A DNA stretch of 64,000 bases from Ochrobactrum vermis (GTDB lineage Bacteria; Pseudomonadota; Alphaproteobacteria; Rhizobiales; Rhizobiaceae), in NCBI RefSeq assembly GCF_002975205.1, contig NZ_PCOC01000002.1, forward strand, positions 883,001-947,000, read 5' to 3'. A program made the position numbers and the translations under genes. Positions 1 through 64,000 of the stretch are shown in pieces. Position 1 is the first letter of the stretch. Every line of letters starts with the position of its first letter. The notes beneath the pieces were generated by a model. That model saw nothing but the letters and a program-made list of their open reading frames with translations, was not told where the DNA came from and did not search any database.

Positions 1-236
1 AATCGAACCCTTCGATGATCGTCGCCGCAAAGCTTGATCGCCGCCGCTATCCGGCAGATGACATTGCCGTCAAGCACCAGTTTCTGGACAACGACTCGGT
101 GACGAAGCTGATGCCTGCGGTCGAGGACAAGCATGTCTTCGACATGGACGCGCAATCGATGAGCACTTCGCTTCGCGTGATCGAAGGCATCGAAACGCTT
201 GCCGCCGACATAGCTGCCTCGGATCTGAACAAGTGA
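1..236 (+). CDS. Periplasmic iron-siderophore/haem binding protein, C-terminal end (partial)
   Basis: Only the last 77 codons are present; the reading frame is open from base 3 and the 5' part lies outside the window. The visible tail alternates short helices and ends in a long helix (SLRVIEGIETLAADI), as in the C-terminal lobe of class III (Peripla_BP_2) binding proteins. The assignment rests mainly on context: its TGA overlaps the GTG start of a FecCD-type permease, which is followed by a FecE-type ATPase. The binding protein would deliver a ferric chelate, haem or cobalamin to that permease. The ligand cannot be told from this fragment. Confidence 0.75.
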   Translation, partial: SNPSMIVAAKLDRRRYPADDIAVKHQFLDNDSVTKLMPAVEDKHVFDMDAQSMSTSLRVIEGIETLAADIAASDLNK

Positions 237-1288
237 CGGCGCGGGCAGCGATACCGGGCTTCAAACACAAGGGAAGGGCACGCTCCGGCGTGTTCTTCCT
301 CATTTTCTCGCTTGTCCTGCTGCTTTTTGCCCTTTGGCTTGGAGCCGCGATAGGCGAAACTGCGATACCGCTCGACGTGGTTGCGAAAACCGTGGCTAAC
401 CGATTGTGGAACGCCGGATATCCGCTCGAACCCATCGATGAAGGAATTGTCTGGAGTTATCGCCTCAGCCGCGCAGTCATCGCGGCATGCTGCGGCGCGT
501 CGCTCGCAATATCCGGCGTCATCCTTCAGTCGCTGCTTCGAAATTCGCTCGCTGATCCTTACATTCTGGGCATTTCCGCTGGCGCTTCCACCGGGGCCGT
601 CAGTGTCGCCATTCTTGGCATTGGTGCCGGTGTGCTGACGCTATCGCTCGGTGCGTTCATCGGGGCTATTGTTGCTTTCTGCCTGGTGTCCCTGCTGGCG
701 CTGCGGGCAGGACGCGGCAGCAGCGCAATCATCCTCGCCGGGATTGCCGGTTCACAGCTCTTTAATGCGTTGACCTCGTTCATCGTCACCAAGGCCGCAA
801 ATGCTGAGCAGGCACGCGGCATCATGTTCTGGTTGCTGGGCAATCTTTCTGGTGTGCGCTGGCCGGATGTGACGCTCGCTCTGCCCGCCTGCCTGATCGG
901 TCTTGCCATCTGCCTGTGGCATGCACGTGCGCTTGATGCGTTTACTTTCGGAACGGAATCCGCCGCTTCGCTCGGTATACCGGTGCGCCGCGTCTATGCG
1001 GTGCTGATCGGTGTCAGCGCCATGATGACGGCAGTCATGGTTTCCATCGTCGGATCCGTTGGTTTCATCGGGCTCGTCATTCCCCATGCCGCGCGAATGT
1101 TGGTCGGGGTCCGTCATGGCAGGCTGTTGCCTGCGGCAGCACTGATCGGAGCAATCTTCATGATTGTCGCCGACATCCTGTCACGCATCATTATTCCGGG
1201 GCAGGTTTTGCCGATTGGTGTCATCACGGCTTTGTTCGGCGCACCAGCCTTCGCCCTGTTGCTTGGACAAAGGAGGGCTTCGTCATGA
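233..1288 (+). CDS. FecCD-family ABC transporter permease (iron chelate/haem type)
   Basis: A 351-residue very hydrophobic protein with about nine to ten membrane segments, the normal length for BtuC/FecCD permeases. Family hallmarks are the GASLAISGVILQSLLRN stretch with SLADPYILGISAGAS just after it (about residues 85-118), and the cytoplasmic coupling region GFIGLVIPHAARM near residue 280. The GTG start overlaps the stop of the upstream binding protein, and the stop overlaps the ATG of the ATPase, so the three proteins are translationally coupled. It would form the homodimeric channel of the importer. Substrate class (iron chelate, haem or vitamin B12) is inferred from family only. Confidence 0.92.
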   Translation: MTARAAIPGFKHKGRARSGVFFLIFSLVLLLFALWLGAAIGETAIPLDVVAKTVANRLWNAGYPLEPIDEGIVWSYRLSRAVIAACCGASLAISGVILQSLLRNSLADPYILGISAGASTGAVSVAILGIGAGVLTLSLGAFIGAIVAFCLVSLLALRAGRGSSAIILAGIAGSQLFNALTSFIVTKAANAEQARGIMFWLLGNLSGVRWPDVTLALPACLIGLAICLWHARALDAFTFGTESAASLGIPVRRVYAVLIGVSAMMTAVMVSIVGSVGFIGLVIPHAARMLVGVRHGRLLPAAALIGAIFMIVADILSRIIIPGQVLPIGVITALFGAPAFALLLGQRRASS

Positions 1289-2079
1289 TCCTTTCAGCAC
1301 GCAATGTCGGCTGGTCGGCCGGCAATGTCGAGATCTTGCGCAATGTCTCACTGAAAGTGGCGAAGGGTGAGTTTCTGGGTATCATCGGCCCGAACGGATC
1401 GGGGAAAACCAGTTTACTGTCTCTACTTTCGGGCGTTCGCAGATGTCGTATTGGCGAAGTCAGCTTGTGTGGGGCGTCTATCGACAGTTTCAGCCGTCGC
1501 GAGATTGCACGGCAACTGGCGCTGGTTGAGCAACAGGCAGGAACGACAGAGCGCATTACCGCGCGTCAGGCGGTTGAGCTTGGGCGGACGCCCTATCTCG
1601 GTGCGCTGTCGCCGTGGTCAGCAGATGACGATGCAATCGTTGGCCAGGCGTTGGTCAATGTCGATATGGCCCATCTTGCCGACCGCTATTGGCACACGCT
1701 CTCCGGAGGCGAGCGTCAGCGTCTACATATAGCGCGGGCCTTGGCGCAGGAGCCGCAGATACTGCTTCTGGACGAACCGACCAACCATCTCGATATCGGG
1801 CACCAGATCGGGCTGCTCGATCTTGTCAGCCGCCAGAAGCTCACGGTTGTAGCTGCCTTGCATGACCTGAACCATGCCGCGATGTTCTGCGACCATATCG
1901 CTGTGATGGATAAGGGCAAACTCGTTGCGCTCGGTACGCCACGTGATGTCTTGCGGGCGGAGCTTATCGCCGAAGTGTTCGGCGTAGAAGTTGACGTCGA
2001 ATATCACGGTATCGATGGCTGCCATATTCGTTATCGCGCACCGAGCCGCCGTTCATTGGAACATAGACATTCTGCCTGA
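1285..2079 (+). CDS. FecE-type ABC transporter ATP-binding protein
   Basis: A 264-residue ATPase of the BtuD/FecE class. Walker A is GPNGSGKT at residues 35-42, the signature LSGGERQR at 139-146 and Walker B ILLLDEP at 159-165, with an H-loop in the AALHDLNHA segment. The ATG sits in the 3' end of the permease gene with a GGAGG ribosome site about 8 bases upstream. It powers the FecCD permease encoded just before it. It is the last gene of the operon on this strand; about 500 bases of non-coding DNA follow. Confidence 0.93.
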   Translation: MILSARNVGWSAGNVEILRNVSLKVAKGEFLGIIGPNGSGKTSLLSLLSGVRRCRIGEVSLCGASIDSFSRREIARQLALVEQQAGTTERITARQAVELGRTPYLGALSPWSADDDAIVGQALVNVDMAHLADRYWHTLSGGERQRLHIARALAQEPQILLLDEPTNHLDIGHQIGLLDLVSRQKLTVVAALHDLNHAAMFCDHIAVMDKGKLVALGTPRDVLRAELIAEVFGVEVDVEYHGIDGCHIRYRAPSRRSLEHRHSA

Positions 2080-2592
2080 ACGGGCTGTCTGTAAGTCATT
2101 GTTACGGTTGATGCGGATCTTCTAATCGGCGGGAAACAAATAGGATTGTGAAATAGATATTGCTAATATAATATATCGGATTATTTGAATAACATCATGA
2201 AATAGTGTAGTTTTTATTGATTTTACTCACAGTAGTTTGACCTGTTTTGTTGACAATCTGTTTCCATCGCGTTGACGATTGGACTATATAGGTTCTGCAC
2301 ATCAGGACATGTACCCGTATGCGAGGCATCGGTCTTACTTATCGAGTGCATGGCTGAAGGACAGAAGAGATCATTTTTTGATTTGTTCCGTCACTCACAG
2401 TCTTGATGTGCGGGTCGCTCCGGTTTTGGGCCAGATAGATCCGTTTTGAATGAAGAATGACTATTGGCATGCCTGTTTTACGGCGGTTGTTAAAATCAAC
2501 AGAGCATGTGGCGAATGTAATTTTTCAATGAATTAATATACGTAGTTATAGAGAGCGGCGGCTTTTCGTTTTGGAAAGCCGCCGTTGTTTTT
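2080..2592. other. Non-coding stretch between convergent iron and sugar operons
   Basis: About 510 bases, AT-rich in the middle (2140-2230), with no convincing reading frame. A TTGACA hexamer lies at 2250 and TATATA at 2285, but their spacing does not form a normal sigma-70 promoter. The only clear element is the hairpin at 2556-2584 at its right edge. It could be the untranslated tail of the iron operon or hold an unannotated small RNA. Confidence 0.5.
2556..2592 (+). terminator. Rho-independent terminator, plus-strand orientation
   Basis: A ten-base-pair perfect stem (CGGCGGCTTT at 2556-2565 with its complement at 2575-2584) and a nine-base loop are followed by TTGTTTTTTC. The T-run is on the plus strand, so it stops rightward transcripts just before they enter the convergent SMP-30 gene. 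It may serve the iron operon, although its last stop codon is almost 480 bases upstream, or a small transcript arising in between. Confidence 0.75.
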
Positions 2593-3537
2593 TCAAGGAT
2601 ATTGCGCGCCGGTTACGGTGAGATAGACCGCATAAAGCGACTTTGTGGCCGTGATGAACAGACGGTTGCGGCGCGGACCGCCGAAGGTCACATTGGCGAC
2701 CGTCTGCGGCGTCTTGATCTTGCCGAGAAGCGTGCCTTCCGGCGAGAAGCAATGCACGCCATCGCCCGCGCTGGTCCACAAATTGCCATCCGTATCGAAG
2801 CGGAAGCCGTCCGGAAGGCCCTTGTCGATGGTGCAGAAAACAGAGCCGCCCGTCAGGCGCTTGCCGCCATCCACAACGTCGAAAACGCGGATGTGGCGCG
2901 GTGCGTTCTCGTCGTGGCTATAAGCGCTGTCGGCAACATAGAGCTTCGTCTCGTCCGGTGAGAAAGCAAGGCCGTTCGGCTGGTGGAAGTCGGTGACGAC
3001 GGCATCTATTTCGCCCGTCTTCGGGTCGAGGCGATAGACATTGCGCGACGGCTGTTCCGGGTCGGCCTTGTAGCCTTCATAATCCGCCAGAATGCCGTAG
3101 GTCGGATCGGTGAACCACACGGTTCCGTCTGAGCGCACAATGACGTCGTTTGGCGCATTCAGCCTTTTGCCCTGATAGCTGTCGGCCAGCACGGTGATGC
3201 TGCCATCCGGCTCTGTACGTGTGACGCGACGGCCACCATGCTCGCAAGTGACAAGGCGTCCTTCGCGGTCGCGCGTATTGCCGTTGGAGAAATTGGACGG
3301 GTTGCGAAACACCGAAACGCCGCCGCCAACTTCGCCGTCAATTTCGTTGCCCGGCACCCAGCGCAGGATGCGCTGGTTCGGGATATCGCTCCACAGGAGG
3401 CAGTTCAGGTCGTTGAACCAGACCGGGCCTTCGGCCCAGCGGCAGCCGCTGTAAAGTTCGTCCAGATCGGCGCTCGGCACGATCATCTGCTTGAAACGTT
3501 CGTCGTGGATTTCGTAGATCGAAACAGTCTGAGACAA
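2593..3537 (-). CDS. SMP-30/gluconolactonase/LRE family sugar lactone hydrolase
   Basis: A 314-residue six-bladed propeller protein of the SMP-30/gluconolaconase family, which hydrolyses sugar lactones using a divalent metal. Family features are the WAEGPVW segment carrying the first metal-binding glutamate, NAPNDVIVRSDGTVWFTDP near the middle and PNGLAFSPDETKLYVADS further on. The start is taken as TTG at 3537 because a GGAG ribosome site lies eight bases upstream; the first ATG is 17 codons further in and lacks such a site. It is the last gene of a ribose-type ABC importer operon, so it probably acts on a lactone derived from the imported sugar. The sugar is unknown. Confidence 0.88.
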   Translation of the reverse strand: MSQTVSIYEIHDERFKQMIVPSADLDELYSGCRWAEGPVWFNDLNCLLWSDIPNQRILRWVPGNEIDGEVGGGVSVFRNPSNFSNGNTRDREGRLVTCEHGGRRVTRTEPDGSITVLADSYQGKRLNAPNDVIVRSDGTVWFTDPTYGILADYEGYKADPEQPSRNVYRLDPKTGEIDAVVTDFHQPNGLAFSPDETKLYVADSAYSHDENAPRHIRVFDVVDGGKRLTGGSVFCTIDKGLPDGFRFDTDGNLWTSAGDGVHCFSPEGTLLGKIKTPQTVANVTFGGPRRNRLFITATKSLYAVYLTVTGAQYP

Positions 3538-3557
3538 GGGAGGTACTCCGAAGATGA

Positions 3558-4505
3558 TTAGCGCTCTGCCCTTCGGCTGCTGGCGAGGAAGATCACCGCG
3601 ATGATGGTGAGGCCAGTCAGCACGAGGCGAACACCGGCGCCGAAGCCGTAGGTGTTGAGCATCGAGACTATGAGGAACATGAAGAGGGCGGCACCCCAAA
3701 TACCAGGGATGTTGGAATCGCCACCCGCAACTGCCGTGCCGCCGATGATGACGACCGCAATCGACATCAGAAGATATTCCGTGCCCATATTCAGCGCCGC
3801 GCCACCCGAAAAACAGGCGAGCAGGAAGCCGCAGAGCGAAGCCAGCACCGCACAGAGCAGATAGGTGACGAAGCGGGTGCCATCGACCGGAACGCCTGCC
3901 ATGCGCGCAGCGAAAGGATTCTGGCCGATGGCCGAAATCCAGCGTCCATAGATGCTCTTTTTCAAAAGCACCCAGCCGATGATCGACAGGATCAGCGCCA
4001 CGATGGCGACATTGGGAATGCCGAGCGTGGAGGCGGTGGTGAATTGCGAAAGGTTTTCCGGCGGTTTCACGCGCAGGCCGCGATTGCTCCAGATGGCGGT
4101 GGACTGGATCAGGAAGCTCATCGACAGGGTGGCGATGATGGGCGGAATGCGCAGGAGCTTGATCAGAGTGTAGTTGCAGATGCCGATGGCAAGGCCGATC
4201 AGCAGCGCTACGGCGAGGCCTGCCAGAATCATGCCGTCCTGCGTATCCATGAGTTTCAGCGCCAGCGTGGCGGCAAGCGTCATGTTGGCCGGGACCGACA
4301 GGTCGATATTGCCGGGGCCGAGCGTGATGACGAACATCTGGCCGAGGCCGACGATCACCGAGAAGGATGCGAAGGTGAAGGCCGCATGGGAAAGCCCGTG
4401 CGCGCCCGCACCACCGGTGAAGAGGATGGTGATGATCCACACCGCGGCGGTCGCGATAAACGACCATATCCACGGACGGCTGGTGAGAATGGCAAGGCCG
4501 TTCAT
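3558..4505 (-). CDS. Ribose-type sugar ABC transporter permease (second permease)
   Basis: A 315-residue membrane protein of the RbsC/BPD_transp_2 family with eight or more hydrophobic segments. It contains ITLGPGNIDLSVPANMTLA, the family segment normally seen as GGIDLSVGS, and the GGTAVAGGDSNIPGIWGAA region near the C-terminus. Its ATG overlaps the TGA of the preceding permease by four bases, so the two are translationally coupled and probably form a heterodimeric channel. An RbsA-type fused ATPase and a periplasmic binding protein lie upstream in the same operon. Confidence 0.9.
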   Translation of the reverse strand: MNGLAILTSRPWIWSFIATAAVWIITILFTGGAGAHGLSHAAFTFASFSVIVGLGQMFVITLGPGNIDLSVPANMTLAATLALKLMDTQDGMILAGLAVALLIGLAIGICNYTLIKLLRIPPIIATLSMSFLIQSTAIWSNRGLRVKPPENLSQFTTASTLGIPNVAIVALILSIIGWVLLKKSIYGRWISAIGQNPFAARMAGVPVDGTRFVTYLLCAVLASLCGFLLACFSGGAALNMGTEYLLMSIAVVIIGGTAVAGGDSNIPGIWGAALFMFLIVSMLNTYGFGAGVRLVLTGLTIIAVIFLASSRRAER

Positions 4506-5443
4506 TGCTTTTTCTCCCTCTTTTCGAGGCGGTTGAGGAAGAGGCGCAAGGCCAGCACCACGATGAGAATGCCGCCCTGCGCGCCGATCTGCCAGTCCGG
4601 CGAAATGCGCATGAAGGAGAGGAACGAACCGGCGAGCGTCAGCGTCAGCGCGCCGATCACCGCGCCGATGGGCGAGACGCGCCCGCCGACGAACTCGCCG
4701 CCGCCCAGAATGACGCCTGCGATGGACAGAAGCGTATAGCGTAGCGCGATATTGGCATCCGCCGAGGTGGTGAGGCCGACCAGCGCGATCCCCGCCAGTA
4801 CGGCGAAGAAGGCGGCCAGCGCATAGGTTGCGGCGCGGATGGCGGTGACCGACCAGCCTGCGCGCTCGATGGAGCGGGTATTGCCGCCCGCACCGCGCAT
4901 CAGAACGCCGAAGGTCGAGCGCATGACGATGAAATGCGTGACCGCGGCAATCACGATGCTGGCGACGATCGCCATCGGGATGAAAGGCGGCTTGGCTGTC
5001 ATGATCCAGCGCGCCCAGTCCGGCGCCTGTCCGCCGGGCGAGGGCAAGAGAAGCACGGCGAGGCCGCCCCAGACGAAACTCATGCCGAGCGTCACAACGA
5101 TGGAAGGCAGGTTGCGCAAATGGATGATCGCGCCGAGCGCCGCATAAGCGGCGATTGCGGCTGCGAGGATCAGCACACCGATGAGGGGAGCCGTGTTGAG
5201 ATAGGTCGCCGCAACGCAGACGACAAAGCTCACAAAGGTTCCCATCGAAAGGTCGAGATCGTTGACGGCCATGATGAGCATCTGGGCGATGGTCGCGAGT
5301 GCGATGGGCACAGCCAGATTGAACAGCAGGTTCAGCCCCGTATAGCTCATGGCGCGCGGCTGCATGTAGAAGACGGCGACAAGGAGCAAAATCAGCGAGA
5401 ATACCGGCGTCAGCAGGCGGATGGTGGAAGAGGAAAGGCGCAT
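4502..5443 (-). CDS. Ribose-type sugar ABC transporter permease (first permease)
   Basis: A 313-residue RbsC-family inner-membrane permease. MAVNDLDLSMGTFVSFV is the conserved substrate-channel motif and GVILGGGEFVGGRVSPIGAVIGA is the typical C-terminal region. Its ATG overlaps the stop codon of the ATPase gene (TAATG arrangement). Two dissimilar permeases with one fused ATPase is common among rhizobial sugar importers of this class. The transported sugar is not evident from the sequence. Confidence 0.9.
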   Translation of the reverse strand: MRLSSSTIRLLTPVFSLILLLVAVFYMQPRAMSYTGLNLLFNLAVPIALATIAQMLIMAVNDLDLSMGTFVSFVVCVAATYLNTAPLIGVLILAAAIAAYAALGAIIHLRNLPSIVVTLGMSFVWGGLAVLLLPSPGGQAPDWARWIMTAKPPFIPMAIVASIVIAAVTHFIVMRSTFGVLMRGAGGNTRSIERAGWSVTAIRAATYALAAFFAVLAGIALVGLTTSADANIALRYTLLSIAGVILGGGEFVGGRVSPIGAVIGALTLTLAGSFLSFMRISPDWQIGAQGGILIVVLALRLFLNRLEKREKKQ

Positions 5444-6903
5444 TATTCGTGACCTCCCTCAAAGGATGCTGCAAGCACGTTCTTTTCCGTGATGTCTTCG
5501 CCGGTCAGTTCCGCAACGATAGCGCCGTCGCGGAAAACATAGACGCGGTCACAAAGTTCGATTTCGTCCATTTCGGTGGAATACCAGACGAAGGTGCGTC
5601 CGTTTTCGGCCTCATGACGCAGGATTTCATAGACTTCCTGCTTGGTGCCGACATCGACGCCGCGCATCGGGTCGTCCATCAAAATGGCGTTGGCGCTGGT
5701 CGCCAGCGCGCGGGCGAAAAGCACCTTCTGCTGGTTGCCGCCCGACAGCGACAGGATGCGGTTGCCCATATCCGGCGTGCGGATCTGAATCCGGTCTTTC
5801 CACTGGCCGCCAAGCGTGTCCTCGCGCTTCTGGTCAACGAGCTTTGCCGACGACAGCCGGTCCAGCGAGCCGATGGTGAGATTGTGCAGAATGCTCCACA
5901 GCGGGAAAGTGCCGTTGAGGCTGCGGTCGCCTGCCACGAAGGCGATTTCGCATGTGCGGGCCGGAACCCAGTTCGGCCGCCGCGCATAGTAAAGATCGAG
6001 CAGCATCTTGGTCTGCCCGTGTCCGGCGAGACCGGCGAGGCCGATGACTTCCCCTTTGAACGCCTGAAACGGCTTGATGTCGCTGGCGCGCTTGGCAAAT
6101 GACAGAACGGGCGTGCCGGTCGCATCGGTTTTCGCAACGCGGCGCGCTGCCTTTTCGCGCTCGACGCTGCCCATGGCTTCGACGAGGCTGCGATTGGTGA
6201 AATCTTTTGCCGCGCGGTTGGCGACCACCTTGCCGTCCTTCATCACCACGATGCGGTCGGAGGTGGAGAGAATTTCGCCCAGCATGTGCGAAATCAGGAT
6301 AACGGAGCCGCCCGTGCCGACGAAACGGCGCACATAGGCCATCAGCTGCGCGGCAATGCCTGCGTCGAGCGAGGAGGTCGGTTCGTCCAGAATGACGAGC
6401 TTCGGTGCGGTGCCGGGCGCGGTGAAGTTGATGGCGATTTCCACCATCTGCCGCTCGGCGATGGAAAGCTCATCGATAGTCGCGGCGCAGTCGATCTTGT
6501 GGCCGGGGAAAATCTCGTCGAGCTTTTTTGCAATCAGTTCAATGGCCTTGCCGCGCCAGCTCGCGCCGGTCAGGTCACGCTGCATGATACGGACATTTTC
6601 GGCAATGGTGAGGTTTGGAAACAGCGACAATTCCTGAAACACGCAGCGAATGCCGTGCTTGCGTGCCGTCGCCACGCCGTGTCCCGGTTCGCCATGATAG
6701 GAAATGCTGCCCTCATGCGGGGAAAGCCCGCCATTGATGACATTGACGATGGTGGATTTGCCAGCGCCATTATGGCCGACCAGCCCCACACATTCGCCTT
6801 CGCGGATCACGAGTTCGGCGCCATCCAGTGCTTTTACTGCACCGAACTGCACGCGAATATTGCGCGCGGCGACGACCTCCTGTTTCTCTGCTGTTTCTGT
6901 CAT
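5443..6903 (-). CDS. RbsA-type fused two-domain sugar ABC transporter ATPase
   Basis: A 486-residue tandem nucleotide-binding protein. The first domain has Walker A GHNGAGKST (residues 43-51) and LVILDEPTSSLD. The second has the weaker P-loop GLAGHGQTK, then LSGGNQQKVLFARAL and ILMDDPMRGVDVGTKQE. A degenerate second P-loop is normal in RbsA/MglA proteins. The start is set at 6903 because the MTETAE sequence begins the conserved part; no strong ribosome site is visible. An in-frame upstream extension is possible but has no family support. A stable hairpin separates this gene from the binding-protein gene upstream, probably lowering its expression relative to it. Confidence 0.92.
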   Translation of the reverse strand: MTETAEKQEVVAARNIRVQFGAVKALDGAELVIREGECVGLVGHNGAGKSTIVNVINGGLSPHEGSISYHGEPGHGVATARKHGIRCVFQELSLFPNLTIAENVRIMQRDLTGASWRGKAIELIAKKLDEIFPGHKIDCAATIDELSIAERQMVEIAINFTAPGTAPKLVILDEPTSSLDAGIAAQLMAYVRRFVGTGGSVILISHMLGEILSTSDRIVVMKDGKVVANRAAKDFTNRSLVEAMGSVEREKAARRVAKTDATGTPVLSFAKRASDIKPFQAFKGEVIGLAGLAGHGQTKMLLDLYYARRPNWVPARTCEIAFVAGDRSLNGTFPLWSILHNLTIGSLDRLSSAKLVDQKREDTLGGQWKDRIQIRTPDMGNRILSLSGGNQQKVLFARALATSANAILMDDPMRGVDVGTKQEVYEILRHEAENGRTFVWYSTEMDEIELCDRVYVFRDGAIVAELTGEDITEKNVLAASFEGGHE

Positions 6904-6988
6904 ACACTCAACTAACGATTGGACGTTTCCGGCGAAGCCAGCAAAGGGCCAGGCCGTCGGAAAGGCGTCAAAGTAAAGGGACAAAGAA

Positions 6989-7010
6989 GGGGCGAGGATC
7001 AGCTCGCCCC
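6989..7010 (-). terminator. Hairpin between binding-protein and ATPase genes (attenuator)
   Basis: A perfect eight-base-pair GC-rich stem (GGGGCGAG with CTCGCCCC) and six-base loop lie 22 bases after the binding-protein stop. On the minus strand it is followed by TTCTTTG, a poor T-run. It most likely acts as a partial terminator or a 3'-end stabiliser that keeps the binding protein in excess over the membrane components. Confidence 0.6.
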
Positions 7011-7031
7011 TCATGTTTTGGGTCGATCCGC

Positions 7032-8048
7032 TTACTTCGCGGCGTCGATAACCTTCTGCGCATCTTCAAGCGCATATTCGACATTGGCAACGCCACCCTT
7101 CTGGGTGTTGGCCAGATCCTTGTCGAGCGATTCCTGGCTGACGCTGAGGAACGGAACGACGAGGTCCTTCTTCACTTCCTTGCCGTCGAGAATCTGCTGT
7201 GCGACCCAGAAAGCCAGCGTGGATACGCCCGGTGCAATCGAAACCGACATGGTTTCATAGCCGTTGGCGTCTTTCTGCTGCTTCCACCACTGCAGTTCGT
7301 CTTCACGGTTGCCCATGATGATGGTCGGCGTTTCGCGCTTGGCGGCAGCAAAGGCCTGTGCGGCACCGTAGCCGTCGCCGCCCTGCGTCACGACCGCATC
7401 GACTTTCGGCAGGCTCGGCAGGATACCGGCAACAGCACGCTGCGCAACGTCGGCAGCCCAGTCACCGTTGACGGAACCGACAACCTTGAACTTCGGATGC
7501 TTCTTCACGCCTTCTTCGATACCGGCATGAATATTGTCATCGACCGAAACACCGGCGAGACCGCGGATTTCAAGCAGGTTGCCGCCATCTGGGTAACGCT
7601 TTGCAAGATAGTCGATCTGGCCTTCGCCCATGGCCTTGAAATCGACTGCGATGCGCCATGCGCAAGGCTCGGTGACAATCCCATCGAAGGAAACGACGGT
7701 GATGCCAGCGTCGCAGGCTTCCTTGACTGCGCCGTTCAGCGCCGTCGGCGAAGCGGCATTGATGACGATGGCGTCATAGCCCTGCAGGATCATGTTCTGA
7801 ATCTGGGCGGCCTGTTCCGTCGCCTGATTTTCGGCGGTCGTGAACGGATCGGCAGCAGCCACCACGCCAGCCTTCACGGCTTCCTTGGTGATCTTGTCCC
7901 AGCTTTCCAGCATGGCCTGACGCCAGGAATTGCCTGCATAGTTGTTCGAGAATGCAATCTTCTTTGATGAAGTGTCGGCGAGTGCGCTGCCCGCCGCAAA
8001 AACGCCTGCTAGTGCCGCAGACGTAAAAAGGATTTTCCCAAGCTTCAT
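7032..8048 (-). CDS. Sugar ABC transporter substrate-binding protein (ribose-binding type)
   Basis: A 338-residue periplasmic binding protein with a clear Sec signal (MKLGKILFTSAALAGVF, cleavage near ALA-D at about residue 23). The mature part has the Peripla_BP_4 fold: FSNNYAGNSWRQAM at the start, YDAIVINAASPTALNGAV in the first lobe, and VVTQGGDGYGAAQAF in the second. The ATG at 8048 has a strong GGAGG ribosome site. It is the first gene of the minus-strand sugar operon. The promoter region shared with the divergent sensor kinase contains paired palindromes that may be the regulatory site. Confidence 0.92.
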   Translation of the reverse strand: MKLGKILFTSAALAGVFAAGSALADTSSKKIAFSNNYAGNSWRQAMLESWDKITKEAVKAGVVAAADPFTTAENQATEQAAQIQNMILQGYDAIVINAASPTALNGAVKEACDAGITVVSFDGIVTEPCAWRIAVDFKAMGEGQIDYLAKRYPDGGNLLEIRGLAGVSVDDNIHAGIEEGVKKHPKFKVVGSVNGDWAADVAQRAVAGILPSLPKVDAVVTQGGDGYGAAQAFAAAKRETPTIIMGNREDELQWWKQQKDANGYETMSVSIAPGVSTLAFWVAQQILDGKEVKKDLVVPFLSVSQESLDKDLANTQKGGVANVEYALEDAQKVIDAAK

Positions 8049-8263
8049 TTTTTCCTCCCGGTTGCAAATATTCCGCTCCGCAGCGCCCCGGCGCTTCGGT
8101 TCGTTTAAACTCGAAATTGGTGCGAAGCCTCCCGCACCGCCGCTCCTCAACGACACCAACCGCAATTGACTTGATTTCCACTCTTGTCTTGCGGGCAATT
8201 TTCTGGTGAAGCGAGGATGAAAGAAGAGGAGCCTTCTGTGAAGGCCGAATGAAGCAACTGCGT

Positions 8264-8300
8264 TGCGGGTTCCCGCAGCAAAATTGCGGTTTCTCGCAAG
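8264..8300. promoter_or_regulatory. Two 16-bp palindromic sites 21 bp apart in a divergent promoter
   Basis: TTGCGGGTTCCCGCAG (8264-8279) and TTGCGGTTTCTCGCAA (8285-8300) agree at 13 of 16 positions, and each is close to a perfect inverted repeat. Their starts are 21 bases apart, i.e. two helical turns. They lie between the sugar-binding-protein gene and the kinase/regulator pair. This is a plausible binding site for the LuxR-type response regulator encoded at 9611-10369. Function is inferred. Confidence 0.55.
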
Positions 8301-8370
8301 ACGCGCCGAGGATGTCCCGGCGTATTATATAGCTTCATGAGCAGCAATTTGCGTTCTGGAGGAGAAACGC

Positions 8371-9609
8371 TTGGCCGAACTCGCGCCCCAAAGGTTACTC
8401 GACCATTATCTGAATATTTCCAGATTACTGGCCGGACAACTCGACTTCGATTCTATCATTCAGGCCGTGGCGGCAGAGATCACGCATATCCTGCCGTATG
8501 ACCATCTGGACGTCTGCATCAAGATGTTAGATGGAAAATTCCACATTGCCTACGAGGCTGGCATCGCCACCGCCTGGAGCCGCAACCCGCCAGCGCTTTT
8601 GTCCGGCAGTCCGATCCGCACGCTGTTGTCGGGCGAGGCGGGTTATCTTCTGACCGATGACGCACGCACGGATCCGCGCTTTCACTTCGAAGGTTCGTTT
8701 TCCAGTCCGATTATCGAACATGACCTGAAAGGGCGTCTGCATGTGCCTTTGAAGGCGCAGGGCGATATTATCGGCGCGCTGAGCTGTTCCAGTCTGACGC
8801 CAGCCTGCTATTCCAGGCGCGACGTGGAGAATGCGCAATCGATTGCCGATCTGCTTGCGCCTTATTTCTACGCAATCCGCGCCGCTGAGCAGGCCAAGCG
8901 TTCCGCCATTGTGGAAACTGAAGCACGAGCCCGCGAGGAAGGCTTGCGTTTCGGCGCTCTGAAACTGACCGAGGCTCTCGAGACCGAACGCCACCGCATC
9001 GGCATGGATTTGCACGACCAGACGCTGGCCGATCTGACCCGACTTGCCCGGCATGTGGAACGGCTTACGCATGTGCCGGATCTTTCCGGTGAACAGCTTG
9101 AGCCGCTGTTTCGCGGGCTCCAGCATTGCATGCACGATCTCAGGCAAATCATTGAGGAAGCAAAACCTTCCATCCTCCAGCTTTTCGGTTTCGTGCAGGC
9201 AACAGAAAATCATCTTGGCCGTTCAGTGCGTGACAGCGGTTCGTCGATCGAATGGACGTTGGATGACCGCAGCGACGGCATGGCTGATCGGCTGGAAGAA
9301 ACGGTTGCAACCTCGCTGTTCCGCATTGTGCAGGAAGCTATCAACAATACGATCCGCCACGCCCATGCCAGCCAGTTGCTTGTGACGTTTCGCGACAAAG
9401 GCGGTCGTCTTCTCGTCGAAGTCGCGGATAATGGTATAGGCATGGATCGTCAGGTGCAGCGACCGAGTGTTGGGCATGGCATTGATAATATGCGTACGCG
9501 TGCGCGATTGATCTCTGCAAGTTTCGCTATCAGGAAGAACGGGGAAAGTGGCGGCACAAGTGTGACGATCCATCTCCCCGCAGAGATGTGCCGGAAGGCC
9601 GGAGGGTAA
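8371..9609 (+). CDS. Soluble GAF-domain histidine kinase (NarX/DegS-like, HisKA_3)
   Basis: A 412-residue sensor kinase with no membrane segment, so cytoplasmic. A GAF domain occupies about residues 20-175. The dimerisation and phosphoacceptor helix contains ERHRIGMDLHDQT, with the likely phosphorylated His215. The ATPase domain has N-box QEAINNTIRHAHA (321-333), G1 DNGIGM (353-358) and G2 GHGIDNM (368-374). The start is TTG at 8371 with a strong GGAGGAG ribosome site. It sits one base before its response regulator gene and divergent from a sugar ABC operon, suggesting control of that operon. The GAF ligand is unknown. Confidence 0.9.
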   Translation: MAELAPQRLLDHYLNISRLLAGQLDFDSIIQAVAAEITHILPYDHLDVCIKMLDGKFHIAYEAGIATAWSRNPPALLSGSPIRTLLSGEAGYLLTDDARTDPRFHFEGSFSSPIIEHDLKGRLHVPLKAQGDIIGALSCSSLTPACYSRRDVENAQSIADLLAPYFYAIRAAEQAKRSAIVETEARAREEGLRFGALKLTEALETERHRIGMDLHDQTLADLTRLARHVERLTHVPDLSGEQLEPLFRGLQHCMHDLRQIIEEAKPSILQLFGFVQATENHLGRSVRDSGSSIEWTLDDRSDGMADRLEETVATSLFRIVQEAINNTIRHAHASQLLVTFRDKGGRLLVEVADNGIGMDRQVQRPSVGHGIDNMRTRARLISASFAIRKNGESGGTSVTIHLPAEMCRKAGG

Positions 9610-9610
9610 A

Positions 9611-10369
9611 ATGCATGTTCTGATCGTGGAAGATGATCCATTGCATCGCGCCTATCTCGGCGAAGCCGTGCGGGCAGCACTGCCTGAGTGCAGTGACATC
9701 CTTGAAGCCGATAACGGATCGGCGGGCGAAAAACTGGCGCGCCAGCATCGCGCGGCCCACATTGTCATGGATTTGCAGATGAACGGTCGCAACGGCATCG
9801 AGGCGGCGCGCACCATCTGGAAGGAAAACCCCGAAACCCGCATTCTGTTCTGGTCGAATTATGCCGATGAGGCCTATGTGCGCGGCGTGTCGCGCATCGT
9901 GCCGGAGGGTGCGGCCTATGGCTATGTGCTGAAATCGGCTTCCGACGACAAGCTGCGTCTGGCGCTGCGCAGCATTTTCGTCGAGGCGCAATGCGTGATC
10001 GACCGTGAGGTGCGCGGTCTGCAACAAAAGAGCCTCGGTCATGCCAGCGGTTTCAGCGAAAGCGAATATGAAATTCTGGTCGATATCGCACTGGGCCTGA
10101 CGGATCGTGTCATTGCCCGTCGCCGCAATCTGTCACTGAGAAGCGTCCAGAACAGATTGCAGCAACTCTATGAAAAGCTGGGCGTTTATCAGGAGAAGGG
10201 GGAGCCCGACGAGGGGCGTTTCAACCTCCGGGCTCGTGCCGTGACTGTTGCACTCTTGCGCAAGCTTTTGAACTACAGCGCACTGGAACGTGCCGAAATC
10301 GAGCTTAACGACTGGATTACAGCATCGGCCCGAAAATCGGATTCGATTTTCGGAAAGCACGATGCGTAG
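9611..10369 (+). CDS. LuxR/NarL-type response regulator
   Basis: A 252-residue protein with an N-terminal receiver domain: acidic pocket E7-D8-D9, phosphoacceptor Asp54 in IVMDLQM and conserved Lys108. A LuxR-like helix-turn-helix spans about residues 148-195 (ESEYEILVDIALGLTDRVIARRRNLS), with the recognition helix LSLRSVQNRLQQLYEKL. It is transcribed with the GAF histidine kinase just upstream. The last dozen or so codons run through a dispersed palindromic repeat (10330-10353), so the C-terminal tail ASARKSDSIFGKHDA is probably repeat-derived. Likely target: the paired palindromes at 8264-8300. Confidence 0.9.
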   Translation: MHVLIVEDDPLHRAYLGEAVRAALPECSDILEADNGSAGEKLARQHRAAHIVMDLQMNGRNGIEAARTIWKENPETRILFWSNYADEAYVRGVSRIVPEGAAYGYVLKSASDDKLRLALRSIFVEAQCVIDREVRGLQQKSLGHASGFSESEYEILVDIALGLTDRVIARRRNLSLRSVQNRLQQLYEKLGVYQEKGEPDEGRFNLRARAVTVALLRKLLNYSALERAEIELNDWITASARKSDSIFGKHDA

Positions 10370-10420
10370 ATTCATTAGGTTGGAGCGTCCTTTGTGCGTC
10401 CGAAAGGACGCACGGCGCTC
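10330..10420. repeat. Dispersed palindromic repeat pair (rhizobial/Brucella intergenic type)
   Basis: Two hairpins in tandem. The first (10330-10353) is a perfect ten-base-pair stem CCGAAAATCG with a GATT loop. The second (10394-10413) is an eight-base-pair stem GTGCGTCC closed by a GAAA tetraloop, enclosed by GAGCG/CGCTC (10383-10387 and 10416-10420). The style (AGAGCG ends, CGAAAAT core) matches short palindromic repeats scattered through Brucella and related genomes; a relative lies at 17987-18020. It overlaps the end of the response regulator gene and abuts the stop of the convergent dehydrogenase, where it may terminate transcription. Confidence 0.6.
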
Positions 10421-11541
10421 TAACCGACAGCCGCTTTCAGGCGGCGCTGCTCGAGATTGAGGCCGAGTTCCTCCGCACGGGCGATGACCGGAGCGAAGCG
10501 ACGGCGCTTCTTTTCTTCGTGGTTGGAAGCAATGTCTGCGATGCGGTGCTTGAGAAATGGGTTGAGAAACCGATCCCGCACCGAAGCCACATAGGCTTCC
10601 GCCTGTTCACCAAGGCCATCCGCTGCAAAAACCGGCAGGACTTCTTCGCGCCAGACAGCTTCCAGTTCATTGCGGATCGTCTCGTCCTGCATGGCTTCCA
10701 GCACGATTTCGTCTTTTGGACGCCCACCTATCAGCCATTGCTCCGCGATGAATGTATGGCCAAGATTGAGCAGATAGAGCTTCAGGTGCTCGTAACGTGC
10801 AAGATCGTCGGTGACGACGATATCGTCGTGTTCGCAAGGGAGCGTCAGGCCATCTGCTTTCTCGATGGCCCATAGCGCATAAGGCTCGGCGATAGCGCCG
10901 ATTGGCTCTATGGGTTCGGAAACGATGCGATCGACAAGACTGTTGGCAAAGACGCAGCGGGTTTCGAGCCATTGCACGAAATTGTCGGGCAGTTTCCAGT
11001 TGTGGGCCAGATCGATGAGGATTGAGCGCAGCTTGTCGCCATTGCGCGAGATTAGTTCACAGGGAAACACCGACAGTGGTGCATCGGAATTGTGTTGCCA
11101 GCGATGATGCAGGAGCACCAGAAGCTTGGCCGGAAAGCTCTTTGGCAAGGCATCCGGGTTGGCGAGAAGCGAGCTGTCATCGCTCATGTCGAGCTCGTAG
11201 CCCTTGTCGCCAGTGTTGGAAAGAATCACATCGACGGTGGTGCCGAGATCGAGAATCGCCGCCCAGTCGTCATGCGCGGAAAAGGCAGCGGTAACGCCCT
11301 TTGCCTGATGGATCTTCTCGGAGGGCTTGCCGTCGATGAGTCCACGGATCTTCACCGGATAGCCGGTATTTTCGTTCAAAGCCGCAATACGCTGGCTGCT
11401 CTGCGGGTTTGAAGTCGTCTGCACAACGGCAATCGTTCCGATGGCTTTTCCGTTCGAAAGCGCTTCCGAAACAAAGAAATCGGCATGAGCCAACAGAAAG
11501 CGGCTGGTTCCGAACTGCAGTATCGCGGGCTTCTCGTGCAT
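10420..11541 (-). CDS. Mannitol dehydrogenase family protein (tagaturonate reductase/UxaB-like)
   Basis: A 373-residue NAD-dependent polyol/uronate dehydrogenase. The N-terminal Rossmann part begins ILQFGTSRFLLAHADFFVSEAL, and VDVILSNTGDKGYELD and FPCELISRNGDKLRSILIDLA match the family. The catalytic region GHTFIAEQWLIGG contains the usual KLYLLNLGHT sequence. The start is ATG 11541, with GGGAGAAAG upstream. In hexuronate pathways this family reduces tagaturonate to altronate or fructuronate to mannonate. The adjacent altronate-type dehydratase and FadR regulator favour a uronate role, but mannitol-type substrates cannot be excluded. Confidence 0.82.
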   Translation of the reverse strand: MHEKPAILQFGTSRFLLAHADFFVSEALSNGKAIGTIAVVQTTSNPQSSQRIAALNENTGYPVKIRGLIDGKPSEKIHQAKGVTAAFSAHDDWAAILDLGTTVDVILSNTGDKGYELDMSDDSSLLANPDALPKSFPAKLLVLLHHRWQHNSDAPLSVFPCELISRNGDKLRSILIDLAHNWKLPDNFVQWLETRCVFANSLVDRIVSEPIEPIGAIAEPYALWAIEKADGLTLPCEHDDIVVTDDLARYEHLKLYLLNLGHTFIAEQWLIGGRPKDEIVLEAMQDETIRNELEAVWREEVLPVFAADGLGEQAEAYVASVRDRFLNPFLKHRIADIASNHEEKKRRRFAPVIARAEELGLNLEQRRLKAAVG

Positions 11542-11749
11542 GACTTTCTCCCATAAATCGTTGGTTTTAACTAAGCGATGCAAGTCAAATTGGTCAAGCC
11601 AGTAGGAATCTTTATCGAAGGATTGGTTCGGTTCTGCACGCTGAAATGCGCGATTTGCCGCAATTCATCTGGTTTTTGTACGTATTGCACTTCATCCGGC
11701 TTGGAAATATGGTAAGGCCAATTCGAGGAGAGGCGGATTTGGGAGCACA
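11542..11749. promoter_or_regulatory. Divergent promoter region with candidate GntR/FadR operator
   Basis: About 200 bases separate the UxaB-like gene (minus) from the FadR-type regulator (plus). TTGGTTTTAACTAA at 11561-11574 is an imperfect inverted repeat with TTGGT and ACTAA arms, loosely resembling uronate-pathway GntR operators. It lies about 20 bases upstream of the minus-strand start, in a repressor-compatible position. Evidence is weak. Confidence 0.35.
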
Positions 11750-12457
11750 ATGAGCGACTTTACGGCAACAGCGGAACCCCGCAGGCTTTATCAGCAAATT
11801 GCAGACCGGGTGAGGAGCCTCATTCAGGATGGCCAGTTTCCTGCAGGCAGCAGACTGCCGGCTGAGCGCGAACTTGCGCAGCAGCTCGGTGTGTCACGTC
11901 CTTCGCTGCGCGAGGCGCTGATTGCACTCGAAATCGCCGGTAGCGTCGAAATCCGCATGGGCTCCGGCATCTATGTCACTGCAGAGTCGGAAAAGCGCTC
12001 GCTTTCGCATGGAGGCTCCATCGGCGAGAGCCCGCTTGAAATCATGCAGGCGCGTGAAATGGTTGAAGGCAGCGTGGTTGTCACGGCCTGCGCGCGTATG
12101 ACGCCTGAAACATTGGTCGAATTGCGGGCAACGATCGACGCCATGAAGGTGAATGTCGATGCCGGGCGCAAGGCGATGGAACTCGACAGGCAGTTCCACC
12201 TGCTCATTGCGGAGCAATCGGGTAATTCTGTGCTGGTGCGCATTGTGCGCGATCTTTTCGACGAGCGGCATAGCCCGCTGACGTCGCATATCAGGACGCG
12301 CTTCGAAACCAACGATACATGGGCTCTGGCACTGGCCGAGCACGAAGCCATTTACGCGGCGCTGGAATCGAGGGATCCGCTTCAGGCGCAGGCAGCCATG
12401 CGAACGCATCTGGATCGATCCAAGCAGCGTTGGATGGATAACGAACCCCGCGACTGA
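11750..12457 (+). CDS. FadR/GntR-family transcriptional regulator
   Basis: A 235-residue regulator with an N-terminal winged helix-turn-helix (about residues 14-77; FPAGSRLPAERELAQQLGVS then RPSLREALIALEIAG) and a C-terminal FCD helical ligand-binding domain. The metal/ligand positions typical of FCD are visible in ELDRQFHLLIAEQSGN and ALAEHEAIYAALESRDP. UxuR and ExuR belong to this family and sense hexuronates. It is divergent from the UxaB-like gene and 34 bases upstream of the dehydratase, so it probably regulates this sugar-acid cluster. Confidence 0.9.
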   Translation: MSDFTATAEPRRLYQQIADRVRSLIQDGQFPAGSRLPAERELAQQLGVSRPSLREALIALEIAGSVEIRMGSGIYVTAESEKRSLSHGGSIGESPLEIMQAREMVEGSVVVTACARMTPETLVELRATIDAMKVNVDAGRKAMELDRQFHLLIAEQSGNSVLVRIVRDLFDERHSPLTSHIRTRFETNDTWALALAEHEAIYAALESRDPLQAQAAMRTHLDRSKQRWMDNEPRD

Positions 12458-12491
12458 ATAGCCGGGACGATTTGGGAGTGAGGTCAGACAC

Positions 12492-14036
12492 ATGAATGAA
12501 TCCGTTGCTACAGCGGTTGCGCCGGTTATTCTGCTGCATCCATCGGATGACGTTGCGGTTGCGCGCATTTCGGTTCGCGCGGGCGATCCGATCGGCCTCG
12601 ACGGGATCAAGGCCCGCGAACTGATCGGACGCGGGCACAAGGTTGCCATTCGCGATATTTCTGAAGGCAAGGAAGTCCTGAAATACGGTCAGGTGATCGG
12701 CATTGCGACGAAGGATATTGCGCAAGGCGAGCATGTGCATCTGCAGAACCTTGCCATGCTGCCCTCCGAACACGAGCATCAATTCTCCATCGATATTGAA
12801 GAGCGCGGCATGTTGCCTGAGGCAGAACGCCGCCATTTCATGGGCTTTGACCGGGGCGCAGGCGGTGTTGGCACGCGCAATTTCATCGGCGTGATTTCGT
12901 CGGTCAATTGTTCGGCTACTGTGTCCCGATACATCGCTGATTATTTCAACCGCATGGGTGGTCTTGACGGCTTCGACAATGTCGATGGCGTTGTGGCGCT
13001 GACGCATGGCAGCGGTTGCGCACTCAACACCAAGTCGGAAGGCTATCGCCTTTTGACGCGCACCATTCAGGGCTATGCCAAACATCCGAATTTCGGCGGC
13101 ATATTGCTGATCGGGCTTGGCTGCGAAACCAACCAGATCGCGCCGATCCTGGAACATTATCGCATGGAAGAAGGCTCGCGCCTGCGCACCATGACGATCC
13201 AGCAGCACGGCGGCACGCGCAAGACCATCGATCATGCGATTGCCGAGATCAAGGAAATGCTGCCGCTGGTCAATTCGGCGGTGCGCACCAAGCAGCCCCT
13301 GTCGAAGCTGAAAGTGGCGCTGGAATGCGGCGGCTCGGACGGCTATTCCGGCATTTCGGCCAATCCGGCATTGGGTTATGCCTCGGACCTTATCGTGCGC
13401 AATGGCGGTACGACCGTTCTGTCGGAAACACCGGAAATCTACGGCGCTGAGCATCTTTTGACGCGTCGTGCAGTAACACCTGCCGTTGCCGAAAAACTGT
13501 TGCAGCGCATCGACTGGTGGCGTGACTACACAGCGCGCAATGGCGACGAACTCAACAACAATCCGTCGCATGGCAACAAGCTCGGCGGGCTGACGACTAT
13601 TCTTGAAAAGTCGCTCGGCGCGGTTGCCAAGGGTGGTTCCATGCCGCTCAAGGCCGTCTATGAATTTGCCGAAACCGTCACCGAGCCGGGCTTCGTATTC
13701 ATGGACACGCCAGGTTACGATCCCGTCGCGGTGACCGGACAGGTTGCCGGCGGCTGCAACGTCATCTGCTTCACCACGGGCCGCGGTTCGGTTTCCGGCT
13801 TCAAGCCTTCACCTTGCATCAAGATCGCCACGAATTCCGAAATGTACGAGCACATGAAGGAAGACATGGACATCAATTGCGGCGGCATCGTTACTGGCGA
13901 CGAGACTATCGAACAGTCCGGCGCACGTATGTTCGAACATATCATCGCGGTCGCATCCGGCGAGAAAACCTTGAGTGAAGTCTATGACTATGGCGACAAC
14001 GAATTCGTACCATGGCAGGTCGGCGCCGTAACCTGA
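12492..14036 (+). CDS. uxaA: UxaA-family sugar-acid dehydratase (altronate/galactarate type)
   Basis: A 514-residue protein with an N-terminal SAF domain (about residues 12-95) fused to the large UxaA/GarD catalytic part. Visible hallmarks are GGVGTRNFIGVISSVNCSAT, THGSGCALN, LIGLGCETNQI, ALECGGSDGYSGISANPA and FTTGRGSVSGFKPSPCIKI. These Cys and His residues bind iron. The enzyme dehydrates D-altronate to 2-keto-3-deoxygluconate, or D-galactarate in GarD; the two are hard to separate by eye. The neighbouring UxaB-like enzyme favours altronate. Confidence 0.88.
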   Translation: MNESVATAVAPVILLHPSDDVAVARISVRAGDPIGLDGIKARELIGRGHKVAIRDISEGKEVLKYGQVIGIATKDIAQGEHVHLQNLAMLPSEHEHQFSIDIEERGMLPEAERRHFMGFDRGAGGVGTRNFIGVISSVNCSATVSRYIADYFNRMGGLDGFDNVDGVVALTHGSGCALNTKSEGYRLLTRTIQGYAKHPNFGGILLIGLGCETNQIAPILEHYRMEEGSRLRTMTIQQHGGTRKTIDHAIAEIKEMLPLVNSAVRTKQPLSKLKVALECGGSDGYSGISANPALGYASDLIVRNGGTTVLSETPEIYGAEHLLTRRAVTPAVAEKLLQRIDWWRDYTARNGDELNNNPSHGNKLGGLTTILEKSLGAVAKGGSMPLKAVYEFAETVTEPGFVFMDTPGYDPVAVTGQVAGGCNVICFTTGRGSVSGFKPSPCIKIATNSEMYEHMKEDMDINCGGIVTGDETIEQSGARMFEHIIAVASGEKTLSEVYDYGDNEFVPWQVGAVT

Positions 14037-14074
14037 TCCCCTTGTGTTTAATGATGACTGACAGGAATAATTCG

Positions 14075-15091
14075 ATGGTCAAAGCTCTGCGTATCGAGAG
14101 CGAAAACGTCACACGTTTTGCTGAAATCGACGAAGCGCCCTTGCTGGCGGGTCATGTCCGTGTGCGGGTTCGGCATGTCGGTCTGTGCGGCAGTGATTTG
14201 AACACCTTCAAAGGGCTTAATCCGCTGGTTCAGCTGCCACGTATTCCGGGGCATGAAATCGGCGGTGAGATCATGGAAGCTGGAGAGGGCGTCAGCGCCG
14301 CCTACACCAAGGGTAAGCGGGTTATCGTGCTGCCCTATACGAATTGCGGCGAGTGCTCGTCCTGCCGCAAAGGTCGGCTCAATGCGTGCCGTTATAACAA
14401 GACGCTCGGTGTGCAGCAAAATGGCGGTCTGGCGGACCAGATTGTGCTGCCTGCTGAAAAGCTGATCCTCAATGATACGCTGGCGCCTCGTCATCTGGCG
14501 CTGGTCGAGCCGCTTTCGGTTGGGTTCCATGCCGTCGAGCGCGGGCGTGTTCAGGCAGGCGATACGGTCGCTGTACTGGGTTGCGGTATGATCGGCATGG
14601 GCGTTCTCATCGGCGCGCTTGCACGCGGCGCCAAGGTCATCGCCATTGATCCGAGTGCCGAAAAGCGCGAACTGGCATTGCAATTCGGTGCATCGCATGC
14701 TCTGCCGGGCGGTGAGGATGTTGTCGCGAAGGTTCAGGAACTGACCAACGACGATGGTGTGGATGTGGCTTTTGAAGCGGTCGGCCTGCCGATCACCTTC
14801 ACGCAGGCTGTCGATCTGGCAGGTTTTGCGGGCCGGGTGGTTTATGTCGGTTATTCCAAGGCGCCGGTCACCTATCAGACGCAGTTCTTCAACCTGAAGG
14901 AACTCGACATCATGGGATCGCGCAATGCGACGCTCGCGGATTTCGAGGCCGTCATCGCGCATCTGGAAAAGCTTGGGGCGGATGCCGACAAGCTGATCTC
15001 GAAGGTATTTCCGTTCGATGAAGCTGAAGCGGCGCTTCCCTACTGGGATGGCGACCGCAACGTTTTGAAAATCATCATCGAGCACGACTGA
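14075..15091 (+). CDS. Zinc-dependent medium-chain alcohol/polyol dehydrogenase
   Basis: A 338-residue MDR-family enzyme with both zinc sites intact: catalytic Cys38, His60, Glu61 (GLCGSD and IPGHE) and structural Cys91, Cys94, Cys97, Cys105. The NAD-binding fold is VAVLGCGMIGMGVLIGALA. ATG 14075 is chosen because AGGAA precedes it and conserved sequence begins there; earlier in-frame starts overlap the dehydratase gene. Similar genes next to uxaA oxidise L-galactonate, L-gulonate or L-idonate at C5. It is 38 bases after the dehydratase and upstream of a TRAP importer, so it likely acts on the imported sugar acid. Confidence 0.86.
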   Translation: MVKALRIESENVTRFAEIDEAPLLAGHVRVRVRHVGLCGSDLNTFKGLNPLVQLPRIPGHEIGGEIMEAGEGVSAAYTKGKRVIVLPYTNCGECSSCRKGRLNACRYNKTLGVQQNGGLADQIVLPAEKLILNDTLAPRHLALVEPLSVGFHAVERGRVQAGDTVAVLGCGMIGMGVLIGALARGAKVIAIDPSAEKRELALQFGASHALPGGEDVVAKVQELTNDDGVDVAFEAVGLPITFTQAVDLAGFAGRVVYVGYSKAPVTYQTQFFNLKELDIMGSRNATLADFEAVIAHLEKLGADADKLISKVFPFDEAEAALPYWDGDRNVLKIIIEHD

Positions 15092-15194
15092 AATCGAAGC
15101 GGGCTTCCACGCCCGGGAAGGAACGGCGTGGAAAACCTGCGGAGGAAACCGGCCACAAGGCCAATTGTTAATGACCCCATACGGGAGGATACCG

Positions 15195-16169
15195 ATGAAG
15201 AAACTCGTTACCGGCATGATCGCCGCCAGCATGTTGCTGGCAGGAAGCATGGCTGCTTATGCTGCCAATGTGTCGATCAAGGTTGCCTATGAAAACAACC
15301 CCGGCGAGCCTTTCGATGAGGTAATGCATTACTGGAAAGACGATCTTGCCAAGCGCAGCAACGGCGAAATCACGCTCGAACTCTATCCAAGCTCGCAGCT
15401 CGGTTCCAAGAAGGATGTGACCGAACAGGCCATGATGGGCCTCAACGTCGTAACCATTTCCGATGTTGGCTTTCTGGCCGAATACGATCCCGATCTTGGT
15501 GTGCTCTACGGCCCGTTCCTGACCGACGACCCGGCACAGCTCTTCAAGGTTTATGATGGTCCCTGGTTCAAGGAAAAGAGCGAAGAGCTGAAGAAGAAGG
15601 GCATTCACATCGTAATGCCGAACTATCTCTATGGCATTCGTCAGATCATTTCCAAGAAGCCGATCCGTACGCCGGACGACCTCAAGGGCATGAAGATCCG
15701 CGTGCCGAACAATGTCATGCAGATCAAGACCTTTGAGGCCATGGGCGCGACCCCGACCCCGATGCCGCTGGGCGAAACCTTCCCGGCACTGGCGCAGGGC
15801 GTGATCGACGGCGTTGAGAACCCGATTTCGGTTCTTTACGGCCAGAAGTTCCAGGAAGAAGCCAAGTATCTGAGCAAGGTCGGCTATCTGACCAATGTGG
15901 CGCTCATTGTCGGCGGTGAAGCCTTCTTCTCGACGCTGCCGGAAGATCAGCTCAAGATGATCCACGAGTCTGCATATGATGCAGGCCTCTACAGCCAGAA
16001 GCTGACGATCGAAAAAGACAATGAAATGATCGAAAAGATGAAGGAAGCGGGTGTCGAGGTCATCGATGTCGACCGCGCTCCTTTCAAGGCGCTTGCTGAA
16101 AAGGTCTACACCCAGTTTCCAGAATGGTCGCCTGGTCTTTATGAAAAGATCAAGGCCGAGCTGAACTGA
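15195..16169 (+). CDS. TRAP transporter substrate-binding protein (DctP family)
   Basis: A 324-residue periplasmic protein with a Sec signal (MKKLVTGMIAASMLLAGSM, cleavage after AYA near residue 25). The mature protein shows the DctP fold: NGEITLELYPSSQLGSKKD early on, MKIRVPNNVMQIKTFEAMGA with the conserved arginine that salt-bridges the substrate carboxylate, and PLGETFPALAQGVIDGVENP. A GGGAGG ribosome site precedes ATG 15195. It is the first gene of a complete dctPQM-type operon, and its location next to uronate enzymes suggests a sugar-acid ligand. Confidence 0.92.
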   Translation: MKKLVTGMIAASMLLAGSMAAYAANVSIKVAYENNPGEPFDEVMHYWKDDLAKRSNGEITLELYPSSQLGSKKDVTEQAMMGLNVVTISDVGFLAEYDPDLGVLYGPFLTDDPAQLFKVYDGPWFKEKSEELKKKGIHIVMPNYLYGIRQIISKKPIRTPDDLKGMKIRVPNNVMQIKTFEAMGATPTPMPLGETFPALAQGVIDGVENPISVLYGQKFQEEAKYLSKVGYLTNVALIVGGEAFFSTLPEDQLKMIHESAYDAGLYSQKLTIEKDNEMIEKMKEAGVEVIDVDRAPFKALAEKVYTQFPEWSPGLYEKIKAELN

Positions 16170-16239
16170 TCCATCCTTATTCGGATATTGCCATGTCGCG
16201 GTTTTGCCGCGGCATGGCTCGTTCATGGAATTCAATCCG

Positions 16240-16710
16240 ATGAAATACTTTGAAAAACTGATCGAATGGCTGGCTGCTGCCCCGCTATTGATCCTGCTTG
16301 CGATGTTCAACGTCGCCGTTGTCATGCGCTACTGGATGCATCAGCCGTTACAATGGACCGAGGAAATGGCCGGTCTGTTGATGATCTGGATCGTGATGCT
16401 CGGCAGCGTCGCCGCAGAACGCAGCAATCAGCATCTTGCCATCCCGATGCTTGTGGATCTGCTTTCGGAAAAGGTTCGCGATGTCGTCAATGCGATTGTC
16501 GCCATCCTGTCAGGACTGTTCCTGCTGTACGTTTCCTATGCCGGTTACAAGCTTGCGATTGCGGCTCAGTTCAAAGTGACTGATGTGCTGCGGGTTTCCT
16601 ATTACTGGATCGATATCGCCGTGCCTGTCGGCTTCGTGATTATTGCTCTTTATATGTTCGCAGGCGCATTCAAATCCTTGCGCGCCGCTTTTGCGGGAGG
16701 CAAGGCATGA
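16240..16710 (+). CDS. TRAP transporter small permease (DctQ family)
   Basis: A protein of about 156 residues with four transmembrane segments, the normal DctQ topology; QWTEEMAGLLMIWIVMLGSV is the family core around the second helix. The ATG at 16240 is preferred because a GGAA lies about eight bases upstream; an ATG at 16225 would add five residues. The stop overlaps the start of the large permease gene. It pairs with DctM to carry out sodium-driven uptake. Confidence 0.88.
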   Translation: MKYFEKLIEWLAAAPLLILLAMFNVAVVMRYWMHQPLQWTEEMAGLLMIWIVMLGSVAAERSNQHLAIPMLVDLLSEKVRDVVNAIVAILSGLFLLYVSYAGYKLAIAAQFKVTDVLRVSYYWIDIAVPVGFVIIALYMFAGAFKSLRAAFAGGKA

Positions 16711-17981
16711 ACCTGACGACTATCGTTCTTTTGATGCTGGCGCTGATTGCGCTCAACATGCGCCTTTATGTGGCCATTCTGATTGCGGTCTTCGCCTATT
16801 TCACGTTCTTCAACCAGATGCCGATAGCGATTGCCGTGCAGCGCTTTATCAGCCCGGCACAGAATACATCGCTGCTCGCCATTCCGTTCTTCATCATGCT
16901 TGGCACGGTGATGTCGCATACCGGCATTGCAGAGCGTCTGATCAAGGTTGCGGATATTCTGGTCGGCCGTATGCGCGGTGGTATGGCGCTCACGAACATC
17001 ATGGTTTCAACCCTGATGGGCGGCGTCAGCGCTTCCAATCTGGCCGATAGCGCCATGTTGACCCGCATGATGGTGCCGGAAATGGTCAAGCGGGGCTATG
17101 ACAAGGCGTTTTCCTGTGCCGTAACCGCTGCAGGTTCGCTGATCACCCCGATCATTCCTCCAGGTATCGCGCTGATCATCTACGGTTTGATTGCGGATGT
17201 TTCCATCGGCAAGATGTTCATGGCCGGTGTCGTTCCGGGCATTCTAGGGGCCGTTATCCTGATGATCGCCGCCTATGTGACATCGGTAAAGCGCGGCTAT
17301 AAGCCGAGCCGCGAAAAGCGGATGAGCGGTGCCGAGGTTGCCTCGACGCTTGCCTCAGCGTGGCCTGCGGTTCTGCTGCTGTTTGCGATCATCGGTGGCA
17401 TCCGCATGAACATCTTCACGCCGACGGAAGCCGGTGCCGTTGCAGTGACGCTGGTTCTGATCATCGGTTTCGTGATCTACCGCGAAATGCGCGTATCGCA
17501 TGTGGTGGATTCGCTGATCGAAACGGCGAAATCGACCGCGTCAGTCATGTTGGTTATCATGGCATCGTCTGCGCTTGCTTGGGTGTTCTCGCTTGAACAG
17601 GCCGGGCAGTCGCTGATGCAGCTGATCTCGACGTTCACCAGCAACCCTTATGCATTCCTTCTGGCAGTCAACGTGATCCTGTTGATCCTTGGCGCTCTGA
17701 TCGAGGGCACAGCCCTGATGATCGTTCTGGTGCCGCTCCTGATGCCAACGGTAAAGGCTTTGGGCATCGATCCTGTGCATTTCGGTATCGTCGTGATTAT
17801 CAACCTGTCGATTGGTACTCTGACGCCACCAGTTGGCACCGTTATGCTGATGGTCTGTAACATCGCCAAGGTGCGAGTGTCAGACTTCACACGTCAGGCT
17901 TTCAGTATGTATATGGCGCTGTTCATTCTTCTGGCGCTGGTCACTTACGTGCCGATTATCTCAACCTACCTGGCGCATTAG
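16707..17981 (+). CDS. TRAP transporter large permease (DctM family)
   Basis: A 424-residue protein with about a dozen transmembrane segments. Typical DctM sequences include AIPFFIMLGTVMSHTGIAERL, TLMGGVSASNLADSAML, GSLITPIIPPGIALIIYG and INLSIGTLTPPVGTVMLMVC, which include the conserved sodium-site loops. It follows DctQ with a four-base overlap. It is the last gene of the sugar-acid cluster, followed by a palindromic repeat and the IS-interrupted terminator. Confidence 0.93.
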   Translation: MNLTTIVLLMLALIALNMRLYVAILIAVFAYFTFFNQMPIAIAVQRFISPAQNTSLLAIPFFIMLGTVMSHTGIAERLIKVADILVGRMRGGMALTNIMVSTLMGGVSASNLADSAMLTRMMVPEMVKRGYDKAFSCAVTAAGSLITPIIPPGIALIIYGLIADVSIGKMFMAGVVPGILGAVILMIAAYVTSVKRGYKPSREKRMSGAEVASTLASAWPAVLLLFAIIGGIRMNIFTPTEAGAVAVTLVLIIGFVIYREMRVSHVVDSLIETAKSTASVMLVIMASSALAWVFSLEQAGQSLMQLISTFTSNPYAFLLAVNVILLILGALIEGTALMIVLVPLLMPTVKALGIDPVHFGIVVIINLSIGTLTPPVGTVMLMVCNIAKVRVSDFTRQAFSMYMALFILLALVTYVPIISTYLAH

Positions 17982-17986
17982 ACCTA

Positions 17987-18048
17987 GAGCGCATCCCGAA
18001 AAGTGTGAGACGGTTTTCGGCGCCGATCTGATTCAATCAGATCGGCGC
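17987..18048. repeat. Dispersed palindromic repeat and hairpin downstream of dctM
   Basis: The segment AGAGCGCATCCCGAAAAG (from 17987) with its partner GGTTTTCGG (18012-18020) is a short intergenic palindrome of the rhizobial/Brucella type and resembles the repeat at 10330. It runs directly into a very strong inverted repeat: GCGCCGATCTGAT (18020-18032) pairs with 18036-18048, followed by TTTAAC. The second hairpin may help terminate the TRAP operon. Confidence 0.6.
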
Positions 18049-18092
18049 TTTAACAGGTTGATCAAAGAGAAAAGCGCGGGAAGTTCCCGCGC

Positions 18093-18113
18093 TTCAGACC
18101 GCTGACAAACCTC
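18093..18113. repeat. Left terminal inverted repeat of the IS
   Basis: Begins TTCAGACCGCTGACAAAC and matches the reverse complement of 19603-19623 at 19 of 21 positions. It lies immediately inside the left copy of the GCGCGGGAA-G-TTCCCGCGC palindrome. Confidence 0.8.
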
Positions 18114-18197
18114 GTCATTTTTTTGGCTGGGTTTATTTTGTGTTGATCTGCGAGATGGATCGGCTGTTTTAACCAGGCCGTTGAGATTCCCCTTTTC

Positions 18198-19568
18198 TCA
18201 TGTGGGGCTTGGCTGGCTGGCGTTGGTGAGGGCGATTGCGATCTTCTTGATGTTCTGGGCGGTTGCGGCCAGCAGGCACTGGCATTGGACGCGCACGAGA
18301 CTTCGGAAGCGGGCATAGCGGTGGCCATGCAGTTGCTTGGCATCGGCGAAGGAACGTTCGACGGTCTCCTTGCGGCGCTTGTAGATCGCTTTGCCCCAGG
18401 TGGTGAGGCGATGGCTATCGGTGCGCTGGCGGGCATCAGCCCAGACATGACGGGTGATGGTGCGCACCGCCTTGCTGTTGGATGTGCACGACGCCAGAAG
18501 CGGGCAGCCGCCACAGATGGCGGGGTCGGATGTATAGTGCCTGTAGCCGTTGCGGTCGGTGGTGGCGTAGGTGAGAAGCTGGCCTTGCGGGCAACGATAG
18601 CCGTCCTGTTCGGTGTCATGGACGAACTTCGACTTACGTATCATGCCGGCTCTGGGTGGGGTCGGATTGCGGTAGCCGGTAACACCGAGAATGTCCCTGT
18701 TCTCCAGGCCTTTGGCGATGCCGGCCGTCGCATAGCCGGCATCCAGCCCGACAGCACCGACGTCGAAGCCGAACCGCTCACGCTGGCGGTCCAGCCGGTC
18801 GAGATAGACGATACTGTCATGCACGTTGGCCGGCGTCGCATGGGTGTCAGTGATGATCGCAAGTCGGCCATCCACCGTGCGGTGATCCAGATAGAAGAAG
18901 CCCTTCGGCTTGCCGTCGCGCACCATGTAGCCGCTGTCGGGATCGGTTCGGCTGACCTTGGTCTGCTTGACCTCGGCTTCGCGCTCCTTTTCCTTCAATG
19001 GCTTCTGGCCGTGCAACACCCGCTCGGCCTCGATCGCCCGGTCGAGATCGGCCCAGTAGTCGGAGCGCGACTTGGCCACCATCTCGAGATCGTATTTGCC
19101 CTTGTTGGCATTGGCTTTCAGATGCGTCGCGTCGGTATAGAGAACCGTACCGTCGACCAGACCGTGATCTATAGCCTGCTCGACGATATGGTCAAAAATG
19201 TCCTGGGCGACCGAAGTGTCGTTGAAGCGCCGGCGGCGGTTCTGGGAAAGCGTCGAGGCATCGAACACGCCATCGGTCAACTTCATCCTCAGAAACCAGC
19301 GATAGGCGACATTGACCTCGATCTCGCGCACCAGCTGACGTTCCGAGCGGATGCCGAACAGGTAGCCGATGAACAGCGCCTTGAACATCAAGGTCGGGTC
19401 GAGCGGCGGACGACCGTTGTCGGCGCAATAAAGCCCCGCAACCCGATCATGGATAAAGGAGAAGTCTATCACCGCATCGATCTTGCGAAGCAGATGATCC
19501 TTGGGCACCAGGCTGTCGAGCGTTACTATCTCGAGAGCCGTCTGTTCGGGAGCAGGTTTCTTCAACAT
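18198..19568 (-). CDS. IS1182-family transposase
   Basis: A 456-residue DDE transposase. An N-terminal DUF772-type domain (residues 10-115, with DPTLMFKALFIGYLFGI) precedes the catalytic domain: Asp146 in LYTDATHLKAN, Asp276 in GLDAGYAT and Glu404 in ETVERSFADAK. A Cys cluster (Cys326, Cys352, Cys355, Cys361) resembles a zinc knuckle. The frame is intact, so the element may still be active. ATG 19568 is preferred over an upstream in-frame GTG at 19583, because that GTG is buried in the stem of a strong hairpin. Confidence 0.92.
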   Translation of the reverse strand: MLKKPAPEQTALEIVTLDSLVPKDHLLRKIDAVIDFSFIHDRVAGLYCADNGRPPLDPTLMFKALFIGYLFGIRSERQLVREIEVNVAYRWFLRMKLTDGVFDASTLSQNRRRRFNDTSVAQDIFDHIVEQAIDHGLVDGTVLYTDATHLKANANKGKYDLEMVAKSRSDYWADLDRAIEAERVLHGQKPLKEKEREAEVKQTKVSRTDPDSGYMVRDGKPKGFFYLDHRTVDGRLAIITDTHATPANVHDSIVYLDRLDRQRERFGFDVGAVGLDAGYATAGIAKGLENRDILGVTGYRNPTPPRAGMIRKSKFVHDTEQDGYRCPQGQLLTYATTDRNGYRHYTSDPAICGGCPLLASCTSNSKAVRTITRHVWADARQRTDSHRLTTWGKAIYKRRKETVERSFADAKQLHGHRYARFRSLVRVQCQCLLAATAQNIKKIAIALTNASQPSPT

Positions 19569-19581
19569 GACCCAGTGAATC

Positions 19582-19611
19582 ACAAACCCCTGGTCAGAGC
19601 CAGGGGTTTGT
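19582..19611. repeat. Strong hairpin just upstream of the transposase start
   Basis: A perfect 12-base-pair stem ACAAACCCCTGG (19582-19593) pairs with 19600-19611 around a TCAGAG loop. It overlaps the right terminal repeat. In this position it could hide the ribosome site in transcripts reading in from outside, limiting transposase synthesis. Confidence 0.65.
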
Positions 19612-19623
19612 CAGCAGTCTGAA
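19603..19623. repeat. Right terminal inverted repeat of the IS
   Basis: The complement of the left repeat with two mismatches; immediately followed by the right copy of the terminator palindrome. Confidence 0.8.
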
Positions 19624-19650
19624 GCGCGGGAAGTTCCCGCGCTTTTTCAT
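19623..19650. terminator. Right copy of the split bidirectional terminator
   Basis: GCGCGGGAA and TTCCCGCGC (9 bp each, single-base centre) followed on the plus strand by TTTTTC. Its twin at 18071-18094 is preceded by AAAA, i.e. a T-run for minus-strand transcripts. Each copy now serves only one direction. Confidence 0.65.
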
Positions 19651-19654
19651 TTGC

Positions 19655-21124
19655 TCACCATGGATTTTCAACGCGCGGCCAGATGGCACGGCTGAGCTTG
19701 CGGTAATTGGTCGTGCGCGGATTGCTCGGATAGGAGCTGGGTGCGGCAACATAGATAATCTCGGCCGCAATCGGCACGAATCCCGCATGGAAATGGTTGG
19801 TGGATTTGACCACCAAAACATTCTTCTTCATAGGGTCGATGCCGATATTCGAAAAGATATCCGGCTCGAAAGTCTGCGTCCGGTTGGTGTTGAGAATGAT
19901 GTCGATCTCGGTGCCTTCAATGCGCACGACCGCCGAGGCTCCAAGCGTCACGCGGCTTGGGCCAAAACTCTGCCAGCCTTCGGCAAGGGTCTTCATGACC
20001 GTCACACGCGCATCGATGGGTTCGCCGCCAAGCGGACCGGATTTGCCGCCGAAACGCAGATCGATCACAGCGCCTTCGCCTGCCGCATGGCAGAATGTAA
20101 CGGCGATAGGATCCCAGATCGTGGCAATGCCGATATTGTCGATACGGCGTTCGATCAGGCGGCGAAGCACATAGGTGCCGTCGCCCGCAACCCCGCCGCC
20201 GGGATTGTCCCATACGTCGGCGATCACGGCAGGCTTTGCAGGATTGGCCGCATGGGCCGCCAGTGCCCTGTCTATACCCTGATCGGTGTCGAACATGGTC
20301 ATCAATGTCTGTTCGCGCATGGCGATCAGTTCACGCCCGAGTTTTTCTGCAAGCGCTACGCCTTTGGCCGGATCATTGTCAGTGACGACGAGAATGCGGG
20401 TTCCCATTTCCGGCACATCGGCAGCCATAAAGCCGTGAATGACGGAAATTGACAGAATGCCATCCTTGCCGTGCATCGCCTTGATGCGGTCGATGAAGGA
20501 GCGCATCGGCTCCTTGCTGGTTGGGAACACACTGATCATATGGCAGTCGAAGGTGGATATGACCGGCTTGATGCGGCCTTTCAGGGCATCCAGCGCAAGA
20601 TCGACCACATGCTCGCCGCGCTCATAAAAATCCGTATGAGGAAATTCGAGGAACGCAGCGTAAATATTGAGGTTTTCGACCCGCTTCGGGGTCAGGTGGC
20701 TATGCGGATCGAATTCACTGGCAACCAGAATATCTGGCCCGACAATGGCGCGCACACGTTCCAGGAGGTCGCCCTCGCAGTCATCATAACCTTGGGCGAC
20801 CATAGCGCCATGGAGGCCGAGAACAACTGCATCGACGGGCATCGCCGCCTTGAGCTGGTCGAGAATTTCATCGCGCAATTCTTCGAAAGTCTGCCGCTGC
20901 AACAATCCGCCGGGTTCCGCCCATGTGGCAGTGCCTTCGATGACGGTCAGTCCTTCTGTCGCCGCACGTTTGCGCAATGCAACGATAGGTGAAGAGCAAA
21001 GCGTTGGCGTTTCAGGGTGTTTTCCCGGCGCAGCATAGAAGGCCATTTCGAATGAGGCCCTGTCGGTCGGAACCGGGGAGAACGTGTTGGTTTCTGTCGC
21101 AAGCGACGCGGTGAAAATGCGCAT
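19655..21124 (-). CDS. M81-family (MlrC-like) metallopeptidase/hydrolase
   Basis: A 489-residue protein of the MlrC family, named for the enzyme that degrades linearised microcystin. Family sequences visible are RIFTASLATETNTFSPVPTD at the start, VLGLHGAMVAQGYDDCEGD, ASEFDPHSHLTPKRV, LEFPHTDFYERGEH, and the C-terminal ADVWDNPGGGVAGDGTYVLR and VVKSTNHFHAGF. The conserved His and Asp residues are those of a zinc-dependent hydrolase. It is probably cytoplasmic. It shares an operon direction with a RidA protein and a MalFG-type importer, so it likely acts on the imported compound, perhaps a small amide or peptide. Confidence 0.88.
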   Translation of the reverse strand: MRIFTASLATETNTFSPVPTDRASFEMAFYAAPGKHPETPTLCSSPIVALRKRAATEGLTVIEGTATWAEPGGLLQRQTFEELRDEILDQLKAAMPVDAVVLGLHGAMVAQGYDDCEGDLLERVRAIVGPDILVASEFDPHSHLTPKRVENLNIYAAFLEFPHTDFYERGEHVVDLALDALKGRIKPVISTFDCHMISVFPTSKEPMRSFIDRIKAMHGKDGILSISVIHGFMAADVPEMGTRILVVTDNDPAKGVALAEKLGRELIAMREQTLMTMFDTDQGIDRALAAHAANPAKPAVIADVWDNPGGGVAGDGTYVLRRLIERRIDNIGIATIWDPIAVTFCHAAGEGAVIDLRFGGKSGPLGGEPIDARVTVMKTLAEGWQSFGPSRVTLGASAVVRIEGTEIDIILNTNRTQTFEPDIFSNIGIDPMKKNVLVVKSTNHFHAGFVPIAAEIIYVAAPSSYPSNPRTTNYRKLSRAIWPRVENPW

Positions 21125-21154
21125 GGAAATACTCTGTACGGGGGCGTGGCGTGC

Positions 21155-21526
21155 TTATTTCTGCGGCGCGTAGGCGATGGCTTCGACTTCAATCTTGATG
21201 TCGATCATCAGGCGGGATTCGACCGTAGTACGCGCTGGAGGTTCTTTCGGGAAATAGGTGCCGTAAACGGCATTCATTCGCCCGAAATCCCGGGCATCCT
21301 CCAACCAGATAGTGGTCTTGACAACGTCTTCCATCGTAGCGCCTGCAAGCGCGAGTGCAGCCTTGACGTTTTCGAGCACCTGTTTGGTCTGGGCCTCTAT
21401 GCCGCCTTCGACGATCTGGCCGTTTGGTCCCACGGGCACCTGGCCCGAAATATAGACGGTGTCGCCTGCGCGAACGGCTGGCGAAAGAGGCACATGCGAT
21501 GCGCCGAAGACCTGTTTTCTAGACAT
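21155..21526 (-). CDS. RidA/YjgF-family enamine/imine deaminase
   Basis: A 123-residue single-domain protein, normal for the family. RAGDTVYISGQVPVGPNGQIV, ENVKAALALAGATMEDVVKT and the C-terminal PARTTVESRLMIDIKIEVEA match RidA, and the arginine of PPARTTVES is the catalytic carboxylate-binding residue. RidA proteins hydrolyse reactive enamines such as 2-aminoacrylate, made by PLP enzymes. A D-serine-dehydratase-like PLP enzyme is encoded in the facing operon at 27438, which gives a possible source of such intermediates. Confidence 0.9.
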   Translation of the reverse strand: MSRKQVFGASHVPLSPAVRAGDTVYISGQVPVGPNGQIVEGGIEAQTKQVLENVKAALALAGATMEDVVKTTIWLEDARDFGRMNAVYGTYFPKEPPARTTVESRLMIDIKIEVEAIAYAPQK

Positions 21527-21538
21527 GATTTTCTCCGG

Positions 21539-22366
21539 TTATTTGACTGCTCCAAGGGCGAGTCCCTTGATGAGATAGCGCTGGAGCCAGATGAAAAGGA
21601 TGGCGACTGGTAGTGTGGCAAGGAGGGTTGCCGCCATGACATAATGCCATTCGACAGTGTAGCGCCCGGCTACCAGCGAAAAGACCTGAATGGGCAGGGT
21701 GTAGCTCTCCTGCCTGCGCAGCATGGTCAGCGCCACGACGAATTCGTTCCATGCATTGATGAAAGTGAAGATTGCCGTGACGGCGATGGCAGGCAGGCAG
21801 AGCGGCAGAAACACTTTTATCAATGTCTTGCCTCGGCCTGCCCCCTCCATCCACGACGCTTCTTCCAGATCACGCGGTATGGTGTCGAAATAGCTTTGCA
21901 GCATCCACACGGTGAAGGCGATGTTGAAGGCCATATAGACGGCACCGACCGCAGAGACGCTTTCGATCAGCCCATAGGCTGCAAGCAGCCGGAAAAGGCC
22001 TAGCACCAAAACGATGGGCGAGATCATCTGCGAAATGAGCAGGAATTGCCGGAATGCGCCATGACCAGCAAAGCGGAAGCGCGACATGGCATAGGCTGCA
22101 GGAATGGAGACGATGATGGCGCCGACGGAAGCGATGACCGAAACGTAAAGCGAGTTCAAAAGCGCTCGTCCGAACTTGGTCTGAACCCACATTTCCGAAA
22201 AGTTCTGCCAGCGGAAGCTGCTCGGCCACCAGCTTGGCGACAAGACTTCCTGCGGCGGTTTGACGGCGGTGAGAAACATCACAGCAAAGGGAAACAGTGT
22301 CAGCACGATAAGCGGCGACAGAATGGCCCAGGCAATGATCGTGCGTTTCAGCTTTGAGCCTGTCAT
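21539..22366 (-). CDS. Carbohydrate-type ABC transporter permease (MalG family)
   Basis: A 275-residue permease with six transmembrane segments. The EAA loop for ATPase contact is [21 protein letters not shown], and the C-terminus ends in [15 protein letters not shown], the standard MalG ending. Its start overlaps the end of the MalF-type gene. Although the class is named for carbohydrates, it also takes up other solutes; the substrate here is open. The cognate ATPase is encoded on the other strand at 25493-26545. Confidence 0.92.
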
Positions 22367-23238
22367 GTGCGTTCTCCCTGCATGGAAAGGCGGATATAGA
22401 TCGCCGTGAATACGAGGAGGATCGCCAGCATGATGAGCGATACTGCGGAGGCTTCGCCCAGCTTTCCGAGCCGGAAGGCGAGTTTATAGAGATGCGTCAC
22501 CAGGATATCGGTGGAGTTGGCCGGTCCGCCCTGTGTCATGACCCAGATGATCGGGAATGAATTGAAGACATAGATCGTATTGAGCACGATGGCGATGTTC
22601 ACGAAGGGCTTCAGCAGCGGAAAGGTGATTTCGCGAAACTGCTGCCACAGGCTGGCGCCTTCGAGAGACGAGGCTTCGTAGAGATCCTCCGGGATGGATG
22701 ACAGTCCGCCGAGAAAGATCGTGGTTGTGAATGGCACGGTGACGAGAATGCCGACCAGTATCTGCATCGGAAAGGCGGTGGTCGCACTCGCCAGCCATTG
22801 AATGTTGCTGTCGATGATGCCGAGATTTCGCAGTGCGGAATTGAGCATGCCGCTTTCGCCGTTGAGCGCCCAGCGCCAGACGATGGCTGTCATGGTGAGC
22901 GAGACCGCCCAAGGCAACATGACGATAACGCGCGCTACCGAGCGACCGTAAAAATCCATGTTAAGAATGACGGCCACCGGAATGGAAACAATCAGTGCGC
23001 CGCCAACCACTGCGACGGTCCAGACTGCGGTTCGCCAGAGTGCATTGAGGAAGTCAGGTGTTGCGAAAAGCGCGGTAAAGTTAGCGCCGTCATTGAAATC
23101 GCGTAGTTGCCCGAAGCGGTTGACATCGTGGTTGGCAATTTCAACGAGATGCACCACGGGCCAGAAGATCACCACCGCAGCCAGAAGCAGGCTCGGCAGG
23201 ATCAGGAGATAGGGCAAGGTGCGGCTTTGCATCGGCAA
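22363..23238 (-). CDS. Carbohydrate-type ABC transporter permease (MalF family)
   Basis: A 291-residue permease with six membrane segments. The EAA motif is [21 protein letters not shown], followed by the typical [20 protein letters not shown] stretch. It is coupled by a four-base overlap to the MalG-type gene and separated from the binding-protein gene by a terminator-like hairpin at 23262-23289. Confidence 0.92.
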
Positions 23239-23261
23239 TCAATATCCCGGAAAAGAAAAGA

Positions 23262-23289
23262 GCCCGGCAGCGCGAGGGCACCGCCGGGC
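23262..23289 (-). terminator. Hairpin between binding-protein and permease genes
   Basis: GCCCGGC (23262-23268) pairs with GCCGGGC (23283-23289). On the minus strand it is followed by TCTTTTCTTTT, a fair T-run. It is placed 13 bases after the binding-protein stop, so it is probably an attenuator that keeps permease expression below that of the binding protein. Confidence 0.6.
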
Positions 23290-23301
23290 AGGCGGGGAGT
23301 G

Positions 23302-24537
23302 TTACTTCTTCAGGATCGCATCCGCCTTGGCTGCAGCTTCCTTCAGTACGGCATCAGGTTCACCCTTGCCGAGATAAATGCTCTGCATGGCGTTGGACGT
23401 GATGTCGGCAATTTCTTCCCAGCCCGGAATGATCGGTGCAAAGCGGGCATCCGGCAGAAGTGCGGTAAAGGCGGCAAGGTCAGCATTATTGACGTAATAA
23501 TCCATCTTCGCCTCTTCCTTGTTGACCGGGAGGAAGCCTTCGCCCTGCGTGAACTTGGCGCGCCATTCGGTCTGGAACAGGAAGTCGAGCACCTTCCAGG
23601 CTTCCTCCTTGTTTTTGGAATTCTGGAACATGATGACGGAATCGGTCACGCCATACGTGCCACGTGCGCCTGTCGGTCCTGCAGGAATGGCTGCGACGCC
23701 ATATTTGAGGTTAGGCGCTTCTTCCTTGATCTGGTTGGAAAGGAAAGGCGCGGTAATCATCATGCCGACCTTGCCCTGCTTGAACAGGTTCTGAACGTCT
23801 TCGCGGGCATAGGAGGTGACGCCAGGCTGGGTCAGCCCATCGTCGATCAGCGACTTGTATAGATTGGCCGCCTCAAGTGCACCGGGTGTGCTTAGGCCCG
23901 ATGTGCCATCCTTGTTGAGGATTTCTGTCCCATAGGACCACATGCCGTAATAATAATAAACGTCGGTCTCGATTTCCTTGCCCTGCAGGCCGAAACCGTA
24001 ATTCTCTCCGCCGAGTGCCTTGATCTTGGTGGCGGCGGCTTTCAGTTCATCCCAGTTTGCCGGCGGATTTTCTACACCAGCTTTCGCCAGAAGGTCCTTG
24101 TTGTAATACATAGCGCGGGCGGATGCCGCGATTGGCAGGCCGTAGGTCTTGCCTTCAAGAACGGATGGCGACAGGAAGGTCTCGATGAAGCGGCCCTTGA
24201 ATGCGTCGTCCATATAGCCGTCGAGTGGTTCGGCGATGCCCTGCTGCACGAAATCGATCAGCCAGCGCGTGCCGATGATCGAAAGGTCCGCATTGGTGCC
24301 TGCGGAAATATCGGTCGTCAGTTTCTGCAGAAGCACATCCCACGGAACCACTTCGAAATTGAGCGTGATGCCGGGATTGGCGGCTTCAAACGCCTTCTTG
24401 ACCTCCTCAAAATAAGGGCCGGTCTTGGAGCTGTACTCCGCGACTGTCATGCGCACTTCGCCAGCATTCGCAACCGACGACAGCGCCAGAATGCTTAATC
24501 CGGCCAGAAGGCCAGCCTTCCATTTGTTGATAGACAT
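23302..24537 (-). CDS. ABC transporter extracellular solute-binding protein (family 1)
   Basis: A 411-residue periplasmic protein with a Sec signal (cleavage after VANA, about residue 25). The mature part is MalE-like: EEVKKAFEAANPGITLNFEVV, LTTDISAGTNADLSIIG, and a central SARAMYYNKDLLAKAGVENPP matching the hinge-proximal region. It is the first gene of the minus-strand importer operon. The promoter region shared with the divergent SDR gene contains a conserved direct repeat. Confidence 0.92.
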   Translation of the reverse strand: MSINKWKAGLLAGLSILALSSVANAGEVRMTVAEYSSKTGPYFEEVKKAFEAANPGITLNFEVVPWDVLLQKLTTDISAGTNADLSIIGTRWLIDFVQQGIAEPLDGYMDDAFKGRFIETFLSPSVLEGKTYGLPIAASARAMYYNKDLLAKAGVENPPANWDELKAAATKIKALGGENYGFGLQGKEIETDVYYYYGMWSYGTEILNKDGTSGLSTPGALEAANLYKSLIDDGLTQPGVTSYAREDVQNLFKQGKVGMMITAPFLSNQIKEEAPNLKYGVAAIPAGPTGARGTYGVTDSVIMFQNSKNKEEAWKVLDFLFQTEWRAKFTQGEGFLPVNKEEAKMDYYVNNADLAAFTALLPDARFAPIIPGWEEIADITSNAMQSIYLGKGEPDAVLKEAAAKADAILKK

Positions 24538-24582
24538 CTTCCCGTTCCCTTGTTTAGCCCCGCTTGGTGCGATGACAATCTA

Positions 24583-24653
24583 TTTTGTTATTTTCTTACA
24601 TTATCGGCTTAATTGGCACTTTCAAGTAAAAAGTTTTGTTGCAAACTTACATT
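24583..24653. promoter_or_regulatory. Pair of direct repeats in the divergent promoter region
   Basis: TTTTGTT-N5-CTTACATT occurs twice, at 24583-24602 and 24634-24653, exactly 51 bases apart, between the binding-protein gene and the SDR gene. The rest of the 178-base region is AT-rich and promoter-like. The RpiR regulator at 26553 is a candidate ligand-responsive binder. Function is inferred from position and repetition only. Confidence 0.5.
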
Positions 24654-24715
24654 TTGACTTTTACGCTGGTGGGAATAAACAGGTGCAGAAAGCTGCCGCA
24701 TAAAAGGGGAATAGC

Positions 24716-25489
24716 GTGGAGCAAGCAGGTGAATTTGCCGGAAAGTCGGTGCTGGTCACCGGAGCGGGCGGTGGTGTGGGATGCGCGCTCGCCAAGCTGT
24801 TTTCCGAACGCGGTGCCCGTGTGATCGGTTGCGATGCGGCATTGGAAACGATGACGGGTGATACTCTTCATGCCCGCTACGCGTTCGATCTGCTCGATCG
24901 CGATGGACTTGAACTGGCTGCAAAACGGATCATAGCGGAATCCGGACTGCCCGATATCGTCATCAATAATGCGGGTTGGACCCGCGCCGAGACTTTCGAT
25001 GGGCTGGATCAGGGCAAGATCGAGGTTGAGATCGACCTCAATCTCACTGCGGTTGCCGGATTTTCCAACGTGATGGCGCAGTCCATGGCAGCGCGAGGCA
25101 GTGGTGTTTTCGTCTTCATTTCTTCGGTCAATGGGCTCTTGCATTTCGGGAATCCGGCTTATGCGGCTGCCAAGGCCGGGATCAATGCCTTTGCGCGCGG
25201 TATTGCGGTTGAGTTGGGAAGGAAGGGCGTGCGCGCCAATGTCGTCTGTCCGGGCTCGATCCGAACGCCTGCGTGGGACCATCGTATCGCGCAGGATGCG
25301 AGCGTGTTGGACCGTCTGCAGCGCTTCTATCCGCTGGGACGCATCGTTGACACCCGTGAGGTGGCGGAAACAGTAGCGTTTCTGGCTTCTGACCGTGCAT
25401 CGGGGATTACCGGCGCGATCCTGCCCGTTGATGCCGGGTTGACTGCGGGCTGCCGTCCTTTCATCGAAGATATTCTCGGAGGTAACTGA
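24716..25489 (+). CDS. Short-chain dehydrogenase/reductase (SDR)
   Basis: A 257-residue classical SDR. The NAD(P) site is TGAGGGVG (residues 16-23), the structural motif NNAG follows at about 84-87, and the catalytic triad is completed by Ser in FISSVNG and YAAAK. The start is GTG with AAGGGG upstream. It is the first gene of an operon containing the ATPase of the divergent importer, so it probably oxidises or reduces a hydroxyl/keto group on the imported compound. Confidence 0.9.
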   Translation: MEQAGEFAGKSVLVTGAGGGVGCALAKLFSERGARVIGCDAALETMTGDTLHARYAFDLLDRDGLELAAKRIIAESGLPDIVINNAGWTRAETFDGLDQGKIEVEIDLNLTAVAGFSNVMAQSMAARGSGVFVFISSVNGLLHFGNPAYAAAKAGINAFARGIAVELGRKGVRANVVCPGSIRTPAWDHRIAQDASVLDRLQRFYPLGRIVDTREVAETVAFLASDRASGITGAILPVDAGLTAGCRPFIEDILGGN

Positions 25490-25492
25490 CCG

Positions 25493-26545
25493 ATGAAAGA
25501 GGTTTCGCTGCGCGGCATCACCAAGACTTTCGGGCAATTGACGGTCCTCGACCGTGTCGACCTCGATATTCAAAACGGAGAGTTTCTTGTACTGGTCGGG
25601 CCTTCCGGCTGCGGAAAATCCACGCTTCTGCGGATGGTGGCCGGACTTGAGCCCATTTCTGGTGGCGACCTTCTGATTGGCGGAGAGCGGGCCAATGAGC
25701 TGCCGCCACAGAAGCGCAATATTGCGATGGTATTTCAATCCTATGCGCTGTTCCCGCATATGACGGCGCGGGAAAATATTGGTTTTGGTCCGCGTATTCG
25801 CGGCGAAAAATCGGAAGAAACAGCTGCAAAGGTGGACAAGGCGGCTTCCATCCTCAATCTCCATTCCTATCTTGACCGCTATCCGCGCCAGCTTTCGGGC
25901 GGCCAGCGCCAGCGCGTCGCGATGGGGCGCGCCATCGTGCGCGAACCGTCGGTGTTTCTGTTCGATGAGCCGCTTTCCAATCTCGACGCCCAGTTGCGCG
26001 TGCAGATGCGCACGGAGATCAAAGCGTTGCATCAGCGCCTGAAATCGACGGTGATTTATGTCACCCATGATCAGATTGAGGCCATGACCATGGCCGACCG
26101 GATAGTGGTTATGAATCAGGGCAAGATTCAACAGATCGGCGCACCGCTGGACCTTTATGATCGTCCTGCCAACAAGTTTGTTGCGAGCTTTATCGGTTCG
26201 CCGTCGATGAGCTTCATTCCCGGAACTGTGTCGGGAGGAATATTCCGTACCGGTGAGGGTGAAGAGATTGCTGTTTCAGCGGGGCCGTCAGGCACCCGAC
26301 AGGTGGAAGCGGGCATTCGGCCAGAAAATTTCACGGTCGCGTCCACAGGCAAAGGGCTGACGCTCACCGTTGAAGTGATTGAGCCGACTGGTCCGGAAAC
26401 GCATGTCTATGGCCGGATTGCTGGACAGCCCATACGAGCTGTGTTTCGCGAGCGCATACATCTTGCGCCCGGCGAGCAAGTGCCTGTAACTGCAAAGAGC
26501 GAACACATACACCTTTTCGACAAGGATAGCGGTCTCCCGCTTTGA
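25493..26545 (+). CDS. Carbohydrate-type ABC transporter ATP-binding protein (UgpC/MsmX-like)
   Basis: A 350-residue ATPase with Walker [10 protein letters not shown], signature [15 protein letters not shown] and Walker [17 protein letters not shown], plus a C-terminal TOBE-type regulatory domain (about residues 240-350, with GIRPENF). It begins three bases after the SDR stop. It is the only suitable partner for the MalFG-type permeases on the opposite strand, which lack an ATPase in their own operon. Confidence 0.93.
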
Positions 26546-26552
26546 ACTTCCC

Positions 26553-27434
26553 ATGAGCAAGGTTGCCGACATCATCACGCGGCTGCATGTTGTGGCGCAG
26601 GACGGATCGAAGTCCGACCGGCGTCTGGCTGCCCTCGTGCTGGCCGATCCTGATTACGCCTCTAAGGCGGCAATCTCGGAAATTGCAGCCAGAGCCGGGG
26701 TCAGCGAACCCACAGTGACCCGCTTTTGTCGGGCGCTCGGCTGTGATGGTGTTCGCGACTTCAAGTTTTTTCTGGCGCAGGCGCTGGCCATCGGTGGCCA
26801 GTATCTGACCGCGGAAATTCCCGCCCGTGACGTTCGGGAGAGTCGTATAGCCACGGCTGTGACCGATGCGGCAGTTGCAGCCATCCAGCGTGCGAGCGAC
26901 GGGCTCGACATGGGCGTATTGATGAAAGTGGCCGAACGGCTTGCCGCCGGTGGCCCTGTTCTGTGCCTCGGATCCGGCGGCATCTCTTCCATGCTGGCAA
27001 CAGAAATGCAGAATCGTTTGTTCCGGCTGGGTATTCCGGTCAGCGCGCAGGTCGATGGCCAATTGCAGCGCATGTATGCGGCAGTCACCACGCATGAGAC
27101 GACTGTAATCGCTTTCTCTGTCTCCGGTTTCGCGCGGTCTGTGGTGGAAGCCGTGCTGGTCGCGCGACAATATGGAGCGCAGACGGTAGCGATTACACCC
27201 GCCGGTTCCGATCTCGCCAGGGCGGCGGACGTGCTCATTCCCTATCAGGCCAATGAAGATGGCAATATTTACAAGCCGACATCGTCGCGCTTCGCGCTGC
27301 TCGCCATTCTCGACATGATCGCCACGGCCACAGCGGAAGCGCGTGGGCCGAAGGTGCTGGAAAGCCTGCGCCGCATCAAGCATAGCCTCAACACGCTCAC
27401 CATAGACGATCCGCGCTTGCCGCTGGGAGACTGA
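26553..27434 (+). CDS. RpiR-family transcriptional regulator
   Basis: A 293-residue regulator: an N-terminal helix-turn-helix (KAAISEIAARAGVSEPTVTRF with the recognition helix RFCRALGCDGVRDFKFFLAQ) and a C-terminal SIS sugar-phosphate-binding domain (about 125-260; GPVLCLGSGGISSM and TVIAFSVSGFARSVVEA). It sits inside the operon of SDR, ATPase and D-threonine-aldolase-like genes, so it likely senses an intermediate of this pathway and controls the divergent promoters. Confidence 0.92.
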   Translation: MSKVADIITRLHVVAQDGSKSDRRLAALVLADPDYASKAAISEIAARAGVSEPTVTRFCRALGCDGVRDFKFFLAQALAIGGQYLTAEIPARDVRESRIATAVTDAAVAAIQRASDGLDMGVLMKVAERLAAGGPVLCLGSGGISSMLATEMQNRLFRLGIPVSAQVDGQLQRMYAAVTTHETTVIAFSVSGFARSVVEAVLVARQYGAQTVAITPAGSDLARAADVLIPYQANEDGNIYKPTSSRFALLAILDMIATATAEARGPKVLESLRRIKHSLNTLTIDDPRLPLGD

Positions 27435-27437
27435 TTC

Positions 27438-28502
27438 ATGACCAGACCGAAAACCGTTCACGAGGTGGATACACCAGCGATCCTCATCGACGTTGACCGC
27501 GTGAAAGCAAACATCGCCAAGGCACAAGCGCATGCGGATTCCGTGGGCGTGAAACTGCGTCCGCATATCAAGACGCATAAACTGCCGCTCTTCGCCAAAA
27601 TGCAGGTGGAAGCGGGCGCAACCGGGATTACCTGCCAGAAACTTGGTGAAGCGGAAGTCATGGCCGATGCCGGGCTGACGGATATTTTCCTGCCCTACAA
27701 CATTCTCGGTCAGGAAAAGCTCGATCGCCTGCACGCCCTGCATCAACGCATCACATTGTCTGTAACGGTTGATAATCGAACCTCCCTTGCAGGGCTTGCA
27801 GCGTGGTTCACCGATGAAAAGCAGCCGCTGAAAGTGCTTGTCGAATGCGATACAGGCATGGGGCGCTGTGGTGTTCAGACGCCAGCCGAAGCATTGGACT
27901 TGGCGCGAATTATCGACCGGAGCGCAGGGCTGCGTTTTGGTGGGTTGATGACCTATCCCGCAGCGGGAAAACCAGACGAGGCCGAGCAGTGGCTCTACTC
28001 GGCACGTGAATTGCTTGAGGCGAACGGTCTTCCATGCGAGACGATTTCAAGCGGCGGAACGCCCGATATGTGGCGCGATCCCGGCGACAGCGTCGTCACG
28101 GAATATCGCCCTGGCACTTATATCTACTTCGACCGTTATCAGGTTGCGAAGGGAGCGGCGGCAGTAGATGACTGCGCCTTGACGGTGCTTTCAACGGTTG
28201 TCAGCCATCCAACACCTGAACGTGCGATCATCGATGCCGGTTCCAAGGCACTATCCAGCGATACGCTGGGACTGAGCGATTTTGGTGAAGTGATGGGACG
28301 TCCCGATGCCCATGTCGTTGGCCTGAGTGAGGAGCACGGCAAGCTGACCGGTGACGTCGCCGATCTGAAAGTTGGGGAACGGGTTCGGGTTATTCCCGAT
28401 CATGTCTGCGTCGTTTCCAATCTCTTTGACGAGATTCATCTCGTTTCGGGCGAAAATATCATCGACATCTTGCCGGTCGCCGCACGTGGAAAATTAAGAT
28501 AA
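27438..28502 (+). CDS. D-threonine aldolase/D-serine dehydratase (DSD1) family PLP enzyme
   Basis: A 354-residue fold-type III PLP enzyme. The PLP lysine is Lys45 in RPHIKTHK, and the C-terminal metal-binding pair is His322 and Cys324 in PDHVCVVSN. ECDTGMGRCGV is the conserved barrel strand. Members cleave D-threonine or dehydrate D-serine or D-3-hydroxyaspartate with a divalent metal. The start follows the RpiR stop by three bases. The substrate is probably a beta-hydroxy D-amino acid brought in by the neighbouring importer. Confidence 0.88.
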   Translation: MTRPKTVHEVDTPAILIDVDRVKANIAKAQAHADSVGVKLRPHIKTHKLPLFAKMQVEAGATGITCQKLGEAEVMADAGLTDIFLPYNILGQEKLDRLHALHQRITLSVTVDNRTSLAGLAAWFTDEKQPLKVLVECDTGMGRCGVQTPAEALDLARIIDRSAGLRFGGLMTYPAAGKPDEAEQWLYSARELLEANGLPCETISSGGTPDMWRDPGDSVVTEYRPGTYIYFDRYQVAKGAAAVDDCALTVLSTVVSHPTPERAIIDAGSKALSSDTLGLSDFGEVMGRPDAHVVGLSEEHGKLTGDVADLKVGERVRVIPDHVCVVSNLFDEIHLVSGENIIDILPVAARGKLR

Positions 28503-28515
28503 TCAGGAGGATAGC

Positions 28516-28989
28516 ATGAAGGATACGGCCAATCCGTTTGCTGGCGACAAGGATCGCGAACAGATTTGGGAAATGCTTGTGCGGCGCGATATCGAAGCTT
28601 TCGTATCGCAAGACTGGTCCATGGTGGCCGATGATTTCGATGAGGTGCGCTTCCTTGGCATTCATGCACATAACGATCGCGATCCCGACAAATGGGATGC
28701 GGGATTTCCGACGCTTATTAGTTATCGCGATGAATGGCTGCGGCAGGCAGCGGAAAGTGCGGCGGTCGAGTATGCCGAATCTCTGGCAGACGGCATTTTT
28801 CGCGCGACCAATCTGAGTGTTATCGACATTACCGGTGATATTGCCCTCGCCCGGAAAAAATTCGATGGAACCATTGCAAAGAACGACGGAACCGTCGATC
28901 GCCTCAACTGGCAGACGCTTTATTTTTGCCGTCGTGAAGGCGCGCGCTGGAAGATTACCGGCTTTGTCGGATATATGGCTTATCGCTGA
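28516..28989 (+). CDS. NTF2-like (SnoaL-type) small protein of unknown function
   Basis: A 157-residue soluble protein. An N-terminal helix pair (REQIWEMLVRRDIEAFVSQD) and the pattern NLSVIDITGDIALARKKFDG followed by WQTLYFCRREGARWKITGFVGYM fit the cone-shaped NTF2-like fold. No catalytic residues can be named. It has a good AGGAGG ribosome site and lies 13 bases after the PLP enzyme gene, so it belongs to that operon. It may be a small isomerase/hydrolase or a binding protein. Confidence 0.75.
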   Translation: MKDTANPFAGDKDREQIWEMLVRRDIEAFVSQDWSMVADDFDEVRFLGIHAHNDRDPDKWDAGFPTLISYRDEWLRQAAESAAVEYAESLADGIFRATNLSVIDITGDIALARKKFDGTIAKNDGTVDRLNWQTLYFCRREGARWKITGFVGYMAYR

Positions 28990-29016
28990 GAAATCGGGGT
29001 ATCAAGCCTCATCTAC

Positions 29017-29045
29017 CGAGGCGCGGATTGTTCATTTGCGCCTCG
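29017..29045 (+). terminator. Hairpin at the end of the SDR-DSD1 operon
   Basis: CGAGGCGC (29017-29024) pairs with GCGCCTCG (29038-29045) around a 13-base loop, 28 bases after the last stop codon. It is followed by TTCCAAAAA, so the T-run is poor, but its position suits a terminator. Confidence 0.55.
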
Positions 29046-29284
29046 TTCCAAAAATATGGGCGAGATAATTGCAGTTGCTTCTTAAGTAAATTCCAAAAAA
29101 ACACGTATTATTGAGTATAGAAGGTGAACTAGAAATAAATTAAATGGAAATATCAGATTATATTTATAAATAATAGAAAATTAAAATAGTTCAAATTTAG
29201 AACCATATTTGGTATGTAATATAATCTTACTTAGTATTCTAAATTTTTGAAGCTATGGTTTCTCTCGAAACGAGGAGGAGTATC
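29046..29284. other. AT-rich non-coding leader of the RTX gene
   Basis: About 240 bases of very AT-rich DNA (especially 29090-29240) with no open frame. The base composition is unlike the surrounding genes, which may mark horizontal acquisition of the RTX gene or an H-NS/MucR-type silenced promoter. Confidence 0.5.
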
Positions 29285-30841
29285 ATGGCAAAGATCGTCG
29301 GCACGGCCAATTCAGACAATATCGTTGGTTCTGATGAGAATGATCGCATCTGGGGTCTGGCTGGAAATGATTTTATCGAGGGAGGTCGCGGCAGCGACAT
29401 TCTCGATGGGGGTGAGGGCGATGACGTTCTGACTGCAACCGGGGAAGACCCGTCCGGATTTGATGAACTTGCGGGAGGGGCAGGCAATGACCGTCTCATC
29501 TTCAATTTCGTCGGGGGGGCTGCACGAGGCGGAGATGGAACTGATACGCTGGTAGCCGACCTGTCGAACCAGAAAGATGCAGTTGTGTTCAGCGCACCGC
29601 AAGGGCACGTTTACTGGGGGGATCCAACCGCCAGTGACCATCACCTCTATTTCACGGATCTCGAACGTCTCAATCTACAGACCGGCGCAGGCAACGATGC
29701 CATTGATGCAACGGGATTTGCCTTTGCCAACATTTACGCCGGTGCGGGCAATGACAGGATCGTGGCCGGAATCGGCAACGACCAGATTTTCGGCGGTGCC
29801 GGACAGGATCATATTCTGGGTGGGGGTGGCGAAGACAATATCCGGGGCGGCAGCGGCAACGATGTAATTGATGGAAGCAACGGCGACGACAATATTTCCG
29901 GCGACGAAGGCAGTGATACCCTGTTCGGCGGGCGGGGTAACGATACCCTGAATGGCGGTGACGGCGACGATATGCTGAACGGTGGCGACGGCAACGATAC
30001 CCTCTTTGGAGGACAAGGCTCGGACACCTTGGTCGGTGGTGCGGGCAATGACGTGTTCACCAGTTATGCCGCCGATGACGACATCATGATTGGCGGCGAG
30101 GGCAATGACAGTTTTTCGGCGGGTGTGCAGGATAGCTACTATGCCGGATACTGGTTCCAGATGTCGGGCGGAGCCGGTGACGACACGTTTTCGATTTATT
30201 GTGACGACAATTTCGGCAGCGTGGACGGCGGCGAAGGCGTTGACACACTCTCGGTGAATTTTGACGACGTTGCTCCCGGCTTCACCTTTGATGCCACATC
30301 CTACACTACAATAGAGAAGTTCAACCTCGACGTTCGTTCGGCGACCAGAGGGGCCCAGATATTCGGCGGGGCTGGCGATGATAGCATCACCAGTTCGGAG
30401 ACGTTTCGGGAAGGCTTCAGCGGCCATGACACATATGACGGACGTGGAGGCAATGACTACATCTACGGCGCAAGCGGTTCCGACAGCCTCTTGGGAGGAG
30501 ACGGTGACGACGAGCTGAACGGCGGCGATGGTTTGGACCGGCTGCTGGGCGGGACAGGTTCCGACACGCTGACCGGAGGCGCCGACGCCGATACATTTAT
30601 CTGGGGCGATGAATCCGTTGAGGCTGGAGGTCTCGACCGTGTTACTGACTTCAATGTGGACAGTGGGGATGTTCTCCTGTTCCGAGGCGTCGACACTATC
30701 GCAAGCTTCGAAAGTTTCGTCACGGCATCGGTCGATACATCAGAAGGCGTCTTCGTGAGCATCGATGGTACGGCAAATGGAATCGTCATCGAGAATGTTA
30801 CACTCGCCGAATTGACTGAAAACGACGTCACTTTCGCCTGA
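29285..30841 (+). CDS. RTX (haemolysin-type calcium-binding repeat) secreted protein
   Basis: A 518-residue acidic, glycine/aspartate-rich protein built almost wholly of GGxGxDxxx nonapeptide repeats: one set at about residues 10-45, a long block at 140-260 and a third near 400-445. Calcium-filled beta-rolls are expected. No lipase, protease or adhesin domain is seen. The C-terminus (DRVTDFNVDSGDVLLF to NDVTFA) resembles type I secretion signals, and there is no Sec signal. ATG 29285 is chosen because GAGGAGG lies just upstream. No ABC/HlyD secretion genes lie nearby, so export would need a transporter encoded elsewhere. Confidence 0.88.
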   Translation: MAKIVGTANSDNIVGSDENDRIWGLAGNDFIEGGRGSDILDGGEGDDVLTATGEDPSGFDELAGGAGNDRLIFNFVGGAARGGDGTDTLVADLSNQKDAVVFSAPQGHVYWGDPTASDHHLYFTDLERLNLQTGAGNDAIDATGFAFANIYAGAGNDRIVAGIGNDQIFGGAGQDHILGGGGEDNIRGGSGNDVIDGSNGDDNISGDEGSDTLFGGRGNDTLNGGDGDDMLNGGDGNDTLFGGQGSDTLVGGAGNDVFTSYAADDDIMIGGEGNDSFSAGVQDSYYAGYWFQMSGGAGDDTFSIYCDDNFGSVDGGEGVDTLSVNFDDVAPGFTFDATSYTTIEKFNLDVRSATRGAQIFGGAGDDSITSSETFREGFSGHDTYDGRGGNDYIYGASGSDSLLGGDGDDELNGGDGLDRLLGGTGSDTLTGGADADTFIWGDESVEAGGLDRVTDFNVDSGDVLLFRGVDTIASFESFVTASVDTSEGVFVSIDGTANGIVIENVTLAELTENDVTFA

Positions 30842-31517
30842 TGTGAAGCTCTCGTTATGAGAGCGACCTGACAATGTCGATTGTCTCTTCCGGTCCTTTC
30901 CGGGAGAGCATAATTATGGTCGGGAAAAATCCACTCATGCTGGGACGTGTTGCCGGAATCCGATGCACTGTGCTTGCGAAAAAATCGAAACGGGACATCA
31001 TTCCTGGCAGCCTCGGGTGTTTTTTGCCGTGACCCAAAGTAACTTTGATTGACAGTATAATCACACTATTTTTCTGTAATTAGGGCCATCTTTATCCAGA
31101 ATAATAATAATTCTGATGATGTCGCAGCTGATAGCATATTTGTCGCAGCCCGTTCCGATAATTGACTGGAGCGGGACTACTATTGCCTTCAGACTGGTCG
31201 ATTGTCTCCTGCTTTGAGGGTCGTCGAACTGTCTTCAAAATTCGTCGTGCGACCCTTCAAAAAAATCATCCAAGGGGACGGTTGCTGGACGGATCATTCA
31301 GATGAATTCACGGCTGTGGGTGGACATGTCGGGAAATGACCTATATAGAATCAAGCAATCTATCGATAATCATTCCATGCGGACCGTTCGCGGAACGCAG
31401 ATCGTGTGTGAGCGATTTGCGTTGGAATGAAGTTCTATCATTGTTAAAAAGGAGATTAAGTCCGCCAGCACAGCGGGGTTAAACTTAATGCATGGTATTT
31501 TATACAAGGAAGAAAGT
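30842..31517. other. Non-coding region between the RTX gene and proV
   Basis: About 680 bases. A small hairpin GCTCTC-GTTAT-GAGAGC follows the RTX stop (30848-30864) without a T-run. TTGACA occurs at 31049 but no well-spaced -10 box follows. No credible coding frame. It should contain the osmotically controlled promoter of proVWX, which I cannot place. Confidence 0.45.
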
Positions 31518-32702
31518 ATGAAGTCGCCGGCTAAGACGAAAATAAGCTTGAAGAGCGTTTTTAAAGTCTTCGGCGATGATCCGGAGCGTGCAATGAAGGA
31601 ATTGCGCGCAGGTAAGTCAAAAACCCAGATTCACAGCGAACTCGGCGCGACAATCGGCGTCGACGATGCGACCTTCGATATCTACGAAGGCGAAGTATTC
31701 GTTATCATGGGACTCTCGGGCTCGGGCAAGTCTACGCTTCTGCGTTTGCTCAATCGCCTGATCGAACCAACTGCCGGTTCCATCGAAGTGGACGGCCGTG
31801 ACATCGTCGAGATGAGCAAGCGCGAGCTGATCGATCTTCGTCGCCGCGACATGAGCATGGTGTTCCAGTCTTTCGCGCTTCTGCCCAATCGCTCGGTTCT
31901 GAACAATGCCTCGTTCGGCCTTGAAGTGGCTGGAATGGGCGAGACGGAGCGTCATCAGAAAGCGCTGAATGCACTCGCTGCCGTCGGGCTTGAGCCATAT
32001 GCCCACAGCATGCCTGACCAGCTTTCCGGCGGCATGAAACAGCGTGTCGGATTGGCGCGCGCTCTGGCAAGCGAGCCGACCATTCTCCTGATGGACGAGG
32101 CTTTTTCCGCACTTGATCCGCTGATTCGCACCGAAATGCAGGACGAACTCAAGCGGCTTCAGGCAGAACATAGCCGGACGATCATTTTCGTCAGTCATGA
32201 TCTGGACGAAGCCATGCGTATCGGCGACCGTATCTGCATCATGCAGCACGGCAAGGTCGTGCAGGTTGGAACGCCGAATGAAATCGTTTCAGCACCGGCC
32301 AACGATTATGTTCGTTCCTTCTTCCGCAATGTCGATGTGTCGCGTGTTTTCAAGGCTGCCGATGTGGCCCGCGAGGACGAGCTGATCGTCTTCGAGCCCG
32401 AACAGCTGGCAACAGCGCTCGAACGTTTCGATGCGAGCGGCCAGACGTTCGGCGTGCTGATAGATGCAGACCGCACATATCGCGGCATGGTCAGCCGCGA
32501 CGCATTGGCAAAGGGTGCTGTAGCGCAAGATGGGGAGAGACTGGATAGTGTCCCTGCTATCGAAGCCGAGGCCCCCCTTTCCGGATTGCTGACGCAGGTG
32601 GCGGAAAGCCCCTGGCCGGTTCCGGTTACTGACCGCCAGAACCGCTATGTCGGTGCCATCAGCAAATCGGCATTGCTTGAAACGCTTGGCCGCGCGGGTT
32701 GA
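31518..32702 (+). CDS. proV: Glycine betaine/proline ABC transporter ATP-binding protein
   Basis: A 394-residue ProV/OpuAA ATPase. An N-terminal family extension (FKVFGDDPERAMKELRAGKS) precedes Walker A GLSGSGKST (65-73). The signature is LSGGMKQRVGLARAL and Walker B ILLMDEAFSALD. Two C-terminal CBS-type modules (about 280-390) are thought to sense ionic strength in homologues. ATG 31518 has AAGGAAG upstream; an in-frame ATG ten codons earlier has none. With proW and proX it imports osmoprotectants. Confidence 0.93.
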   Translation: MKSPAKTKISLKSVFKVFGDDPERAMKELRAGKSKTQIHSELGATIGVDDATFDIYEGEVFVIMGLSGSGKSTLLRLLNRLIEPTAGSIEVDGRDIVEMSKRELIDLRRRDMSMVFQSFALLPNRSVLNNASFGLEVAGMGETERHQKALNALAAVGLEPYAHSMPDQLSGGMKQRVGLARALASEPTILLMDEAFSALDPLIRTEMQDELKRLQAEHSRTIIFVSHDLDEAMRIGDRICIMQHGKVVQVGTPNEIVSAPANDYVRSFFRNVDVSRVFKAADVAREDELIVFEPEQLATALERFDASGQTFGVLIDADRTYRGMVSRDALAKGAVAQDGERLDSVPAIEAEAPLSGLLTQVAESPWPVPVTDRQNRYVGAISKSALLETLGRAG

Positions 32703-32783
32703 GACCTGCGCGCCAACGGACTTTTGCCCGATGAAGGCAGAATTGGTCCAATCCAGAAGAAATACGGAAATGGACGGTAAAAT

Positions 32784-33689
32784 ATGGATTTGAATTTTAG
32801 TGTCGGCGGATGGGCGGATGTTGTGGTCAATTACATTCTCGACCACTTTACGCCCGCGCTCGATATGATCGCAGCCGCTATCGGTTTTGTTACCGACGGC
32901 ATCCAAAATGCTCTTCTTGTTGTTCCGCCGATAGGCGGGGTTGCAATTCTCACATTGCTTGCGTTGTGGCGCGTCGGATGGAAATTCGCGATTTTCGCAG
33001 CTCTCGCATTGGGGCTCATCATCCACATGGAATTGTGGACCGGTACGATGGAAAGCCTTTCTCTGGTGCTGGCCTCTACGGTTATCGCTGTCGTGATCGG
33101 TATTCCGCTCGGCATCGCCATGGCGCGGAACGATACGGTCGCCTCGATTGTGCGTCCGGTACTCGATCTTATGCAGACGATGCCCGCTTTCGTCTATCTC
33201 ATTCCGGCAGCAATGTTTTTCGGCCTTGGTGCCGTGCCCGGAACGATTGCGACGGTGATCTTCGCCATGCCGCCGGTCGTGCGTCTGACCAATCTCGGTA
33301 TCCGGCAGGTGCATGCTGAGTTCGTCGAAGCCGGACTGGCCTTTGGCTGCACGTCGCGGCAGCTTCTGTTCAAGGTGCAGCTTCCGAACGCCATGCCCTC
33401 GATCATGGCCGGTATCAACCAGACAATCATGTTGTCGCTCTCGATGGTGGTTATCGCATCGATGATCGGCGCCGGCGGCCTCGGCAATACGGTTCTGACC
33501 GGCATTCAGCGCCTCAATGTGGGCCTTGGCTTCGAAGGTGGCCTTGCGGTGGTCATTCTGGCGGTCATTCTCGACCGCATTACCCAAAGCTTCGGCAAGG
33601 GCGGCACGGGATTTTTCAAGAGGCTGGCATCTTTAAGAAAGGCGGCGGACACCCAATCCGCCTCGTCCTTTCGCAAGCAGGAAGCATGA
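32784..33689 (+). CDS. proW: Glycine betaine/proline ABC transporter permease
   Basis: A 301-residue ProW/OpuAB permease with about six to seven membrane segments. Family segments include LVLASTVIAVVIGIPLGIAMAR, VRPVLDLMQTMPAFVYLIPA, and the EAA loop EAGLAFGCTSRQLLFKVQLP followed by GINQTIMLSLSMVVIASMIG. It is 81 bases downstream of proV and in the same direction as proX. Confidence 0.93.
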   Translation: MDLNFSVGGWADVVVNYILDHFTPALDMIAAAIGFVTDGIQNALLVVPPIGGVAILTLLALWRVGWKFAIFAALALGLIIHMELWTGTMESLSLVLASTVIAVVIGIPLGIAMARNDTVASIVRPVLDLMQTMPAFVYLIPAAMFFGLGAVPGTIATVIFAMPPVVRLTNLGIRQVHAEFVEAGLAFGCTSRQLLFKVQLPNAMPSIMAGINQTIMLSLSMVVIASMIGAGGLGNTVLTGIQRLNVGLGFEGGLAVVILAVILDRITQSFGKGGTGFFKRLASLRKAADTQSASSFRKQEA

Positions 33690-33760
33690 AGCAGACAAAA
33701 ACAACCAAGAATAACCCAATAATAACAATGGGAACTGATACCAATCGAAAAGGAGAAACT

Positions 33761-34627
33761 ATGTTAGGCAAACTAACCAAATTCGGTCTGGCGGCAGTTG
33801 TGGCGGGAACGATGACCATGGGCGCAGCATTTGCGCAGGACGGCAAGCCGGTGAAAATCGGCTGGGCACCCTGGTCGGATGCTGAATTCGTCACCAAACT
33901 TGCCAAGAAGCTGATCGAAGACAATCTCGGCCAGAAGGTCGAGCTGGTTCAGACTGACGTGGCCCCACTCTATCAGGGTGTGAGCCGTGGCGATATCGAT
34001 GCCATGATGATGGCCTGGTTGCCGGAAACGCATGCCGACTACTATGCGCGCGTGAAGGACAAGGTCGAAGACCTTGGCCCGCTCTATGAAGGCGCAAAGC
34101 TCGGCTGGATCGTTCCGGCTTACATCCCGGAAAGCGAGATCAGCTCCATTGAAGACCTGAAGAAGCCGGAAGTTCGCGAGAAGCTGAAGGGCGAAATTCA
34201 GGGCATCGACCCGGGTGCTGGCCTTACTCGCCTGTCACAGGAAGCGATCAAGAAATACGGGCTGGACTACAAGCTCAATATTTCAAGTGAAGCGGCCATG
34301 CTGACGACGGTTGACCGCGCCACGCGTTCTGACGGCTGGTTCGTGGCAACTTCGTGGAGCCCGCACTGGATGTTCGGCAAGTACAAGCTTCGTTACATTG
34401 CCGATCCTGAAGGCGCTCTTGGCGGCGCAGAACATATCGACGCCATCGCACGCAAGGGCTTCAAGGAAGATAATCCGAAGGTCGCATCGCTGCTGACCAA
34501 GATGAGCATTCCGATCAGCGAGCTTGAGGCTGCGATGTTCGATGCGCAGGAGACGTCTTACGAGAAGGCAGTCGATAAATATATCGCGGACCATCCGGAC
34601 CGCATCAAGGAATGGCTGGCCGAGTAA
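33761..34627 (+). CDS. proX: Glycine betaine/proline ABC transporter substrate-binding protein
   Basis: A 288-residue OpuAC-family protein. The signal peptide LTKFGLAAVVAGTMTMGAAF ends near residue 25 (AFA-QDG). KIGWAPWSDAEFVTKLAKKL, the tryptophan-bearing MMAWLPETHADYY, and DGWFVATSWSPHWMFGKY supply the aromatic residues that cage quaternary amines in this family. ATG 33761 has AGGAG upstream. An earlier in-frame ATG at 33686 overlaps proW and would give a non-signal-like leader. Confidence 0.93.
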   Translation: MLGKLTKFGLAAVVAGTMTMGAAFAQDGKPVKIGWAPWSDAEFVTKLAKKLIEDNLGQKVELVQTDVAPLYQGVSRGDIDAMMMAWLPETHADYYARVKDKVEDLGPLYEGAKLGWIVPAYIPESEISSIEDLKKPEVREKLKGEIQGIDPGAGLTRLSQEAIKKYGLDYKLNISSEAAMLTTVDRATRSDGWFVATSWSPHWMFGKYKLRYIADPEGALGGAEHIDAIARKGFKEDNPKVASLLTKMSIPISELEAAMFDAQETSYEKAVDKYIADHPDRIKEWLAE

Positions 34628-34646
34628 CTGGTTCCAGCAAAAAATG

Positions 34647-34671
34647 AGCCCCGGTTATCCGGGGCTTTTTC
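34647..34671 (+). terminator. Terminator of proVWX
   Basis: AGCCCCGG-TTAT-CCGGGGCT followed by TTTTTCC, 19 bases after the proX stop: a textbook intrinsic terminator. Confidence 0.9.
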
Positions 34672-34676
34672 CTTTC

Positions 34677-35576
34677 CTATCCTCTTCGAGCTATCAGAAT
34701 ACCTGATATCACGATGATGCCGCCCAGAGCCTGCAATATGCCGATAGGCTCCGACAGGATGGTCCAGGCAAGAAATGCCGCGACGACGGGTTGCAGAAGC
34801 AAGGTCAGCGACGAAAACGACGCCGGAAGATAGGCAAGGGCATAGGCAATCATGCTCTGACCTGCCGCATGGGTTACCCATGCAAGACCTGCGAGTATAA
34901 GCCAGCCATAAAGCGTAGCAGGCAGGATCTGACCTTCCATGAAATACGCGACGGGCAGCGAAAAGACAGCAGCAATTGCGCTGCTCCAAAGCATGATGCG
35001 CATGGTGGAAAAGCGGCTGCGCAAGCGTCCGACCGAAAGAATGTAACCGGCATAGAAGACTGCGGCCAGAAGGGCCATCGCATCGCCGGAGGATCGGGAT
35101 TGGAGAAGCTCACCCGGTCCGCCCTTCAGCACGACAACGCCGATGACTGCGACGGCAAGCCCGACCATGAAAGAACTGCTGACGCGCGATTTGAAAAGCA
35201 GCCAAGCGCCAAGTGTCACGAAAATCGGTGCCATATTGGCAAGCAACGTTGCATTAGCAACGGATGTCATGTGCAGTGACAGGTGCCATGCACCCAGATC
35301 GAAAGCGATGAACAGGCCGGGCAGCGCGAGGCGAAGGCAGTCAGATAAAGTGAGTGGCGGTGCATCCTTTTCGTCCCACCGCTCGCGGCCATCCATAAGC
35401 AGGAGCGGTAAAACTGCCAGTGCAAGACGCCAGAAACCTGTTGCGAGCGGGCCAACTTCGGAAAGTCGGACGAAGATTGGCGAACTGCCGATGGCTATGC
35501 CGCCAACGATCAGGGCGGTCATCGCCAGACGTTGCGCATTGGTGGGGGCGGGGTTTGCGGCAGTGGTATGCGACAT
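34677..35576 (-). CDS. EamA/RhaT-family drug/metabolite transporter
   Basis: A 299-residue inner-membrane protein with ten hydrophobic segments in two EamA repeats. GSSPIFVRLSEVGPLATGFWR opens the first, and LAWVTHAAGQSMIAYALAYLP and LLQPVVAAFLAWTILSEPIG lie in the second. Members export amino acids or other metabolites. The ATG at 35576 (MSHTTAAN) is preferred over an upstream in-frame start because it begins the usual short tail. It is convergent with proVWX, and its substrate is unknown. Confidence 0.88.
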   Translation of the reverse strand: MSHTTAANPAPTNAQRLAMTALIVGGIAIGSSPIFVRLSEVGPLATGFWRLALAVLPLLLMDGRERWDEKDAPPLTLSDCLRLALPGLFIAFDLGAWHLSLHMTSVANATLLANMAPIFVTLGAWLLFKSRVSSSFMVGLAVAVIGVVVLKGGPGELLQSRSSGDAMALLAAVFYAGYILSVGRLRSRFSTMRIMLWSSAIAAVFSLPVAYFMEGQILPATLYGWLILAGLAWVTHAAGQSMIAYALAYLPASFSSLTLLLQPVVAAFLAWTILSEPIGILQALGGIIVISGILIARRG

Positions 35577-35907
35577 TTTCAAACTCAAAGTTACGCCGAA
35601 ATCGTTCTTTTGCCCACGCATTAAGCGCAGTTAAGGAGCGTCTCTCGGCTTCGGAATGAACTGGTCATGGAGAAAGCAGAGCACATTTCTTCCATTATCC
35701 GTGTTCTGAATATTGTCTTCATGTCGCAAAAGGGTGGAAATAACGAAAATTTTGCCCGCGACATTGATATGACGCGGGCTTGCTTATTCCTCTTTGTGGG
35801 AGGCGTCCAGCGCTGGGTTGTGGCAGAAACCGGAAATTTCATCACGTTTCTGTTCAACACATCGCAAATTATATGAAAAAGCGCCTTCGAGGGGCGCTTT
35901 TCAATTT
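35577..35907. other. Non-coding region between EamA and BA14K genes
   Basis: About 330 bases with no convincing gene. A hairpin GCCCGCG (35754-35760)/CGCGGGC (35773-35779) is followed by TTGCTTATT on the plus strand and could end a short plus-strand transcript. The right end holds the BA14K terminator. Confidence 0.4.
35877..35901 (-). terminator. Terminator of the BA14K gene (bidirectional)
   Basis: AAAAGCGCC (35877-35885) pairs with GGCGCTTTT (35893-35901) around a seven-base loop. On the minus strand it starts 7 bases after the BA14K stop and continues TTTTTCAT. Confidence 0.85.
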
Positions 35908-36363
35908 TCAACGAGAATAGGGTGAGTAGCATTGTTTGCGCGGCCCATTATAGGGCTGGAAGGTATTGTCCGAAGAGCGATAGGACCGATAACGGTTATA
36001 GCACCACTGCACATGCGCATTTGACATCCTCGGCGCGCGATAAACGGGGCGAGGTTGGCTTATCGCACCGCCAATGATTGCGCCTGCACCGAATGCTGCC
36101 AGCGGATACCACCAGCCGTCATTGTGGCGCCGATAGCCGTGGCGATAATGACGATAGCCGCGATGACCGTTCCAGTGTCCCGGCCGGTTAGGTCGATGGC
36201 CATGATAGTGACGCGGCGGGCGGCGATGATCACGCACCTGCTCCACATCGTGGTTTATGACCGGGCGCTCCAAATTCATAGGCGCCGCCATCGTCGGCAC
36301 AACCGATGTCGCACCGAAGATCACGGCCAGAGCCCCGGCACAAGTCTGTTTGAATATATTCAC
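35908..36363 (-). CDS. BA14K-family secreted protein
   Basis: A 151-residue protein with an N-terminal signal ([24 protein letters not shown], cleavage near residue 27), a His/Arg/Gly-rich middle ([20 protein letters not shown] onwards), a membrane-like stretch [14 protein letters not shown], and the diagnostic BA14K C-terminus [20 protein letters not shown] then [11 protein letters not shown] with two cysteines. The family was first described as a 14-kDa immunoreactive Brucella protein with lectin-like activity. It is monocistronic, with its own terminator. Its presence supports a Brucella-group host. Confidence 0.9.
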
Positions 36364-36490
36364 GTGCAGCCCTCCATATTAGATAATAGAGGTAAACAAT
36401 TGAAATATCGATTGGTTCCCGGTTTCCATCGGGCAAATTTCTGTTGGCACCTCAAGGCGTGTAGCAATGTGGAAATGCGCTCAAAATGAA

Positions 36491-36524
36491 AGGGAGCAGG
36501 CTCCTCCCCAAGAACCTGCTCCCT
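36491..36524. terminator. Hairpin downstream of the Fe-ADH gene, with a CTCCTCCCC loop
   Basis: AGGGAGCAGG (36491-36500) pairs perfectly with 36515-36524. On the minus strand the stem is followed by TTCATTTTG, so it may end the alcohol-dehydrogenase operon. Read on the plus strand, the 14-base loop begins CTCCTCCCC, similar to the anti-Shine-Dalgarno loops at 55436-55551. A second stem GCATCGC/GCGATGC follows at 36528-36558. Confidence 0.5.
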
Positions 36525-36594
36525 AATGCATCGCCCCCCGCCATAGGTGGTGCGATGCTTGTCTCTTATGGACTTCCCATGCCTGATTAGCGTC

Positions 36595-37767
36595 TCAGAC
36601 CTTACCTTCGACAGCGGCATTTAGCAACTTCAGCGCGCGTTCTTTTGTCAACTCAATCGGATTGCCGCCAGCCGTCGGATCGACGATGGCCATCTCGGCA
36701 ATCAGGTCTTTCCGGGCTTCGTCCATGTCGAGGCCCTTGATGAATTCGGGCAGGCTGTTGGGAACGCCCAAATCGGTCCGCAATTTCATGATGGCCGCAA
36801 GAAATCCGTCGAAGCCACCCGCGATGCCGAGATAGTCGGCAAGTCTTTGAATGCGCTGTTCGATAGCCGAACGATTCTGAAGCAGGACATAGGGCATGAA
36901 AACTGCATTAGTCATGCCGTGATGGGTATCGTAGAGGGCGCCGATCGGATGGGACAGTGAATGGATTGCACCGAGACCCTTCTGGAAGGCCGTTGCACCC
37001 ATGGCCGCAGCGGCCATCATATTGGCACGTGCTTCAATATTCTTGCCATCGGCATAGGCCGTTGGCAGATTTTCAAAGACCAGACGAATGCCTTCGACCG
37101 CGATGCCATCGGCCATCGGATGAAATCCGGGAGCGCAATAGGCTTCAAGGCAGTGTGCCAGCGCATCCATGCCCGTGCCTGCGGTGATGAAAGGCGGCAT
37201 TCCGGTTGAAAGCTCAGGGTCGGCAATGACCGTGACCGGGAGCATCTTCGGGTGGAAAATGACCTTCTTGGTGTGGGTCGCTTCATTGGTCAAAACGCCA
37301 GCACGGCCTACTTCCGATCCGGTGCCGGCAGTGGTAGGCACGGCGATGATTGGCGCAATGGTATTGCTGTCGGCACGGGTCCACCAGTCGCCAATGTCTT
37401 CGAAATCCCAGACCGATCGTGTCTGCCCTGCCTGAAAGGCAATCAACTTGCCGAGATCCAGTGCTGAGCCGCCACCGAAAGCGATAACGCCATCATGCTT
37501 GCCGTTTTTGAAAACCTCAACGCCCGCATAGAGGTTGCTCTCGACCGGGTTCGGTTTGACTTCGGAGAAAACCCCGTATTTCACACCGGCTTCATCAAGA
37601 ATAGCGAGCGTGGATGCCACCACAGGAAGCTTTGCCAGGCCAGGATCGGTCACAAAGAGCGGGTTCTGAATGCCCGCGGCCTTAAGGACGGCAGGCAATT
37701 CCTTGATACGGCCTGGACCGAAAAGTACGGTGGTGGGGAAATTCCATTTGGCAGTCAAAGTGGTCAT
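36595..37767 (-). CDS. Iron-containing alcohol dehydrogenase
   Basis: A 390-residue group III alcohol dehydrogenase. The nucleotide site is FGGGSALDLGK (98-107) with TTAGTGSEV (145-153). All four metal ligands are present: Asp201 and His205 (GMDALAHCLEAY), His269 and His283 (IHSLSHPIGALYDTHHG). ATG 37767 is used; a TTG eight codons earlier is possible. It is the last gene of an operon with an aldehyde dehydrogenase and a glutamine-synthetase-like ligase, so it likely oxidises an alcohol, free or gamma-glutamylated, to the aldehyde. Confidence 0.92.
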   Translation of the reverse strand: MTTLTAKWNFPTTVLFGPGRIKELPAVLKAAGIQNPLFVTDPGLAKLPVVASTLAILDEAGVKYGVFSEVKPNPVESNLYAGVEVFKNGKHDGVIAFGGGSALDLGKLIAFQAGQTRSVWDFEDIGDWWTRADSNTIAPIIAVPTTAGTGSEVGRAGVLTNEATHTKKVIFHPKMLPVTVIADPELSTGMPPFITAGTGMDALAHCLEAYCAPGFHPMADGIAVEGIRLVFENLPTAYADGKNIEARANMMAAAAMGATAFQKGLGAIHSLSHPIGALYDTHHGMTNAVFMPYVLLQNRSAIEQRIQRLADYLGIAGGFDGFLAAIMKLRTDLGVPNSLPEFIKGLDMDEARKDLIAEMAIVDPTAGGNPIELTKERALKLLNAAVEGKV

Positions 37768-37797
37768 GTCGATTGCTTTCCAGAAACTCAATTCAGA

Positions 37798-39183
37798 TCA
37801 GATTTTCTCACGCAGATGGAAGGATTTCGGTCGCGTGAGATTGCCGTAGCCTATCGGTGACAGGGCTGCGCCCTTGCCGGTGTCTTTCACCCCGGTCCAG
37901 ACTAGTGCGGGATCAAGATAGTCGCAGCGGTTCATGAAAACCGTGCCCGTCTCGATGCGGTCGCCAAGCGCGGCGGCGTGGTCCGTGTCTGCCGTCCACA
38001 ATGAAGCTGTCAGGCCATAGATACTATCGTTCATGAGCGCGAGGGCTTCTTCGTCATTGCGCACTTTCATGATACCAACGATGGGACCGAAGCTCTCTTC
38101 ACGCATGACGCTCATCTGGTGATCGACATTGGTGAGTACTTCAGGCGCAATATAGGGGGACCCCGCGCGGTCGTTCTCGACGCTCATATTGACATGAGCC
38201 TTCGCACCCTTGCGCAGCGCTTCAGCCTTCTGCTCGCGGATGAGATCGGCAAAACGCGCTTGCGCCATCGGTCCAAGCGTCGTTGAGCTATCAAGCGGGC
38301 TGCCGACCACATATTGCTTCGTTAGGTCAATGAATCCGTCGACAAAGCGGTCATAGACAGCTTCATGAACGTAGATGCGTTCTATCCCGCAGCAGCACTG
38401 GCCGGAATTGAAGAATGCACCGTCAACCAGATTGGCGACAGCGTGGTCCAGATTGACATCAGGCAGCACATAGGCCGGATCCTTGCCGCCCAATTCCAGC
38501 CCCAGTGTCATGAAGGTGCCTGCGGCAGCTTTCTCGATGGCGCGACCGCCACCGACCGAGCCGGTGAAATTCACGTGATCGATTGTCCCGGATGCAAGCA
38601 GCTTTTCCGTTGATGCATGATCGAGAACGACGTTCTGGAAAACGCCCTTTGGCAGACCGGCCTTCTCGAAGGCTTTTGCAAAGCGCTCACCGGCCAGAAG
38701 TGTCTGGGTTGCGTGTTTGAGGATTACAGTGTTTCCGGCCATCAGTGCCGGAATGATCGTGTTGACTGCCGTGAGATATGGATAGTTCCATGGTGCAACC
38801 ACCAGAACAACGCCGAGTGGCACGTGTTTGACATACCGGCGAAAGCCGTCGTTCTGTGCCGGTACATAAGGCTTCAGCGCTTCTTCGGCGATGTCGATCA
38901 TATACTGGCCGCGTTCCTGAACACCGCCATTTTCGCCGCCATAGCGTGTTGGTCGTCCCATCTGCCATGCAATTTCCGGGATAATCTCATCCTGCATTGC
39001 AGCGAGAGCGTCGAGTGCGGCACGGCAATAGCGGGCGCGTTCAGCGATGCTCGATTGAGCCCAACCTGTTTGCGCGCTACGTGCGGCAGTCACCACCGAG
39101 GCGATTGCAGCCTCGTTCAAAAATGGACGCTCGGCATAAACCGATCCGTCTATCGGGGAGATGATCTTGGCCGTGCCGCTCAT
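37798..39183 (-). CDS. NAD(P)-dependent aldehyde dehydrogenase
   Basis: A 461-residue aldehyde dehydrogenase. The active site has Asn134 (PWNYP), general base Glu230 (LELGGKDP) and a run of three cysteines in NSGQCCCG, where Cys264 holds the usual catalytic position. FTGSVGGGRAI is the cofactor loop. It lies 30 bases upstream of the iron alcohol dehydrogenase gene. The pair would convert an alcohol to a carboxylate in two steps, as PuuB/PuuC do for gamma-glutamyl-putrescine after deamination. Confidence 0.93.
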   Translation of the reverse strand: MSGTAKIISPIDGSVYAERPFLNEAAIASVVTAARSAQTGWAQSSIAERARYCRAALDALAAMQDEIIPEIAWQMGRPTRYGGENGGVQERGQYMIDIAEEALKPYVPAQNDGFRRYVKHVPLGVVLVVAPWNYPYLTAVNTIIPALMAGNTVILKHATQTLLAGERFAKAFEKAGLPKGVFQNVVLDHASTEKLLASGTIDHVNFTGSVGGGRAIEKAAAGTFMTLGLELGGKDPAYVLPDVNLDHAVANLVDGAFFNSGQCCCGIERIYVHEAVYDRFVDGFIDLTKQYVVGSPLDSSTTLGPMAQARFADLIREQKAEALRKGAKAHVNMSVENDRAGSPYIAPEVLTNVDHQMSVMREESFGPIVGIMKVRNDEEALALMNDSIYGLTASLWTADTDHAAALGDRIETGTVFMNRCDYLDPALVWTGVKDTGKGAALSPIGYGNLTRPKSFHLREKI

Positions 39184-39241
39184 CTGTAACTTCCTCTGAA
39201 ACCTAGCATTTCGTCATTCATTTAGGGAACGGTCACACGGG

Positions 39242-40612
39242 TCAATAGCGCTCGAAGCCGCGATGCAGTTCCCAGTCGGTCACCCGCCGGTCATACTCGA
39301 TCTGCTCCCAATGAGCAGTGTGGACATAGTGATTGACCACAGCGTCTCCGAATGCCTCCTTGAGAAATGCGGAGCTCTTAAGCGCTTGTGCGGCTTCGCG
39401 CAGCGTGTAGGGAATTTCCTTCAGCTTGACAGCACTATAGGCATCACCGACGAAAGGTTCTTCAAGTTCCAGTTGCTCGTCTATCCCTTTCAAGCCTGCT
39501 GCGATAAGTGCGGCAAAGGCCAGATATGGATTGAGGTCGGCGCCCCCGATACGGCATTCGATACGGATGCCTTTCGTGCCTTCGCCACACAGGCGGAAGC
39601 CCGCGGTGCGGTTATCCGGGCTCCACATGATTTTCGTCGGCGCGAAAGTGCCTGCCTGAAAGCGCTTGTAGGAATTGATGTAAGGTGCCAAGAAATAGGT
39701 GTAATCGGTGGCATATTTGAGCTGCCCCGCCACCCATGAACGCATCAGTGGCGTCATGGTATAAGGTGCTTTCGGATCGAAGAAGAGCGATTCCTTACCG
39801 TCGGCGCTCCAGATAGAATTGTGCACGTGGCTTGAACTTCCAGCCTTGCAGTAATCATACTTGGCCATGAAGGTGATGCACTTTCCATGTGCCTCGGCGA
39901 TTTCCTTCATCGCGTTCTTCATGATGACATGGCGATCTGCCATTTCGAGAGCTTCGGCATAGCGCACATTCAGCTCTTCCTGTCCCGGCCCCCATTCACC
40001 CTTGGAGTTTTCTACCGGAATGCCTGCCGCCGCGAGCTGGTTGCGCATTGCGCGCAAGACCGGCTCTTCCTTGGTGGTCAGATGGATGACGTAATCCTGC
40101 ACGTAAGGCGAGGCTGTCTCCATATCATGCCAATGCTTGGAGCGGGCCGTCTTGTAGGTTTCGTCGAAAAGATAGAATTCAAGCTCGGACGCAAAATAGG
40201 CGCGATAACCGCGCTCATGCAGACGCGCGAGCTGCTTCTTGAGGATTGCGCGCGGGGAGTGCGCTAGATCCTCGTGGTCGTGGTGATTGAGCACATCGCA
40301 AAGCACGATGGCCGTCTTTTCCAGCCAGGCGGCGACACGCAAGGTCGAAAGGTCCGGCTTGATGACAAAATCACCATATCCCTTGTCCCAGCCGGCGGCT
40401 TCGTAACCAGGCACTGGCTCCATATCGATATCGTCGGCAAGAAGATAATTGCAGCCATGGGTTTCGTCGTAACCAGATTCCACAAAAAACTGCCCATAGA
40501 AGCGCTTGCCGATCAAGCGTCCCTGCATGTCTACGAAACATGCGAGAACCGTATCTATTTCGTCATCTGCAACGGCTTTTTTCAATGCATCGAAAGTCAG
40601 TTGTCCGGCCAT
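39242..40612 (-). CDS. Glutamine-synthetase-like gamma-glutamyl ligase
   Basis: A 456-residue member of the GS family outside the GlnA type. The N-terminal beta-grasp is divergent (LTFDALKKAVADDEIDTVLA), while the ATP/glutamate site motifs are kept: YFASELEFYLFDE, EWGPGQEELNVRY, GSSSHVHNSIW and EGTKGIRIECRIGGADLNPY. It lacks the adenylylation loop seen in GlnA. Relatives such as PuuA, IpuC and GlnA4 attach glutamate to amines (putrescine, isopropylamine, ethanolamine). With TRAP, ALDH, ADH and amidohydrolase neighbours it is most likely a gamma-glutamyl-amine ligase, not an ammonia-assimilating enzyme. Confidence 0.86.
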   Translation of the reverse strand: MAGQLTFDALKKAVADDEIDTVLACFVDMQGRLIGKRFYGQFFVESGYDETHGCNYLLADDIDMEPVPGYEAAGWDKGYGDFVIKPDLSTLRVAAWLEKTAIVLCDVLNHHDHEDLAHSPRAILKKQLARLHERGYRAYFASELEFYLFDETYKTARSKHWHDMETASPYVQDYVIHLTTKEEPVLRAMRNQLAAAGIPVENSKGEWGPGQEELNVRYAEALEMADRHVIMKNAMKEIAEAHGKCITFMAKYDYCKAGSSSHVHNSIWSADGKESLFFDPKAPYTMTPLMRSWVAGQLKYATDYTYFLAPYINSYKRFQAGTFAPTKIMWSPDNRTAGFRLCGEGTKGIRIECRIGGADLNPYLAFAALIAAGLKGIDEQLELEEPFVGDAYSAVKLKEIPYTLREAAQALKSSAFLKEAFGDAVVNHYVHTAHWEQIEYDRRVTDWELHRGFERY

Positions 40613-40678
40613 TTAATTTGCTGTGCTCCCACGGAATGAAGTGAGAGGCGCCGCGCGAATGCACGGCGCCTTTGTTCG

Positions 40679-41746
40679 TCAGGTGTAGCGGTAAGGTGCG
40701 CCGGCACCTCGCATGGTTTCCTGATATTTTTTCAGGATTGCGACCACTTTCGCGTTTCTCTCGCTCTTGGTGGCGATCTCGTCCCAGAACTGTTCAGCGG
40801 CGTCTTCGATCTGCTTCCATTCCGATTCAGGAATAGTGGTCAGTTCCAGTTTCCCGCCTGTGGTGCGATAGTGAGCTTCGCCCCACCAGTACCAGTGCTG
40901 GCGATAGTAATGCGATGAATCCATTGCCAGCTTAAACAAAGTCTTCAGATGATCCGGTACGGCGTCCCATTTCTCGGTATTCGCGAAATATGAGCCGGCC
41001 CATGCGCCGTTGATGTTGTTGGTCAGATAGTACTTGTTGATGTCCGCCCAGCCGACCGTATAGGCCTCGGTCGCGCCACACCACGCAACGCCGTCGAGTT
41101 CGCCGGTCTGGATTGCGACTTCGATATCTTCCCATGGCAGCGTGACTGGCACGACGCCGAATTTGGTCAGGAAGCGCCCGCCGGTCGGGAAGGTGAAGAC
41201 CCGAAGCCCTTGCAGGTCAGCGACGCTGCGGATCGGTTTGGTGGTTACGAAATTGCAGGGGTCCCAGGAACCGGCGCTGAGCCAGGTAACGCCGGGAATT
41301 TCCTTATAGGCTTCCTCCCAGATTTCGTTGAGCCCGTACCAGTTGAACAGGGCTGGCACATCAAGGCTGTAACGCGATGCGAAGGGGAAGTAAGCGCCGA
41401 AGACCGCCACATCGACTGGCGATGCCATGGAGTCGTCGTCACTTTGTGCAGCATCGATTGTACCGGCCTGAACGGCACGGAACAGTTCACCCTGCGGCAC
41501 AAGCTGGTCGGCCGTATAAAGTTCGATCACCATCTCGCCGTTGGCTGCTTTGTTGAAAGCATCAATCGACGGCTTGATGACATGCTCGGCAAGGGCCGGG
41601 CCCGCATAGGTCTGGAGGCGCCACTTGATCGGGCTTTGCGCCCTCACATAAGGCGTTGCAAGCGTGCTTGCACCCAGCGCACCAACGGTCGTCAACCCGG
41701 CTTTCTTGAGAAAATCGCGTTTGTTAAGCTTACTATTCTCACTCAT
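40679..41746 (-). CDS. TRAP transporter substrate-binding protein (DctP/TakP type)
   Basis: A 355-residue periplasmic protein with a Tat-like leader (NKRDFLKKAGLTTVGALGAS; KR in place of RR) and probable cleavage after YVRA. It has the TakP-like pattern IKWRLQTYAGPALAEHVIKP, MVIELYTADQLVPQGELFRA, LRVFTFPTGGRFLTKFGVVP with the ligand arginine, and GELDGVAWCGATEAY. ATG 41746 is preferred because GGGAG lies eight bases upstream. TakP-type proteins bind 2-oxo acids with a metal, but related proteins bind amines and amino acids. Ligand unknown. Confidence 0.9.
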   Translation of the reverse strand: MSENSKLNKRDFLKKAGLTTVGALGASTLATPYVRAQSPIKWRLQTYAGPALAEHVIKPSIDAFNKAANGEMVIELYTADQLVPQGELFRAVQAGTIDAAQSDDDSMASPVDVAVFGAYFPFASRYSLDVPALFNWYGLNEIWEEAYKEIPGVTWLSAGSWDPCNFVTTKPIRSVADLQGLRVFTFPTGGRFLTKFGVVPVTLPWEDIEVAIQTGELDGVAWCGATEAYTVGWADINKYYLTNNINGAWAGSYFANTEKWDAVPDHLKTLFKLAMDSSHYYRQHWYWWGEAHYRTTGGKLELTTIPESEWKQIEDAAEQFWDEIATKSERNAKVVAILKKYQETMRGAGAPYRYT

Positions 41747-41845
41747 GCCCATTCTCCCACTCTTGTTTGAGTTCACCCTTTATTTGTCCGGTCTGGCCGT
41801 TCTGGCTCTTGTTGCCGGCTTATGCGTATTTTCACGGAATTATCG

Positions 41846-43171
41846 TCATCGTCCGGTGTACCAGTTGGGCAACCACATCGCGATTTGCGGGAAGATCATC
41901 AGGATGATGATGGTCAGCACCATGAGGAAGAAGAACGGCACGATTGAACGATAGATGTCCATCAGCGTGACTTCTTTTGGTGCCAGCGCTCGCATCATGA
42001 AGAGATTGTACCCGAAGGGCGGCGTGATATATGCAATCTGGCATGTGATGGTGTAGAGCACCCCGAACCAGATGGCATTGAAGCCGAGGCTCTTTACCAG
42101 TGGTATATAAAGCGGCGCCACGATGACCAGCATTGCTGTATCGTCGAGGAACATGCCCAGTACGACGAACGAAAGCAGCATCAGTATCAGGATCGTCCAT
42201 GGCGACAGATCAAAGGTGCCAAGCAATATGCTTTCGATGGCTTTTACCGCCCCAAGGCCGTCATAGACCGACGAAAAGCAGAGCGCTGCCAGAATGATCC
42301 AAAGGAACATACAGGTGACAGTGAGGCTGTTTCGCGTCGTGGTTTCCCATACGTATTTGTTGAGACGTCCGGTAAAAAGCGCGGCCAGTGTTGCAAGCAA
42401 GGCGCCGACTGCTGAACTTTCAACGAGGCTGGTAACGCCTGTAAGGAACAGCCCCATCATTGCGCCGAAGACGACGAGCGGTAGAATGCCAGCTCGCAGC
42501 GCGACAAAACGATCGTGCCACGTAATTCTGTCCAGCTCTTCCTGCGGCAATGTCGGCCCGAGTTCGGGCTGGATACGGCAGCGTATGTAGATATAGATCG
42601 CAAAAAGCACAGCCATGAGAAGGCCGGGGCCTATGCCTGCGAGCCATAGCTGCAGAACTGGTTGTCGGGCAATCATCGCATAGAGAACGAGCACGACGCT
42701 CGGTGGAATAAGGATGCCAAGCGAGCTACCAGCCTGGATGACGCCCGTTACCATAACCTTGTTGTAACCGCGCTTCAGCAATTCGGGCAGTGCCACGGTG
42801 GCGCCGATTGCCATGCCCGCAACGCTCAGGCCGTTCATGCAGGAGATGATGACCATCAGGCCGATCGTCCCAAGCGCCAGGCCGCCGCGAATGCCGCCGA
42901 ACCAGACGTGAAACATTCGGTAGAGATTGCTGGCAATGCCGGACTCCGAGAGCATGTAGCCCATGAAGACGAAGAACGGCACCGTGATAAGCGGATACCA
43001 GTTCAATACCGCAAAGGTGGCGTTATACGGCATTTCAAATGAGCCCTTGCCCCAAAGCAGGAGCGCGGCGAGCGAACCGACGAAACCGATCACGCCGAAT
43101 ACGCGCTGCCCGGTCATGAGCAGCACCATCATGGTTGCAAACATGAAGAGCGTAATGAATTCCGAACTCAT
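41846..43171 (-). CDS. TRAP transporter large permease (DctM family)
   Basis: A 441-residue protein with 12 or more membrane segments. Core sequences are VPFFVFMGYMLSESGIASNLY, GSSLGILIPPSVVLVLYAM, LLSFVVLGMFLDDTAMLVIV and CQIAYITPPFGYNLFMMRA. It follows DctQ with a four-base overlap. It belongs to the operon running from 44525 down to 36595. Confidence 0.93.
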   Translation of the reverse strand: MSSEFITLFMFATMMVLLMTGQRVFGVIGFVGSLAALLLWGKGSFEMPYNATFAVLNWYPLITVPFFVFMGYMLSESGIASNLYRMFHVWFGGIRGGLALGTIGLMVIISCMNGLSVAGMAIGATVALPELLKRGYNKVMVTGVIQAGSSLGILIPPSVVLVLYAMIARQPVLQLWLAGIGPGLLMAVLFAIYIYIRCRIQPELGPTLPQEELDRITWHDRFVALRAGILPLVVFGAMMGLFLTGVTSLVESSAVGALLATLAALFTGRLNKYVWETTTRNSLTVTCMFLWIILAALCFSSVYDGLGAVKAIESILLGTFDLSPWTILILMLLSFVVLGMFLDDTAMLVIVAPLYIPLVKSLGFNAIWFGVLYTITCQIAYITPPFGYNLFMMRALAPKEVTLMDIYRSIVPFFFLMVLTIIILMIFPQIAMWLPNWYTGR

Positions 43172-43719
43172 ATGTGATGTCCTTCCTCAATGGCAGGACC
43201 CGCAATGGTGCTGATAGGCTTTCCACGCAGGGACGCCCAGTCCTTGAAGAAATTGGAGACGCATTGCAGCAGCAGGAGAAGAATGCCGACCGTCATGAGA
43301 AGCTTGATCGGCCAGAGAAGTGGTGCCCAGGCGGTATAGTTCTTCTGGCTGTAAACGATGGCGTAATTGGTCGATGAAATTCCGCCCGCGACCATCACTC
43401 CGAGATAGAAGATAATGAACAGGATGGTAATCATGTCGGTGACCATTTTCCTGCGCGGGGAAAGGCGGTCGAAGAATAGGTCCATTCGCACATGCGCGCC
43501 CTGCTGCATGGCATAGGCACCGCCGAGCAGATAGTAGGCGGAGAGCAGAAACTGGGACATTTCCAACACCCAGTTGACCGGAACGCCGAGGACGACGCGC
43601 GAGAACGTCGAATATAGAAGGCATGCGCCAAGCACGAAGAAAAGATACATCGCGAAGCGTCCGACATAGTAATTCAAGGCATCAATATATTTGACGAACA
43701 GTCTGATCGGCTTCGGCAT
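43168..43719 (-). CDS. TRAP transporter small permease (DctQ family)
   Basis: A 183-residue protein with four membrane segments. VNWVLEMSQFLLSAYYLLGG is the family core, followed by the amphipathic RMDLFFDRLSPRRKMVTDM. The ATG has AGGAGCC upstream. It lies 11 bases after the amidohydrolase gene and overlaps dctM, forming the membrane part of the importer. Confidence 0.9.
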   Translation of the reverse strand: MPKPIRLFVKYIDALNYYVGRFAMYLFFVLGACLLYSTFSRVVLGVPVNWVLEMSQFLLSAYYLLGGAYAMQQGAHVRMDLFFDRLSPRRKMVTDMITILFIIFYLGVMVAGGISSTNYAIVYSQKNYTAWAPLLWPIKLLMTVGILLLLLQCVSNFFKDWASLRGKPISTIAGPAIEEGHHI

Positions 43720-43730
43720 TTCCGGCTCCT

Positions 43731-44525
43731 TCAGGCTTTCTGTTCCGTGTTGGGAAGACCGATTGCTTCCGCAATGTCCTTCAATATCGTTGCGATTTTT
43801 TCGGCCCAGACGATCTGTGTTTGGCCATCGGCAATCTCATCGTTACGGAGTTCGATCATCACGCAAGGGGCGTTGCGTGGGCGGGCGTGCCGTTCGAGCG
43901 TGTAGTAGACCCGGTCGGCTGGCGAATAGGGCTCGTTCACGCCGACATTGAGGGTAGCGTCTTTCCGCAGAGCGGCGATCAGCGGCTTGCCAATCCGGTC
44001 ATCTTCGTCGTGGATGATGCCGATCTGCCAGGGGCGGGGGACGTCGCGATAGATAGGCGTGAAGGAGTGGACCGTCACGATCCATGATGGCAGTCCGCGT
44101 CGCCCACGCTCTGCAATTACGTGTTCGACAGCAGTGTGGAATGGACGATGTGAAAGATCGATACGCGCCAGACGTTCCATGGAGTTGAGCGCGTGATTTC
44201 CGGGAACCACGGTCGTCTCGCTGATTTCCGGAATGAGGTCGTGAGCGTCGAGCGGGCGATTGCAATCGATCAGCAATCGCGAAAGATGGCTTTCGACAAG
44301 AGGCGCATCGAGCGACGAGGCGAGGTGTCTTGCGACTTCGATAGCACCAGGATCCCAGGCGATATGTGCCTTAAGGGCATCAGCATTCAGGCCGAGCCCC
44401 TGAAAAGTATCGGGAATGAAATTGGATGCGTGTTCGCAAACAAAGAGATAGGGACTTTCCCCATCCTTGTTGAAGACAGAAACAGGCTCGCACGAAGCCG
44501 TGCGATATTCTCGCTCGTCCGTCAT
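43731..44525 (-). CDS. N-formylglutamate amidohydrolase (FGase) family protein
   Basis: A 264-residue zinc amidohydrolase of the FGase family. Diagnostic sequences are LFVCEHASNFIPDTF near the start, LIDCNRPLDAHDLIPEISE, VTVHSFTPIYRDVPRPW, and VMIELRNDEIADGQTQIVWA at the end; the His and Glu residues there form the metal/catalytic site. FGase proper releases glutamate from N-formylglutamate in histidine breakdown, but no hut genes are nearby. As first gene of the operon with a gamma-glutamyl-ligase-like enzyme, it could instead free glutamate from a gamma-glutamyl amide. Confidence 0.85.
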   Translation of the reverse strand: MTDEREYRTASCEPVSVFNKDGESPYLFVCEHASNFIPDTFQGLGLNADALKAHIAWDPGAIEVARHLASSLDAPLVESHLSRLLIDCNRPLDAHDLIPEISETTVVPGNHALNSMERLARIDLSHRPFHTAVEHVIAERGRRGLPSWIVTVHSFTPIYRDVPRPWQIGIIHDEDDRIGKPLIAALRKDATLNVGVNEPYSPADRVYYTLERHARPRNAPCVMIELRNDEIADGQTQIVWAEKIATILKDIAEAIGLPNTEQKA

Positions 44526-44544
44526 TCTAATCGTTCCCCGCGCT

Positions 44545-44558
44545 GTAACTTATGTTAC
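44545..44558. promoter_or_regulatory. Candidate operator GTAAC-TTAT-GTTAC
   Basis: A perfect inverted repeat with five-base arms lies 20 bases upstream of the FGase start and 109 bases before the divergent RpiR gene, in the only intergenic region of this cluster. It suits an operator for that regulator. Inferred from symmetry and position. Confidence 0.45.
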
Positions 44559-44666
44559 GTTTTTTCCAATTATGCGCTATTGCGGATTATTTGATACGTC
44601 CTATGATTATTTGTCAAACACAATTTCGCCCAAATTCAAAAAGGGCCTGCTGAAACAGGAAGTGCT

Positions 44667-45497
44667 GTGCCGGTGCATGCAAGCGTTGCGGAACTGATCA
44701 ATGAACGGATCGATACGATGCCGGCGGGTGAACGAAGTGCAGCGCAGACGCTGATCGCCAATTATCCGATGCTGGGCTTGAAAACCGTCGCGGAATTTTC
44801 CGGCTTGGCCGGTGTCAGTTCTCCGACGATCCTGCGCTTTGTGAACAGGCTCGGGTTTCAGAGCTATCCTGATTTTCAGGCGCGATTACAGGACGAACTC
44901 GCAGCCCAGTTGCAGTCGCCGCATCATCGCAACGAACAGCCGGGTACCGGACAAGACACAGCTTATCCGGCGGTGGAGCATACGCTGGAGAATATCCGTG
45001 AGAGTTTCCGACATCTCGGCGAAAGGCAGTTGCGACAGGCCGTTTCGGCATTGAGTGGCGCCAAAGGGAATGTCTATCTGATCGGTGGGCGTTTCACCGA
45101 TCCTATTGCGCAGTATATGGCGGCCCACATGACTGTTATTCGTCCGTACGTCTTTCATCTTAGTGGTCAGGAAAGTGTCTGGCGTGACCGCCTTCTCGAT
45201 ATGAGCAAGCGCGATGTTCTGGTGGTTTTCGATATTCGCCGCTATCAGGACAGCCTTCTGAAACTGGCTGAAAAAGCGCGGGCGCGAGGTGTGGAGGTCA
45301 TCCTTGTTACCGATCAGTGGCTTTCGCCGATTGCACGTGTAGCCAGACATGTTCTGGCGGGGCGCACGGCCGTACCGTCAGCCTGGGACTCATCGGCAGC
45401 ACTTTTTGTCCTGGCGGAAACAGTCATTCGTGAAATGACAAGAATGCTGGAAAAAGACAGCGCCGCCCGCATTGCGGAACTTGAAGAACTGCGCTGA
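44667..45497 (+). CDS. RpiR-family transcriptional regulator
   Basis: A 276-residue regulator starting with GTG (AGGAAG upstream). The N-terminal helix-turn-helix is LKTVAEFSGLAGVSSPTILRF followed by VNRLGFQSYPDFQARLQDEL, and the SIS domain covers about residues 120-260 (GNVYLIGGRFTDPIAQYMAA). It is divergent from the FGase-TRAP-GS-ALDH-ADH operon, and is probably its regulator. Confidence 0.92.
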   Translation: MPVHASVAELINERIDTMPAGERSAAQTLIANYPMLGLKTVAEFSGLAGVSSPTILRFVNRLGFQSYPDFQARLQDELAAQLQSPHHRNEQPGTGQDTAYPAVEHTLENIRESFRHLGERQLRQAVSALSGAKGNVYLIGGRFTDPIAQYMAAHMTVIRPYVFHLSGQESVWRDRLLDMSKRDVLVVFDIRRYQDSLLKLAEKARARGVEVILVTDQWLSPIARVARHVLAGRTAVPSAWDSSAALFVLAETVIREMTRMLEKDSAARIAELEELR

Positions 45498-45524
45498 CCG
45501 GTGCGTCGCTCTTTCGAGAGCGCG

Positions 45525-46178
45525 TTATTCTAGCCCGCAGGCACGCAGAAACAGCGTTGAAACTTCTTTCTCTATCCGTTCAAGGTCGAGCGGCTCGTCC
45601 TTCTCGAGCTCCATCATGCTGCGGACTTGCGTTTCGAAGTCGGCATAATGCTGGGTGACTGCCCATATATGCATCTGGAACAGCAGCGGATCGACAGGCT
45701 TGATGCGACCGTCATCCACCCATGACTGGATGAGTTTCACTGCATTATGGGTTGCGGAGACATGTTTTTTCCAGTGACGGCTCAGATAGGGCGCACCATT
45801 GGCGATTTCGGTGGTGAAAAGGCGCGAAGCTTTGGGGTTCTTCTGGCTGTATTCGAGCTTGGCGCGGATATATTGACGGATCACCTTGGCAGGGTCATCC
45901 CCGGTATTGGCTCCTAGGAAAATGTCTTCCCATTCGTCGAGGATATAGACGATGATATCCTCGTAGAGCTCTTCCTTGCTCGAAATATAATAATGCAGTT
46001 GCGGCTTCGTAAGGCCAGCGCGGTGCGCAATGCCTTGTGTGGATGCCCCCACAAGGCCTTTTTCGGCAAATTCATCAATCGCAGCAGTCCGTATTGCGCC
46101 GAGAATGCGCCGCCTACGTCCGAGAACCTTGTCCCGTCCGGTCAGTTCGGTGTCGTCATTCTCGTCGCCGTTGTTCAT
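45525..46178 (-). CDS. TetR-family regulator, RutR-like
   Basis: A 217-residue TetR protein. The DNA-binding domain (about 20-70) has GLVGASTQGIAHRAGLTKPQ and LHYYISSKEELYEDII. The C-terminal part (RLFTTEIANGAPYLSRHWKK and IWAVTQHYADFE) matches RutR, the uracil/thymine-responsive regulator of pyrimidine breakdown. It is the last gene of the operon starting at 52273, and a RutR-like palindrome stands upstream of that operon, suggesting feedback control by the imported compound or a breakdown product. Confidence 0.88.
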   Translation of the reverse strand: MNNGDENDDTELTGRDKVLGRRRRILGAIRTAAIDEFAEKGLVGASTQGIAHRAGLTKPQLHYYISSKEELYEDIIVYILDEWEDIFLGANTGDDPAKVIRQYIRAKLEYSQKNPKASRLFTTEIANGAPYLSRHWKKHVSATHNAVKLIQSWVDDGRIKPVDPLLFQMHIWAVTQHYADFETQVRSMMELEKDEPLDLERIEKEVSTLFLRACGLE

Positions 46179-46205
46179 TCAGACCTGCCGCGATTGAGGA
46201 GGGGC

Positions 46206-47216
46206 TTACTGGCCCAGCTTCTTTTTGATGTCGAGCCCTGCACCCTTGTTTACGAAGGCATCGGTCGCGACCTTGGTCATGTCGAGTTCGTCACCGCTAA
46301 TGATCCCCGCCTTGCGGGCGAGTTCGTAAAACGCCTTGACGCGATCCATCGAGACTGCGCCAATTCCCTTTTCAAGCGTATCGCCGCTGTCGATGAGCTG
46401 AAGGTTCTTGATCCGCTCCAGTTCCGCATCGAGCGTTTCCTTGCTCATGTCCGGGTTATCTTTCAGGATCAATTCATAAGCTTTGCTGCGGTCGCCATAG
46501 AGGAAATTGGTCCACCCTTCGATGGAAGCGCTGACGAAGCGCTGTACCAGATCCGGGTTCTTTTCGATCAGATCCTGGCGCGTTTCAATCGTGTTGCCGT
46601 AAGTGCTGTAGCCATAATCGGCGAGGAGATAGGTCGTGACCTTAGCACCTTCCTTTTCGGCATAGATTGGCTCGGCGGTCGCATAAGCCTGTTGCACGAC
46701 CTTCTTGTCGTTGAGGAACTGGGCGAGGCTATAGCCATAGGGCCGCAGTTGTTCGTCCTTGAAACCAAAGTCCTTGACGAGCCATGGCCAGAACGAGAAC
46801 TGACCGTCCTTCGAAATCAGGATCGTGTCGGCATTGGTCAGATCCTTGAAATCCTTGTACGCGCCCTCGTGCGCCATCAGTGCCTGTGGGTCCTTCTGGT
46901 AGAAAGCGGCAACAACCGTTGTCGGCACGCCATTGGCAACGTTATTGAACGACAGAAGCAGATTTCCGGTCAGCAGGAAGTCGAGGCGGCCTGCGGCCAG
47001 CATCGGGCGATTGTTGACCTGCGGTCCGCCCATTTCGATCTGCACATCGAGGCCGTATTTTTCATAGGTGCCGTCGGCAACAGCTTGATAGAAACCGCCA
47101 TGGCCTGCCTGCGCCAGCCAGTTGGTGCCGAGCGTCACCTTGTCGAGCGCATAGGCCATCTGTGCGGAAAGGCCCATGGAAAGTACGGCCAGCGCCGCAA
47201 CCAGTATCTTTTTCAT
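46206..47216 (-). CDS. NMT1/THI5-like ABC transporter substrate-binding protein
   Basis: A 336-residue periplasmic protein with a signal peptide (cleavage after AYA, about residue 23). The mature part begins VTLGTNWLAQAGHGGFYQAV with the family's aromatic ligand pocket, followed by MAAGRLDF-like LAAGRLDFLLTGNLLL and SKDGQFSFWPWLVKDFG. The family includes ThiY and binds pyrimidine-like, taurine or aromatic compounds. It serves the SsuBC-type ATPase and permease encoded upstream in the operon. Confidence 0.9.
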   Translation of the reverse strand: MKKILVAALAVLSMGLSAQMAYALDKVTLGTNWLAQAGHGGFYQAVADGTYEKYGLDVQIEMGGPQVNNRPMLAAGRLDFLLTGNLLLSFNNVANGVPTTVVAAFYQKDPQALMAHEGAYKDFKDLTNADTILISKDGQFSFWPWLVKDFGFKDEQLRPYGYSLAQFLNDKKVVQQAYATAEPIYAEKEGAKVTTYLLADYGYSTYGNTIETRQDLIEKNPDLVQRFVSASIEGWTNFLYGDRSKAYELILKDNPDMSKETLDAELERIKNLQLIDSGDTLEKGIGAVSMDRVKAFYELARKAGIISGDELDMTKVATDAFVNKGAGLDIKKKLGQ

Positions 47217-47233
47217 ATTTGGTTCCCCTTGTT

Positions 47234-48613
47234 TTAGTTCTTCAATGCCATGTCGGCGGTCCAGCCGCGCGTTTTACCCGGATTGAGCAGGCCATATGGG
47301 TCGGCTTGCTTCTTGAATTCGATCTGCACGCTGTCGATCTCCTTCATGCCGCCGTCCTCAATGGTGTAGGCATGCGGATCGTAGATGTCGCAACCGTCAA
47401 CCTGCTCCAGTTCCTTGATCAGCCGGTACATCGCGTCACGGCCCTCAAAGCGCACAAGCGGAAGCGCGAAAATCTGCACTTCGCCTTCAAGGCGCGCCAT
47501 TTCGTGATGCATATATTGCGTTTCGCCGTAGCGCTCGATCTGGCGTGTAACCACATCGACATCAAACGGACGCGGATAGGCGACTTGAAGATAAGTCCAG
47601 CCTTCTTCGGCTTTCAGCGCCTGCAGGGTTGTATGGTTCCAGCCGCACTCATAAGCTGGCTGCAGGCCGCTTTTGTGCAATTCATCCAGCGTCATGGCGA
47701 AGGAAACCTTGCCGCCAAATTCGCTGGCGAGTGCTTCGAAACGGGCCATTTCTTCCGGTGCGATCATCGCAAAAACCGCATCCTTGTCGGATGGGAAAAG
47801 ATCGCCGAATTTGGTGTAAAAGCGCGCAAAACGGCGATCAACCGTAGTCAGAAGATAGCAGTCCAGATTATGTTCCAGCGCCTTGAGACAAAAGTTCAAC
47901 GTTGCCTCGTAACTATCGAACAAGGCTGCGGTATGTATCCAGTCTGTCGCCTTGGTGAGGCCGATTTCCAGCTCCAGAATGATACCATTGGTGCCATAGG
48001 CATGCTGCACTTTATGGATATCGCGGCCGGTCAATTCGATGATCTTCGGTTCCGGTTCGACGGTTAGAACCTTGACCGAGTAGACATTGCCATCATCGCG
48101 CAACATGCCGTGGCGCAGCGAGCCAATGCCACCGGAGCCGCCGGAAAAAAAGCCGCCAATGGTGGCGATCCGGCGAGTCGATGGATACATCAACAGTTCC
48201 TGCCCGGTTTCACGCACGGCATCGTCAAGGCGTGAAATGCGTGCGCCGCCTTCCACGCGAACCTTGCCGGGTTCGATGGAAATGATGCGATCGATCTTGG
48301 TCATGTCCAGAATGACGCCGCCTTCAAGCGGAACGCATTGGCCGTAATTGCCGGTGCCGCCGCCGCGAACCGTGATCGGAATATGCAGTTTTGCGGCTGC
48401 TGCCGCCACGCGCCGTACCTCATCCTGATCTTTCGGAATGACAACGAGGTCACCAACATAATGGCCGATATCTTCGGTCAGGATGGGGCTGTACCAAAAG
48501 TAATCGCGGGAGCGCAGCTCGACCTGCTTGGGGTCGTCATAAATGCGGATTCCATCGATTTCGGTCCGGAATGCGGCCCAGTCGTAGATGCGCTGTGGAG
48601 CGGCAGAATTCAT
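47234..48613 (-). CDS. FAD-binding oxidase/dehydrogenase (GlcD/VAO family)
   Basis: A 459-residue flavoprotein. The PCMH-type FAD domain (about 40-225) has PITVRGGGTGNYGQCVPLEG, GGARISRLDDAV, and PSTRRIATIGGFFSGGSGGI; the C-terminal oxidase domain follows, ending DPYGLLNPGKTRGW. There is no covalent-FAD histidine obvious at the usual VAO position. ATG 48613 overlaps the amidohydrolase stop by four bases. It probably oxidises a hydroxy acid or C-N bond of the pathway compound; electron acceptor unknown. Confidence 0.87.
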   Translation of the reverse strand: MNSAAPQRIYDWAAFRTEIDGIRIYDDPKQVELRSRDYFWYSPILTEDIGHYVGDLVVIPKDQDEVRRVAAAAAKLHIPITVRGGGTGNYGQCVPLEGGVILDMTKIDRIISIEPGKVRVEGGARISRLDDAVRETGQELLMYPSTRRIATIGGFFSGGSGGIGSLRHGMLRDDGNVYSVKVLTVEPEPKIIELTGRDIHKVQHAYGTNGIILELEIGLTKATDWIHTAALFDSYEATLNFCLKALEHNLDCYLLTTVDRRFARFYTKFGDLFPSDKDAVFAMIAPEEMARFEALASEFGGKVSFAMTLDELHKSGLQPAYECGWNHTTLQALKAEEGWTYLQVAYPRPFDVDVVTRQIERYGETQYMHHEMARLEGEVQIFALPLVRFEGRDAMYRLIKELEQVDGCDIYDPHAYTIEDGGMKEIDSVQIEFKKQADPYGLLNPGKTRGWTADMALKN

Positions 48614-49803
48614 GTGGCTCTTCCATTGATTTGGCCCGTTAAGTTGGGGTCGGCAACACCATTGCGCCAGACGACGCGGCGGGCCTGCGGGCGGCTGATG
48701 AGATCGTTCAGGTCTTCTGCGTCGTGCCAGACAAAACTGGCCACGCCACCTGCGTTGGGTTGCTGTACGCATTCGCTGCCAATAAGGCGGGCGGGCAAGG
48801 TGGTGATGCTGTCGAGCCAATCCTGCGGCTCGATATGGCAGACAGGCGCTGCGAGACGAAGTACGGCGAGCGGGTCATAATCGCCATAAGGATAGAATGC
48901 GTCACGGACGTTGTCGGATCCGAGCATAACATCCATGCCTGCTACGCGTGCTTCCTTCAGCGGCGCAACACCGCGCAGACGCGGAGATTTTCCGCCGATC
49001 CGATCCTGCAGATAGAGGTTTGTCGTGGGCAGTGAAACGAGAGCCGTACCCGCATCTGCAGCAGCATGAAGAATGTGCTGTAATTCGTCCGGCTTGCGCA
49101 GTGATAGCGAGCAGGCATGACCGCATAACACCCGACTACCCATGCCATACCGTTTGGTTGCTGATACGATCAGCGAAAAGCCGTTCGCTTCAACATCCAG
49201 GCCTTCATCGACATGGAAGTCGAGATTGAGATCGTGCTGCATGGCGAGGCGGAACATCTCTTCGATTTTGGCTTCAAGATCGGCATTGCGATAGAAAAAT
49301 GCGCCGAACACGCCACTGTCTTTCGCAACGCGGGCAGCGATTTGCCTGCCTGCTTCGAGCACAAGATCACCGTGGACAAGCGCTGCAAGCTGAAGGTCGA
49401 TCCGGCCTTTCCATTCCTCGCGCAATTCATTGAGAACAGGCCAGGCAGTCGGCACTTCCGGCGTCGTCCAGTCGACATGGCTGCGCATCGCGCCGACACC
49501 CTGGTTGAACGCAGCCTCGAGGCCTTTGCTTGCGCGGGCGCGGATATCGTTCGCGCTCCAGTTCGTCCGGTCCGTGGCCATCAGGTCTATGGCGTCGAAC
49601 AGGCAATCAACTCTGGCACTGCCGTTTTCTGCTATGCGCTGGATGGTGAAAGTCTTGTCGAGATGAACATGGACGTCCGCGAAAAGTGGGGTGACAAGCC
49701 CGCCATCCGCTGTCTGCGACGGCACAAGCGAGGCGATGCGGTCGCCTTCAATGCCAATGTCGTAGTGTCCGGAACGTCCGGCTATGGCCACGCCAGTCAG
49801 CAT
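48610..49803 (-). CDS. Cytosine-deaminase-like metal-dependent amidohydrolase
   Basis: A 397-residue amidohydrolase of the CodA type. The metal site is complete: His45 and His47 (DVHVHLDKT), His197 with catalytic Glu200 (FHVDEGLD), His229 (LCGHACSLS) and Asp297 (GSDNVRDAF). CodA relatives deaminate cytosine, creatinine, isocytosine and similar heterocycles. The C-terminal RRVVWRNGV motif is the usual end of these proteins. The operon also encodes a creatininase-family protein and a RutR-like regulator, so a cyclic amidine or pyrimidine-like substrate is likely. Confidence 0.88.
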   Translation of the reverse strand: MLTGVAIAGRSGHYDIGIEGDRIASLVPSQTADGGLVTPLFADVHVHLDKTFTIQRIAENGSARVDCLFDAIDLMATDRTNWSANDIRARASKGLEAAFNQGVGAMRSHVDWTTPEVPTAWPVLNELREEWKGRIDLQLAALVHGDLVLEAGRQIAARVAKDSGVFGAFFYRNADLEAKIEEMFRLAMQHDLNLDFHVDEGLDVEANGFSLIVSATKRYGMGSRVLCGHACSLSLRKPDELQHILHAAADAGTALVSLPTTNLYLQDRIGGKSPRLRGVAPLKEARVAGMDVMLGSDNVRDAFYPYGDYDPLAVLRLAAPVCHIEPQDWLDSITTLPARLIGSECVQQPNAGGVASFVWHDAEDLNDLISRPQARRVVWRNGVADPNLTGQINGRAT

Positions 49804-49804
49804 T

Positions 49805-50647
49805 TTAGCGCTCGCGACGGATTTCGCTCTCGTGCCAACGCCCGAGGACGAGGCGCGACAGCCAGCTTGTGAGGAGGAAGATCACGATGCCGAGCAGCGA
49901 CACGAGGAAGAGTGCCGCAAACATGCGCGGAATTTCGTTACGGAAGCTCGATTCCAGAATGCGCGAGGCAAGACCCGTGCTCTGGCCTGCCGTACCTGCA
50001 ACGAACTCAGCCACAACTGCACCGATCAGCGATAGGCCGCCAGCGATTTTCAATGCCGCCATAAAATAGGGCAGGGCGCTCGGTGCCAGCAGATAGCGCA
50101 GGCGCTGCCACGGCGAGGCGCGATAAAGCTTGAACAGATCGCGCAGATTATGATCAGCGCTGCGCAATCCAATCACCGTGTTGGAGAGGATCGGGAAAAA
50201 CGCGACGATCCATGCGCAGATGAGCAAAGCCGAAAAAGTGTCGCGTACATAGATCAGGATGAGTGGTGCGATAGCGATCACCGGTGTGACCTGAAGGATA
50301 ACGGCGAAAGGAAAGAACGCCATTTCTATCGGGCGCGACAAGGCGAAGATCATGCCGAGCAGAACGCCGCCAATAATGGCACAGGCGAGTGAGATCAGGG
50401 TCAGCTTGACGGTGAACCACATAGAGGCCATCAGGGACGGACCGTCTTTGAAAAGCGTTTCGGCAATGAGCGATGGCGCGGGGATCAGGTAATGCGGCAC
50501 CTGATAGTAACGGACGAGACCTTCCCATATGCCGAGTGCGATAATGATTGCCAGTGTCGGCATGACGATGCGCAAGGTGCGCTCACGCCTGGCGAGGCGG
50601 TCCTGTTCGGAATTGAGGACTGGCAGTTCGTTTTGCATCTGGTTCAT
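49805..50647 (-). CDS. SsuC/TauC-type ABC transporter permease
   Basis: A permease of about 280 residues with six membrane segments. The EAA loop DLFKLYRASPWQRLRYLLAPSA... and ALKIAGGLSLIGAVVAEFVAG are typical of SsuC/ThiX permeases. An ATG at 50653 would add two residues, but the GAGGA ribosome site is too close to it; 50647 has correct spacing. It lies between the ATPase and the amidohydrolase genes. Confidence 0.9.
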   Translation of the reverse strand: MNQMQNELPVLNSEQDRLARRERTLRIVMPTLAIIIALGIWEGLVRYYQVPHYLIPAPSLIAETLFKDGPSLMASMWFTVKLTLISLACAIIGGVLLGMIFALSRPIEMAFFPFAVILQVTPVIAIAPLILIYVRDTFSALLICAWIVAFFPILSNTVIGLRSADHNLRDLFKLYRASPWQRLRYLLAPSALPYFMAALKIAGGLSLIGAVVAEFVAGTAGQSTGLASRILESSFRNEIPRMFAALFLVSLLGIVIFLLTSWLSRLVLGRWHESEIRRER

Positions 50648-50657
50648 TTGCATGTCC

Positions 50658-51467
50658 TCAGTGATCTATATCTTCAGAGGAAAGCGTCGCGGTCAGTGCA
50701 TCGGAAACCTTGGCGCAATATTTCGCGTAAGCATCCGTCGTGCGGTAGTTTTCTGCACGGGGATATGAGCCGATGATCGGTATATCGGCAACCACGCGCC
50801 CCGGTCTTGCCGCCATGACGATGACACGGTTCGACAGATAGACCGACTCGTAAACACTGTGGGTGACGAAGATCACCGTCAGGCCGTGTTCCTGCCAAAG
50901 ACGCAGCACATCATTGTTGAGCTTGAAGCGCGTCATCTCGTCGAGCGCTGCGAAAGGTTCATCCATCAGCAGCAGACGCGGGCGTGTAACCAATGCGCGA
51001 GCGATGGAAACGCGCATTTTCATTCCGCCGGACAGCTCCCGCGGAAATGCCTTGGCAAAGCGTGACAAGCCAACCTGTGCCAGAGCTTCTTCAACACGCG
51101 GGTTCGCTTCCTTGCGGGAAATTCCGGACAGACGCAGCGGCAGATAGACATTGTCGAAAACGCTGGCCCAAGGCATCAGCGTCGGTTCCTGAAAAACGAA
51201 ACCGATATCCTGCGCGCCGATAGGGCCCTTACCGGGAGCATGACCGTTGACACGGATATCACCGGCGGAAATCGATTCCAGACCGGCTATCATGCGCAGT
51301 GCCGTGCTTTTGCCGCAGCCCGAGGGACCGAGAAAACTGACGAACTGGCCTTGTTCGATCTTGAGCGACATGTCGCTCACAGCCATCACACCAGTGCCGT
51401 ATTGCTTGTAGACGCCATCGATCTCGATCAGAGAGGACGGAACTTGCGAGTTGGGGGCCACGCTCAT
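50658..51467 (-). CDS. SsuB/TauB-type ABC transporter ATP-binding protein
   Basis: A 269-residue ATPase with Walker [10 protein letters not shown], signature LSGGMKMRVSIARAL and Walker B LLLMDEPFAALDEMTR. One small oddity is GGMKMR where GGMRQR is common. It energises the NMT1-type importer; its stop lies ten bases before the permease start. Confidence 0.92.
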   Translation of the reverse strand: MSVAPNSQVPSSLIEIDGVYKQYGTGVMAVSDMSLKIEQGQFVSFLGPSGCGKSTALRMIAGLESISAGDIRVNGHAPGKGPIGAQDIGFVFQEPTLMPWASVFDNVYLPLRLSGISRKEANPRVEEALAQVGLSRFAKAFPRELSGGMKMRVSIARALVTRPRLLLMDEPFAALDEMTRFKLNNDVLRLWQEHGLTVIFVTHSVYESVYLSNRVIVMAARPGRVVADIPIIGSYPRAENYRTTDAYAKYCAKVSDALTATLSSEDIDH

Positions 51468-51472
51468 TGTCC

Positions 51473-52273
51473 TTACCAGGCTGGTTGATTGTCGAGCCAG
51501 GAAAGCGGCGCTCGTTCGATCTCCGCCAGCACTTCGATCAAGCGCTCGGCGGCAAAATCGATGGTCGCACGACCTTTTTCAGCCGTCGCGAGCGTCGCAT
51601 TACCAGCGGCACCATAAGGATTGATGTCCTGAATCTGCCAGGCAGGCTTTGCGCCGCCGCTCAGCGAAAGATGCTTGAAATCACTTGCGAAAGTTTCCGT
51701 AAGCGTACGGAAATCCTGTGCTTTCGACATGTCGACGAGGTCGGGATGCATTTCCAGCATCACCGAGGTTTCCATGTCGCCGGCATGAATACCGTGCTTG
51801 GCGTCGTGGGCGCTGTAGACGCCATCAGGCATTCCAAGGCCGAACCAGTTGATACTCACCACCATCATGTTGTGACGGATACGAAGTTCTCGCGCCACGA
51901 TATCCATGACGCTGATCTGGCCGCCATGGCTGTTGAGAAGCGCCATCTTGCGAACGCCGCTTGCCGCCACACATGCACCGATTTCGCACCACATGCGAAT
52001 GATCGTCTCTGCCGAGAACGTCAGCGTGCCGGGATAAAGACTGTGCTCGTTACTCTTGCCTATGGCCTGCATCGGCAGGAAAAGCGCGCGACTTGCTTCA
52101 GGCAGGCGGGCAATTGTTTCCTTCACCATGCCGTCGACAATGGCGGCATCGACCGCCAGCGGCAGGTGAGGCCCGTGCTGTTCGATTGCACCGACGGGCA
52201 AAACCGCCACGAGCTTCTCACGCTCGAGGCGGGAGAATGCCTCGCTCGTATAATCGGACCAATATCGTTTCAA
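51473..52273 (-). CDS. Creatininase-family amidohydrolase
   Basis: A 266-residue protein of the creatininase/MftE family. Metal ligands are Glu31 and His33 (VGAIEQHGPHLP), Asp42 (LAVDAAIVDG), with NSHGGQ (114-119) and HAGDMETS (163-170) completing the site. The start is taken as TTG at 52273, eight bases after AGGAG; no ATG fits. Creatininase opens the creatinine ring; relatives open other cyclic amides or act on formamidopyrimidines. It is the first gene of the cyclic-amide operon. Confidence 0.88.
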   Translation of the reverse strand: MKRYWSDYTSEAFSRLEREKLVAVLPVGAIEQHGPHLPLAVDAAIVDGMVKETIARLPEASRALFLPMQAIGKSNEHSLYPGTLTFSAETIIRMWCEIGACVAASGVRKMALLNSHGGQISVMDIVARELRIRHNMMVVSINWFGLGMPDGVYSAHDAKHGIHAGDMETSVMLEMHPDLVDMSKAQDFRTLTETFASDFKHLSLSGGAKPAWQIQDINPYGAAGNATLATAEKGRATIDFAAERLIEVLAEIERAPLSWLDNQPAW

Positions 52274-52330
52274 GATTGCAACTCCTACACGCTCGGGCCA
52301 AGGGCGTTGAATGCATCCTACTAAACAATC

Positions 52331-52344
52331 TGACCGAACGGTCA
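52331..52344. promoter_or_regulatory. RutR-like operator TGACCG-AA-CGGTCA
   Basis: A perfect inverted repeat with six-base arms, 58 bases upstream of the creatininase start and 115 bases before the divergent flavoprotein gene. The core TGACC-N4-GGTCA is the same as in the E. coli RutR consensus TTGACCA-N2-TGGTCAA. The operon ends with a RutR-like TetR gene. Binding is inferred. Confidence 0.65.
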
Positions 52345-52458
52345 AACTAAATGTTTAAAATATGCGAATTGCATGCAATTAAGGTGTGAATCCGTGGCTA
52401 TTCGGTCACGCGACGGGCCGCGACGCGTTTATGATGCGCGGAAAATTCCGGAGGTCAT

Positions 52459-53691
52459 ATGGACGAGAGATGCATTATCATTGGAGCAGGCCATGCTGGC
52501 TCGCAAGCCGCTATCAGCCTTCGACAGGAAGGTTATGCAGGCGAAATCGTTCTCATCAACGACGAAACAGATATTCCCTATCATAAGCCACCGCTCTCGA
52601 AATCCTACCTGAAAGCTCCGGAGGGCGGCGGTCTGGTGCTGCGTCCGGAAGCAACCTATCGCGACAACAATGTCGAGATGTTGTTTGGCTGTCACGTCGA
52701 TGCCGTATCGATTGCCGACAAGACGGTCGCGCTCGATGACGGGCGCGTCTTGAACTGGTCAGAACTGATCTTCGCAACCGGCGCGCGTGCGCGCATTCCC
52801 AATGTGCCGGGTGTTGACGTTGACGGGGTCTTTACACTGCGCCGGATGGAAGATGCACGCCGCATCGCTGCGGCAATGCCGAATGTGGTGAATGTTGTCA
52901 TTATCGGCGGCGGGTTCATCGGTCTCGAAATGGCCCATAGCGCAATCGCGCTTGGTAAGAAGACGGTTCTGATCGAAGCCGCGCCTCGGGTTCTGGGTCG
53001 TTCGGTTGCAACGCATATTTCCGCCCATGTTGAAGCGCGGAGCCGCGCCGCCAATATCACACTTTTAACCGGTCTCGGCGTGACTGCCATTGAGGGTGAA
53101 AATTGCCGTGTGACAGGCGTGAAGGCGGCAGACGGAACGATATTCCCAGCGGAGATGGTCGTTATCGGCACTGGCGCGGTGCCGAATGTAGAGCTTGCAG
53201 TCACAGCGGGGCTTGCGATCGACAACGGTATTGTTGTGGACGAACATCTGCGTACATCTGCCAGCCACGTCTACGCCATTGGCGATTGCGTGAGCTATGA
53301 TCATTTTCATGCTGGTCGCCGGGTCCGGCTGGAATCGGTGCAAAACGCAACGGATCAGGCAAAACACGTGGCGCGCACCATTGTCGGGCGTGAAGCACCG
53401 TTTCGGGAGGTTGCGTGGTTCTGGTCCGATCAGGGCGATATGAAGCTGCAGACGGCGGGCCTTTCCTTCGATGCCGATCGGCACATCCTTTCGGGAAACC
53501 CGGACGAGAACGCGTTTTCGATCTTCCATTTTGCTGGTGACAGGCTTGTGGCTGTCGATTCCATTAATCGTCCGGCAGACCATATGATCGCGCGCCGTAT
53601 GCTGGCAGCTGGCATCAATCCGACCGAGGCCGATATTGCTGGCGGGGCAGTGCGGCTGAAAGAAATGTTGGCTGCCACACCGAAATCTTGA
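52459..53691 (+). CDS. NAD(P)/FAD-dependent ferredoxin-reductase-type oxidoreductase
   Basis: A 410-residue flavoprotein of the putidaredoxin/ferredoxin reductase class: FAD motif IIIGAGHAGSQAAISL (6-21), the conserved IPYHKPPLSKSYL, NAD motif VVIIGGGFIGLE (about 147-158), YAIGDC for the flavin, and a C-terminal reductase domain (WFWSDQGDMKLQTAGL). GGAGG precedes ATG 52459. Such enzymes pass electrons to a ferredoxin feeding a P450 or Rieske oxygenase, but neither gene is nearby. It is divergent from the cyclic-amide operon and may share its control. Confidence 0.9.
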   Translation: MDERCIIIGAGHAGSQAAISLRQEGYAGEIVLINDETDIPYHKPPLSKSYLKAPEGGGLVLRPEATYRDNNVEMLFGCHVDAVSIADKTVALDDGRVLNWSELIFATGARARIPNVPGVDVDGVFTLRRMEDARRIAAAMPNVVNVVIIGGGFIGLEMAHSAIALGKKTVLIEAAPRVLGRSVATHISAHVEARSRAANITLLTGLGVTAIEGENCRVTGVKAADGTIFPAEMVVIGTGAVPNVELAVTAGLAIDNGIVVDEHLRTSASHVYAIGDCVSYDHFHAGRRVRLESVQNATDQAKHVARTIVGREAPFREVAWFWSDQGDMKLQTAGLSFDADRHILSGNPDENAFSIFHFAGDRLVAVDSINRPADHMIARRMLAAGINPTEADIAGGAVRLKEMLAATPKS

Positions 53692-53700
53692 GGATTCACG

Positions 53701-54090
53701 ATGAATATTTTGAAACATCTGCTGCCCGCTGACATGGCGGTGCCGTTTGCCGCCTACAGTCATGGCGTCAAGGTAGAAGCCGGAGCTGAAATGATTTTCA
53801 GCTCCGGTCAGCTTGGTATCGCTCCCGATGCCAGCGTGCCGGAAGACGCAGGCGCTCAGGCCGAACTCTGCTTCGATAATATTCACCGTATCCTGCGCGA
53901 TGGCGGTATGGAGCTTTCCGATGTCGTGCGCATCAACGCCTACGTCACTGACCGGGCATATATGCGTCCTTATATGGACGTTCGCGACAGGCTGTTCCCG
54001 CAGCCTGCACCGGCCTCGACGCTGATGATCGTTTCCGGCTTCACGCGCGAGGAATTCAAGGTCGAGATTGAGGTGGTTGCGGCCAAGTAA
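53701..54090 (+). CDS. RidA-family protein
   Basis: A 129-residue YjgF/RidA protein: AAYSHGVKVEAGAEMIFSSG, LCFDNIHRILRDGGMELSDV and PASTLMIVSGFTREEFKVEI. The arginine that binds the substrate carboxylate in true RidA is replaced here by a PAPASTLM sequence, so it belongs to an Rid subgroup (Rid4-7 like) that may act on other imines or amides. It follows the flavoprotein gene by nine bases. Confidence 0.86.
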   Translation: MNILKHLLPADMAVPFAAYSHGVKVEAGAEMIFSSGQLGIAPDASVPEDAGAQAELCFDNIHRILRDGGMELSDVVRINAYVTDRAYMRPYMDVRDRLFPQPAPASTLMIVSGFTREEFKVEIEVVAAK

Positions 54091-54158
54091 TCTGTTATCG
54101 CCGCGCCGTCAAAGCGCGCGACAATGCATGTCGCCTTTGCTTGAAAGGAGTGGTAGGG

Positions 54159-55421
54159 TTGTCCGACATCCTCCATTCCCTTCAGGCCCATTCATTCATG
54201 TCAAAAATTCAGCCTTCGGCTTCCGTGCCGGAAACTTCGCCGCGTTCGTCTATACGACTGGCGGAATTAGCGCTTGCCATCGGCGGCTTTGGTATCGGCA
54301 CCGGTGAATTCGCCATTATGGCGCTGCTGCCCGATATTGCCCGCGACCTCAATGTGACGATACCGCAAGGCGGGCACCTCATCAGCTCCTATGCGCTTGG
54401 TGTTCTGATTGGTGCGCCGGTGCTGGCCGTGATTGGCGCAAGGCTGGACCGTCGTAAGCTTCTCTTTCTGCTTATGGGGCTGTTCGCCTTTGGCAATCTC
54501 GCAAGCGCATTCATGCAGGACTATGCCGGTCTCTATATGATGCGGTTCGTTGCCGGTTTCCCGCATGGGGCCTATTTCGGCGTGGCTTCGCTTGTCGCTG
54601 CATCATTGGCGGAACCGGGAAAACGTGCGCAGGCTGTAGGGCGGGTGATGATGGGACTGACCGTCGCCACATTGTGCGGGACGCCGCTTGCGACTTCTCT
54701 CGGTCAGATTGCCGGATGGCGTGCAATGTTTGGCGCGGTCGGCTTGATTGCAATTCTAACCATGGTGCTGGTTGCGATCTATGTGCCCAAACAGCCTGCG
54801 GACGAGGGAGCGTCACCCTTGCGCGAACTGGGAGCGTTTCGCCGCAAACAGGTCTGGCTGACGCTCGGAATCGGTGCCATCGGCACGGGTGGCTTGTTTT
54901 CCGTCTTTACCTATGTCGCGGCGACAGTCACCGAGGTTTCTCATGTTGATGTGAAATGGATGCCTTTCGTGTTCGCCATGTTCGGTCTGGGCATGGTGCT
55001 TGGCAATATAGTGGGTTCGCGATTGACGGATCGCTCGGTCATGGGAACGGTTGGCCTGGTGCTGCTCTATGATATGGCAGTCATGCTGGTATTCCCCGTC
55101 CTCATGCAGCATCCGGTGACAGCATTTTTGAATGTACTTCTGGTCGGAGGCGGATTTGCGCTCGTCCCTGCCTTGCAGACGCGTCTGATGGATGTGGCGG
55201 CGGACGCACAGACGCTGGCCGCAGCCCTCAACCATTCCGCACTTAATCTTGCCAATGCATTGGGAGCATGGCTTGGCGGGCTGGCGGTTGCATGGGGTTA
55301 TGGCTGGACATCGACGGGTACAGTCGGTGCATTACTCGCATTGTCAGGTCTGGTCGTCTTCGCAATCTCGGTTGCGTTCGACAGGCGCGGTGCGGCGAGG
55401 CTCGCCTCGCAAGAAGTTTAA
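54159..55421 (+). CDS. MFS transporter, DHA1 (AraJ-like) family
   Basis: A 420-residue protein with 12 membrane segments. GFGIGTGEFAIMALLPDIA opens helix 1 and motif A is GARLDRRKLLFLL between helices 2 and 3; VGGGFALVPALQTRLMDVA lies in the second half. Relatives export sugars, arabinose-like compounds or drugs. TTG 54159 is chosen because AGGAG lies eight bases upstream; an ATG at 54198 gives a version shorter by 13 residues. It is followed by a strong terminator hairpin that also belongs to the antisense small RNA. Confidence 0.88.
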   Translation: MSDILHSLQAHSFMSKIQPSASVPETSPRSSIRLAELALAIGGFGIGTGEFAIMALLPDIARDLNVTIPQGGHLISSYALGVLIGAPVLAVIGARLDRRKLLFLLMGLFAFGNLASAFMQDYAGLYMMRFVAGFPHGAYFGVASLVAASLAEPGKRAQAVGRVMMGLTVATLCGTPLATSLGQIAGWRAMFGAVGLIAILTMVLVAIYVPKQPADEGASPLRELGAFRRKQVWLTLGIGAIGTGGLFSVFTYVAATVTEVSHVDVKWMPFVFAMFGLGMVLGNIVGSRLTDRSVMGTVGLVLLYDMAVMLVFPVLMQHPVTAFLNVLLVGGGFALVPALQTRLMDVAADAQTLAAALNHSALNLANALGAWLGGLAVAWGYGWTSTGTVGALLALSGLVVFAISVAFDRRGAARLASQEV

Positions 55422-55432
55422 GTACCCCACAA

Positions 55433-55572
55433 ACGAAAATACCCGTCGCGGGAGGAGGCGACGGGTATTTTATGGGGAAGACCGGACTTGGGAGGAGGAT
55501 ATCCGGTCTTGAATCACCGAGGGAATGGGAGGAGGAGAAAACCCCGGTGATATTCTGGAAACTGTAGGACCG
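55433..55572 (-). ncRNA. Three-hairpin CCUCCUCCC small RNA (alpha-r14/CcsR 'cuckoo' type)
   Basis: On the minus strand three consecutive hairpins each expose the nonamer CCUCCUCCC: stem 55545-55551/55513-55519 with motif at 55527-55535; stem 55502-55510/55478-55486 with motif at 55490-55498; and a 14-bp terminator stem 55458-55471/55436-55449 with motif at 55450-55458. The motif is complementary to Shine-Dalgarno sequences. CCUCCUCCC-bearing RNAs downstream of DUF1127 genes are known as CcsR in Rhodobacter and alpha-r14 in rhizobia; here a DUF1127 gene ends 57 bases upstream. CCCCAT at 55580-55585 with CTTCAA 11 bases before it resembles an RpoH promoter, so the RNA may also have its own start. 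The exact 5' end is not known. Confidence 0.82.
55436..55471. terminator. Bidirectional terminator shared by MFS gene and small RNA
   Basis: A 14-base-pair stem AAAATACCCGTCGC/GCGACGGGTATTTT with an eight-base loop. It lies 14 bases after the MFS stop on the plus strand, and forms the last hairpin of the minus-strand small RNA. Confidence 0.85.
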
Positions 55573-55628
55573 CGCGGTTATGGGGACTCGCGATCCTTGA
55601 AGAAGGCCAATGCCTTCCGAAGGCGCTA

Positions 55629-55775
55629 TTAGCGAGCAGCGGCCTTGCGTGCAACGAACGGGATTTCCGAAGCAAGAATGCCAAGGTCGTTCAGTTCGCG
55701 TGGGCTCAGGCGGCTCAGTTCATTTACCGTGTTACGGTAGCGGCGCCAATTGTTGTACGAGCGGATCAGGTTCAT
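55629..55775 (-). CDS. DUF1127 small basic protein (CcaF1/YjiS-like)
   Basis: A 48-residue basic protein reading MNLIRSYNNWRRYRNTVNEL then SRLSPRELNDLGILASEIPF and VARKAAAR. The RYRNTVNELSRLSPRELNDLGI region is the DUF1127 domain. In Rhodobacter a DUF1127 protein (CcaF1) is co-transcribed with CcsR small RNAs and behaves as an RNA-binding regulator. The ATG at 55775 has GGTGAGAG upstream. The same arrangement, with CCUCCUCCC hairpins just downstream, is seen here. Confidence 0.92.
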   Translation of the reverse strand: MNLIRSYNNWRRYRNTVNELSRLSPRELNDLGILASEIPFVARKAAAR

Positions 55776-56273
55776 TTCTCTCACCTAGTAAAATCTTATC
55801 TCTTTGTTGCAAACAGCATATAGGCTCGAAGCATTTCGAATTGGAGAGACAGATTTGCATAGCTGCAATGCGTTAAAGCTTGTCAATTGCACGCCTTTTA
55901 CGCAGCTTGGCCATCATGCCATCACAATCATCTGTCCAAGTGGGGAAATCGCCAGAATTCAGGCTGCTTCAGCGGCTAACTGGTTAAAACTTCTTTTAAA
56001 ATTTGCTTGCCGGGAAAGATCTCCACACAATGTGGCGGATAGAGATGCTCGTGAGGGTGTCGGGCGGGTAATTATGCGGTCTCGTCCGTGCCGTAATATG
56101 CGTGTATTATAGAGTATAGATCTGGACCTCCCGTCAGCTTTAGATTTTGTCGCAAAAGTCCGGGATATCGTCGGTTAGAGACAACAATTCCACATGACTT
56201 GCGCGCCGGATTGGGTTAAGGGAGTTTCGTCGGGTGTCGGGACGTCATGCTGAATGATGTTTTTGCACTGTCT
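55776..56273. other. Non-coding region between DUF1127 and the glycine riboswitch
   Basis: About 500 bases holding the divergent promoters for the DUF1127/small-RNA unit (a CTATAT box lies about 50 bases upstream of its ATG) and for gcvTHP. No convincing coding frame or other structure was seen. Confidence 0.5.
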
Positions 56274-56450
56274 GTCTGCGGGAGAGCGCCAACTGGCCGC
56301 CGAAGGGGAAATCGCCCGAAATCTCTCAGGTACAAGGAACCGCAGACGGGTAAGACAACTCTGGAAAGTCGGGGGAAACCCTGCGCCGAAGGTGTAAGTA
56401 TGGCTTTCTATATAGCCATGCGAGTCTCTCAGGCCTGAGACAGAGGGGCA
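56274..56450 (+). promoter_or_regulatory. Tandem glycine riboswitch upstream of gcvT
   Basis: Two adjacent glycine-aptamer-like folds. The first closes with GTCTGCG (56274-56280) and CGCAGAC (56341-56347) and contains GGGAGAGC, GCCGAAGGGG and the ATCTCTCAGG core. The second closes with CTCTGG (56360-56365) and CAGAGG (56441-56446), with GCGCCGAAGGTG and GTCTCTCAGGCC. The repeated GCCGAAGG and CTCTCAGG pieces are the conserved family core. It lies about 50 bases before gcvT, and would turn on expression when glycine is abundant. Confidence 0.93.
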
Positions 56451-56498
56451 CGAAGCAGCCGCATTTTGCGGAGGCACACGTGCGACTCTGGAGTTGTT

Positions 56499-57602
56499 AT
56501 GGGCGATACCGCACACTTGAATACCTTGCCTTTGCAGGATCTGCATGAAGAAGCTGGCGCACGCTTCGGCGGCTTTGCCGGCTGGAACATGCCGATCACC
56601 TATCCGCTCGGCGTGATGAAGGAACATCTTCACACGCGTGAGCATGTTGGCCTTTTCGATATTTCACATATGAAGCTGATCGAAGTTTCGGGCGCAGATG
56701 CAATTGCGCTTCTGAGCGAAGCCTGTCCGCTTGATCCGTCGGTTCTGAAAACCGGCCAGTCGAAATATACTTTCTTCCTCAATGACAAGGGCGGCGTTCT
56801 TGACGATTTGATCGTCACGCGTCTTGGCGAAGACCGTTTCATGGTTGTTGCCAATGCTGGCAATGCTGATGCCGATATTGAGCATCTCAATGAAGCTGCG
56901 TCCGGTAAGGATGTAACCGTCAATCCGCTGGATCGCGTTTTTCTGGCAATTCAGGGTCCGGAAGCCGAAAGCGTCATTACGGATGCTGGTCTTAAAGGTG
57001 CAGAGCTCGGCTTTATGTGCGGCTTTGAACCTAATCCCAACTGGTTCATGACCCGTTCGGGCTATACCGGCGAAGACGGTTTCGAGATTGGCTTGCCTGC
57101 TGATGAGGCGCGTGCACTTGCAACCAAGCTTCTGGCCGACGAACGCGTCGAATGGATCGGCCTTGCTGCCCGCGACAGCTTGCGTCTGGAAGCAGGTCTT
57201 TGCCTGCACGGTCAGGACATTACGCCGGAAACCGATCCGGTCTCTGCCGGTCTCACATGGGCAATCACCAAGTCAGTGCGAGAAAAGGCTGCCTTCAATG
57301 GCGCCAAAGCCGTGCTGGACGCAATTGCCAAGGGTGCAACCGCCAAGCGTGTTGGCCTCAAGCCGGAAGGCCGTCAGCCAGTACGTGGCGGAGCCGACCT
57401 TTTTGATGAGTCCGGTCGCCAGATTGGCACCGTTACTTCCGGTGGTTTCGGTCCATCGGCCGGTTTCCCGGTCGCTATGGGCTATGTCGAGGCCAGCCTC
57501 GCAGTTCCTGGCACCCGCATTTTCGCTGACGTTCGCGGCAACAAGGTTCCCGTAGACGTGTCGGCACTTCCCTTCACACCGCATCGCTATCGCAAAGGAT
57601 GA
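56499..57602 (+). CDS. gcvT: Glycine cleavage system T protein (aminomethyltransferase)
   Basis: A 367-residue tetrahydrofolate-dependent aminomethyltransferase. [20 protein letters not shown], the conserved [15 protein letters not shown], and [15 protein letters not shown] with [19 protein letters not shown] are diagnostic. It takes the aminomethyl group from lipoyl-GcvH to give methylene-THF and ammonia. ATG 56499 with TGGAG upstream is preferred to a TTG eleven codons earlier. It is under control of the glycine riboswitch. Confidence 0.96.
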
Positions 57603-57607
57603 TATCC

Positions 57608-57976
57608 ATGGCCAATATCCTGTTCACCGAAGATCATGAGTGGATCAGCGTCGAAGGTGGCGTTGCCACTGTCGGCATCACGATCCACGCACAGGAACAG
57701 CTGGGCGACCTCGTATTCGTAGATCTGCCGGACGTCGGTCGCACCGTTTCCAAGGGCGAGGGCATTGTGGTTGTGGAGTCGGTCAAAGCCGCTTCCGACG
57801 TTTATGCTCCAGTCGATGGCGAAGTGGTTGAAGTTAACGACGCCGTTTCGAGCGATCCGGCTCTTATTAATCAGGCTGCTGAAGGCGAAGGCTGGCTGTT
57901 CAAGCTCAAGCTTTCCGATGAAGGCCAGCTTTCGGGACTTCTCGACAAGGCTGGTTACGACAAACTCGTAGGATAA
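57608..57976 (+). CDS. gcvH: Glycine cleavage system H protein (lipoyl carrier)
   Basis: A 122-residue lipoyl carrier protein. The lipoylated residue is Lys60 in [39 protein letters not shown] opens the fold, and [17 protein letters not shown] ends it. The start is ATG 57608, six bases after the gcvT stop. It shuttles the aminomethyl group between GcvP and GcvT. Confidence 0.96.
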
Positions 57977-57980
57977 AGAA

Positions 57981-60794
57981 ATGACGCAACAGGTTCTCCC
58001 CTTTGTTGCCCGTCATATCGGGCCAAGAGTTGAAGACGAGCGCGCAATGCTTGCAGCGCTCGGTCTTCCTTCCATGGAAACGCTGATCACGCAGGCTGTT
58101 CCGGCATCCATACACCTCAACCGCGCGCTCGATCTGCCTGCAGCTTTGAGCGAACACGCAGCACTTGCGGAGCTCAATGAAATCATGGGCCGCAATGTGG
58201 TGAAGAAGAGCTTCATCGGTGCGGGCTATCATGGTGTGCAGACGCCCCCCGTCATTCAGCGCAACCTGTTTGAAAATCCGGCCTGGTACACGGCTTATAC
58301 GCCTTACCAGTCGGAAATCAGCCAGGGTCGTCTGGAACTTCTGTTTCACTTCCAGACGCTCGTTGCCGAGCTTTCCGGTCTGCCGGTCGCTTGTGCATCG
58401 CTGCTGGATGAAGCAACTGCTGTTGCCGAAGCTGTGGGCGTTGCCGTTCGTCATCATCGCGACAAGCGCAGCCGCGTTCTGCTCGCAGGCGATCTGCATC
58501 CGCAGAACGTCGATGTGATCAACACCCGTGCCGAGCCGCTTGGCTGGCAGGTTGAAGCCGGAAGCACGGTTGACGACAACACCGCTGCGGTCATCGTGCC
58601 GTGGCCGGATACCAAGGGCGTTTACGGCGATTTTACAGCCGTTATTGCTGATGCAAAAGCCAAGGGCGCTCTGGTAATCGCTGTTGCCGATCCGCTGGCG
58701 CTGACGATTCTTGAGGCTCCGGCAAAGTGGGGTGCCGACATGGCTGTCGGCTCCATGCAGCGCTTTGGCGTGCCGATGGGCTTTGGCGGTCCACATGCTG
58801 CCTATCTGGCAGTATCCGAACCGCTGACCCGCATCATTCCAGGCCGCATTGTCGGCCAGTCGGTCGATGCGCATGGCCGTGCCGCTTATCGTCTGGCGCT
58901 ACAGACGCGTGAGCAGCATATCCGCCGTGACAAGGCGACTTCCAACATCTGCACCGCGCAGGCGCTGCTCGCCAATATGGCGGCATCCTATGCCATCTGG
59001 CATGGCCCGGCTGGTTTGCAGGCGATTGCAACGCGTATTGCCGGTCTTGCTGCCCGCTTTGCGGCTGGCCTTAAGGCTGCGGGCGTCGAAATCGCCGGTG
59101 ACAGCCTGTTCGACACGGTGAGCATCAAGGTTGCCGGCAAGGCCGCAAAGATCGCTGATGAAGCCGACAAGGGCGGTCGTCTGCTCCGCATCATCGATGC
59201 GGATACTGTTGGCGTCACCTTTGACGAAACCTCAACCGAAGACGATCTTGCAGCACTCGCCGTTCTGTTTGGCGCAAAGCCAGTCGGTAACGACGATCTG
59301 CTGACGCCGTCCAAAGGACGCGGTGAAGGCTTCCTGACACAAGATGTGTTCCATTCGCACCGTTCGGAAACCGAGATGATGCGCTTCCTGCGTCGTCTGG
59401 CCGACAAGGATCTGGCGCTTGATCGTGCGATGATCCCGCTTGGCTCCTGCACGATGAAGCTCAATGCGGCAGCAGAAATGATGCCGGTGAGCTGGAATAC
59501 GGTTGCCAATCTGCATCCGTTTGCACCAGCCGCACAGACGACCGGCTATGCCAAGATGACCTCGGACGTCGAGGCATGGCTTTGCGAAGTCACCGGCTTT
59601 GCTGGCGTATCCTTGCAGCCCAATGCCGGTAGTCAGGGTGAATATGCGGGTCTTCTCGCAATTCGCCATTATCACCAGTCGCGTGGCCAAGGTCATCGCA
59701 ACATCTGCCTGATCCCGTCGTCTGCACATGGAACCAATCCTGCTAGCGCATCTATGGCGGGTATGAGCGTTGTCGTGGTCAATTGCCGCCCGGATGGCGA
59801 CATCGATATCGACGATCTCAAGGCCAAGGCCGAGAAGCATCGCGATAATCTCGCGGCGTTCATGATCACCTATCCGTCGACCTATGGCGTGTTTGAAGAA
59901 GGTATCAAGGCTTTCTGCGAAATCGTCCATGACAATGGCGGTCAGGTCTATTTCGACGGCGCAAATCTTAATGCGCTTGTTGGCCTCGCTCGCCCTTGCG
60001 ATATTGGCGCTGACGTCTGCCACATGAACCTGCATAAGACCTTCTGCATTCCGCATGGCGGCGGCGGTCCGGGTGTCGGCCCGATTGGTGTAGCCAAGCA
60101 TCTGGTGCCTTATCTGCCGGGTCATGTTGATCTTGGGTCCCAGCATGCCGTTTCGGCAGCACCGTTTGGCAGTGCATCCATTCTGGTGATTACGTGGATG
60201 TATATCCGCATGATGGGTGGCGCGGGTCTCAAGAAGGCAACCGAGGCTGCAATCCTCAACGCCAACTACATCGCGCATCGTCTGAAGGACGCTTATCCGA
60301 TCCTTTACACTGGTGCACATGATCGTGTGGCGCATGAGTGCATCGTGGATACGCGCGTGTTGAAAGATAGTGCAGGCATCACCGTGGAAGACGTGGCCAA
60401 GCGCCTCATCGACTATGGTTTCCATGCACCGACCATGTCATGGCCGGTTGCGGGCACGCTGATGATTGAGCCGACCGAGTCTGAGCCGAAGTCGGAAATC
60501 GATCGTCTTTGCGATGCGATGATTGCCATTGCAGGCGAAGCGAAAAAGGTTGCCGATGGTGTCTGGCCTGCGGATGACAACCCGCTTGCCAATGCACCGC
60601 ACACGGCGGGCGATACGCTGGCAACGGAATGGACGCATCCTTACTCCCGTGAGGAAGCGGTTTTCCCGGCTATTGCCCTTGGCGGCGAATTCGACGCAAC
60701 GGCCAAGTACTGGCCGCCGGTCAGCCGCGTTGACAATGTCGGTGGCGACAGAAATCTCATCTGTTCTTGTCCGCCGGTTGCGTCTTACGGCTAA
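57981..60794 (+). CDS. gcvP: Glycine dehydrogenase (decarboxylating), P protein
   Basis: A 937-residue single-chain P protein, full length for the family. The PLP lysine is Lys686 in [34 protein letters not shown] [17 protein letters not shown] and [16 protein letters not shown] bind the cofactor and substrate. It decarboxylates glycine and loads the aminomethyl group on GcvH. The L protein is not encoded nearby, as is usual. Confidence 0.97.
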
Positions 60795-60820
60795 GACAAA
60801 CTGTTTATTTATGAATGAGA

Positions 60821-60848
60821 AGCGCCGCGGCAACGCGGCGCTTTTTTT
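60821..60848 (+). terminator. Terminator of gcvTHP
   Basis: AGCGCCGCG-GCAA-CGCGGCGCT followed by seven T, 26 bases after the gcvP stop. Confidence 0.93.
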
Positions 60849-61005
60849 ACTGAGGTTGATCGGATTTTTTAGATTAACCGAAATTCAGTTAATAATATAG
60901 AATGTGTTTAGAGTGAAGAAAAAAGCTTCGGATTTATCTTTTCAAAACAGAGAGTTGTAGAAATTTTGCGTTTCCGGTGAAACAAGCAAAAATTAGGATT
61001 ATGGG

Positions 61006-61118
61006 CAAAAAAAGAGCCGGACTGAAAAGTCCGGCTAAGTTATGAAGGTGCCACATTGGGCAAACCTCCAGAGGGGAACACTTACCGCGCGCAATGGGAG
61101 GAGGCACAGCGGTAAGTG
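61006..61118 (-). ncRNA. Second CCUCCUCCC small RNA (anti-Shine-Dalgarno hairpin plus terminator)
   Basis: On the minus strand a ten-base-pair 5' hairpin (CACTTACCGC, 61109-61118 with 61079-61088) exposes CCUCCUCCC (61096-61104) in its loop. A middle stem GGAGGT/ACCTTC may form (about 61043-61068). It ends in an intrinsic terminator: AGCCGGACT-TTTC-AGTCCGGCT (61036-61015) and a T7 run (61013-61007). A promoter-like TTGAAG (61152-61147) and CATATC (61129-61124) with 17-base spacing places the start right at the first hairpin, giving an RNA of about 113 nt. No protein gene lies on this strand nearby. Confidence 0.78.
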
Positions 61119-61373
61119 ACTGTGATATGGATCAGCTTGCTCCAATCTTCAACCCCTAAAGTACAAATTTTTTTGACCATTTCGGAAATTTTTGAAATTT
61201 CGAGCAGTTCAACGTGAAGAATGCGCTTAGGCTGCAAATGGCACGTTTCATTTCGGTACGAGACTAGCGACAAAATCCCGAATTATTTCTGATAGATAAG
61301 ACAAAAAATTGAGTTATGTGGTTTGAGTGTTTGCGACCACGATTAAATAGTTGCGGCCTAAATACATGAAATC

Positions 61374-61390
61374 ATTAGAACAATTCTAAA
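61374..61390. promoter_or_regulatory. Irr-box/iron-control element upstream of efeUOB
   Basis: ATTAGAA-CAA-TTCTAAA is an almost perfect inverted repeat and matches the ICE consensus TTTAGAA-N3-TTCTAAA at all but one fixed position. Irr binds such elements in rhizobia and Brucella to control iron and haem genes. It lies 146 bases upstream of the iron permease start, and there is no other gene to serve on that side. Confidence 0.72.
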
Positions 61391-61535
61391 ACATTCCAAT
61401 CGATGTCAAGCTCATTTGGCTTGCAGCGCTGGCTGTGCAGATATAAAAGATGACCAAATGCCGAAGGCTTCATGCCGGGCTTGAAGGGAAGCGACCGATT
61501 GACAGGCCGATTTCTCTATCTTTTGGATAGTTGGA

Positions 61536-62378
61536 ATGCTCGTACCTTTTCTAATCATGTTTCGTGAGGGCGTGGAAGCCGCGCTGATCGTCGGCATTAT
61601 AGCCAGTTATCTTCATCAGACCGGCCGCAGCGCCTGGATGCCTGTGGTGTGGATCGGCGTTTTGCTGGCACTCGCTATGTCACTCGCCGTTGGTGCCATC
61701 CTGCAGCTTTTGAGTGCGGAATTTCCGCAGAAAGCACAGGAAATGTTCGAGGCCATTATTGGTCTGATCGCTGTGTTCGTATTGACGTCGATGGTTTTCT
61801 GGATGCGCAAGGCAGCACGCTCCATCAAGGCGGAACTGCATCACTCCATCGATGCGGCGTTTCAAACACCAACACATAAGGGCTTCGGCCTCATTCTGAT
61901 GGTCTTCTTTGCCGTAGCGCGTGAGGGGCTTGAATCGGTTTTCTTTCTGCTGGCTGCTTTCCAGCAGAGTGAGGGGGCTGCCGCTCCGTTTGGTGCGCTG
62001 CTTGGTGTATTGCTCGCTGCCGTCGTTGGCTATGGCATCTATAAAGGTGGCCTGAGGCTGAACCTTCGACGCTTTTTCCGCTGGACCGGTGTTTTCATTC
62101 TGATCATTGCTGCGGGCATTCTCGCCAATTCAGTGATGGCGCTGCACGAAGCCGGTGTCTGGAATCACTTCCAGACGGTCGTGTTCGATGCGAGCGATAT
62201 TCTTCCGCTCGACAGCACGCTTGGTTCAGTTCTGGCCGGCATTTTCGGTTACATCGCAACACCGACTGTTAGTGAAGTGATCGCCTACGTCGCCTTTCTC
62301 GTTCCGGCGCTCATTCTGTTCCTGATGCCAGCAAGTGCATCGGCAACCGCAAGCCAGATTAAAACAAGCGCACAATAA
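61536..62378 (+). CDS. efeU: FTR1-family iron permease
   Basis: A 280-residue membrane protein with seven membrane segments. Both iron-channel motifs are present: REGVE at residues 10-14 and REGLE at 129-133. These glutamates conduct iron in EfeU/Ftr1. It is the first gene of an efeUOB operon, importing ferrous iron, typically under acidic or iron-poor conditions. The likely regulator is Irr through the box at 61374. Confidence 0.95.
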   Translation: MLVPFLIMFREGVEAALIVGIIASYLHQTGRSAWMPVVWIGVLLALAMSLAVGAILQLLSAEFPQKAQEMFEAIIGLIAVFVLTSMVFWMRKAARSIKAELHHSIDAAFQTPTHKGFGLILMVFFAVAREGLESVFFLLAAFQQSEGAAAPFGALLGVLLAAVVGYGIYKGGLRLNLRRFFRWTGVFILIIAAGILANSVMALHEAGVWNHFQTVVFDASDILPLDSTLGSVLAGIFGYIATPTVSEVIAYVAFLVPALILFLMPASASATASQIKTSAQ

Positions 62379-62389
62379 AAGAGATTTTC

Positions 62390-63580
62390 ATGACGAACCC
62401 GAAACCCGCAGACCCCATGTCGCGCAACCTGGTCCGCATTGGATTGGCTCTTGCAGTACTATTGCTGCTCGCGGCTGGCGCTGCCTTCTATTATGCATCT
62501 CGTATATCGGATAAAGCGCGCCACGCCGAAGCCGGCGACAAAATACAGGTCGCGATAAACGGTAAGAGTTGTGAGCCGAACGAACTGACAGTTCCAGCTG
62601 GGCGCTCGGTATTCGAAATAGTCAATAAGTCGGATCGTACGGTCGAGTGGGAGATCCTCGATGGCGTGATGGTTCTCGAAGAGCGTGAAAATATTGCGCC
62701 AGGGTTCAAGCAGACACTCACCGCCAAGCTGACGCCCGGCGAATACCAGATCACTTGCGGGCTTTTGTCCAATCCGCGCGGGAAGTTGATCGTGACTGCG
62801 ACTGCTGCGAGTGAAGCAGAAAAGGGTAAGCTCCCGCTCACGGCTTTCATCGGTGCACTGGCCGAGTATCAGATTTATCTCACCACTGAAGTAACTGAAT
62901 TCCAGAAGGCGGTTGGGGAGCTCTCCGCTGCAATAGCGAGCGGTAATCTTGAAGCTGCGCAGGCTGCGTACGGTCCAGCGCGTGGAGCTTATGCACGTAT
63001 TGCGCCGGTTTCGGAAGCTTTCTCCGATCTCGACACCGCTATCAACGCCCGCGCCGACTATTTTGAGAAGCGTGAGCAGGACCCGGCCTTCGGTGGCTTG
63101 CACCGCATTGAGTACGGTCTTTTCGAGCAGAAATCCGTCGATGGACTTAGGGCTGTTGCCGGCAAGCTTGAGCAGGATGCCGCTGCATTGAAAGAGCGCA
63201 TTCGGGGACTTCGGATCTCGCCGGATCGCATGATGGCAGGCACGGCTTCCGCTTTGAATCGCTTTGCTTCGACTGCGTCCGATGCGGGTGAAGATCGCTA
63301 TGCACATACTGATCTGCAAGCTTTGTCTGGGCTTCTTGAAGGGTCCGGCAAGACAGCCAGCGTTCTGCGTCCGATCGTTGAAAAGGTTGATCCGAAGGCT
63401 TTTGAAGGCATCGACAAGGATGCTGTTTCGATCAAGGCGCTGCTCGATGCAGATGCCGAAGGCAATGGCTACAAGCCATTCGATGCTCTGTCCTCTGACC
63501 AGAAGGCAAAAATAAAGGATGGCGCAGCTGCGCTCGCCGCACAGTTTACGAAACTCCGTGATCAGCTTGGGGTAGAATGA
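62390..63580 (+). CDS. efeO: EfeO-type iron uptake protein (cupredoxin plus M75 domain)
   Basis: A 396-residue protein with an N-terminal membrane segment (residues 15-36, LVRIGLALAVLLLLAAGAAF) that has no clear cleavage site, so it may be membrane-anchored. A cupredoxin-like domain (about 50-137) has Cys61 and Cys123. The imelysin/M75 domain follows, with HRIEYGLFE (238-246), the HxxE metal motif. EfeO passes periplasmic iron to EfeU. The gene follows efeU by 11 bases. Confidence 0.93.
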   Translation: MTNPKPADPMSRNLVRIGLALAVLLLLAAGAAFYYASRISDKARHAEAGDKIQVAINGKSCEPNELTVPAGRSVFEIVNKSDRTVEWEILDGVMVLEERENIAPGFKQTLTAKLTPGEYQITCGLLSNPRGKLIVTATAASEAEKGKLPLTAFIGALAEYQIYLTTEVTEFQKAVGELSAAIASGNLEAAQAAYGPARGAYARIAPVSEAFSDLDTAINARADYFEKREQDPAFGGLHRIEYGLFEQKSVDGLRAVAGKLEQDAAALKERIRGLRISPDRMMAGTASALNRFASTASDAGEDRYAHTDLQALSGLLEGSGKTASVLRPIVEKVDPKAFEGIDKDAVSIKALLDADAEGNGYKPFDALSSDQKAKIKDGAAALAAQFTKLRDQLGVE

Positions 63581-64000
63581 TGACCAAAAAATTTTTCAAA
63601 ACCGATAAGATAACTACTGACGAGCCTGTTTCTGCCAGTCGGCGCGCATTGCTGATGGGGGCCGGAGCAACCGGTGTTGCGGGGGCCGTTGTCGGTGTGC
63701 TTGCCGCCCCGCAGGCGGCCTATGCGCTTTCTTCTGAAAGTGTGACCAACGCGCCGGAAAGTGACAAGATTCACGAAAGCCAGCCTTTTTACGGGAAGCA
63801 TCAGCCGGGCATCGTTACGCCCCGCCCCGCTGCCGGTCTTGTCGCTTCTTTCGATGTGCTGGCGCGCGACCGCGTCGAGCTGGAACGTATGTTCAAGATG
63901 CTCACGGAGCGAGCCGAGTTCTTGATGAAGGGCGGCGAACCGCCGGAACTGGATGCGAAGTTTCCACCATCGGATTCCGGTATTCTTGGACCGGTGGTCA
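63577..64000 (+). CDS. efeB: EfeB-type Dyp peroxidase, N-terminal part (cut by window end)
   Basis: The first 141 codons are present; the gene runs past the window. The ATG overlaps the efeO stop (ATGA). A Tat signal is clear: SRRALLMGAGATGVAGAVVG, then cleavage near AYA-LSS. The mature part has the Dyp sequence YGKHQPGIVTPRPAAGLVAS and SFDVLARDRVELERMFKMLT, as in EfeB/YcdB. The haem-binding part is outside the window. EfeB is exported folded and oxidises ferrous iron for EfeO/EfeU. Confidence 0.93.
   Translation, partial: MMTKKFFKTDKITTDEPVSASRRALLMGAGATGVAGAVVGVLAAPQAAYALSSESVTNAPESDKIHESQPFYGKHQPGIVTPRPAAGLVASFDVLARDRVELERMFKMLTERAEFLMKGGEPPELDAKFPPSDSGILGPVV

What the first reader, a model, noticed from the sequence alone, without database searches (positions are those of the whole stretch)
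55433..55775. DUF1127 gene followed by a three-hairpin CCUCCUCCC RNA
Seen: a 48-codon DUF1127 gene on the minus strand, then three hairpins whose loops each carry an exact CCUCCUCCC at 37-40 base intervals; the last is a 14-bp terminator that also serves the MFS gene on the other strand. Known: in Rhodobacter, CcsR RNAs with this motif are co-transcribed with the DUF1127 gene ccaF1, and the alpha-r14 rhizobial RNAs have the same anti-Shine-Dalgarno loops. Inferred: a stress-induced RNA and RNA-binding protein unit, with a possible RpoH-like promoter (CTTCAA-N11-CCCCAT, 55602-55580) for the RNA alone.
Basis: partly seen in the sequence, partly recalled or inferred. Interest (0 to 1): 0.85.

Follow-up and report, generated by a model that had tools for sequence, protein, structure and literature searches.

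The report
Small-protein gene with anti-ribosome-site RNA
A tiny gene and the three-hairpin regulatory RNA behind it form a known kind of bacterial unit, and its control site looks like that of a redox-sensing regulator rather than the heat-shock switch first proposed.

Summary
A 48-codon DUF1127 gene (55775-55629, minus) is followed by an RNA scoring 91.6 bits against Rfam ar14 (cut-off 58.8), with three exact CCUCCUCCC motifs; 28 of 29 predicted stem pairs co-vary across 35 ar14 RNAs. This is the published CIN1 arrangement (DUF1127 plus cuckoo/alpha-r14 RNA). The host is an Ochrobactrum-type Brucella.

The promoter inference fails: a loose form of the RpoH-like sequence occurs in 4 of 80 relatives and overlaps spacer hairpins. 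Instead a sequence two mismatches from the published VtlR box lies 80 nt before the ATG. A matrix of it scores 8 or more before DUF1127 in 74 of 80 relatives.

In 63 sampled ar14 loci, DUF1127-led RNAs have the site before the protein gene (33 of 35), never directly before the RNA (0 of 35); solo RNAs have it before the RNA (24 of 28). Best reading: one LsrB/VtlR-driven transcript from which the anti-Shine-Dalgarno RNA is processed. Binding, co-transcription and processing are inferred.

The parts
55853..55873 (-). Predicted LsrB/VtlR operator (21-nt site; 15-nt core CATTGCAGCTATGCA at 55870-55856)
   Evidence: 2 mismatches to the published motif CAATGCAGCCATGCA (motif from PMC12595884); on the plus strand it fits GCAT-N3-TG-N3-T (PMC7486931); matrix score 30.7 against a null 99th percentile of 8.0, but identical sites of close relatives are in the training set
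55818..55823 (-). Predicted -10 element CTATAT; start of transcription inferred near 55811
   Evidence: Sequence: 29 nt after the 21-nt site, as in 52 of the 61 relatives with CTATAT at no more than 1 mismatch. The sigma-70 consensus scan finds no promoter in 55350-56000
55780..55786 (-). Likely ribosome-binding site AGGTGAG of the DUF1127 gene
   Evidence: Sequence; seen in many of the 80 upstream sequences listed
55629..55775 (-). DUF1127 gene, 48 aa
   Evidence: PF06568, 55.8 bits; 100% identical protein in a Brucella pseudogrignonensis record
55566..55618 (-). Two predicted spacer hairpins (A 55618-55601, B 55597-55566), drawn in most of the Brucella-type sequences folded, with a variable loop in B; they overlap the proposed RpoH-like promoter
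   Evidence: Folds of the window, 27 relatives and 2 further own-genome copies
55434..55555 (-). ar14 (alpha-r14/cuckoo) small RNA, three hairpins
   Evidence: RF02344, 91.6 bits, model positions 1-123 of 123
55513..55551 (-). Hairpin 1 with CCUCCUCCC at 55535-55527
   Evidence: helix 1 of the alignment: 8 of 8 pairs with changes on both sides, 78.6% of cells paired
55478..55510 (-). Hairpin 2 with CCUCCUCCC at 55498-55490
   Evidence: 7 of 7 pairs with changes on both sides, 87.8% of cells paired
55436..55471 (-). Hairpin 3, 14-bp terminator-like stem with CCUCCUCCC at 55458-55450
   Evidence: 13 of 14 pairs with changes on both sides; not flagged by the consensus terminator scan

Best explanation
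The locus is one transcription unit of a known kind (CIN1: DUF1127 gene plus cuckoo/alpha-r14 RNA). The LysR-type redox regulator LsrB (called VtlR in Brucella) binds at about 55863 and turns on a promoter with its -10 at 55823-55818. One transcript runs through the DUF1127 gene and ends at hairpin 3. The roughly 120-nt three-hairpin RNA is released from the 3' end by processing, probably by RNase E as for CcsR in Rhodobacter, and its CCUCCUCCC loops block ribosome-binding sites of target mRNAs. The short basic protein acts in trans, either in RNA maturation (as CcaF1) or on sensor kinases (as reported for PhoR). Shown here by computation: gene, RNA, covarying structure, conserved operator-like site and -10 with fixed spacing before DUF1127, no such site directly before the RNA in DUF1127-led units, and a trxB-lysR pair in the genome. 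Inferred: that the site binds LsrB/VtlR, co-transcription, processing, targets and protein function.
For: Rfam ar14 91.6 bits. Covariation: 88.3% of cells paired against 67.0% shuffled and 36.7-43.8% slid; 28 of 29 pairs changed on both sides. In 35 ar14 loci (6 own, 29 best-per-genome from the family), 21 DUF1127-led: site directly before the RNA in 0 of 21, before DUF1127 in 19 of 21; 14 solo: before the RNA in 10 of 14. In 28 further loci of the genus: 0 of 14 and 14 of 14 for led, 14 of 14 for solo. Site at score 8 or more before DUF1127 in 74 of 80 relatives; CTATAT at no more than 1 mismatch downstream in 61 of the 74 (379 of 1480 shuffles), at 29 nt in 52. Consistency check: the same pattern lies 49 nt before one of two AbcR-type ar15 RNAs of this genome. 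A 301-aa LysR gene follows trxB on one strand, the arrangement reported for lsrB (PMC11975290, passages). VtlR activates three DUF1127 genes and AbcR2 in Brucella melitensis (PMC12595884, passages) and LsrB binds the nfeR1 (alpha-r14) promoter in S. meliloti (PMC10746234, section 5).
Against: No transcript, binding or processing data for this genome. Within the window alone the VtlR motif is not above chance (2 matches with up to 3 mismatches, 4.29 expected), and the degenerate pattern is not enriched genome-wide (13 against 12 for the reversed control); conservation and position carry the argument. The matrix was trained on sites before DUF1127 in relatives, so the DUF1127-side counts are partly circular; the solo-RNA counts are not. 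Loci are related by descent. Misses at the threshold: 4 of 14 family solo loci (L097, L099, L100; L103 at 7.9) and 2 of 21 family led loci (L107, L119). 16 of 80 relatives have the site but fewer than two CTCCTCC downstream, so it goes with the protein gene even where no RNA is evident. Of 24 site-bearing solo loci, 13 lack a CTATAT with at most 1 mismatch. One of the five high-scoring DUF1127 genes of this genome (C2:1054685) has no such site, and a fourth Brucella DUF1127 gene is reported without the motif (PMC12595884).
Confidence: 0.78

Rival explanations
1. One reading: the RNA has its own RpoH-like heat or oxidative-stress promoter at 55602-55580, independent of the DUF1127 gene.
For: CTTCAA-N11-CCCCAT is present; the Rhodobacter ccaF1-CcsR operon has an RpoHI/RpoHII promoter, though in front of the whole operon (PMC10253847, figure legend).
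Against: A loose form was found in 4 of 80 relatives; the -10 part falls in the variable loop of a predicted spacer hairpin; in 33 of 44 led units the RNA begins about at the stop codon; the S. meliloti alpha-r14 RNA NfeR1 has an RpoD-type promoter (PMC10746234, passage).
Confidence: 0.05
2. The three hairpins are mainly a 3' UTR and terminator that stabilises the DUF1127 mRNA; no separate trans-acting RNA is made from this copy.
For: Hairpin 3 is a 14-bp stem close to the MFS stop; some related copies have changed loops, and the own copy at C2:2259k keeps one exact motif.
Against: Loops are nearly invariant while stems vary by compensation, which fits base-pairing loops rather than a plain terminator; solo copies carry the same operator-like site with no protein gene; NfeR1 inhibits translation of mRNAs in trans in S. 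meliloti (PMC8844928, passages).
Confidence: 0.12
3. The operator belongs to another LysR-type or dimeric regulator, not LsrB/VtlR.
For: The site is a near-palindrome of general LysR type; the regulator was assigned from published motifs, not from binding to this DNA.
Against: Fit to two published VtlR/LsrB descriptions (for the papers); presence before an AbcR-type gene; trxB-lysR pair present.
Confidence: 0.1

Closest known systems
alpha-r14 / cuckoo RNA family (Rfam RF02344; NfeR1 of Sinorhizobium meliloti)
   Same: Three hairpins, CCUCCUCCC in each loop region, full-length Rfam match at 91.6 bits; LsrB-type site before solo copies as reported for nfeR1
   Different: NfeR1 is described with its own promoter; here the RNA sits behind a DUF1127 gene and the site is before that gene
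CIN1 locus: ccaF1-CcsR1-4 of Rhodobacter sphaeroides
   Same: DUF1127 gene followed on the same strand by CCUCCUCCC hairpin RNAs; arrays of several RNAs also occur (13 of 15 multi-RNA ar14 units are DUF1127-led)
   Different: CcsR1 model fails (18.2 bits against 65.3); the Rhodobacter promoter is RpoHI/RpoHII, here an LsrB/VtlR-type site with a CTATAT -10; CcaF1 is 71 aa, this protein 48 aa
VtlR-activated small DUF1127 genes of Brucella and atu1667 of Agrobacterium
   Same: Short DUF1127 gene with a VtlR box upstream
   Different: In the passages read no ar14 RNA behind those genes is mentioned; for atu1667 the authors leave open whether it acts as a small protein or a small RNA. Orthology of the window gene to a named Brucella gene was not tested

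Membership tests
alpha-r14 (Rfam RF02344) | Score above Rfam's gathering cut-off over the full model | tested here: met
   91.6 bits against 58.8, positions 1-123 of 123
alpha-r14 (Rfam RF02344) | Three hairpins, each with CCUCCUCCC, stems variable but paired | tested here: met
   in hairpin 3 the first C of the motif is paired
alpha-r14 (Rfam RF02344) | Expressed as an RNA of about 115-125 nt acting on ribosome-binding sites | not testable with these tools
   No RNA data for this genome
CcsR (Rfam RF02791) | Score above the CcsR1 gathering cut-off | tested here: not met
   18.2 bits against 65.3
CIN1 locus (DUF1127 plus cuckoo RNA) | DUF1127 gene directly 5' of cuckoo hairpins on the same strand | tested here: met
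   Window layout; conserved in relatives
CIN1 locus (DUF1127 plus cuckoo RNA) | Co-transcription and processing of the RNA from the precursor | not testable with these tools
   Indirect support only: no operator-like site at score 8 or more directly before the RNA in 35 of 35 led loci
LsrB/VtlR regulon | Published box GCAT-N3-TG-N3-T / CAATGCAGCCATGCA upstream | tested here: met
   2 mismatches to the 15-mer; fits the degenerate box on the plus strand; matrix 30.7. Motif count in the window alone is not above chance
LsrB/VtlR regulon | Regulator encoded in the genome, in tandem with trxB | tested here: met
   trxB at C1:1877065-1877982 minus, then a 301-aa LysR gene; best PDB match 9hh1, 490.6 bits, titled only LysR family
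LsrB/VtlR regulon | Binding and loss of expression in a mutant | not testable with these tools
   Bench work
RpoH regulon | Conserved RpoH-type promoter before the RNA | tested here: not met
   4 of 80 relatives in a loose form; variable loop

The most novel reading that the evidence does not exclude
One LsrB/VtlR-type control site serves both forms of the alpha-r14 RNA, directly in solo copies and through an interposed DUF1127 gene in CIN1 copies (57 of 63 sampled loci have it in one place or the other). So many alpha-r14 RNAs of the family are outputs of one redox-sensing regulator, and effects assigned to VtlR-controlled DUF1127 'small proteins' may partly come from the anti-Shine-Dalgarno RNA in the same transcript.
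Probability: 0.5. Interest if true: 0.6.

Novelty: new member of a known kind. Interest (0 to 1): 0.45.

Why it matters
DUF1127 proteins are reported both as RNA-binding and as sensor-kinase partners, and the two views conflict (PMC12501420, introduction and passages). If their genes share one transcript with an anti-Shine-Dalgarno RNA under a redox regulator, gene deletions may have hit two products at once, and separating protein from RNA becomes a direct test. The solo/led comparison also gives a simple rule for where the promoter of an alpha-r14 RNA should be sought.

Tried and rejected
RpoH-like promoter at 55602-55580: rejected, not conserved. CcsR membership by Rfam: not met. Self-targeting of the DUF1127 ribosome-binding site by the hairpin 1 loop: not special, duplex -9.9 kcal/mol; 23 of 74 raw ORFs of 200 aa or more (uncurated) score at least as well. 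A 3.3-Mb genome of the genus (G065) was looked at as a stand-in for classical Brucella and dropped: one of its contigs has the length, 40284, of the Falsochrobactrum ovis contig of L032, so classical Brucella was not tested. The genome-wide pattern CANNNCAGCYATGC is not enriched as such (13 against 12 reversed); only positions are informative: 4 of 13 lie 83-110 nt before a DUF1127 domain match on the same strand and 1 of 13 lies 49 nt before an ar15 RNA; the other 8 were not explained. For the linkage count I pasted all 142 ar14 rows (E up to 0.001, some under the curated cut-off) but only the 120 best DUF1127 rows, whose own list was also capped, so led units could be undercounted. The 63 loci are 6 own ar14 loci plus the best-scoring locus of 29 of 40 family genomes and 28 of 30 genus genomes with matches (those for which a locus was fetched), not all ar14 matches. 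Papers on the cuckoo family (PMC4615179), CcaF1 (PMC8034643) and the Brucella small proteins (PMC6112010) are not held; what I say of them comes from other papers that cite them. That no held paper was found to join LsrB/VtlR, DUF1127 and the alpha-r14 RNA rests on searches and on passages, not whole texts.

Full report
What is there. On the minus strand a 48-aa DUF1127 gene (55775-55629; PF06568 55.8 bits) is followed after 73 bases by an RNA that matches Rfam ar14 from end to end (55555-55434, 91.6 bits, cut-off 58.8). The three CCUCCUCCC copies are exact and spaced 37 and 40 bases. The fold is three hairpins, z -7.95. The stop codon of an MFS gene on the plus strand lies at 55421, just past hairpin 3. 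A consensus terminator scan did not flag hairpin 3, whose U run is paired in the stem, so the shared terminator is an inference.

Where it comes from. The window lies in contig C2 of a 5.4-Mb genome in three contigs. The identical protein occurs in a Brucella pseudogrignonensis record, and the next relatives are other Ochrobactrum-type Brucella, Falsochrobactrum, Pseudochrobactrum and Phyllobacterium. The genome has 6 ar14 RNAs and 8 DUF1127 matches. Three of the six ar14 RNAs follow a DUF1127 gene and three stand alone.

Is the RNA structure real? In an alignment of 35 ar14 RNAs (6 own, 29 best-per-genome from the family), 28 of 29 predicted pairs have changes on both sides. 88.3% of cells pair, against 67.0% in shuffles and 36.7-43.8% in slid versions. 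The motif columns are invariant or nearly so while the stems vary.

Is the gene-RNA link real? Of 80 DUF1127 relatives, 60 have at least one exact CCTCCTCCC within 500 nt downstream, 20 have none there, and 0 of 80 have one within 500 nt upstream. Searches of 41 family genomes gave ar14 in 40 and DUF1127 in 40. The 142 ar14 matches form 117 units. 44 of 117 have a DUF1127 match less than 300 nt upstream on the same strand, 9 have one within 300 nt downstream, and none has one within 300 nt on the opposite strand; 34 of 40 genomes have at least one led unit (using the 120 best DUF1127 rows). Arrays of two or more RNAs are led in 13 of 15 cases. This is the published CIN1 arrangement (PMC10253847, passages).

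What drives it? The proposed RpoH-like promoter (55602-55580) was found in a loose form in 4 of 80 relatives. In most of the Brucella-type loci folded the spacer forms two further hairpins, and the CCCCAT lies in the loop of the second, which varies. Upstream of the gene, CATTGCAGCTATGCA at 55870-55856 differs at two positions from the VtlR motif CAATGCAGCCATGCA quoted in PMC12595884, and on the plus strand fits GCAT-N3-TG-N3-T quoted in PMC7486931 and PMC8844928. By count alone such a match is not remarkable in the window; its conservation is. A 21-nt matrix from 28 unique sites of relatives (the window's own site is identical to some of them) scores 8 or more before DUF1127 in 74 of 80. The six misses are L065 and L066, which by eye follow another DUF1127-like sequence, and four Neorhizobium or Rhizobium loci. 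In 61 of the 74 a CTATAT with at most one mismatch follows (in shuffled sequence 379 of 1480), in 52 of them exactly 29 nt after the site; the window has the same spacing. PMC8844928 (passages) describes a similar layout for the abcR1 promoter, with the LsrB site at -61 to -49 and CTATAT as -10.

The comparison that decides. If the RNA had its own promoter of this type in DUF1127-led units, the site should lie before the RNA. In the 35 loci, 21 are led: 0 of 21 have a site directly before the RNA and 19 of 21 have one before DUF1127 (misses L107, L119). Fourteen are solo: 10 of 14 have the site directly before the RNA (misses L097, L099, L100 and L103, the last at 7.9). In 28 further loci of the genus, led units show 0 of 14 before the RNA and 14 of 14 before DUF1127; solo units show 14 of 14 before the RNA. 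The null was 2100 windows of 120 nt from the 35 loci, with a 99th percentile of 8.0 and a maximum of 19.2; the test windows were 130 nt. The solo counts are free of the training bias, the led counts are not, and loci are related by descent. The -10 is less uniform in solo units: of 24 with the site, 11 have CTATAT with at most one mismatch, 10 of these at 29-31 nt, and 13 do not.

The regulator. In this genome trxB (C1:1877065-1877982) is followed on the same strand by a 301-aa LysR gene, the arrangement reported for lsrB in Rhizobiales (PMC11975290, passages). Its best PDB match is 9hh1 at 490.6 bits, titled only as a LysR-family regulator; none of the 25 NCBIfam matches shown reaches its cut-off. 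The same operator pattern lies 49 nt before one of the two AbcR-type ar15 RNAs, consistent with abcR genes as reported VtlR/LsrB targets. That alpha-r15 is the AbcR family is recalled. In this genome 4 of the 5 high-scoring DUF1127 genes have the pattern upstream; C2:1054685 does not.

How it most likely works. LsrB/VtlR, a redox-responsive regulator, starts one transcript that encodes the DUF1127 protein and ends with the ar14 hairpins. The RNA is cut out, as reported for CcsR with RNase E and CcaF1 (PMC10253847, passages), and its loops cover ribosome-binding sites, as reported for NfeR1 (PMC8844928, passages). Binding, co-transcription and processing are inferred here. Whether the 48-aa protein helps RNA maturation or binds sensor kinases is open; both are reported for relatives (PMC12501420, introduction read, other parts as passages).

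Verdict. What is added is the regulator assignment and the rule that led and solo alpha-r14 units carry one kind of control site in different places. In the papers held I found the pieces apart (VtlR and DUF1127; LsrB and NfeR1; DUF1127 and cuckoo RNAs) but not joined (searches; passages, not whole texts). Papers not held may join them, for example one on LsrB-controlled small RNAs of Agrobacterium that appears in a reference list.

Noticed in passing
window 61009-61117, minus: An AbcR-type RNA (Rfam ar15, 65.4 bits) with an exact CCTCCTCCC. No match to the VtlR motif with up to 3 mismatches lies near it; GTTGAA-N17-CCATAT just upstream looks RpoH-like (by eye), as reported for abcR2 of S. meliloti.
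   Followed up: partly
window 56269-56352, plus: Glycine riboswitch aptamer (59.2 bits) ahead of the ORF at 56466, which looks like gcvT by eye (not searched); ordinary.
   Followed up: no
L050, L091, L110, L123 (relatives): Long tandem arrays with 8 to 11 CCTCCTCCC motifs downstream of a DUF1127 gene. In Mesorhizobium L065 and L066 the matched gene follows another DUF1127-like sequence (by eye).
   Followed up: partly
L004/L005, own genome C2:1855581-1856412: Two solo ar14 RNAs in divergent orientation, 586 bases between them, each with its own predicted operator.
   Followed up: partly
L068, L070, L071, L073-L076, L078, L079: Nine Neorhizobium/Rhizobium-type DUF1127 relatives with no exact CCTCCTCCC within 500 nt downstream; in 8 of the 9 the best operator score is below 14. 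So the protein gene can exist without an evident RNA.
   Followed up: partly
own genome C1:393933-394043, plus (L009): A DUF1127 gene with the operator starting 96 nt before the domain match but no exact CCTCCTCCC in the 3.1-kb locus; a solo ar14 lies 2.7 kb further on.
   Followed up: partly
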